Below are positions 1 through 27,055 of a stretch of DNA of 27,055 nt, piece by piece (within the stretch, counting starts at the first letter, position 1; each line of letters starts with the position of its first letter). The notes beneath the pieces were generated by a model that saw only the letters and a program-made list of their open reading frames with translations, did not search any database and was not told the DNA's origin. The stretch is from a virus, in the IMG/VR virus record IMGVR_UViG_3300044835_000092, positions 1 to 27,055 of that record. The stretch is one strand, 5' to 3'. Position numbers and translations under genes: made by a program.

Positions 1-503
1 ACCATGACCGAACCGGCCAGCATCCCGTTCGCGGATTCGGTGAAGGTGTCCCCGATGATCGACACAGTGCCGGAGTCGTCGCCCGGATCGACCACCAGTC
101 CGGGGGGCTCGACGAGGAAGGTGACGGTGGTGCCGTCGTCGAGCGGCAGATAGATCCGGGTTCCGCCGGGGACGGTGTGGCCGAGGGTGTCGCCGAGGGT
201 GAACGTCGCCGACGCGATGGGCGCGGCGCCGTAGTCCTTGCTCACTCCGGCGATCAGCAGCAGGGCGGCCACGACAGCGCCGGGGAGCCGGTTGACCGCG
301 ACGATGGCCTCGGAGACCTCCAGCGCGAACGACTCCATGAGCACGACCTCGGTGTCGCCCTCGCGCGGCACCCAGCCGGGCAGGTTGAGCTGAGCGGCCG
401 CGACGGCGGTGTCGAAAATGTCCTGGTCGGTGATGTCGAACGGGCGCAGGTCGACGTACGCCGTGAGGTCCGGCGGAGGCGGGGAGACGTTAGGGCTGGT
501 CAC
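1..503 (-). CDS. Baseplate assembly protein J-like (gp47 family), partial
   Basis: This gene is cut by the left edge of the window, so only its first 167 or so codons are present. The frame is open from a GTG at 503 to position 1. I translated it by hand: it starts with a proline-rich stretch (TSPNVSPPPPDL), then has LPGWVPREGDTEVVLMESFA, a segment typical of the N-terminal part of baseplate J proteins, where a helix-rich region is followed by beta structure (here GDTLGHTVPGGTRIYLPLDD). Members of this family form the wedge ring that joins the hub to the tail fibres in contractile tails. The GTG start overlaps the stop of the upstream gpW gene (GTGA, 500-503), as expected for the usual W-J order. 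The family call rests on recalled sequence character and gene order; the C-terminal half is not visible. Confidence 0.82.
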   Translation of the reverse strand, partial: MTSPNVSPPPPDLTAYVDLRPFDITDQDIFDTAVAAAQLNLPGWVPREGDTEVVLMESFALEVSEAIVAVNRLPGAVVAALLLIAGVSKDYGAAPIASATFTLGDTLGHTVPGGTRIYLPLDDGTTVTFLVEPPGLVVDPGDDSGTVSIIGDTFTESANGMLAGSVM

Positions 504-826
504 TGCGGTGGAACCTCCAGAAATCCATCACTGCGTTCCCAGTCGATGACGACCTGTTCGCGGCCCTCGGTGAGTCGGTTGATCGACACGGTCCGGATGT
601 TCACGTCCGGGCCGAAGTCCAGGCAGTGGCGCGTCAGGGCGGGCAGCATGAAGCCGTTGAACGAGGGATCGTTCACGCCGAACGTGGGTACCGTGATGCG
701 CTCGCCGGGGCGGGTGAGCATCCCGATGGCGATCTTCTCTTCGATCTCGGTGTCGCTGCCCTGGTCGACGGAGGCCATCGAGCCGGACCCGTCGAGCCGG
801 AAAGGGAAGCTGAGCAGTCGAGGCAT
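500..826 (-). CDS. Baseplate protein W (gp25-like), 108 aa
   Basis: A protein of 108 residues starting MPRLLSFPFRL. It has the size and pattern of the gp25/gpW baseplate wedge family: an N-terminal strand, a helix with IEEKIAIGMLTRPGERI (residues about 28-44), a PTFGVNDPSF turn, and a C-terminal strand with REQVVIDW. In contractile tails this protein nucleates the sheath from the baseplate. The ATG at 826 is chosen because family homology begins there. No Shine-Dalgarno site is visible; instead CATGCGACGAT ends six bases before the start, the same arrangement as at the 15229 gene. The stop overlaps the GTG of the J-like gene. The frame is open much further upstream (to 2488), but that part is antisense-like shadow of other genes. 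Confidence 0.85.
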   Translation of the reverse strand: MPRLLSFPFRLDGSGSMASVDQGSDTEIEEKIAIGMLTRPGERITVPTFGVNDPSFNGFMLPALTRHCLDFGPDVNIRTVSINRLTEGREQVVIDWERSDGFLEVPPQ

Positions 827-864
827 GGGGGCATCGTCGCATGTGGGCGACGCCTGCTCAGGCA
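827..864 (-). promoter_or_regulatory. Start-associated element, copy B (inverted repeat plus CATGCGACGAT)
   Basis: Read on the minus strand, the gap between the spike/fibre gene and gpW holds the inverted repeat GCCTG-N2-CAGGC, then after eight bases CATGCGACGAT, then six bases and the ATG at 826. The same parts with the same spacing occur before the GTG at 15229. The gene has no ribosome site, so a leaderless promoter with GACGAT as the -10 is one reading; a protein-binding site is another. Confidence 0.6.
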
Positions 865-891
865 GGCGCGCGGCCCACCGGGCCGTCCGCC

Positions 892-2268
892 CTACACGTG
901 GCCCTTGTAGGTCAGCGAGATCCGGTTCGCCCCGGACGGGAAGATCAGCCGGTCGGTGATCGCCCCGCCCCAGTAGCAGAACAGGGCGAGTTTGTCCCCG
1001 GCCGACAACTGGACGTCGAGGGCCATATTGCGGGTGCTGTACTCCTGGTTGCCGATGTTCACCGCAGCCCACGACTCCAGGAACCAGAAAGTGCTGGTCA
1101 TCGACGGAGTGAGTGTGACGTCGTCGACGTAGAAGACCTGACCGGCCGCCGGGGTGCCGCCGAGGCCTGGCACGACCGTGGCGAACGCGGCCCCGGCTGG
1201 GGCGACGAACGACCCGCAGAACGGTGTCCAGGTGGCTGCCGCGATAGCGCCGGTCACCAGCGACGTCGACAGGTAGGCGTGCGAGGCGTCGAACCAGTTC
1301 ACCGCGAGCTGGACAGCCGGGGAGGCGACCAGGTTGGTGGTCCACATCCATGCCGTGGCGACCACGGTCTCGCCCGGCGTGACGGCCATGTAGTCCGATT
1401 GGATGTAGGCCTGGACCGCCGATCCGGACGGCACGATCCGTGCGGCCAGGGTGCCGCTGTGAACCTGGGTTGCCGAGGTGCTCCAGGTCGCCCCCGCCGG
1501 TGCCCAGTTCAACGCGCCCAGCTCGAACCGGCCGTTGGGGATGCTCACCGAGCCGCTGGTCACGCCGACGACGAACGTTCGGTCGGTGCCCTGCCCGGGG
1601 GTGCCGGACGGGTAGCGGATGGCGTTGAGCCAGCGGACGTTGACACTCAGAGACCAGATCCCGGACTTGTCGGCGATGAGGTGCTTCCCGTCGCGGCCGA
1701 CCGTGACACCGCCGCCCCATAGCGGACTCGCTGCCCACGGCATCCGGTCCACCTGCGCTTGCGGGAGCCCGACGTTTTCCCAGCTCCCGTCGATCTGGAA
1801 CGACGCCCCGTGGATGAGTGGATCCTCCACAGCCGTCACTCGCGTTGTCAGCGCGGTGATCTCCGACTCCTGGGAGGTGTTCACCCCCTGCACGAGGGTC
1901 ATCGCCGATTCGAGGTTGTCGAGCCGGACGCCGCCCGCGCCGATCGCTCCGGACAGGTCGTCGACGAACTCGGCCAGTGTCTCGAACTGGGCGCGGTCGG
2001 CCTTGTTGAACAGCGCGGTGACCAGGCCGTCGATGTCGTCGATGCCGACGAAGTCCGCGCCGACCTTCGCGATGACAACGAGGTTGTCGCGGCTGGCGCC
2101 GGTGGCGCCGAGGATGACCCGGTCGCCCTTCGCCAGGCCGGGCACGCACGATGGGGTCGGGCCCCACTTCGAGGTGCTGGCCAGCCCGACCGACTCCAGC
2201 ATGTAGCCGCCGGTCGCGTCGTCCTGCTTGAGCACGCGCCCGAGGTGGAGGTAGCCGTAGTCGCCCAT
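892..2268 (-). CDS. Baseplate spike/tail fibre protein: OB-like N-terminus, coiled coil, jelly-roll with inserted carbohydrate-binding-like module
   Basis: A protein of 458 residues. Residues 1-75 (GDYGYLHLGRVLKQDDATGG to VVIAKVG) look like an OB-fold spike domain, with an LGRV-type first strand and a GDRVILG strand. Residues 93-150 are heptad-like and likely form a trimeric coiled coil. From about 155 a beta-sandwich begins (GIWSLSVNVRWLNA) that resembles C1q/TNF-like fibre domains and finishes at the C-terminus (ALDVQLSAGDKLALF, residues about 415-430). Between them, residues about 233-385 look like a CBM4/9-type carbohydrate-binding module, with NGRFELGALNW at its start and FYVDDVTLTP at its end. 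The likely role is host recognition at the tail tip. The ATG at 2268 is chosen over the TTG one codon earlier because it overlaps the upstream TGA by one base (TGATG). Domain names are from pattern recognition only. Confidence 0.75.
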   Translation of the reverse strand: MGDYGYLHLGRVLKQDDATGGYMLESVGLASTSKWGPTPSCVPGLAKGDRVILGATGASRDNLVVIAKVGADFVGIDDIDGLVTALFNKADRAQFETLAEFVDDLSGAIGAGGVRLDNLESAMTLVQGVNTSQESEITALTTRVTAVEDPLIHGASFQIDGSWENVGLPQAQVDRMPWAASPLWGGGVTVGRDGKHLIADKSGIWSLSVNVRWLNAIRYPSGTPGQGTDRTFVVGVTSGSVSIPNGRFELGALNWAPAGATWSTSATQVHSGTLAARIVPSGSAVQAYIQSDYMAVTPGETVVATAWMWTTNLVASPAVQLAVNWFDASHAYLSTSLVTGAIAAATWTPFCGSFVAPAGAAFATVVPGLGGTPAAGQVFYVDDVTLTPSMTSTFWFLESWAAVNIGNQEYSTRNMALDVQLSAGDKLALFCYWGGAITDRLIFPSGANRISLTYKGHV

Positions 2269-4097
2269 CAATACCCCTGTGCGCCGGGAATGAGACCGCC
2301 GGAAGAGAAGCGGGAGGTGCTGGCAGTGCCTTGGCGGACACCGTTCTTCGTGTCCATAGCCTCAATCGTTTTTCCCGTGCCGAGCGAGATGGCGACATGC
2401 CCCGGGTGGAACAGCAGCGCACCCTTGGTGTTGATCGCCTGCTGCGTGGAGATGGGCGTGCAGTGCGCCTTCTGCGCGCTCGACCCATCCGGCACGGCGG
2501 GTGTGATCCCGACGCGGTCGGCGCACCATTGGACCAGCTCGGAGCAGTCGAACGCGCGCGGATTCGGGTCCGACGGGGATGCCTCCGCGCCGTAGACGTA
2601 GGCCTTGCCCGCCTGCTGAAGCGCCAGGGCGACGAACCGGCCGATCTGGCCGTCCGCTCCCCCGCCCGATGTCCCGGACGCGCTCGTGTCCCCTGCGTTG
2701 ACGCCGTCGGCCGTCGGGGCAGCCGGTGGCTGCGCCGGGGGATCGACCGGTTCCAGCCAGGTCACTTCGGCGCCGTCGGTGTCCGTGCCGAGGTTGTGCG
2801 CGATGTGAGAGACCATCATCTCGATCGGCGTCGCGCCGACCACCGACGGGATCGACACCATCGACGTCCGCGTCCCGGGGCGGAAGAACTGCGCCCTGTT
2901 CAGCGGGATCCGGCCGACGAGTTGCAACACCTGCCGGTTGCCGACGCTGACCCGCGTCGCGGTAGGTAGCGTGAGGAAGCGCTCGGCCTCGGTGTAGCCC
3001 TGCCAGCTGATGCGCATCGTGCCGGGTGCGCACCACTGCATGGCGAACGCCGACGAGCCGAACACGAGTCGGCGCCCGGAGATGAAGACGCGTTTGCCGA
3101 GTTCTTTCGCCAGCCGCACGATCGTCGTCCACGCGGACGGGTCGTCGGTTTCGCCGGACGTCGAGGACTGGTCGGCCTCGTCGCGGGCGATCATGGACTG
3201 CGAGGGCACGGACTCGCCGAGGAAGTAGACGTTGGGGTCGATTCCGGCGAGGACCATCTCTTGGGCGATCCACTCGGTGGCGGAGATCCCCGCCGCCGTG
3301 CGGGAACCCTTGAGGTTCATCAAGGCGAACACGATATCGTCGGCGCACGTGACGGTGAGTTGCCCGGTCATGTGGGAGCCCGGCTCGAACTTGATCTCGT
3401 CCATGCTCAGGTAGAGGTCTTTGTACGTGACCTTCCCGCCGCGCGTCCAGAACCAGCCTTGCTGATCGAGGGTGTAGAGCAGGCCGCCCCCGGGGTCAGC
3501 GACGGTGAACACGATGTGCGGCACGATGTCCACACCGGCCTCATAGGACGGTGTACCGATGATCGCGTTGGCGAAGTCGCCTTGAACCTGGGCGCCTCGA
3601 ATCCAGAAGTCCTTGAGTGGCCCGGAAAGGTCGCCGTCGGCGGCCAGCGGCACACCGACACCGGCGGTGGTGATGGCGGGTCCGTTGGGGCCGTAGGTGA
3701 TGCCGGGCGTGGCGGTGCTGTCGCTGCTCGCTGGGATCGCGGGGTTCCCGTTGACGCTGGCAGCCTGCGCGACCCCTTGGCGGGCCTCGTTGACGTACTT
3801 CTGGTAGGCACCCGAGCTGTATGCCGTCCACGCGCGTTTGCCCTGCGACTTGTAGATGTCGTAACCGGCGCTGATGTTGTACTCGGCGTCGGACAGTAGG
3901 CGTCGCTGGTCGTACTGCCTGTGCACCGACCAGAGGATTTGCAGCAGCCCGGACGCCGAGGAGGACTTGTTTTTGGCCTCCACAACGAAACCGGACTCGG
4001 CCTTGCACACCGCGACCATCGTCACAAGATCGTCTTCAGGGAAGCCGACCTTGCGCATCAGGGCCGCGACCTGCGCGGCGGAGAGGGTTGTCACCAT
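2268..4097 (-). CDS. Baseplate hub/tail lysin: lytic transglycosylase + hub + NlpC/P60 peptidase
   Basis: A fusion of 609 residues with three parts. Residues 1-110 look like a lytic transglycosylase (SLT/lysozyme-like) fold: the catalytic glutamate is probably E34 in CKAESGF, followed by SSSASGLLQIL and YNISAGYDIYKS. Residues about 150-470 are a beta-rich region like the gpD/gp27 hub, with FTVADPGGGLLYTLDQQGW and YKDLYLSMDEIKFEPGSHM. After an Ala/Gly/Pro linker, residues about 488-609 form an NlpC/P60 cysteine peptidase, with nucleophile C518 in FDCSELVQWC and H567 in HPGHVAISLG. It would sit at the tail tip and cut both glycan and peptide bonds of peptidoglycan during DNA entry. The ATG at 4097 overlaps the upstream gene by seven bases. 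Confidence 0.9.
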   Translation of the reverse strand: MVTTLSAAQVAALMRKVGFPEDDLVTMVAVCKAESGFVVEAKNKSSSASGLLQILWSVHRQYDQRRLLSDAEYNISAGYDIYKSQGKRAWTAYSSGAYQKYVNEARQGVAQAASVNGNPAIPASSDSTATPGITYGPNGPAITTAGVGVPLAADGDLSGPLKDFWIRGAQVQGDFANAIIGTPSYEAGVDIVPHIVFTVADPGGGLLYTLDQQGWFWTRGGKVTYKDLYLSMDEIKFEPGSHMTGQLTVTCADDIVFALMNLKGSRTAAGISATEWIAQEMVLAGIDPNVYFLGESVPSQSMIARDEADQSSTSGETDDPSAWTTIVRLAKELGKRVFISGRRLVFGSSAFAMQWCAPGTMRISWQGYTEAERFLTLPTATRVSVGNRQVLQLVGRIPLNRAQFFRPGTRTSMVSIPSVVGATPIEMMVSHIAHNLGTDTDGAEVTWLEPVDPPAQPPAAPTADGVNAGDTSASGTSGGGADGQIGRFVALALQQAGKAYVYGAEASPSDPNPRAFDCSELVQWCADRVGITPAVPDGSSAQKAHCTPISTQQAINTKGALLFHPGHVAISLGTGKTIEAMDTKNGVRQGTASTSRFSSGGLIPGAQGY

Positions 4098-4306
4098 CTC
4101 CCCTTGAGGATTTCGGGCACAGGACCGGGCTTCCTGGCTAGCAGCTCGGCCACCTGCGCCACGCTGTCGCCGCCTACGACCTTAATACGGGCTTGCCAGG
4201 TGTAGCCGGTGAGACGGCCGGTGGAACGGTTGACTGTCACGACGCCATGGCGAGTGACCTTGCGGACCCGGCGGCACATCTTGAAGGCGTTCTGTCGTCG
4301 GCTCAT
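4091..4306 (-). CDS. Small basic protein of unknown function, 71 aa
   Basis: A 71-residue basic protein starting MSRRQNAFKMCRRVRKVTRH and ending in LLARKPGPVPEILKGRW. I do not recognise the family. The start at 4306 is supported by a four-base ATGA overlap with the stop of the upstream gene, and its end overlaps the hub/lysin start by seven bases, so it is tightly embedded in the baseplate operon. The N-terminal third is rich in Arg/Lys, and the middle (GRLTGYTWQARIKVVGGDS) suggests a short beta hairpin. The same frame is open upstream to 4456, but that part is shadow of the neighbouring gene. It may be a small baseplate or assembly factor, judged by position only. Confidence 0.7.
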   Translation of the reverse strand: MSRRQNAFKMCRRVRKVTRHGVVTVNRSTGRLTGYTWQARIKVVGGDSVAQVAELLARKPGPVPEILKGRW

Positions 4307-4614
4307 GCTGGAACCCACCTGCCCGCGTGGATGAATCCGTGGTCGCCGCAACTGCACAGCACGCTCGGCTCGATGTGCAGCGGTTCGAGGCTGACCAGGG
4401 ACCACGTCGTCTGTCCCGCGTTCACGGGGAGATCGAAGTTCACACCGCCCGCGCACCAGTCACCGGCGGCGATGTGGTTCTGCCCACCGGCCGGATGCAC
4501 GATCATCAGCCCGGCCTTGTCGACGTCGCGGTAGGAGGTGAAGACAGCATGGTGGGAGTGTCCGAGGTCGATGCCGTCCCGGACCATGTCGAGCAGGTAG
4601 TCGTTGTCACTCAC
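4303..4614 (-). CDS. Small conserved phage protein with Cys/His motif, 103 aa (unknown function)
   Basis: A 103-residue protein starting from GTG at 4614, which overlaps the stop of the LysM gene (GTGA). The C-terminal third is its clearest feature: LEPLHIEPSVLCSCGDHGFI followed by HAGRWVPA. The C-x-C plus DHGFI-x(2)-G-R-W pattern resembles small proteins I know from actinobacteriophage genomes, possibly related to DUF6527, but I am not sure of that link. The two cysteines and several histidines (residues 19-22 include HSHH) could bind a metal. Such proteins are usually annotated as hypothetical; here it lies inside the baseplate gene series. A structural role is only inferred from position. 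Confidence 0.72.
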   Translation of the reverse strand: MSDNDYLLDMVRDGIDLGHSHHAVFTSYRDVDKAGLMIVHPAGGQNHIAAGDWCAGGVNFDLPVNAGQTTWSLVSLEPLHIEPSVLCSCGDHGFIHAGRWVPA

Positions 4615-5306
4615 GGGATCACAAGTACTTCGTTTGGGTATATCCAGTGTGGATCTTTCACGACGTTTCTGTTGGCATCAAACAACCTTGGCCACAAGGT
4701 TCCTTTGCCGTAGTACCGGATCGCAATCCCCCACAGCGTGTCCCCTTTGACGACGCGATAGGTCCGAGGCGGAGCGGGAGTGTTCCCGCTGGCCGTGCCC
4801 GCCCCGCCGGAGACCGGGCCGATCGCGACGGCTGGGTCGCTGGCGCGAGTGAGGGTGACGGATGCGTTGGCGCGCACTGGTTCGTTGTTGTCCGGATGCC
4901 GGTACTCCGAACTCGCCGTCGCGTCGGTGACCCGCCACAGCCCGGATTCCAGCCGGGAGTAGGACACGAGGACGCGCTCTTGGGACTTCGCGACCGCCTT
5001 GAGCGCGAGGATGGATTCCGTCATCTCGACGTTCACCCCGCGCGACTCGACCATGAGGAACGAGAACTTGAGGGTGTCGAGGTTGTCGCCCTTGCGCAGC
5101 AGGAGAGGCGTGTTGCCGGACCGGTCGGTCTGGACCCAGTCCTGAGCCATGCCACCGTATTCGATCTCGCGAGGAGCGAGATGGAAGGAGTAGGAGACCT
5201 TCCCGGACTCGGTGAACATGTACATGCGCTCGCCGACGCGGCCGCCGAAGCTGAGTCCGGATGCCGCGTCGCGGATGATGCCGAGGGTCCCGATGCCGCT
5301 GGTCAT
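4611..5306 (-). CDS. LysM-domain baseplate protein
   Basis: A 231-residue protein. The C-terminal 50 residues (about 182-231) form a LysM domain: TYRVVKGDTLWGIAIRYYGK, then LWPRLFDANR and ending IYPNEVLVIP. The N-terminal part is beta-rich (YMFTESGKVSYSFHLAPREI) and a Gly/Pro/Thr linker joins the two. Proteins of this layout follow the tape measure in contractile tails and related injection systems, where they link the tube or tape measure to the hub; the LysM domain may bind the tube end rather than peptidoglycan. The ATG at 5306 has GGAGG six bases upstream and overlaps the tape measure stop by four bases (ATGA). The family assignment is strong for LysM and moderate for the exact baseplate role. 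Confidence 0.87.
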   Translation of the reverse strand: MTSGIGTLGIIRDAASGLSFGGRVGERMYMFTESGKVSYSFHLAPREIEYGGMAQDWVQTDRSGNTPLLLRKGDNLDTLKFSFLMVESRGVNVEMTESILALKAVAKSQERVLVSYSRLESGLWRVTDATASSEYRHPDNNEPVRANASVTLTRASDPAVAIGPVSGGAGTASGNTPAPPRTYRVVKGDTLWGIAIRYYGKGTLWPRLFDANRNVVKDPHWIYPNEVLVIP

Positions 5307-8300
5307 CTGCGACCTCCGTAGGAGTACTTGCTGCTGGCGTCGCGTTCGCGGTTGATGGTCCGCATGGCGTCGAGCACTTCTTCATGGATGCTCTTGCCGT
5401 TGCCGTTGATGGTGATCTGGGGGAGCTGGTTGCCGACGGCGTTGGCGAGTCGGCCCACCTGCGCGGCCAGGGCCGACGAGCTGCCGCCGCCTGATCCGCC
5501 GCTGGGCGCGCCGAGCGCTCCGGAGTAGCCGGGCACGCTGCGCGCGACGGCGGCGGCCACCCCGGCGGGCAGGGTCTTCGCGAGCCCGGGGAGCGAGGAG
5601 AGAGTGCGGAGGTTGGGCACGACGTAGCCGCCCTTGGGGATGCCGGTGATCTCGGGGCCGTTGAGACCGACCATGCCGGTGACGCGGCCGTTCTGCACGA
5701 GGGGCTCCGGTCCGTGTTCGCCGACGATCGCGGCGCCGCCGGGCGCCTCACCTCCGTGCCAGAGGGTGGGAAGTTTGGGCAGCCCGAACGTTTTGCCGCC
5801 GATGCCGGGGATCCAGCTCGGGACGGTGATGGAGGGGATCGAGTTCCATCCCTTGGCGATGAAGTTCCAGGCGCCCTTGACAATCCCGACGAGGCCGTTC
5901 CAGACGCCTTTGATGAAGTCGCCGACGTGTCCGGCTGCCGCGCTGATTCCATCCCACAGTCCGGATCCGGCTTTGCCGATGGTGTTGAAGATTCCACTGA
6001 GCCAGCCGGTGAGGTTGCTCCATCCCTGCTTGATGTTGGCCCACAGCTCGGATGCTTTGGTGGAGATGACGAGCCACACGGCGGAGCCGATCAACTGCAT
6101 TTCGGCGAGGATCGGCTGCAACCAGTTCCAGAATGCGTTGATCGGCTGCATGATGAAGTTCCACGCGTCGGTGGCCTTCTGGACGATCCAGTCCCACACG
6201 CCGCCGAAGAAGCTGCCGATGGCGGCGAGGATCGGCTGCAACCAGCCCCAGAAGTCGGAAATTCGCTGGGTGATCCAGTCCCATACGACGGCGGCACCGG
6301 CCTGAATGTTCGTCCAGAAAGTCGAGACGGTGTTGCTCGCCCAGGTGAAGATGAAGACGAAGAAGTCACCGATCGCTTGCAGGATCGGCTTGAGCCAGTT
6401 CCAGAACGCGGCGGCCGCGCCGGTGATGATCGACCAGGCGTACTCGGCCCCCATGACGAGCTGGTCCCACATGGCTTTCGCTTGCACGGCAAGGAAGACG
6501 ATGATCGCGATGATGATATAGATCGCAACCTGCACGATCCCCTTGATGATCGACCAGGCGATACTCATCGCGGTCACGATAATCGTGACCACCTGCTTGA
6601 GTCCGTGGTCCCAAATCCACATCGCGACCATGATGATGAAGTTCACCGTGGCGTTCCATGCCGTCTTGATTGCATCCCATACCGCGACAGCCGCATTTCC
6701 GATGGCCTCAAACGCTGTTTTGAGCGCAGTGAAGACGGCCTTTCCGGCGGCGATCAGAGCATTCCACACGGCGATAGCGGCGACCTGAATCGCCTTCCAT
6801 ACGGCCATCACGGCATCTCGGAACCACGCGCACTTCGTCCACAGCAGCCAAATGGCCGCGATCACTGCGATAATCGCCAGGATGATCCAGCCGATCGGCG
6901 TGGTGAACAACGCGATAGTCAACGACTTGAGGGCCCCGAGCCCGGCCATCGCGAACGCTTTGATGGCGGGAATCACCGTGCCGACGATCGCGCCACCGAC
7001 CTTGACGAAACCCAGCGAGAGCAGCCGCGCGCCGCCAGCGAAAAGCTTCTGCGCGATCGAGAGCTTCTCGGTTCCGGCGAGCGCCGTGCCCATCCAGCTG
7101 AAAGCCGACGCGCCCTTGCCGACCAGCGTCCACACCGGCGCCAGCAGCTTGAACCCGAGCATCGTGCCCAGCAGCGCGGAGATCGCGAAACCGGCGCCCG
7201 GCACGTTCGCCGAGAGCCACACCAGGCCCGAGACGATACCGGCGATACCCTGGACGAACATCGTCATGGCCGAGAAGTTCAGGCCGGTGAACAGCTTTGC
7301 CAGCTGGGTAGCCGCGTCGATCAGGGCCGGACCGAGGCCGCCCTGTCCAGACAGCTTCTGGATGAGGCCCTCCAGCGCGGGCAGGAACTCGCTCCGGATC
7401 TGCGCCAGCAGCGGCGCGATGTTCTGGTTGCCGCCGAGGTGGCCAAGGGCGCCCGCGACGTCGCCGAGCAGCTTGCCCATCTCGTGCAGCGCGGGGAGCG
7501 ACTGCTGGAAGTAGGCGTTGATCTTGCTCTGTCCGGCCGCGCTCGTGGTCCACAGCCGGAACGAGTAGGCCGCCGCCTCGATCGACTTGCCCATGTCCCC
7601 GGCGTAACCGGCGCCGACCTTGAAGATGTTGAAGACGCCGATGAAGATGTCGACTGCGACGCCGATCACGCGCAGCAGCAGCAGCCACGCCTGCGTGATG
7701 AACTTCGTCAGGTTGCCGTTGTCCAGCTGCGCTTTCGTCCAGATCGCGAGGCTGGACGCGACCCACTTGAAGGCCTCGCCCATCCCCTGCGCGGCTGGGA
7801 TTCCGGCCTGGACGACGTTGAGCACGGCCTTGACGAGGAACAGCAGGCCCTGGGAGACGCTGCCCACGATCGGGCGCAGGCCACTGAAGATCTTCGAGAC
7901 CTGGTCGAGGAACGGGGCCGACTTGGCCAGGTCGCCCGCGCTGCGGGCCGTCTGGCCCATCTCCGCGCCGAGTCCGGACAACCCGGTTCCCGAGACCTTC
8001 ACCAGGCCCTTGAGCGACTTCGAGAAGTAGTCGAGGCCGGACTGCAAGCCGCCCTTGGCGATGATCGGCCCGAGGTCGGTGAACTGCTTTTTGATCCCGT
8101 CCAGCGTCGGTTTCATCGCGACGGCCGCCAGCGTGAACGCCAGCATGGACAGCTTCGCCGCCGCGAAGATCGGAAGGACCCCGCCCAGCACGCCGACCAG
8201 CGGGGCCAAGCCGCCGATCGCGATGACGGCACCGGCGCCCAGGGCCGAGATGCCACCGGCGAGCGCGAACGCCCCGGAGACCATCCCGGCGAACTTGAAC

Positions 8301-8653
8301 ACCTTCATGATCGAGCCAAGGCCGCCGCCCTTTTTGCCCGCTTTCTCCGCTTTCTTGGCGAAGGCGTCGAGCCCGGTCGATCCAGCAGCCGCCTTCGCCC
8401 CGGCCTTTTCGGCCGCGTCACCGAGCTGGTCGACCGGGCGCTTCGCCTGCCGGGCCTGCGTGCCCATTTTGTCGGCGGCCTTGCTAGCCCGATCCGCACC
8501 GGCCGCGAACTCCTCGCCGCCCTTGGCTCCGGACTTGCCCATCTTGCCGACGGCGTCTTCCACCGACTTGAGGCGGGCCTCGATCTTGGTGAGCGCGGCG
8601 GAGATGTCGTCTTGGAGAGATGCGGAGATCCGCAACTCGTCGCCCTCGGCCAC
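5303..8653 (-). CDS. Tape measure protein
   Basis: A protein of about 1,116 residues, the longest tail gene. It sits right after the chaperone genes. The N-terminus is a charged coiled coil (to residue about 90), followed by an Ala/Gly-rich hydrophobic stretch (108-170) and further hydrophobic segments near residue 595 (IGWIILAIIAVIAAIWLLW). Residues about 745-860 contain tandem Trp-rich units of the type FWNWLQPIL, spaced about 40-50 residues apart. The C-terminus has GEHGPEPLVQNGRVTG (residues about 972-988), a motif frequent in tape measures. It sets tail length and forms the inner rod. The GTG at 8653 is preferred because AGGAGG lies five bases before it; a GTG at 8659 in the same frame lies too close to that site. 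Confidence 0.95.
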   Translation of the reverse strand: MAEGDELRISASLQDDISAALTKIEARLKSVEDAVGKMGKSGAKGGEEFAAGADRASKAADKMGTQARQAKRPVDQLGDAAEKAGAKAAAGSTGLDAFAKKAEKAGKKGGGLGSIMKVFKFAGMVSGAFALAGGISALGAGAVIAIGGLAPLVGVLGGVLPIFAAAKLSMLAFTLAAVAMKPTLDGIKKQFTDLGPIIAKGGLQSGLDYFSKSLKGLVKVSGTGLSGLGAEMGQTARSAGDLAKSAPFLDQVSKIFSGLRPIVGSVSQGLLFLVKAVLNVVQAGIPAAQGMGEAFKWVASSLAIWTKAQLDNGNLTKFITQAWLLLLRVIGVAVDIFIGVFNIFKVGAGYAGDMGKSIEAAAYSFRLWTTSAAGQSKINAYFQQSLPALHEMGKLLGDVAGALGHLGGNQNIAPLLAQIRSEFLPALEGLIQKLSGQGGLGPALIDAATQLAKLFTGLNFSAMTMFVQGIAGIVSGLVWLSANVPGAGFAISALLGTMLGFKLLAPVWTLVGKGASAFSWMGTALAGTEKLSIAQKLFAGGARLLSLGFVKVGGAIVGTVIPAIKAFAMAGLGALKSLTIALFTTPIGWIILAIIAVIAAIWLLWTKCAWFRDAVMAVWKAIQVAAIAVWNALIAAGKAVFTALKTAFEAIGNAAVAVWDAIKTAWNATVNFIIMVAMWIWDHGLKQVVTIIVTAMSIAWSIIKGIVQVAIYIIIAIIVFLAVQAKAMWDQLVMGAEYAWSIITGAAAAFWNWLKPILQAIGDFFVFIFTWASNTVSTFWTNIQAGAAVVWDWITQRISDFWGWLQPILAAIGSFFGGVWDWIVQKATDAWNFIMQPINAFWNWLQPILAEMQLIGSAVWLVISTKASELWANIKQGWSNLTGWLSGIFNTIGKAGSGLWDGISAAAGHVGDFIKGVWNGLVGIVKGAWNFIAKGWNSIPSITVPSWIPGIGGKTFGLPKLPTLWHGGEAPGGAAIVGEHGPEPLVQNGRVTGMVGLNGPEITGIPKGGYVVPNLRTLSSLPGLAKTLPAGVAAAVARSVPGYSGALGAPSGGSGGGSSSALAAQVGRLANAVGNQLPQITINGNGKSIHEEVLDAMRTINRERDASSKYSYGGRR
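6104..6410 (-). repeat. Imperfect internal repeats of the tape measure gene
   Basis: A 22-base segment at 6104-6125 is repeated exactly at 6224-6245, 120 bases (40 codons) away, and a diverged third copy begins near 6381. They encode the WNWLQPIL-type units. The pattern suggests growth of the tape measure by duplication of a helix unit. Confidence 0.75.
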
Positions 8654-8682
8654 GCCCACCTCCTCATCCTCGCGTCACGGGT

Positions 8683-8698
8683 GCGCTGATCGTCCCAT
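8683..8698 (-). promoter_or_regulatory. ATGSGACGATC-like element before the tape measure gene (copy D)
   Basis: On the minus strand this site reads ATGGGACGATCAGCGC, which matches copy A (ATGCGACGATCGGCGC) at 14 of 16 positions. It lies downstream of a terminator-like hairpin and about 30 bases before the tape measure start, so it could be a -10 region that restarts transcription. No inverted repeat like that of copies A and B stands in front of it. Confidence 0.4.
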
Positions 8699-8744
8699 CG
8701 CCGAGGACCGATCCCCGCCAGGCGCGCCACGGCTGGACAGACGA

Positions 8745-8778
8745 AACGGCCGGTCGGGATGGGTACCGACCGGCCGTT
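8745..8778 (-). terminator. Terminator-like hairpin between chaperone and tape measure genes
   Basis: A perfect 13-bp inverted repeat (arms 8745-8757 and 8766-8778, loop of eight bases), very GC-rich. On the minus strand the stem is followed by TTTCGTCT, a weak T tract. It lies about 50 bases after the end of the chaperone extension, so it may reduce read-through into the tape measure gene or protect the upstream mRNA end. The rest of the gap 8654-8828 shows no gene. Confidence 0.65.
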
Positions 8779-8828
8779 CCTGCTTCCCCGTATCCAACGC
8801 CCGCCATGGCGCTCAGGATGAGGTGATC

Positions 8829-9083
8829 TTACTTCCTGCGAGACGCCGCTCTCTCCGCATCGGCCTCTTTTCGCTTGTCTTCTTCAACAATCTGCGTCGC
8901 GGCGATGCGCACGAGCATCTCGAACTCGTCGCCACCGTCGCGGAGCAGCGCCACCGGGTCCTGCTTGAAGACCCGTGCGATCCGTGCCGCGTGGATCACC
9001 CGCTGGTCCTGCACCAGGTGCTCGATGGCTTCCAGCGTGGCGGCGGCCCGGATCGGATTTACGCCGCTGCTCAGCGAGTAGGG
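8829..9083 (-). CDS. Tail assembly chaperone, second frame (probable -1 frameshift extension)
   Basis: This frame is open from just after a TGA near 9098 and encodes about 84 residues, mostly helical and charged at the end (RVIHAARIARVFKQDPVALL, then EEDKRKEADAERAASRRK). It has no ATG and no ribosome site; the first GTG (9014) would discard a third of the reading frame. The frame is -1 relative to the upstream chaperone gene and the two overlap for only a few codons at its end. In most tailed phages the gene pair before the tape measure is expressed through a programmed frameshift (lambda G/GT, P2 E/E'), so I read this as the GT-type extension. A likely slip site is the Pro codon in GGACCCT (9080-9086), where CCT can re-pair as CCC. 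Confidence 0.72.
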   Translation of the reverse strand, partial: PYSLSSGVNPIRAAATLEAIEHLVQDQRVIHAARIARVFKQDPVALLRDGGDEFEMLVRIAATQIVEEDKRKEADAERAASRRK

Positions 9084-9664
9084 TCCGCGTCCTCATCCTC
9101 TTCCAGCCCCGTGGACCCTTCGGCCCATCCGGCGCCGGTCAGCACGCGAGTACCGGCCTTGACCAGGTACGCGTCCCCGGTGAACAGCTTGCGCAGAGCA
9201 CCTTCGGCGTCCATCGCGCCGAACACGCGCAGCAGGTCGGTGTCCTTGAACGTGAGGACGTTGCCGTCGATGTCCTCGATCACCTTCCACTCGTCGGTGG
9301 CGACGTTGCGGACTTCGATGCGCTCGGTCGTGTTGACCAGCACGGCGGTGTGCAGGATGCCCTGGTCCACGTCGAGGCCGCTGGCGTTGTTCGAGCGGCG
9401 GGCCACCGGCGGCAGAGCCTTGCGGTTCCAGCGCTGGATGTCCTTCGAAGTGATGTCGGCCGAGCAGATCAACCGGATCCGGCCGCCCGGGGCGTCCACG
9501 ATGGTGGAGATGGGGGCGGTCTGCTCGCTGACCGCTTGGCGCAGCAGTTCGAGGGTGTCGAGTTCCGGGCCGGGTTCGTCGACCAGGGACCGCGCCGAGT
9601 AGGACGGGTCCGGTCCGCTGTCGCGGCTGGTGCTCATATCGAAGGTCGTGCGGGGGTCGGTCAT
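9071..9664 (-). CDS. Tail assembly chaperone, first frame
   Basis: A protein of 197 residues starting MTDPRTTFDMSTSRDSG, located between the tail tube and the tape measure, the usual place of the G-type tail assembly chaperone. Its middle has a compact beta-rich region (GRIRLICSADITSKDIQRWN, then GILHTAVLVNTTERIEVRN) and it ends in a very acidic tail (GLEEDEDADPTR). The role would be to coat the tape measure before tube polymerisation. The ATG at 9664 follows a purine-rich leader with GGGAG about 12 bases upstream; the frame continues open to 9808 but that part is the hairpin region and reads as low-quality sequence. The final codons overlap the second frame and probably hold a -1 frameshift site. 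Confidence 0.82.
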   Translation of the reverse strand: MTDPRTTFDMSTSRDSGPDPSYSARSLVDEPGPELDTLELLRQAVSEQTAPISTIVDAPGGRIRLICSADITSKDIQRWNRKALPPVARRSNNASGLDVDQGILHTAVLVNTTERIEVRNVATDEWKVIEDIDGNVLTFKDTDLLRVFGAMDAEGALRKLFTGDAYLVKAGTRVLTGAGWAEGSTGLEEDEDADPTR

Positions 9665-9701
9665 GGTGTTCTCTTTCTCCCGGTTGATGTTGCGCCGCTC
9701 G

Positions 9702-9767
9702 GGCAACGCGGGCCGGGCACACTGGTCAACCGGGAGGCCAACCCCTGTGTGCCCGGCCCGCGTTGCC
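9702..9767 (-). repeat. Perfect 21-bp inverted repeat in the chaperone leader
   Basis: The arms 9702-9722 and 9747-9767 are exact reverse complements over 21 bp, and the 24-base loop can form a further five-pair stem with one wobble. There is no T tract after it. It begins 38 bases before the chaperone ATG. A smaller alternative stem, GTTGC/GCAAC (9689-9693 with 9703-9707), would use part of the same arm, so the two structures exclude each other. Possible roles are an mRNA processing or stability site after the abundant sheath and tube messages, or leader control of the chaperone. Confidence 0.85.
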
Positions 9768-9779
9768 GGAACGTGGAAA

Positions 9780-9811
9780 CCGGTGCCGGGGACGCTCCTC
9801 CCCGGCACCGG
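9780..9811 (-). terminator. Hairpin after the tail tube gene, probable terminator
   Basis: A perfect 12-bp inverted repeat (9780-9791 and 9800-9811, loop of eight bases) starts 13 bases after the tube stop codon. On the minus strand it is followed by TTTCC. It fits a partial terminator or a 3'-end protecting hairpin for the sheath-tube message. Confidence 0.7.
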
Positions 9812-9824
9812 AGTTTCGGGCTGG

Positions 9825-10232
9825 TCAGCCGATCGAGCCGACCGCGAAGGTCAGCTCGTAGTCGGCCGCGTCACCGCTGGACGCGTCGACCTCGGGTTCC
9901 CGGACGCCGATGAGAAGGGCGTTCGGGTAGACCCGGGCCTTGACCCGTGAGGCCCGCAGGTCGCTCTCTGCGGGCTGGATGGACACGGTGGTCCGCCACT
10001 GCCCGACGAGACTGAGCAGCCGGTTGAGGACGTCCTGGTCCCGCAGCGGGTCGTAGGGGCGCGTGAGGGTGAGGTCACCCACTTCCGACGGTGCGGCGAT
10101 GACGTCGGGGACGGTTGAGCCGCCATCCCAGACCTTCGTGGCGTCTGAGGTGACCTCGCCGCCGGACTTCTGTGCGAACGGCGTGGTGATGCCGTCGACC
10201 GTCACGAGGAATTGCCTCTGTGCAGCCTTCAT
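9825..10232 (-). CDS. Tail tube protein
   Basis: A protein of 135 residues directly after the sheath gene, the standard place for the tube in contractile tails. It starts MKAAQRQFLVTVDGI, has an open loop region (GGEVTSDATKVWDGG) and then strands around EVGDLTLTRPYDPLRDQDV and a central helix with VLNRLLSLVGQW. The C-terminal half ends in beta structure (ADYELTFAVGSIG). This matches the two-sheet beta fold of gp19/FII-like tube subunits in length and layout. The tube is stacked as hexamers around the tape measure and is wrapped by the sheath. GGAGG lies eight bases before the ATG. The gap to the sheath stop is only 16 bases, so both are probably on one message, followed by the strong hairpins at 9702-9811. 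Confidence 0.9.
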   Translation of the reverse strand: MKAAQRQFLVTVDGITTPFAQKSGGEVTSDATKVWDGGSTVPDVIAAPSEVGDLTLTRPYDPLRDQDVLNRLLSLVGQWRTTVSIQPAESDLRASRVKARVYPNALLIGVREPEVDASSGDAADYELTFAVGSIG

Positions 10233-10248
10233 CGTCGGTGTCCTCCCT

Positions 10249-11724
10249 TCACAGCGCGGCCGTGACAGCGGCCTTGGTCACGGTCAGCTGGACGATCGCG
10301 GCCGTCGCGCTGACCCGGATGCCCAGTTCGGCCAGAACGAGGTTCTGGGCGAGGGACTCCACGGGGTTGAGATCGGAACCGACGTTGACGCGGTAGCCCG
10401 GGTCGAGCACCGTCTCCCCGTCGTCGGCGATGCGGGCGAACAGGCCGCCCGCGTCGGCCATCGGCATCACGATGCCTTCGAGGGTGCCCGCGATCTTGGC
10501 GAGCAGGTGCCCCTTGGCGTCGATGATGCCGAACAGGTAAGGCTCCAACTGCTGGTATGCCATCGTGACGACGCGGTTGACCACGTCGGCGCCGGTGAGC
10601 ATCGCCCAGTTGTCGGTGTCCGCCGAGAGTGACCGCCAGCCGTAGAGGCGGGTGGTGTTGGAGATGGTCCGGATGACGTTGACCTTGCCGTCGTCCAGGT
10701 CTTGCGCGTCGGCGGGGGTGAAGGACTGGTCGGGTCCGACGACGTAGCGGGCGACGGAGTTCTGTCCGGCGGCCGCCTGCCACGGGCCGGTGACCTGTGC
10801 GCGGGCCCGCGCGGCGGCGACGTAGCCCTCGGGGCTGATCGTCTTCGAGCCGCCGAACGCGTCGGGCACGAGGACCCACGGGGCGAACAGCCCGGCGCGC
10901 TTGGCGTCGAGGGTGCTGGCCGTGTCGATCAGGGTGCCCTTGTCGGCGTCGCGTGCCTCGACGAGGATCGCGATCCTGTTGTTGGCGTCGGCGTGGGCGA
11001 TGAGTCCGGCGTGGACTGCCGATCCCATGCCGGGGATGGAGACGGCGCCGTCGCCCAGGCCCATCTCGAATAGGTCGAGCGCGGTGACGTAGTTGGCGGC
11101 GACGACACTGGCCCGGTCGTCGGTCCCGGCGCCGAGGGCGACGGGGCTACTGAGCGCAACGGGGTTGTTCGTCGGCGCGGTGGACGCCGAGCCCGCGTTG
11201 GTCAGCACGATGTAGGGGTCGTTCGCGAGTCGCGAGACGGCCTCTGCCGGGCTGTGCAGGTTGGTGTAGTCCTTCATCAGGACGTCGGTGCCGCTGGCGT
11301 CGGTGAGGAAGATCCGCAGGCGGAACGTGTCTGCGGTGGCTCCGGCGAGGGGCTGGACCTTGATGCGTGAGGACCAGGCGCCCGGGTTGCGGGCGGAGAC
11401 GGTGAGCGTGGTCGGCGGGGTGCTGACCGTCTTGTCCTTGAGGCCACCGGTGAGGGTGCCGGTGGTGGCGGCGCCGCCGACGACGCGCAGGCACCAGGCC
11501 TGTGTTCCGCCTTCCTGGAAGAACATCTTGATGTCTTCATAGAGTGCGCTGTAGGTGGTGGAGTCGCCGAAGTTCGCGGTGAACTCGGCGAAAGACCTGA
11601 CGAGCACCGGCTTGTCCGTGGCGCCGCGCTCCGCGAGTCCTACGGCAAAGTAGGTACTCGCAGGTGCGATAGTGGGCGCGCTTGGACCAGCAACGGCGCC
11701 GGTGATGACGGACACACCCGGCAT
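10249..11724 (-). CDS. Tail sheath protein
   Basis: A protein of 491 residues that is clearly a contractile tail sheath. The N-terminus MPGVSVITGAVAGPSAP leads into PASTYFAVGLAERG and SFAEFTANFGDSTTYSALYE, the typical sheath opening in which the coming strand is followed by a Gly/Phe-rich loop and FFQEGGTQAWCLRVVG. The C-terminal domain includes VVGPDQSFTPADAQDLD-type loops, YGWRSLS and the last strand (AAIVQLTVTKAA) used for linking neighbours. This gene shows that the phage has a contractile tail rather than a siphovirus tail. The ATG at 11724 has GGAAGGGG six bases upstream; the open frame continues to 11757, but those ten extra codons lie in the ribosome-site region. Confidence 0.97.
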   Translation of the reverse strand: MPGVSVITGAVAGPSAPTIAPASTYFAVGLAERGATDKPVLVRSFAEFTANFGDSTTYSALYEDIKMFFQEGGTQAWCLRVVGGAATTGTLTGGLKDKTVSTPPTTLTVSARNPGAWSSRIKVQPLAGATADTFRLRIFLTDASGTDVLMKDYTNLHSPAEAVSRLANDPYIVLTNAGSASTAPTNNPVALSSPVALGAGTDDRASVVAANYVTALDLFEMGLGDGAVSIPGMGSAVHAGLIAHADANNRIAILVEARDADKGTLIDTASTLDAKRAGLFAPWVLVPDAFGGSKTISPEGYVAAARARAQVTGPWQAAAGQNSVARYVVGPDQSFTPADAQDLDDGKVNVIRTISNTTRLYGWRSLSADTDNWAMLTGADVVNRVVTMAYQQLEPYLFGIIDAKGHLLAKIAGTLEGIVMPMADAGGLFARIADDGETVLDPGYRVNVGSDLNPVESLAQNLVLAELGIRVSATAAIVQLTVTKAAVTAAL

Positions 11725-11815
11725 TGCTATCCCCTTCCGATTGACTTGCCAGCCCACGAGCGGCTAGCATTCAAATTAACCTCTGCGCGCCCGCACGCTG
11801 CGCGAATCATCGCAC
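11725..11815 (-). promoter_or_regulatory. AT-richer leader of the sheath gene, with degenerate element copy C
   Basis: This 91-base gap holds, right after the upstream TGA, GTGCGATGATTCGCGC (11800-11815), which matches copy A of the start-associated element at 12 of 16 bases. It is followed by GGTTAATTTGAATGC, one of the few AT-rich stretches in the region, and then the strong sheath ribosome site. A promoter for the highly expressed sheath gene is plausible, but I cannot assign a clear -35/-10 pair. Confidence 0.4.
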
Positions 11816-12085
11816 TCAGACCGAGTCAGATCCGGCCGACTCGCCCGAGTCGGAAGCGGCCTTCCGGCCCTTCGCCGGTGCTGCCTTCGCCGGTGCCGCC
11901 TCATCCGGGGCATCCCCGGGATCGGCCGGAGTCTCGTCGATCACCCACCCCTTGGCCACCACGCGAGTGCCGACCTTGTCCAGCGCGTCCACCTCGACGC
12001 GCTCGTTCCCGCCCAGGGAGTTGCCCGGGACGGTGTAGACGACGGGTGAGTTGCCCGGGTTGTACAACTTGATCTTCGTAGCCAT
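11816..12085 (-). CDS. Small protein with acidic-Ala tail, 89 aa (unknown function)
   Basis: An 89-residue protein starting MATKIKLYNPGNSPVVYTVP. The first 50 residues look like a small beta fold (LGGNERVEVDALDKVGTRVV), and the rest is a low-complexity tail of Ala, Pro, Asp and Ser. I do not recognise a named family. It lies between the putative tail terminator and the sheath, five bases after the former, with AGGAG eight bases before the ATG. Its position suggests a head-tail joining or tail accessory role. The frame is open to 12442, but the upstream part is arginine-rich shadow. Confidence 0.75.
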   Translation of the reverse strand: MATKIKLYNPGNSPVVYTVPGNSLGGNERVEVDALDKVGTRVVAKGWVIDETPADPGDAPDEAAPAKAAPAKGRKAASDSGESAGSDSV

Positions 12086-12090
12086 GGTGG

Positions 12091-12717
12091 CTACTCCTCT
12101 CCTGGGAAGGGAATCGACGGTCCGACGGCGAACGCCGCCGAAGCGAGTTGCTGGACCGTGCCGTAGGCCGGAATGGTGGACCCGTCGTCGATGAACTCCT
12201 CGACGGTGACGTCGACGCTCAGGATCGCGGCGGCGAACGTCCGGCTGCCGTTCGCGCGGATCGGCACCCCGAAGTCCTCGGTGTAGGTGTCCTCCTCGAC
12301 GCGGTAGCCGGTGTCGGTGGTATCCGCCGTCGGGTCCATGACGTTGTTCAAGTTCGGATACTGGAACAGCGACAGGCGCCCGCACACCGCGAGGTTGTCG
12401 CGCCCCTCGGTGGCGCGGTCCCAGTCGGTCCCCTTCGCCCACACATAGACGCGGCAGGCGTAGCGGGAGTGGTACTCGGGCTCACCCAGTGGAGAGATGT
12501 CGCCGGTGCGCACGCTCTTGAGCAGACGGGGGTTCACCACCACGATCGAGGTGTCCTTGATCATCTCCTCGGGAGCGTCGCCGGAGAAGAACCGCACGAC
12601 GTCCGGCATCGCGACCGCGTCGACCTTCCACGCGTCGCGCAGCAGCGGGGTCTTGCGCGGCATCTCCTGGGCGAGGAACCACGCGATGCGGTCGCGGACC
12701 CCGTTCGCGCCTCTCAT
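12091..12717 (-). CDS. Putative tail terminator/head-tail joining protein, 208 aa
   Basis: A protein of 208 residues starting MRGANGVRDRIAWFLAQEMP. Its central part has VVNPRLLKSVRTGDISPLG and a hydrophobic strand YHSRYACRVYVWAKGTDWD, followed by DNLAVCGRLSLFQYPNL, a strand-helix order seen in tail terminator proteins that cap the tail and join it to the neck. The exact family is not recognised, so the role is largely from its place after the neck protein and before the sheath. The ATG at 12717 overlaps the upstream stop by four bases (ATGA). The same frame is open upstream to 12882 but only as shadow. Confidence 0.72.
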   Translation of the reverse strand: MRGANGVRDRIAWFLAQEMPRKTPLLRDAWKVDAVAMPDVVRFFSGDAPEEMIKDTSIVVVNPRLLKSVRTGDISPLGEPEYHSRYACRVYVWAKGTDWDRATEGRDNLAVCGRLSLFQYPNLNNVMDPTADTTDTGYRVEEDTYTEDFGVPIRANGSRTFAAAILSVDVTVEEFIDDGSTIPAYGTVQQLASAAFAVGPSIPFPGEE

Positions 12718-12980
12718 TCGACTCGCTCCGGCCAGTGCCAGGTGCCACCCTGGTTCTGGGTGAAGTCGGCCATCACGCCGCCCTCGTCGCTCAGGGAGCG
12801 GAAGAACTGGCCTGTCGGGTTGAGCACGCACAAGCCGACCTCGTAACCGAGGCCGACCTCCGTGACGACGGCGGCGCGGCACTGCGCGGCATACGCCTGG
12901 GAGCCGTCCTCGCGAACCGGGGTCCCGAAACTTACATAATGGACAATTCGACCAATGCTCGGCTTCTGTTCGCTGGTCAT
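12714..12980 (-). CDS. Conserved small phage protein of the neck region, 88 aa
   Basis: An 88-residue protein starting MTSEQKPSIGRIVHYVSFGT. The middle and end contain YAAQCRAAVVTEV and EVGLCVLNPTGQFF, then GGTWHWPERV. I know proteins with the IGRIVHYVSxGTPV...GGTWHWPE layout from several actinobacteriophage and prophage genomes, where they are called hypothetical. The function is unknown; a small beta-rich fold is likely. It starts with an ATGA overlap with the neck gene and ends with an ATGA overlap with the next gene, so translation of the three is probably coupled. Confidence 0.78.
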   Translation of the reverse strand: MTSEQKPSIGRIVHYVSFGTPVREDGSQAYAAQCRAAVVTEVGLGYEVGLCVLNPTGQFFRSLSDEGGVMADFTQNQGGTWHWPERVE

Positions 12981-13483
12981 CGACTCTTCCTCGCGCTCAC
13001 GGTCGACCGGCCGGACACGATCCACGACTTGAGCGCGGACGCGACGGCGCCTTCCTTCTGGATCTGCTCGGTGTCCCACAGCGGGCGGGCGGGAATGCCC
13101 GCACGCGGCGCCCCGTAATGCTGGAACGCGGCGTACTTCACGCCCGTACCGGCGTCCATGTCGTGCGGGCCGATGCGCTCGATCCCCATCGGCCGGTCGG
13201 TCACCGACCGCATGAGCGTCGTGGTCCTGATCAGGGTGTCGCCGGTGTACCCCTCGCTGCGCTTCTGCTGCAACGTGGACGGATTCAGTTCCCGCCACGG
13301 CGTGCGCCACCGCTTGCCCTGTGTCCCGAACTGCTCCCGGTTGCCGTCGGTGAACCAGTCCAGAAACGCGTTCCACGCCGATTCGACGTTGCCCGCGCGG
13401 GTCTTCATGTCCTGGATCTTCTTCTTCGCCTGCGCGAACGTCCGGCCGTCCAGTTTGAAATCGAGCGCCGCTGTCGCCATCAC
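12977..13483 (-). CDS. Phage virion morphogenesis/neck protein (HK97 gp10 or gpG-like)
   Basis: A protein of about 168 residues. It starts with a beta strand (ALDFKLDGRTFAQAKKKIQD) and a helix, then FGTQGKRWRTPWRELNPSTL, then GDTLIRTTTLMRSVTDRP and GVKYAAFQHYGAPRAGIPAR, ending in basic sequence. The pattern W..L.PST...K, L..T..L..S and A.FQHYG..... .PAR is that of the phage virion morphogenesis family (PF05069) and the related gp10-like neck proteins. It would help to finish the tail or the head-tail joint. Two starts are adjacent: GTG at 13483 and ATG at 13480; the ATG forms TGATG with the stop of the connector gene, and either is possible. Confidence 0.85.
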   Translation of the reverse strand: MMATAALDFKLDGRTFAQAKKKIQDMKTRAGNVESAWNAFLDWFTDGNREQFGTQGKRWRTPWRELNPSTLQQKRSEGYTGDTLIRTTTLMRSVTDRPMGIERIGPHDMDAGTGVKYAAFQHYGAPRAGIPARPLWDTEQIQKEGAVASALKSWIVSGRSTVSARKSR

Positions 13484-14076
13484 ATGGCCAGGTAGTTGTT
13501 ACGAAAACTGCTCAATGCGCGGATCTCAAGATCAGAGAAGCGCAGCGGAGTCCTCGCGGGGAGTTTCTGACCGTCGGTGCCGCGCGCGGTCATCGTGTCA
13601 TCGTGCATGTTCTCCATGGTCAAGGACGCTTTTTCCAGGATCGCGATCCGTAGCGCCTCGATCGGCCCCCAACCGGGCAGGTAGGTGAGCACGACGGCGT
13701 CGAGGTTGCGTTCGTTGATCGAATAGCCCCCCGCGAAGGAAGGCCACTGTCCCGAGGAGACGGCGGCCGGATCGAACCGGTGCACGTAGCCCCGGGGTTT
13801 CGACCACGGGGGCGCCAGCGGATGGTCATCGTCGACGGTGACACCGTCGATCTCGACGACCTGGAACACCGGGTAGCGGGTCATGACGACCCCGCGCGGG
13901 GTGATCGGAGCCAACTCCTGGAACGGAGGCCGGGGACTGATCGGGGCGTCGTAGAGCTGGTCCTCAAGGGTCGACTCGACCCCGGCCAGCGTCATCTTCG
14001 CCGCGTCCTTCTGTTCAGGCGACCACTCCGGTGCGGACATGTACTTGTTCAGCTCGTCGCTGTTCACGATGGGCAC
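13480..14076 (-). CDS. Head-tail connector (adaptor) protein
   Basis: A protein of 198 residues starting MPIVNSDELNKYMSAPEWSP from a GTG. The order of parts fits the head-tail adaptor family (HK97 gp6/SPP1 gp15 type): an N-terminal helix, a beta insertion around RYPVFQVVEIDGVTVDDD, then LDAVVLTYLPGWGPIEALRI leading into long helices (ILEKASLTMENM) and a C-terminal helix ending SFRNNYLAM. It would bind as a ring under the portal. AGGAGG lies six bases before the GTG at 14076, and the upstream gene stop is inside this site. Placement after the capsid-proximal genes and before the neck protein supports the call. Confidence 0.82.
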   Translation of the reverse strand: MPIVNSDELNKYMSAPEWSPEQKDAAKMTLAGVESTLEDQLYDAPISPRPPFQELAPITPRGVVMTRYPVFQVVEIDGVTVDDDHPLAPPWSKPRGYVHRFDPAAVSSGQWPSFAGGYSINERNLDAVVLTYLPGWGPIEALRIAILEKASLTMENMHDDTMTARGTDGQKLPARTPLRFSDLEIRALSSFRNNYLAM

Positions 14077-14086
14077 GGCTTGCCTC

Positions 14087-14605
14087 CTAACTCAGCACGT
14101 AGAGGTCGCCGCTGGTGACGTCCATGTACAGGTCACCAGCGGCTGAACCGGGTACGGAGGTGGGTGCGCCGGACCCGGTGAAGATCTTCGTGCCGCGCGC
14201 GCCGTCGGCACCGGCCGCGCCGGTCGAACCTGTCGGCCCGGTCGCTCCCGTCGCGCCGGTGGCGCCTGCGGTGCCCTGCGGTCCCGCCGAGCCGGTCGCA
14301 CCGGTCGCACCCGTATCGCCCTTCGGGCCCTGGAAGGCGACGCCGGATCCGTTGGGCGGGAACGCGGTGCCGTCCCAGATGTAGAGCTTGCCGTCCGCGT
14401 TGACCAGGTAGCCCTTGCCCGCGTCGCCCGATCCGAGTCCGCTGGGCAGCGCCGCGTAGGTCGCGGCGCTGCCCGCGATGGCGATGCCCTGTCCGGCCGC
14501 GCCGGTGGCGCCGGTGGCGCCAGCGGGGCCGGTCGCACCGGTGGGGCCCTGGGCACCGGCGGCGCCGGTGGGTCCCCGGAGGTTTCCTTGCACTGTCCAA
14601 GCCAC
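14087..14605 (-). CDS. Collagen-like protein with two Gly-X-Y segments, 172 aa
   Basis: A 172-residue protein starting MAWTVQGNLRGPTGAAGAQG from a GTG, with AAAGGA about nine bases upstream. It has two collagen-like Gly-X-Y runs (residues about 11-41 and 91-137, rich in GAT and GPT triplets). Between them is a short beta domain (GKGYLVNADGKLYIWDGTAF), and the C-terminus ends in a cap (AAGDLYMDVTSGDLYVLS). Such proteins form triple-helical fibres. It lies between the capsid and connector genes rather than with the tail fibre genes, so a head fibre, whisker or neck fibre is more likely than a tail fibre. The neighbour at 14619 ends in a similar G-D-x-Y-x-D motif. The function is inferred from sequence type and position. 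Confidence 0.88.
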   Translation of the reverse strand: MAWTVQGNLRGPTGAAGAQGPTGATGPAGATGATGAAGQGIAIAGSAATYAALPSGLGSGDAGKGYLVNADGKLYIWDGTAFPPNGSGVAFQGPKGDTGATGATGSAGPQGTAGATGATGATGPTGSTGAAGADGARGTKIFTGSGAPTSVPGSAAGDLYMDVTSGDLYVLS

Positions 14606-14618
14606 GGAAGTAGTCCTT

Positions 14619-14885
14619 TCAGGTCAGCCGGTAGTAGATGCCGGTGAGGTCGTCGACGTAGAAGTCACCGGGCTGGGCTCCTACGAGCACGCCGGGGGGA
14701 CCTTGTCCGTGGAACCACTGGGGCATGACCACTTCCACCACGTGCGGGAAGGGGACCGGCTCGACGATGCTGGTGACGATCTCGCCGTTGTCGGTGATCT
14801 CGACGACTTCGCGGCGCGGCTCGATCAGGACGGGCTGGTCGCGGTCGTCAGGCGAGCCGGGGAAGCGGGGCAGCGTGCCGGTCAC
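14619..14885 (-). CDS. Small head/neck protein with GDFYVDD cap motif, 88 aa
   Basis: An 88-residue protein starting MTGTLPRFPGSPDDRDQPVL from a GTG that overlaps the upstream stop (GTGA). The middle is a charged beta segment (PRREVVEITDNGEIVTSIVE). The end, GPPGVLVGAQPGDFYVDDLT then GIYYRLT, resembles the cap at the end of the collagen-like protein encoded just downstream (GDLYMD...GDLYVL). This suggests the two proteins share a trimerising or lattice-binding end module. I do not recognise a named family. It lies 13 bases before the collagen-like gene and is probably co-translated with the 15229 gene. Confidence 0.75.
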   Translation of the reverse strand: MTGTLPRFPGSPDDRDQPVLIEPRREVVEITDNGEIVTSIVEPVPFPHVVEVVMPQWFHGQGPPGVLVGAQPGDFYVDDLTGIYYRLT

Positions 14886-15229
14886 AGGTCGCTCGCATTC
14901 CCGTACACGGTGAACGCACCGCGTGCGAGGACTACCGCGCCGTCAATCTCCGGGTCGGTCACGGAGAGCATGTGTCGGTAGGTGGCGGGGGTCAGGGCGA
15001 GGGTCGCGGCCTCGTCGAGTCGCAGGACGACAGACAGGCCGTCACCGGCGACGGTGCCGGGGATGTCGACGACTTTGCTGCCGAGCGTTGTTCCGTCGGA
15101 GAGTACTTCCCAGACGACGAAGCGGCAGGGCCCGGCAATGATCATCGGCCCGTCCGGTCCTCGCCGGACGAGCTTTCGCTGCCATACCCCGCCGCTTTCG
15201 CAGTCGGTGTTCCACTTCGCCGCACGCAC
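14882..15229 (-). CDS. Beta-rich structural protein, 115 aa (unknown family)
   Basis: A 115-residue protein starting MRAAKWNTDCESGGVWQRKL from a GTG. The pattern GPCRFVVWEVLSDGTTLGS followed by KVVDIPGTV, LSVVLRLDEAATLALTPATY and ARGAFTVYGN resembles Ig-like or BppU-N-like beta modules that phages use in decoration proteins and baseplate adaptors. It lies upstream of two genes with collagen-like features, which fits a head decoration or fibre assembly. The GTG at 15229 is chosen by the open frame and by the start-associated element six bases before it; no Shine-Dalgarno site is visible. Function is inferred only. Confidence 0.72.
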   Translation of the reverse strand: MRAAKWNTDCESGGVWQRKLVRRGPDGPMIIAGPCRFVVWEVLSDGTTLGSKVVDIPGTVAGDGLSVVLRLDEAATLALTPATYRHMLSVTDPEIDGAVVLARGAFTVYGNASDL

Positions 15230-15267
15230 GCGCCGATCGTCGCATGGGTTGCGTGCCTGACCAGGCA
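15230..15267 (-). promoter_or_regulatory. Start-associated element, copy A (inverted repeat plus CATGCGACGAT)
   Basis: On the minus strand the gap before the GTG at 15229 holds TGCCTG-N2-CAGGCA (15254-15267), then after eight bases CATGCGACGAT, then six bases and the start codon. Spacing is identical to copy B before gpW (827-864). The downstream gene has no ribosome site, which suggests a leaderless start with GACGAT as the -10 region, or a regulator site. Confidence 0.6.
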
Positions 15268-15286
15268 GCCTCGCCGGGGCCTTGGG

Positions 15287-15475
15287 TTACTCGCCGTGGA
15301 GAAGCTTGAGGAACGGGTCCGCTCCGGCGTCGAGGAAGACGGTGACGTTGCTCGGCGGGGCGGGCGTGGTCTCGCGTAGCGCCTTGCCGAAGGCCACCAT
15401 GGCCGCGTCGAAGATTTCAGGCGGGGCGTCGGCGTCGAACTCGTATTCGACGGTGACCACGGCGCGGTGCTTCAC
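15287..15475 (-). CDS. Small hypothetical protein, 62 aa
   Basis: A 62-residue protein starting MKHRAVVTVEYEFDADAPPE from GTG at 15475, which overlaps the stop of the upstream gene (GTGA). It has a clear strand (AVVTVEYEF), a helix (EIFDAAMVAFGKALRE) and a second strand (SNVTVFLDAG), so a small alpha/beta fold is likely. I do not recognise a family. Translational coupling and position place it with the head-proximal small genes downstream of the capsid. Confidence 0.72.
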   Translation of the reverse strand: MKHRAVVTVEYEFDADAPPEIFDAAMVAFGKALRETTPAPPSNVTVFLDAGADPFLKLLHGE

Positions 15476-15894
15476 GGCGCGGGGACCTCCTCGGCGACGA
15501 CCACGGCGGCGGGCTTGAGCAGTTCGGCGGCGCGTTCGGGGCCGTAGTGCTTGCGGAAAACCTCGATGGGGACGTGCTGTCCGCGTGCCCAGCGCAGGCG
15601 GGAGGTGCTGGTGGTGCAGCCGCTGGGGGTGACTTCCTCGACGGCGTCCTCGGGGGCGATGACGTAGTCGTCTCCGATGATCTCGCCGTACATGCCGCCG
15701 GAGGCTTCGATGACGGCGCGGGGTTCGTTGGGGTCGCCGAGCATGAAGTAGTTGCGGGCGGGCTCGTTGACGCCGATCTGGGGTGCGCGGGTCTCGCCGG
15801 TGAGGTTGCCGCCGGGGTCGGGGGTCTCGGCGGCGGTTTTGGTGGCGGCCGCTCGGCGGCCCTTGAGTGCGGTTGCTTCGGTGTTTTCAGCCAT
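15472..15894 (-). CDS. Hypothetical head-region protein, 140 aa
   Basis: A 140-residue protein starting MAENTEATALKGRRAAATKT. The first 40 residues are Ala/Thr-rich and probably unstructured; the rest has NYFMLGDPNEPRAVIEASGG, then YGEIIGDDYVIAPEDAVEEV and VPIEVFRKHYGPERAAELLK before an Ala/Val tail. I do not recognise a family. It is the first gene of the minus-strand series after the plus-strand cassette. The frame is open to 16140, but the ATG at 15894 is chosen because the upstream part reads as shadow of the plus-strand genes. No ribosome site is visible; TACGCT ends six bases before the ATG, so a leaderless start is possible. Confidence 0.75.
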   Translation of the reverse strand: MAENTEATALKGRRAAATKTAAETPDPGGNLTGETRAPQIGVNEPARNYFMLGDPNEPRAVIEASGGMYGEIIGDDYVIAPEDAVEEVTPSGCTTSTSRLRWARGQHVPIEVFRKHYGPERAAELLKPAAVVVAEEVPAP

Positions 15895-15960
15895 GGGCGC
15901 AGCGTACGGGGTGGCGGGGGTCGCTATGCGTAAACGCGCCGGGCAGGTCTGAATAGATAG

Positions 15961-15990
15961 TTGACAAGCCGTCTTGACGGGGGTTAATCT
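15961..15990 (+). promoter_or_regulatory. Promoter-like element P1 (TTGACA / TAATCT)
   Basis: TTGACA at 15961-15966 is followed by TAATCT at 15985-15990 (18-base spacer). It is copy 1 of a three-copy family that shares TTGACAAGCCG, ten variable bases and GGTTA. It faces the small gene at 16019. In this copy the core also contains CAAG-CCGT-CTTG, a short inverted repeat, so an operator function is possible as well. Confidence 0.75.
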
Positions 15991-16018
15991 ACTTGGACAT
16001 CCAGCGAGGGAGCCAGTG

Positions 16019-16198
16019 ATGATCGGATCAAATGTCGCCCACCGCCGTTGCGCCGATTGGCAGGAGACCGCTGTGCACGAGCACGAGCGGGGTTCCCTGG
16101 TCGGCGACTCGGCGAAGGCCACCAAGCGCCGGAAGGCCAAGACGAACCGCCGTGAGCGTCGCGAGGGCCGCGCGGAGGTTCGTGGCTACGAGGGTTGA
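16019..16198 (+). CDS. Small basic plus-strand protein, 59 aa (moron-like cassette, gene 1)
   Basis: A 59-residue protein starting MIGSNVAHRRCADWQETAVH and ending in a strongly basic tail (KATKRRKAKTNRRERREG). I do not recognise a family; the tail could bind nucleic acid. The ATG at 16019 has GAGGGAG upstream at good spacing, and an in-frame GTG lies just before it. The gene stands about 25 bases after the promoter-like element P1, and its stop codon lies inside the TTGACA box of P2. Its direction is opposite to the late genes around it, so it is expressed independently. Confidence 0.68.
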   Translation: MIGSNVAHRRCADWQETAVHEHERGSLVGDSAKATKRRKAKTNRRERREGRAEVRGYEG

Positions 16199-16223
16199 CA
16201 AGCCGTTGCCAGTGTGGTTATCT
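16195..16223 (+). promoter_or_regulatory. Promoter-like element P2 (TTGACA / TTATCT)
   Basis: TTGACA at 16195-16200, 17-base spacer, TTATCT at 16218-16223. Copy 2 of the TTGACAAGCCG family. The -35 box overlaps the stop codon of the first small gene and the element faces the gene at 16259, with about 35 bases from the -10 to the ATG. Confidence 0.75.
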
Positions 16224-16258
16224 ATTGGTGTTCCGCCCGGCAAAACGAGGAGATCCTG

Positions 16259-16573
16259 ATGGCCACGACCGTCCTTGACAAGATCAACGCTGGCAAGCAG
16301 CACGCCCAGAAGCAGACCACGCCCGTCCTGGTCGTCACCCTCGCCCAGCTCGACATCCAGTTCGCCGACGCTGCGACCAAGGCCAAGCACACCGGGGACT
16401 ACGGCACCGTGCAGGCGCTCAACATGGTCCGCTCCTGGACGATCGAGGCCCTCGAACTCCGCTACCCCGCCGCCTCCCAAGCTGTCGAGGCCGCGTTCGA
16501 CAACGCCGCCGACGACGAGGAAGTCGACTACGTCGCCGTTCTGCTCGCCGCGATCCCCGCCGGTGAGAAGTGA
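16259..16573 (+). CDS. Helical plus-strand protein, 104 aa (moron-like cassette, gene 2)
   Basis: A 104-residue protein starting MATTVLDKINAGKQHAQKQT. It appears mostly helical (LVVTLAQLDIQFADAATKAK, then YGTVQALNMVRSWTIEALEL) and acidic at the end (NAADDEEVDYVAVLLAAIP). No family recognised. GAGGAG lies six bases before the ATG, which is one of the best ribosome sites in the window, and the P2 element is just upstream, so strong expression is expected. Its TGA overlaps the ATG of the next gene by one base. Confidence 0.8.
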   Translation: MATTVLDKINAGKQHAQKQTTPVLVVTLAQLDIQFADAATKAKHTGDYGTVQALNMVRSWTIEALELRYPAASQAVEAAFDNAADDEEVDYVAVLLAAIPAGEK

Positions 16574-16776
16574 TGAACGAACCCAAAATCGTGATCGAGC
16601 ACGCCACGATGTTCAAAAGCGGCGCGATGCAGGTCCGCCCTTCCGGCGACGACATCGAACGGGTCTACCCGCTCACCGCGTGGATCGAAGATCGAATCGG
16701 AGAGCACACGGAGGTCTACGAGCGCGAGATCATCGTCGTGCGGAGCTGGCGCAAGGTCAAGCCGCCAACCACCTGA
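16573..16776 (+). CDS. Small plus-strand protein, 67 aa (moron-like cassette, gene 3)
   Basis: A 67-residue protein starting MNEPKIVIEHATMFKSGAMQ. It looks like a small alpha/beta fold with DDIERVYPLTAWIEDRIGEH and a final strand EREIIVVRSWRKVKP. Similar short proteins with a (V/I)xPLxxWI...(I/V)IVVxxW layout are found among small unknown genes of actinobacteriophages, but I cannot name a function. The ATG at 16573 forms TGATG with the stop of gene 2, so the two are translationally coupled. It is the last plus-strand gene, 28 bases before the bidirectional terminator. Confidence 0.78.
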   Translation: MNEPKIVIEHATMFKSGAMQVRPSGDDIERVYPLTAWIEDRIGEHTEVYEREIIVVRSWRKVKPPTT

Positions 16777-16804
16777 GACTCCGGCCCAGTGGGGCCGGAC
16801 ACGG

Positions 16805-16850
16805 CAGAAAGCCCCTCACCAAGGTCGGGGACCTGGTGAGGGGCTTTCTG
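16805..16850. terminator. Bidirectional terminator between the cassette and the capsid gene
   Basis: A perfect 16-bp inverted repeat (16805-16820 and 16835-16850) with four further inner pairs (16822-16825 with 16831-16834) and a five-base loop. Both strands have a TTTCT run at the far end of the stem. It lies between two converging genes: the last plus-strand gene ends at 16776 and the capsid gene ends at 16864 on the other strand. It would stop transcription from both sides. Confidence 0.88.
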
Positions 16851-16863
16851 TGTCAGCTGCGGA

Positions 16864-18195
16864 TCAGACGGACGGAGCCGCCGGGGCCGCAGTCGAGTTC
16901 GTCAAGTCGATCTTAACGAACGCCTCGGGCCTGGAGACCGTGAGGCCAATCCTCTGCTCGGCGAGGATCAGGATCGCGTTCCGGATGAACATGTCCGCGT
17001 GCTGCTCGGCGACGCGGATGTTCGACTGCTGCCGGTCGTAGATCTTCGCGCCGAGACCGAACGCGCCGACCAGCGCGGTGCCCTGGTTCATGGCCGGGGA
17101 GGCCACGACCGGCATCTGCCAAACGACCTTCTGGCCGCCGATCGCGACGTTCATCGAGATCAGGTACTGGCCGTTCGCGTCCTTGGTCGTCTCCATCCGC
17201 TCCCAGTCGAACGGGTGGACGACGACGCCGGTCGGCGAGTAGTACGCCAGCATGACGCGGGTCGCCGCACGGCGGATCGCGTCGATGTAGGTGTCCTTCG
17301 GCTGCACCGGGGAGGTGCCGCCGGTGCCCGGGTAGTTCTGCACGCCCGGGGTGCGCAGGATGCCCAGCAGGTTCTCCCCGCCGCCGTTGCCGTTGAGCAC
17401 CTGGTCGTCCTCGACGAGACGCAGGCCGTACAGCAGCTCCTGGTCGATGATCGAACGGAGCATCGGCTCGTCGTCGAGGGTGTTGCGGTGCGCCACTTCC
17501 CAGTGGGCGATGGTGCGGATCGGCGCCTGGGCGGGGATCAGCTTCAGCTTGGTCTGCGGCTTGAGGCCGAAGTTCGAGTCGTCCGACTCGCGCTCGGGGA
17601 CCGGCCGGGCGTTGTTGACGCCGTCGAGGTAGCCCACGACGCGCATGTACTCGATCAGGTTCGCCGACGTCGCCGCCACGGGGAACAGGTCCCGGACGCG
17701 GTCGGTGCGGTACGGCCGCTGAACGAGCGGCTCCTGCTCGACCGAGCCGAGACCGAAGCGGGTGAGCGTGCCACCGGCGGCGGTGTAGATGTCCTTGCGC
17801 TCCAGGGTGAGGTCCTGGTTGACGTGGAAGTCGTCGCTCATGATGCCGGTGGACGAACGGCCCTTGAACTCGGCCGATTCGGTGAAGCGCTCACCGATGC
17901 TCTTGCGCTCCATGCGGGCCAGCTGGCCGCCGCCCTCGGAGCCGACCGACTTGGACTCGGCGCCCGGGTCGTTCTGGTAGGCGAGCAGTTCTTCGTACTC
18001 GCCCAGCTCGGTGAGGCGGCCCCGGATGCTCTTGGCTTCCAGGAGGGTCTTGGTGAAGTCTTTGCGTGCGTCCTCGGAGACGGAGATCTTGCCGTCTTCC
18101 TCCGTGAAGCCCTTGGTCTGGATGTCGTTGAGAAGCTGCGACTTGGTTTCCAGTTCCTTGCGGAGGGTCTCGCGCTCGCGGGTAAGGGTAGACAC
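16864..18195 (-). CDS. Major capsid protein, HK97 fold with N-terminal delta domain
   Basis: A protein of 443 residues starting from GTG at 18195 with AAGGA about eight bases upstream. Residues 1-100 are charged and helical (TRERETLRKELETKSQLLND), which fits the delta domain that acts as an internal scaffold in HK97-type capsids and is removed by a protease. From about residue 120 the HK97 fold follows: DLFPVAATSANLIEYMRVVG (E-loop side), then APIRTIAHWEVAHRNTLDDE, GLRLVEDDQVLNGNGGGENL-type spine, VVVHPFDWERMETTKDANGQ and VVASPAMNQGTALVGAFGLG, ending in ADMFIRNAILILAEQRIGLT and a short Ala/Pro tail. This is the PF05065 pattern. The gene stands alone between two terminators and probably gives an abundant single-gene message. 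Confidence 0.95.
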   Translation of the reverse strand: MSTLTRERETLRKELETKSQLLNDIQTKGFTEEDGKISVSEDARKDFTKTLLEAKSIRGRLTELGEYEELLAYQNDPGAESKSVGSEGGGQLARMERKSIGERFTESAEFKGRSSTGIMSDDFHVNQDLTLERKDIYTAAGGTLTRFGLGSVEQEPLVQRPYRTDRVRDLFPVAATSANLIEYMRVVGYLDGVNNARPVPERESDDSNFGLKPQTKLKLIPAQAPIRTIAHWEVAHRNTLDDEPMLRSIIDQELLYGLRLVEDDQVLNGNGGGENLLGILRTPGVQNYPGTGGTSPVQPKDTYIDAIRRAATRVMLAYYSPTGVVVHPFDWERMETTKDANGQYLISMNVAIGGQKVVWQMPVVASPAMNQGTALVGAFGLGAKIYDRQQSNIRVAEQHADMFIRNAILILAEQRIGLTVSRPEAFVKIDLTNSTAAPAAPSV

Positions 18196-18318
18196 GGTGA
18201 GTGTCCTTTCTGGCGTGACGGAAACTACCGGACCGCGCCGGTCAGTACCGTGCGCACTACCTCGGGAGGGTAGGCGGATAAACGCCGTTCACTCGGGCGA
18301 CACGCGCGAGGCCAGATC
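18196..18318 (-). promoter_or_regulatory. Leader region of the capsid gene
   Basis: This 123-base stretch after a terminator must carry the promoter of the capsid gene if the terminator is efficient. It holds a good ribosome site and a short symmetrical site (ACCGG-N6-CCGGT near 18226-18242). I see TAGTTT and TTTATCC as possible -10 boxes but no matching -35 box, so no specific promoter is claimed. Confidence 0.35.
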
Positions 18319-18356
18319 AAAAAGAGCCCCCTCCGGAATCCCCGGAAGGGGCTCTC
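18319..18356 (-). terminator. Rho-independent terminator upstream of the capsid gene
   Basis: The arms 18324-18336 and 18342-18354 pair over 13 bp with a single mismatch and a five-base loop, and on the minus strand the stem is followed by TTTTT. It begins right after the stop of the cysteine-rich gene and is the best classical terminator in the window. Confidence 0.9.
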
Positions 18357-18533
18357 TTAGCAGCAGGGGCACGGTGCGGCGTCCCATGGATGGCCGCACC
18401 ACATCAGCGATCGGCCTTGTTCGTCGATCGCGCACTCGGGTGGCCGGTGAACCTCTCCGCACGGGCGACAGCAGATGTAGCCGAAGGCGAAGAAGTCGCA
18501 GTCGTCGTCACCGCACGGGCAGCGATCGGGCAT
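18357..18533 (-). CDS. Cysteine-rich small protein, 58 aa, probable zinc binder
   Basis: A 58-residue protein starting MPDRCPCGDDDCDFFAFGYI and ending WDAAPCPCC. It has 11 cysteines (C5, C7, C12, C21, C22, C25, C34, C46, C55, C57, C58) and two histidines in the right places (H29, H48) to hold two or three metal sites. I do not recognise a named family. It follows the 85-residue gene after five bases and is directly followed by a terminator. The same frame is open upstream to 18710, but that part is an arginine-rich shadow. The function is unknown; small Cys-rich proteins in phages are often host-interaction factors. Confidence 0.7.
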   Translation of the reverse strand: MPDRCPCGDDDCDFFAFGYICCRPCGEVHRPPECAIDEQGRSLMWCGHPWDAAPCPCC

Positions 18534-18538
18534 GGCCG

Positions 18539-18796
18539 CTACTGCTGCGCCTCGGCGAACGCTGTCGCGAGTGTGCCGTACTGGTCTTGGTCGATCCGGC
18601 CGTCGGCGAAGGCTTGCGCGACGAGCGCGAAACCGCCGGGAGGGTCGGGAGTCGGGTCGGGGTCGGCCTCGATCTCGTCGAGGGTGGTTTTGCGGTCGAA
18701 CTCGGGCCATTCGACGAAGGCGAATTCGGCGACGACGTCGTCGAGGGTGGTCTCTCCGTTTTCGAGTTGGTCGAGTAGTTCTGCCACGGTGGCCAT
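18539..18796 (-). CDS. Small acidic protein, 85 aa (unknown function)
   Basis: An 85-residue acidic protein starting MATVAELLDQLENGETTLDD. It appears helical with a central Asp/Pro-rich stretch (EADPDPTPDPPGG) and a C-terminal helix ending ATAFAEAQQ. AAGG lies about nine bases before the ATG, and the gene begins 12 bases after the previous stop. Its acidic, helical nature and position before the capsid gene could fit a small scaffold-like or head accessory protein, but I recognise no family, and the capsid protein seems to have its own scaffold domain. Confidence 0.78.
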   Translation of the reverse strand: MATVAELLDQLENGETTLDDVVAEFAFVEWPEFDRKTTLDEIEADPDPTPDPPGGFALVAQAFADGRIDQDQYGTLATAFAEAQQ

Positions 18797-18808
18797 GGGG
18801 CGGCCCTT

Positions 18809-19012
18809 CTAGTCGTCGGTGTCGGCGTTGTCGGTGTCGTCGAGCACGGGCATAGGGTTTCCGGCCTGGTAGCCGGTGCGCCAGAGTGTGGCCAGGACGC
18901 TGCCCTTCGGGGAGGGGTCTCCGGTGTAGGGGTTGGCGTCGGGGGGCTGTGCTGCGACGGCGGCGGCTTTGCCGTCGTCGAGCGCGGCGCGCATCTGCGT
19001 TGCGGGGCCCAT
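18809..19012 (-). CDS. Small hypothetical protein, 67 aa
   Basis: A 67-residue protein starting MGPATQMRAALDDGKAAAVA and ending VLDDTDNADTDD. The ATG at 19012 is strongly supported by AGGAG seven bases upstream; the frame is open to 19048 but that part is leader. It contains NPYTGDPSPKGSVLATLWRT, which might bind a partner as a short linear segment. No family recognised. It is the first gene downstream of the promoter-like element P3 and probably starts a three-gene message that ends at the terminator 18319-18356. Confidence 0.75.
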   Translation of the reverse strand: MGPATQMRAALDDGKAAAVAAQPPDANPYTGDPSPKGSVLATLWRTGYQAGNPMPVLDDTDNADTDD

Positions 19013-19049
19013 TCTCGTGCTCCTGTCACCTGGTGGTGGCCTGTACAAT

Positions 19050-19079
19050 TAGTTAACCATTGTCGAACCGGCTTGTCAA
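19050..19079 (-). promoter_or_regulatory. Promoter-like element P3 (TTGACA / TTAACT)
   Basis: On the minus strand TTGACA (19079-19074) follows the stop codon of the giant gene by one base, and after 17 bases comes TTAACT (19056-19051). It is copy 3 of the TTGACAAGCCG family and points into the three small genes at 19012-18357. About 40 bases separate the -10 box from the ATG, and a strong ribosome site lies between them. Confidence 0.75.
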
Positions 19080-19080
19080 C

Positions 19081-22000
19081 TTACCGCAGGAAGTCGTCGC
19101 CGCCGGTCCGCGCACCCGCCGCCGCCGCGCCAGCCGTATCACCGAGCAACCCCGCCTGGTACTGCTCGAACAGCACCCGGCCGTTCTGGTCGAACCACGC
19201 CTTCACCTCATCCGACCCGTACTTCATGACGCGGCTCTCCGGCCCCGAGAACAGACTGTGCGGGTCGATGCCCGCACCCCGGCCAGCCTGATTGAGCAGC
19301 TGCCCGTTCGTGTCCGCCTCGGCCGAGATGTACTGGCCGTAGATGTGGTCCCGGTAAGACAACCTCGCCAGCTCCGTGAACCCCGCGCCCTGGTAACCCT
19401 GCGACCGCAGACTCGTGATCGCCCGGTCCCGGTGCTGCTGGTCCACCCCGCGCCCGTACGCCTCCGCCGCCGCGCCCTCCTCGTCGTAACCCTGCGCCAG
19501 CAGCTCCTGCATGTGCTGCCACTGCTGCTCTTCGCGGGCATCAGCGTCGGACAGGGTCGGGGCCGCGCTCTCGCGCCGCTCCATCTCCCCGATGACCGAG
19601 TCCAGTGCGTCGAAATCGTTCGCCGTGGTGGCATCTGTCAGCTTTTTGTCCAGATCATCATCCGAGAGGGACGTCAGATCCGCCGGTGCTTTTGGGTCCA
19701 CGGCGGCCGCCTGGTTACCACCAACTTTCCAGACCCCGGCGCCCGCGATCTTCTGCGGCTCCCGACCGGCCACCGAGTTGTCGTAGACCACCCAGCTGTC
19801 GAACTCCGGCTGCAACGCGTCGAACGTGTCGCGATTCGCGCTCGACGACGTGTCCGACGAGTTCTGCCGGATGATCGACGGCGGCACGTACCGGCCGCCC
19901 AGCCCGTCCCCGGCCTTCGCCTTCTCCATCCCCCGCCGGTGGCGCCCCAGGGCACGCTCGACCGACGTCTCGACGGGAATGTCGACGAACACCGCGTCGA
20001 CGTCGGTGTAACCGGCCGCGCGCATCTCCGCGATCCGCTTCTCCACGCTGGCCTTGCGGCTCATCGTGATGTCCCACACGATGTTGGTCTTCTCCGCGTA
20101 GGCCCGCGCCGCCAGCATGTTCGCGATGTGACTGGACTCCTCGTGGACCAGTGCGCTCGACTCCATCAGCGACAAGCCGTCGACCGGGGGAACCATGCCC
20201 TTCGAGGCCATGACCTCCTTCACGTCGTCCGGGTTGACCGTGACGAACTGCGAGGCGTCGATGCCCGCGTAGCCCTTGAGGACCGTCGACTTGCCCGCCC
20301 CGCCGAGACCACCGGCGATGACCGCGCGGCCGTCCTTCGGGATGTTCGCGCCGTTCTTCTGCCACAGCTCGTCGACGATCTGGATGTGCATCGCCGCCCG
20401 GTCGGACGTCCAGCTCTGGCCGACGCCGCCGACCGTGAACAGCACGTCCGTGGACTGCCCCGCCGCGAACGCCTCGCCGAGCTTCTGCTCGATCTCAGCC
20501 GTGTGCGCCGCGTACTCGTCGTCGCTGATCGTCGATCCCGGCGCCGTCGGCTTCGCCCCGTCGAGCTTCCAGCTTCCGGCCGGGAGGTTCACCGTCGGCT
20601 GGGCGGAGCCGCCGTAGAGATCTTCGCGCCACGCCACCTGAATCGAGCCGTCGTCGTTCGCCCGCACCGTGCCGCCGTCGACGCCGTCCTCTACCGTCCG
20701 GCCCGCCAGCGTGGCCCGCAGGTTGCCGCTGTCGCCCTTCTCCAGCTTCACCGAGCCCCCGTCGCGCAGTTCCGACTTCAACTTCGAGGCGCGCACATTG
20801 CGGGTGCCCTGGTTCGCCTGCCCGCCGCCGGTCGCCGACGGGTTGTAGGCGACGCTGCCCACGGAGATGTCCGCCTTGGACAGGTCCGGGACGATCGTGC
20901 CGTCGTAGTTGTTGCGCCCCAGCAGGCCCATCGGACTCGGCTTGGACTCGTCGTAGGCGTCGGTGATGGCCTTCGCGCGGGCACGCAGGTCCGCCGACGG
21001 GGTGACCTTCTGACCGTCGGCGGACTCGATCGTGCGGCCGTCCAGCTCGTCGGCCAGCGCGTTCAAGCGCCGCGTCGCGTCCAGTGGCGCCACCTTCGCC
21101 TGCGGACGGGTCAAGGCGTACTCGGCCGAGATCCGCTTCGCCAGCGTCACATCCTCCGGCGTCATCGCCTTGCCCGGCAGGCCGTCGCCGAGCACGCGCT
21201 TGCCGGACAGGGCGTTGTACCCCTGCTCAGTGGGGCCGACCTTCAACGTCGAGGTGAGCACGTCAGGGTTGGGTGCCACGTCGGCGGCCTGCACACCGCT
21301 GGTCATCCGCTCGAACGAAGCGATGTCGTTCGAGGTGGGCCGCTTCACTGTCGCCAGGTGATCGACGTAGGCGGCCTTCGTGATCGTCGCCATCGGGTGG
21401 ACGCCGGTCTGCTGGCTGATCTCGGCTACGGACTTCTTCACATCGTCCGGCGTGCCACCCCACGGGATGGACTCGCCGTTGATGTTCGCCCGCTCCATGT
21501 AGTCGGCGATGCGCGCGGTCAACGCGGGCGACGGAGTGTCCACCATCCCCCCGTCGATACCCCAGCGCCCCATGGCGGCCGGAGTCCACGCCAGCTGTCC
21601 GCTGCGGGCCTGCTCGATGGCACCGTCCTTGCGGACCACCAGGTGACCGCCCGGAGAGAGCTTGGCGCCCCCGCCCGGCAGGCTGCGACTCGCCGGGTTG
21701 TCCAGGTAGGCAGCCTGCGCGCTCGCAGTCTTCGGGTCCCGGTCGGTCGGGTTCGCCGCGCGCAGTGCCTCGGCGTTCGCCGCGACCTGGTCGAAGTCCT
21801 GGAAGCCGCCCTCCGAGGGGGCGGTGAACGTCTCGAAAGGCGCCTTCTGCCAGGTGTTGCGGGCTGTCGTCTGCGACTGGGCAAGCTTCTGCTCGTCGCT
21901 GGACGGGGCGATCACGGCCGCCGGTGCGGCGCGCCGTGGCGCGGCCGCCGACCGGCGGGCCGGAGCGCGGCCGCCCGGCTCGGCGAGCGCGCGCCGGGCG

Positions 22001-25000
22001 TCGAGCTGGTCGCGGGTCTCCGGCAGATCCTCGGCCGCGCGGTCGAGAGTCTCGGTGGGGATCGAGGACACCTCGGAGAACGCGGCCGCCTTCATGCCGT
22101 CGGCCTCGGGAGCAGGCTGCCCCGGGTCGAGCACGACGAAACCGTCGTTGCCCAGGCCTGTGGACTGCAACACCCGGGGCGTGGCGCCGTCGGTGTCGCG
22201 GATGGTGAGCATCGGCGACACCCCGGCACCTTGGCTGATGTGCGCGGTGAGGGTCTGCCCGGTCGTCTCGTCGATGACCTGCGCGGCGGTACCGGTGGAC
22301 GACCCCTTGTCGTCGACGTCGATGCGCATCGGGGTGATGACGCGGTAGGTGCGCACCGTGTCGTTCTCCGGGAACGCGAACCGTTCCCCGGGCTGCACGG
22401 ACACCGCCCGGGTACCCGGGGACGCGGTCGGCGAGTACATGGACAGGTGCGCGTTCGCGAGGTCGTCGAGCAGACCGGCGCCGTGGTCGTCGGCAGTGGT
22501 CCCGGCGGGCAGCAGTGTCCCGGCTGCCTCCTTGCCGCGCAGCTCCTCGGCGCGGCGGCGCAGCGCGACGGCGGCCGCGTCCGGCGCACCGGCGTCGGCC
22601 AGTGTCCGGGCTCCGTTGGCGAGATCGAGGGTGCTGCGGTCGTCGCGGGCCGGGTTGCTGTCCCGGCCGATCAGGGAGGTGAGGTTGCGGTGCTGGTCGT
22701 TGATGTAGGCGCGGCGGCTCGGGTTGGTGCCGCTGCCGCCGAGCGGGGTCAGGTTCGCGTCGCGCACGACGGGGTCCGACCACTGCCCGGCCTGGATCTT
22801 GGCCGTGGTGAGTTCACGCATCGCGGCACCGACGTGGGCGCTGTAGCCCTTGGTGCCGTCGGGTCCGGTCCAGTCGTTGAGCGCGGTGTTGAGCCGGGCG
22901 CGGTCGGTGTCGGCGAAGTTGATCACGTTGCCCTTGGCGTCCGGCATGGACTCCAGCAGACCGGCCACGGTCAGCATGTCGCCCTTGCTCAGCGGCGGCA
23001 CATGCCCGTTGGTGACGATCTGGATGGACGCCCCGGTGCCGTTGTGCATGATGAACGGCTTCCCGCCCGTCTCGCGGGTGACCGAGAGGCCGCCGCCCGG
23101 GGAGAGCTTGGTGTACGCCCAGTCGATCCCGGTGTCTCGGTTCACGCCGTTCGCGTCGCGAGTGAGGGCGACGTTCGCGGCGAGGTGCGCGCGGACGGCG
23201 GCCGGGCTGTCGAACGCGCGCACACGCGGGGGCTGGGTGCGGGCCTCGACCAGCGGACTCGGCTGGCCGGTCACCGGGTTGACCGTCGGGTCGGCGATGC
23301 GGGACCGGATCGCGTCCACCCCGCTGCGCTCGGTGGTGAGCCGCTGGGTGGCGGTGTCGGTGGCCGGGAGCGGCGGGATCGTCGAGTCCGACGGGATGCG
23401 TCCGAGCTTTTGCTGGGCGTCGAGGGCGTGCGCGATGGCCGCGCGGGCGGTGTCCTCGTCGCCCATCACGCCTGATCCGGACGCGGTCACGGTGCCGTCG
23501 TCGGCGGTGGTCTGCCACTTGTACGACGTCGCCCCGCCGAACGAGTTGATGTCGGCGCTGTAGCCGGTGCCGGTGACCCCGGTCTGCGAGCCCACAGGCA
23601 GCCACGCGGCCGTCGTGTCGTGCCACACGCCCGGCGTGGGGCCGGTGGTGGTCGGCGTGCCCGATGCGGTGGTGTCGTCGACGCCGGGCAGCGGGTCGTA
23701 GGAGAGGTTGCGGCGGCGCATTTCGGCGTCGACCTGGCCGAGCAAGCTACGCAACTTTTCGCGGTCCAGGCGCTTCGCGGTGCGCCGGTTGCGGGCGTTC
23801 TCGTTGCGCTTGCTCTTGACGTCCAGGCGGATCGCGTCGGCGGCCGCGCGCAGTTGCTCGGGGGTGATGTCGGCGCCGGAGGAGATCAGGGTGCGCAGCG
23901 CGGTGGCGTGCTCGGAGTCGCTCTTGGACCGGTTGAGGCTCGCTTCAAGGCGGGCACGCGTGCGAGTGATCGCGTCGGCGTCGCCGGATTCCAGCGCGTC
24001 GGCGTGGTCCTCGGCGGCACCGGCGAGGCCGGGGCGGGTCTTGGGCGCAGGGGGCGCGGACGGGTCTGGCGTGCTGTCGTCGCCGCCGGTGGTGTCGCCG
24101 CTGTCGCTGGCGCCGCGCTGGCCCTGGGTGGGCGTGTTGCCGTTGTTCGCGGTGTCGCGCGCGGCGAGGTGGTCTTGGAGTTTGATCTCTCCGACGATGT
24201 CCGCGCGGGTCGAGCGGAGTCCGTCGTCGGTCTGGCCTGCGAGGTCGAGGTTTCCGGCGTCGCTGGCGTCGAGCAGTCCGGAGACGCGGTCTTGCCGGTC
24301 GGAGATGTCGGAGGCGACCTCGAACTGTCCGTCGTCTGCCTCGCTGACGCCGTAGGAGGCGTCGGAGGTGGCGTTCGCCTCGGCGACGTCGTCGGCGGTC
24401 AGGCGCGCGGTGTTCTCGGTGTTGAGCAGCGCGGCCGCGTCGTCGGCCGCTGTCGGTGCCTCGCCGGTGACCGCGTCCTGCTTGCGCTGGTTGCGGTCGG
24501 TGATGTCCTGCAAGGTCATCGCGGGCACGCGGGCTGCCACCAGGTCGGCGGCGTCCTGCTCGGGGGTGGGGCCGGTGCCGTCGTAGGCGGCCGGGTAGGA
24601 CGCGGCGAGCGCGGCGGCGATGGGCTGCGGCTGGCCGGTGTAGGCGGCGGTGATGACGCTGCGGGAGTCCAGCGCGGGCGGTGCGGCGGCGGTCGCCGAA
24701 TCAACGCCTGGCGCCCCCGGCGTTGATTCCGGCGCCGACTCTGCAAGTGGACTTGCATTGTCGGACGGTCCTGCCAAGTCGGGACCGGTTCCGCTTGGCG
24801 CGTCGATCGCGCCGCCCTGGGCGCGCCGGTTCTGCTCGGTGGCGATCTGGTCGGCGTAGAGCTTGGCCTCGGTGTAGGCGTTCGAGGTGCGCGGCTGGCC
24901 GGAGACGGCGGCGAAGTCGGACTTCGCCTTGTCGGCTTCGGCGGCGAGCTGGGCGTCACTCATGCTCTTGATGCCGGACAGGTCGCCGGTCGCCACTGCC

Positions 25001-27055
25001 GGTGCGGCGGCGTCGGGTGCGGCCTGGCCGGGCGCGGGCGGCGCACCGGTGGCGCCCACTCCGCCTTGCTCGGGAGGCTGCATTGCGTCGGCCGTGGCGG
25101 CTTGGACGCGGGCGTCTTGGGCCTGCTTGAGCGGGTCTGATTCGGGCGCGTTCTGGTCACCTACGGGGGTGTTCGGCGCGGCGGCGTCGGGTGCGGTTGA
25201 AGCGTCGGGTGCGGCCGGTGTCAGTGTCGGTTCGGGGCGTGATCCGTCGGCGCGGCCCGCGATTTCGTCCTTCACCTGCTGGTGCATGGGGGTGACAGCA
25301 TCGGGGTGGCCGAGCAGATCGGCGCGGCGAGCCAGTTCGGTATCCAGCGCGTTCAGGTCGTCGGTACTCGTCGTAGGCAGCTGGTCGGTCTTCCCTGCGG
25401 CGAGCGCGTTGGCGAGTTTCTGGATCTTCGCGTTCTGCTCGTCCGGAGCGGCAGGCGCGTTGGCGTCCGGGGCGCCGCCGTCCGGGACGTTGGCGTCCGG
25501 CACACCGGGTGCGTCCGGCGTGCTGCCGTCGTCCACTCCGTTGTCCGCCGCGTCCATGTCGTAGACGCGGGCCGGGATGTTGTCGCGGCCGGAGGCCATG
25601 GCGCCGACGGCACGGTGGTGGCCGTCGAACAACCAGTTTTTCCCCTGGTGGCGGACAACGTTGACCGGTTCGTCGCTGGTGTTCGCCTCCACTTTTTTGC
25701 TGCCGAGGGTGTTCGCGTTGTCCTGCGTGCGGTTGAGCGATGAGATCGGCAGGTTCTCGACCTTTTTGTCGCCGAACTTCAGGCTCTGGCCGGGCCGGTG
25801 CCACGGTGCCTCGGTGACGTCGTTGACGCCTTGCGGCATCGCCTTCTCGACGTCGAGGCTGTCGCCTACCTGCGGCTTGCCCGGTGCCGGTGCGGCCGGA
25901 GTGTTCGCGTCGTCGGGGGTGCTGGCGTCCGGCGCGACCGGCGCGTTGTCGGCGGCCTTCGGGGTGCCGTCCTCGTTGCGGCCGAACACCCCGCCACCGA
26001 CGCGCGACAGGGCCGTCGGGTGGTCTTCGCCCGCTACGCGGCCGCGCGCGTAGTCGTCCTGCTTGGCCGGGCTCAGTGCGCCGTATTCGGCCTTTTCGGC
26101 GGCCGGGAGCTTCGCGGCCGCCCGGTCCGGGTTGGCCTTCCACATGGCCTTGGTGGTCTTGTCGGGCAGGGGCGCGGTGCCGTCGTTCTTCGTGCTGGTC
26201 GTCGGCAGGATGTGCATCTTGCCGGTGAAGCCGCGCTTGCGGTAGTCGGCGATGTTGCGCTGCGCGTTCGCTGCGCTGCCGTTGAAAGAGAGCTGGCCGA
26301 AGTTGCCCTGGTCGTCCTCGTGCACGACAGCGTGGGTGTAGTCGCGCTTGCTGCCCCGGTGGAACTGCTGGCCGTTGGGGGCGGTCACGGTGTGCAGGTT
26401 CTCGCCCTTTTTGACCTTGGGCGGGGGCTGCTGGGTGAACGGCGGGTACTTCTTCGCCGCACCGGCGTCCGGAGCACCGGCGTCCGGCGCGTCGTCGGGT
26501 TGCGTGTCCGTGCTCGGCGCGGCGGCGTCCGGCTTCGCGGTGTCGTCGGCGTTGGTCGAGTCGGATTCGCTGGCGTTGGCCGAGCTGTCGCCGCCGTCGG
26601 TTCCGGTGGAGTCGCCGCCTTTGCCGTCGGCCTTGTTCTGTTCGGCGACGGCCTTTTTGTACCGGTCGGCGTACTCGGCGCTGATCTGGTCGATCTTGTC
26701 GAGCCGGTCGTCGTCGTCGGTTCCGGGCGGCCAGGTGGCGTTGCGCAGGTCCGACTCGAACTCGTCGGGCGTGATGCCCTCGGCGAGGGTGCGCGCGAAG
26801 GCCTTCTCTTTGTTGTTGGCGTGCTCGGGGCCCTCGTCGCGGTCCTCGTTGCGCACGATGTCGGCGATGTGGTGCTCGGGGTTCGCCGTCGGCTTGGTGG
26901 CACGCAACCGAGCGTCGCTCTTGGGCTCAGGGAATAGACCTGCCGCGTCGTCGGACGCGGCCGCCGCGTCGGGCTTGATCCGCTTGGGTGCGGCGCCACC
27001 GTCCGGCCCGGCGCTGGCGTCGGTGCCGATGTGCGGCGAGGGCACGCGGCCCTCT
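19081..27055 (-). CDS. Giant polyvalent protein with ParB-like and zeta-toxin-like kinase domains, partial
   Basis: An open frame of more than 2,650 codons that runs off the right edge; a GTG at 27045 is the first possible start but the frame stays open before it, so the true start may be outside. Numbering from that GTG: residues 215-285 are a small beta module (VTAPNGQQFHRGS); 412-500 look ParB-like, with VENLPISSLNRTQ and D474-G-H-H-R478; 1170-1205 a short beta unit; 1313 and 1794 two related KLSPGG modules; about 2198-2425 a zeta-toxin-type kinase with Walker A GGLGGAGKST (K2252), NPDD (D2273/2274) and RALGRHRRG. The helical end contains YRDHIYGQYISAEA. Linkers rich in APDA separate the parts. 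Its place before the capsid gene fits a MuF-type or injected virion protein, as in the polyvalent proteins described by Iyer and Aravind's group. Function is inferred. Confidence 0.88.
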   Translation of the reverse strand, partial: EGRVPSPHIGTDASAGPDGGAAPKRIKPDAAAASDDAAGLFPEPKSDARLRATKPTANPEHHIADIVRNEDRDEGPEHANNKEKAFARTLAEGITPDEFESDLRNATWPPGTDDDDRLDKIDQISAEYADRYKKAVAEQNKADGKGGDSTGTDGGDSSANASESDSTNADDTAKPDAAAPSTDTQPDDAPDAGAPDAGAAKKYPPFTQQPPPKVKKGENLHTVTAPNGQQFHRGSKRDYTHAVVHEDDQGNFGQLSFNGSAANAQRNIADYRKRGFTGKMHILPTTSTKNDGTAPLPDKTTKAMWKANPDRAAAKLPAAEKAEYGALSPAKQDDYARGRVAGEDHPTALSRVGGGVFGRNEDGTPKAADNAPVAPDASTPDDANTPAAPAPGKPQVGDSLDVEKAMPQGVNDVTEAPWHRPGQSLKFGDKKVENLPISSLNRTQDNANTLGSKKVEANTSDEPVNVVRHQGKNWLFDGHHRAVGAMASGRDNIPARVYDMDAADNGVDDGSTPDAPGVPDANVPDGGAPDANAPAAPDEQNAKIQKLANALAAGKTDQLPTTSTDDLNALDTELARRADLLGHPDAVTPMHQQVKDEIAGRADGSRPEPTLTPAAPDASTAPDAAAPNTPVGDQNAPESDPLKQAQDARVQAATADAMQPPEQGGVGATGAPPAPGQAAPDAAAPAVATGDLSGIKSMSDAQLAAEADKAKSDFAAVSGQPRTSNAYTEAKLYADQIATEQNRRAQGGAIDAPSGTGPDLAGPSDNASPLAESAPESTPGAPGVDSATAAAPPALDSRSVITAAYTGQPQPIAAALAASYPAAYDGTGPTPEQDAADLVAARVPAMTLQDITDRNQRKQDAVTGEAPTAADDAAALLNTENTARLTADDVAEANATSDASYGVSEADDGQFEVASDISDRQDRVSGLLDASDAGNLDLAGQTDDGLRSTRADIVGEIKLQDHLAARDTANNGNTPTQGQRGASDSGDTTGGDDSTPDPSAPPAPKTRPGLAGAAEDHADALESGDADAITRTRARLEASLNRSKSDSEHATALRTLISSGADITPEQLRAAADAIRLDVKSKRNENARNRRTAKRLDREKLRSLLGQVDAEMRRRNLSYDPLPGVDDTTASGTPTTTGPTPGVWHDTTAAWLPVGSQTGVTGTGYSADINSFGGATSYKWQTTADDGTVTASGSGVMGDEDTARAAIAHALDAQQKLGRIPSDSTIPPLPATDTATQRLTTERSGVDAIRSRIADPTVNPVTGQPSPLVEARTQPPRVRAFDSPAAVRAHLAANVALTRDANGVNRDTGIDWAYTKLSPGGGLSVTRETGGKPFIMHNGTGASIQIVTNGHVPPLSKGDMLTVAGLLESMPDAKGNVINFADTDRARLNTALNDWTGPDGTKGYSAHVGAAMRELTTAKIQAGQWSDPVVRDANLTPLGGSGTNPSRRAYINDQHRNLTSLIGRDSNPARDDRSTLDLANGARTLADAGAPDAAAVALRRRAEELRGKEAAGTLLPAGTTADDHGAGLLDDLANAHLSMYSPTASPGTRAVSVQPGERFAFPENDTVRTYRVITPMRIDVDDKGSSTGTAAQVIDETTGQTLTAHISQGAGVSPMLTIRDTDGATPRVLQSTGLGNDGFVVLDPGQPAPEADGMKAAAFSEVSSIPTETLDRAAEDLPETRDQLDARRALAEPGGRAPARRSAAAPRRAAPAAVIAPSSDEQKLAQSQTTARNTWQKAPFETFTAPSEGGFQDFDQVAANAEALRAANPTDRDPKTASAQAAYLDNPASRSLPGGGAKLSPGGHLVVRKDGAIEQARSGQLAWTPAAMGRWGIDGGMVDTPSPALTARIADYMERANINGESIPWGGTPDDVKKSVAEISQQTGVHPMATITKAAYVDHLATVKRPTSNDIASFERMTSGVQAADVAPNPDVLTSTLKVGPTEQGYNALSGKRVLGDGLPGKAMTPEDVTLAKRISAEYALTRPQAKVAPLDATRRLNALADELDGRTIESADGQKVTPSADLRARAKAITDAYDESKPSPMGLLGRNNYDGTIVPDLSKADISVGSVAYNPSATGGGQANQGTRNVRASKLKSELRDGGSVKLEKGDSGNLRATLAGRTVEDGVDGGTVRANDDGSIQVAWREDLYGGSAQPTVNLPAGSWKLDGAKPTAPGSTISDDEYAAHTAEIEQKLGEAFAAGQSTDVLFTVGGVGQSWTSDRAAMHIQIVDELWQKNGANIPKDGRAVIAGGLGGAGKSTVLKGYAGIDASQFVTVNPDDVKEVMASKGMVPPVDGLSLMESSALVHEESSHIANMLAARAYAEKTNIVWDITMSRKASVEKRIAEMRAAGYTDVDAVFVDIPVETSVERALGRHRRGMEKAKAGDGLGGRYVPPSIIRQNSSDTSSSANRDTFDALQPEFDSWVVYDNSVAGREPQKIAGAGVWKVGGNQAAAVDPKAPADLTSLSDDDLDKKLTDATTANDFDALDSVIGEMERRESAAPTLSDADAREEQQWQHMQELLAQGYDEEGAAAEAYGRGVDQQHRDRAITSLRSQGYQGAGFTELARLSYRDHIYGQYISAEADTNGQLLNQAGRGAGIDPHSLFSGPESRVMKYGSDEVKAWFDQNGRVLFEQYQAGLLGDTAGAAAAGARTGGDDFLR
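19770..20455 (-). other. Zeta-toxin-like kinase module inside the giant protein
   Basis: Residues about 2198-2425. Walker A is GGLGGAGKST; NPDD follows 20 residues later, as expected for the substrate-side acidic pair; ESSALVHEESSHIANMLAA and NIVWDITMS match the next helix and strand of zeta/PezT kinases; RALGRHRRG gives the arginine-rich lid. Zeta enzymes phosphorylate UDP-N-acetylglucosamine or related sugars and so block cell-wall synthesis. No epsilon-like antitoxin gene is visible next to it. Confidence 0.82.
25640..25810 (-). other. ParB-like module inside the giant protein
   Basis: Residues about 412-470 of the giant protein, continued by D474-G-H-H-R-A at 25626-25609. The order of a strand with LPISSL, a polar helix and (F)DGHHRAVGAM is that of the ParB/sulfiredoxin-like fold. 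Such modules in phage polyvalent proteins may act as nucleases or nucleotide-binding units. Confidence 0.7.

What the first reader, a model, noticed from the sequence alone, without database searches (positions are those of the whole stretch)
19081..27055. A phage structural-region protein of more than 2,650 residues that joins a ParB-like module and a zeta-type kinase
The sequence shows one unbroken minus-strand frame across nearly 8 kb with several compact modules and long APDA-type linkers. Walker A (GGLGGAGKST) plus NPDD and the arginine-rich lid are seen directly; the zeta and ParB assignments follow from known families. It precedes the capsid gene, so it may be packed in the head and injected. 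A kinase that attacks UDP-sugars, delivered at infection, could disturb the host wall or act against a competing element. No antitoxin is seen nearby.
Basis: partly seen in the sequence, partly recalled or inferred. Interest (0 to 1): 0.78.

Follow-up and report, generated by a model that had tools for sequence, protein, structure and literature searches.

The report
Capsid-protease giant carrying toxin-type kinase
A soil phage encodes a giant head protein that ends in a toxin-like kinase and, in its relatives, begins with the enzyme that matures the capsid; a small partner gene that almost always accompanies this kinase, in phages and in bacterial toxin clusters, looks like its antidote.

Summary
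The reading frame is real: 2,657 codons without a stop, open at the contig edge, so its true start is missing. Both named modules are confirmed: a zeta-type kinase (Pfam E 2.5e-16) and a ParB/sulfiredoxin fold (every listed PDB fold match is in that superfamily). Full-length relatives supply the missing part: S78 prohead protease at the N-terminus, then ParB, then zeta, all in one 2,055-residue protein next to the capsid gene. It is therefore a polyvalent protein built on the capsid-maturation protease. Other S78 proteins of this kind carry a Nudix, 2H-phosphoesterase or zincin domain.

First, an antitoxin candidate is present: an 85-residue gene (18539-18796). Its family lies directly behind, or fused to, 33 of 35 zeta kinases of this subfamily, in phage heads and in actinobacterial chromosomes; a search of 299 genomes with the partner alone gave 9 strong hits, all beside such a kinase. 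Second, UDP-sugar is not a safe substrate: UDP-GlcNAc-contact residues are lost, and the best fold match is AvrRxo1, an NAD kinase. A second domain with its own partner gene is inserted between kinase and antidote.

Likely function: a head-delivered toxin with immunity. Delivery and activity are inferred.

The parts
19081..27054 (-). C-terminal 2,657 residues of a giant prohead-protease polyvalent protein; start codon lies beyond the contig end
   Evidence: frame; record ends at 27055; relatives with real starts carry S78 protease at the N-terminus
26638..26976 (-). module shared with P0002 (residues 27-139 ~ 266-378), lying after the S78 protease in the relatives
   Evidence: 36%, E 5e-15
25540..25812 (-). 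ParB/sulfiredoxin-fold module, residues about 415-505, motif DGHHR
25228..25425 (-). conserved small module, residues 544-609; also encoded by a separate 167-residue gene in L015
23680..24390 (-). conserved module, residues 889-1125, shared with L009 and L020 giants
22360..23106 (-). conserved module, residues 1317-1565, shared with L009 giant
   Evidence: 25%, E 3e-8
19735..20559 (-). zeta-type kinase domain, residues 2166-2440; Walker A 2248-2257, base Asp2276, HxESS 2304-2308, lid Arg2371 and Arg2388
19084..19737 (-). C-terminal domain (phrog_1752 C-terminus), residues 2440-2657, found at the extreme C-terminus of MuF-like/minor capsid proteins
18809..19012 (-). 67-residue RMF-like gene, partner of the C-terminal domain (behind it in 68 of 77 loci)
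   Evidence: (PF04957 E 1.2e-7)
18539..18796 (-). 85-residue zeta partner gene, candidate antitoxin/immunity protein
18357..18533 (-). 58-residue Cys-rich conserved small protein, role unknown
   Evidence: 67% over 45 residues in L007
16864..18195 (-). major capsid protein, the gene that follows
   Evidence: phrog_10, E 7.9e-53

Best explanation
This is the C-terminal part of a prohead-protease polyvalent protein of an actinobacterial contractile-tailed phage. SHOWN: the zeta-type kinase fold with its catalytic residues; the ParB/Srx fold; S78 protease + ParB + zeta in one polypeptide in a full-length relative; position between the portal/MuF genes and the capsid gene; a dedicated small gene linked to the kinase. 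INFERRED: the protease domain enters the prohead with its long extension, the extension is cut there, and the freed enzymes are packaged and ejected with the DNA. In the newly entered cell the kinase phosphorylates a small nucleotide-type metabolite (NAD or a related nucleotide more likely than UDP-GlcNAc) and stalls growth or helps the takeover. In the producing cell the 85-residue partner binds and silences the kinase. The C-terminal domain and its RMF-like gene are a second effector/partner cassette inserted between kinase and partner.
For: Zeta domain: Pfam E 2.5e-16; profile hits to zeta 1gvn 1e-14, PezT 1e-9, AvrRxo1 2e-6; catalytic residues invariant; model of a relative's kinase (L030) matches AvrRxo1 3.5e-8, zeta 1.4e-7, PezT 1.2e-6. 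ParB. S78 + zeta in one protein, same 2,055-residue frame from two samples; ParB in it. Other effectors on S78 carriers: Nudix and 2H, zincin motif. Partner: 3-sequence HMM hits only beside zeta; 33 of 35 subfamily kinases, none in loci without zeta; reverse search of 299 genomes, 9 of 9 strong hits beside zeta; fused in two cases; correlated divergence r 0.65. Bacterial homologues sit in polymorphic-toxin arrays. Nested cassette. Precedents: AvrRxo1 with its downstream inhibitor (PMC5087710), MuF toxins with downstream small ORFs (PMC5576092).
Against: No protein, activity or virion data. The S78 domain lies outside the contig and is inferred from relatives with 60-80% identical capsid genes. 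The partner's role is inferred from linkage only; it has no similarity to known antitoxins beyond a weak, sub-threshold VbhA match, and docking in the L030 model is low confidence. Polyvalent relatives with 2H or Nudix domains would also fit counter-defence. AvrRxo1 and zeta fold scores are too close to fix the substrate.
Confidence: 0.6

Rival explanations
1. Counter-defence: the injected kinase (with ParB and, in relatives, 2H or Nudix domains) modifies nucleotide signals or NAD used by host immune systems; the small partner is a chaperone or loading factor, not an immunity protein.
For: S78 carriers in relatives hold 2H phosphoesterase and Nudix domains, enzymes of nucleotide signals; a viral protein named anti-CBASS Acb1 is among the fold matches of the zeta model; the kinase resembles an NAD kinase.
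Against: The same kinase/partner pair sits in bacterial polymorphic-toxin arrays and as a near stand-alone chromosomal pair, where toxin/immunity is the simpler reading.
Confidence: 0.25
2. UDP-GlcNAc kinase that weakens the wall at entry, as the first reader and Iyer et al. (PMC5512222) suggest for zeta domains in phages.
For: Zeta fold, ATP-site Lys, base Asp and both lid Arg kept; sequence profile scores zeta 1gvn best.
Against: Glu100 (ribose contact) and Thr128 (uracil contact; PMC3062530) are Asn and Arg in the window by the alignment; the HxESS motif is shared with AvrRxo1, which does not use UDP-GlcNAc (PMC5087710).
Confidence: 0.2
3. Protease-scaffold fusion: the Ala/Pro/Asp-rich giant mainly serves as internal scaffold and is degraded during maturation; the enzyme domains are passengers without an effector role.
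For: S78 protease precedes the capsid gene and no separate long scaffold gene is seen between giant and capsid gene; simpler S78 proteins of 640-720 residues exist in other phages.
Against: Kinase residues are under strong constraint, domains are exchanged with their own partner genes, and zeta also rides on portal proteins.
Confidence: 0.15
4. Artefact: assembly fusion or chance open frame.
For: High-GC DNA gives long shadow frames (a 1,471-residue frame on the other strand).
Against: P of no stop 5e-20, codon-position GC, constraint against L007, and same-architecture frames assembled independently in several samples.
Confidence: 0.02

Closest known systems
Polyvalent proteins of phages and conjugative elements (Iyer et al. 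2017, PMC5512222)
   Same: Very large polypeptide, unrelated enzyme domains, late/virion gene context; zeta-like kinases fused to MuF and ParB-like domains are both described there.
   Different: Assemblin-like peptidases are said there to lie always at the C-terminus; here (in relatives) the prohead protease is N-terminal and the effectors follow. No cognate small partner of zeta is described in the passages read.
MuF polymorphic toxins of temperate phages (Jamet et al. 2017, PMC5576092)
   Same: Head-gene carrier, C-terminal enzymatic domain, small ORF directly downstream proposed as immunity gene.
   Different: The carrier is the prohead protease (MuF is a separate gene in L009 and L020); two effector/partner cassettes are nested; zeta is not mentioned in that paper.
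AvrRxo1/AvrRxo2 (zeta-fold NAD kinase with downstream inhibitor, PMC5087710)
   Same: Best fold match, HxESS motif, bicistron with a downstream inhibitor of about 98 residues, UDP-GlcNAc-binding residues not kept.
   Different: Phage head context; the partner shows no sequence similarity to AvrRxo2 in the PDB profile search; substrate untested.
epsilon/zeta and PezAT toxin-antitoxin systems
   Same: Kinase fold and ATP-site and catalytic residues.
   Different: Substrate-contact residues replaced; partner downstream and unrelated to epsilon or PezA by sequence.
Cyanophage PSS2 minor head protein and Mycobacterium phage Phrappuccino gp57
   Same: Large head-region protein with zeta domain; PSS2 has MuF + zeta; Phrappuccino has a small gene (gp58) behind gp57 that resembles the partner (weak with the first profile, E 0.64; picked up on iteration).
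   Different: PSS2 carries the kinase on MuF; no S78 domain was found in either.

Membership tests
Polyvalent proteins | large polypeptide with several unrelated catalytic domains | tested here: met
   zeta and ParB/Srx in the window; S78 protease in relatives
Polyvalent proteins | encoded among virion structural genes | tested here: met
   capsid, neck, sheath, tape measure and baseplate genes in the window
Polyvalent proteins | packaged in the virion and transferred into the host | not testable with these tools
   needs virion mass spectrometry and infection assays
HK97-type (S78) prohead protease carrier | S78 protease domain in the same polypeptide | tested here: inconclusive
   beyond the contig end in the window; met in L009 (PF04586 E 3e-6, TIGR01543 E 1e-7) and in L020 by 49% identity
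zeta toxin (UNAG kinase) | P-loop, catalytic Asp67, Arg158, Arg171 | tested here: met
   K2255, D2276, R2371, R2388
zeta toxin (UNAG kinase) | UNAG contacts Glu100 and Thr128 | tested here: not met
   Asn and Arg by the alignment; contacts from PMC3062530; alignment in this stretch is of moderate confidence
epsilon/zeta toxin-antitoxin system | epsilon/PezA-type antitoxin | tested here: not met
   partner lies downstream; its profile hits no PDB antitoxin and no Pfam antitoxin above cut-off
AvrRxo1-type NAD kinase | HxESS motif and closest fold | tested here: met
   alignment; rank 1 (model of relative L030)
AvrRxo1-type NAD kinase | phosphorylates NAD | not testable with these tools
   biochemistry needed
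MuF polymorphic toxins | MuF domain at the N-terminus of the same protein | tested here: not met
   none in P0001; in relatives MuF is a separate gene
MuF polymorphic toxins | small ORF directly downstream | tested here: met
   18539-18796 and 18809-19012
ParB/sulfiredoxin superfamily | fold and GxxR active-site motif | tested here: met
   GHHR invariant in three proteins; all 50 listed PDB matches

The most novel reading that the evidence does not exclude
Prohead proteases are a previously unrecognised class of polymorphic-effector carrier: the enzyme that matures the capsid also brings in and frees exchangeable toxins (zeta kinase, zincin, 2H, Nudix, ParB), at least some of them moved as a cassette with their own antidote gene. 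The zeta branch is a nucleotide/NAD kinase with a new antitoxin family shared with actinobacterial polymorphic-toxin arrays.
Probability: 0.4. Interest if true: 0.85.

Novelty: new variant of a known kind. Interest (0 to 1): 0.72.

Why it matters
If right, the protease that matures the capsid is also a loader and releaser of weapons, which explains how a protein of about 2,900 residues can be stowed in a head. The small partner family gives a direct genetic handle: it predicts which phage kinases are toxins and can be tested as a pair in laboratory strains, including a cultured phage (Phrappuccino gp57/gp58). It also warns that 'zeta toxin' annotations in phages need not mean UDP-GlcNAc kinase.

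Tried and rejected
Direct IMG/VR scan with the window's zeta-tail region found nothing; the relatives came through the capsid gene and profile scans. tblastn of residues 1-2118 in the phage collection found nothing. PDB sequence search with the single proteins found nothing. PADLOC found nothing. The 173-residue frame 18508-19029 was first taken as the gene before the capsid gene and rejected: it has no relatives and overlaps the two conserved small genes. The phrog_1752 name 'head maturation protease' for the C-terminal domain was not accepted as function: the domain is a C-terminal add-on without Pfam match. A mixed alignment of kinase and partner rows was discarded because MAFFT placed partners on the kinase; the fold of the L030 kinase-partner fusion was run without those rows, so partner docking is not interpretable. 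Seven marginal partner hits (E about 1e-4) in 299 genomes are partial matches inside long frames without zeta, taken as chance.

Full report
1. The observation. The window is a complete IMG/VR record of 27,055 bases. On the minus strand 19081-27054 is open for 2,657 codons and runs off the right end. The frame is not chance: P(no stop) is about 5e-20 under the region's base composition, third-position GC is 0.83-0.95 in every 400-codon slice, and the stretch shared with L007 is under purifying constraint (pN 0.25 against pS 0.46). The long plus-strand frame 19060-23475 is its shadow. The GTG at 27045 is not a demonstrated start.

2. Modules. Pfam finds Zeta_toxin at 2243-2407 (E 2.5e-16). A two-sequence profile of residues 415-520 hits only ParB-superfamily chains in the PDB, at E 0.36-0.98. 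Its homologue in L034 matches ParBc_2 below cut-off. The predicted fold (pLDDT 67) gives ParB, sulfiredoxin, Noc, KorB, SbnI and their kin in all 50 listed places, best 8.5e-5. A further C-terminal domain (2440-2657) matches phrog_1752 (E 1e-28), the C-terminus of MuF-like/minor capsid proteins of cluster K mycobacteriophages and others.

3. Neighbours. Downstream follow the capsid protein (phrog_10), a neck protein, tail sheath, tape measure, P2 gpU/LysM, NlpC/P60 and baseplate proteins: a contractile-tailed phage. Its nearest kinase relatives in named genomes are actinobacterial, so an actinobacterial host is likely, not shown.

4. Full-length relatives. The capsid protein leads to L007 (79%) and L009 (67%). 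In L009 the giant is 2,957 residues with a real start: S78 prohead protease at the N-terminus (PF04586 E 3e-6; TIGR01543 E 1e-7), modules shared with the window, and a C-terminal HEYGH zincin-like motif instead of zeta. A profile scan gives L020/L021: portal, MuF, RNA-ligase-like gene, then a 2,055-residue protein with S78 (49% identical to that of L009), a ParB module and zeta, then the capsid gene (60%). The same 2,055-residue frame comes from two samples. Residue 27 of the window aligns with residue 266 of the L009 giant, so about 240 residues, predicted to hold the S78 domain, are missing. L007 ends just after zeta, without the C-terminal domain.

5. A shared carrier theme. Other S78 proteins in front of capsid genes carry a Nudix domain (L164, E 6.7e-16) or a 2H phosphoesterase (L166, E 3.3e-13) right behind the protease. 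Zeta also rides on portals (L016; the Mu-type portal in the Micromonospora costi genome, L177) or sits beside the capsid gene (L022). The passages read in the polyvalent-protein paper (PMC5512222) name zeta with MuF and say that assemblin-like peptidases lie always at the C-terminus; an N-terminal prohead protease as carrier is a different layout.

6. The kinase. Lys2255, Asp2276, Arg2371 and Arg2388 correspond to Lys46, Asp67, Arg158 and Arg171 of S. pyogenes zeta (alignment) and are invariant or nearly so. The UDP-GlcNAc contacts Glu100 and Thr128 (PMC3062530) fall on Asn and Arg. The motif HxESS is shared with AvrRxo1 and absent from zeta and PezT in the same output. A model of a relative's kinase (L030, kinase part pLDDT mostly above 90) matches AvrRxo1 at 3.5e-8, zeta at 1.4e-7, PezT at 1.2e-6. 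AvrRxo1 lacks UDP-GlcNAc residues and phosphorylates NAD (PMC5087710). The scores are close, so substrate choice is a lean, not a result.

7. The partner. Between giant and capsid gene lies an 85-residue gene (18539-18796), 72% identical in L007, 33% in L020. A profile of these three finds clear hits only beside zeta kinases. After iteration, 33 of 35 non-redundant kinases of this subfamily (above 190 bits; the L032/L033 pair at 189 bits lacks it) have it downstream, most within 140 nucleotides and often overlapping, or fused (L030, L179); L031 and L183 lack it. None of about 101 loci without zeta has it, and no more distant zeta does. These loci were mostly chosen by zeta, so the test was reversed: the partner alone was searched in 299 genomes of one order. 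All 9 strong hits (E below 1e-28) lie behind or are fused to such a kinase; 7 marginal hits do not. Two whole genomes of 9.5 and 7.2 Mb hold exactly one hit each, beside zeta. Pairwise divergence of kinase and partner correlates (r 0.65, 0 of 5,000 shuffles). In Actinomadura (L171) the kinase protein shares its N-terminal 350 residues (64%) with an adjacent protein that differs at the C-terminus, the layout of a polymorphic-toxin array. In L176 the pair has no phage genes recognised around it. This is why I read the partner as antitoxin/immunity. Its binding is not shown.

8. Nested cassette. Behind the C-terminal domain lies a 67-residue RMF-like gene (PF04957 E 1.2e-7). The domain and such a gene are adjacent in 68 of 77 loci. 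In the window the order is zeta, C-terminal domain, its partner, zeta's partner; in L007 zeta, zeta's partner. The simplest history is insertion of the second pair between the first, which supports exchange of domains together with partner genes.

9. Mechanism. Best supported: head-delivered effector protein on a protease carrier, with cognate protection of the producing cell. Shown: folds, residues, synteny, linkage. Inferred: packaging, cleavage, ejection, toxicity, neutralisation. Counter-defence is the strongest rival, because 2H and Nudix domains act on nucleotides. A UDP-GlcNAc target and a pure scaffold role are less likely.

10. Novelty. Parts are known (polyvalent proteins, MuF toxins, zeta kinases, AvrRxo1/2). 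New here: the N-terminal prohead-protease carrier with exchangeable effectors, an unnamed partner family tied to this zeta branch, and the nested second cassette.

Noticed in passing
window 19084-19737 and 18809-19012; 68 of 77 loci incl. L005, L117, L150: The C-terminal domain of MuF-like/minor capsid proteins (many cluster K mycobacteriophages) is followed by an RMF-like small gene; looks like a second effector/partner pair of unknown activity.
   Followed up: partly
L031 11353-15039: Prohead protease gene with two apparent inteins; one sits directly before the catalytic serine (...VEW|C...HN|SVGYNV).
   Followed up: no
L164 16662-18596 and L166 15930-18080: S78 prohead proteases with a Nudix and a 2H phosphoesterase domain right behind the protease.
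   Followed up: partly
L009 304-9177: 2,957-residue S78 giant ending in a zincin-like HEYGH domain, also found on a portal fusion (L031) and on a 3,462-residue protein (L132).
   Followed up: partly
L011 13043-14611; L021 3162-4853: RNA-ligase-like gene between MuF and the giant; its domain is part of a 'head maturation protease' family (phrog_18402) elsewhere.
   Followed up: no
L016 395-4189; L177 7022-11116: Portal proteins fused to the zeta kinase, one in the Micromonospora costi genome (Mu-type portal, likely prophage), with the partner gene downstream.
   Followed up: partly
L171 8642-15060; L170 2541-10819: Actinobacterial polymorphic-toxin-like arrays: proteins with shared N-termini, different C-termini and small genes behind them.
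   Followed up: partly
L179 8598-9509: Kinase copy with a degenerate P-loop fused to the partner domain, next to an intact kinase/partner pair.
   Followed up: no
L132 2-10387; L164 1916-15421: Proteins of 3,462 and 4,502 residues in head gene clusters without any Pfam match at E 0.01.
   Followed up: no
BFVD A0A6J5LTH6: 1,134-residue viral protein named anti-CBASS Acb1 that matches the zeta kinase model; a possible Acb1-zeta fusion.
   Followed up: no
window 14087-14605: Short protein resembling collagen-like tail fibre/minor tail families.
   Followed up: no
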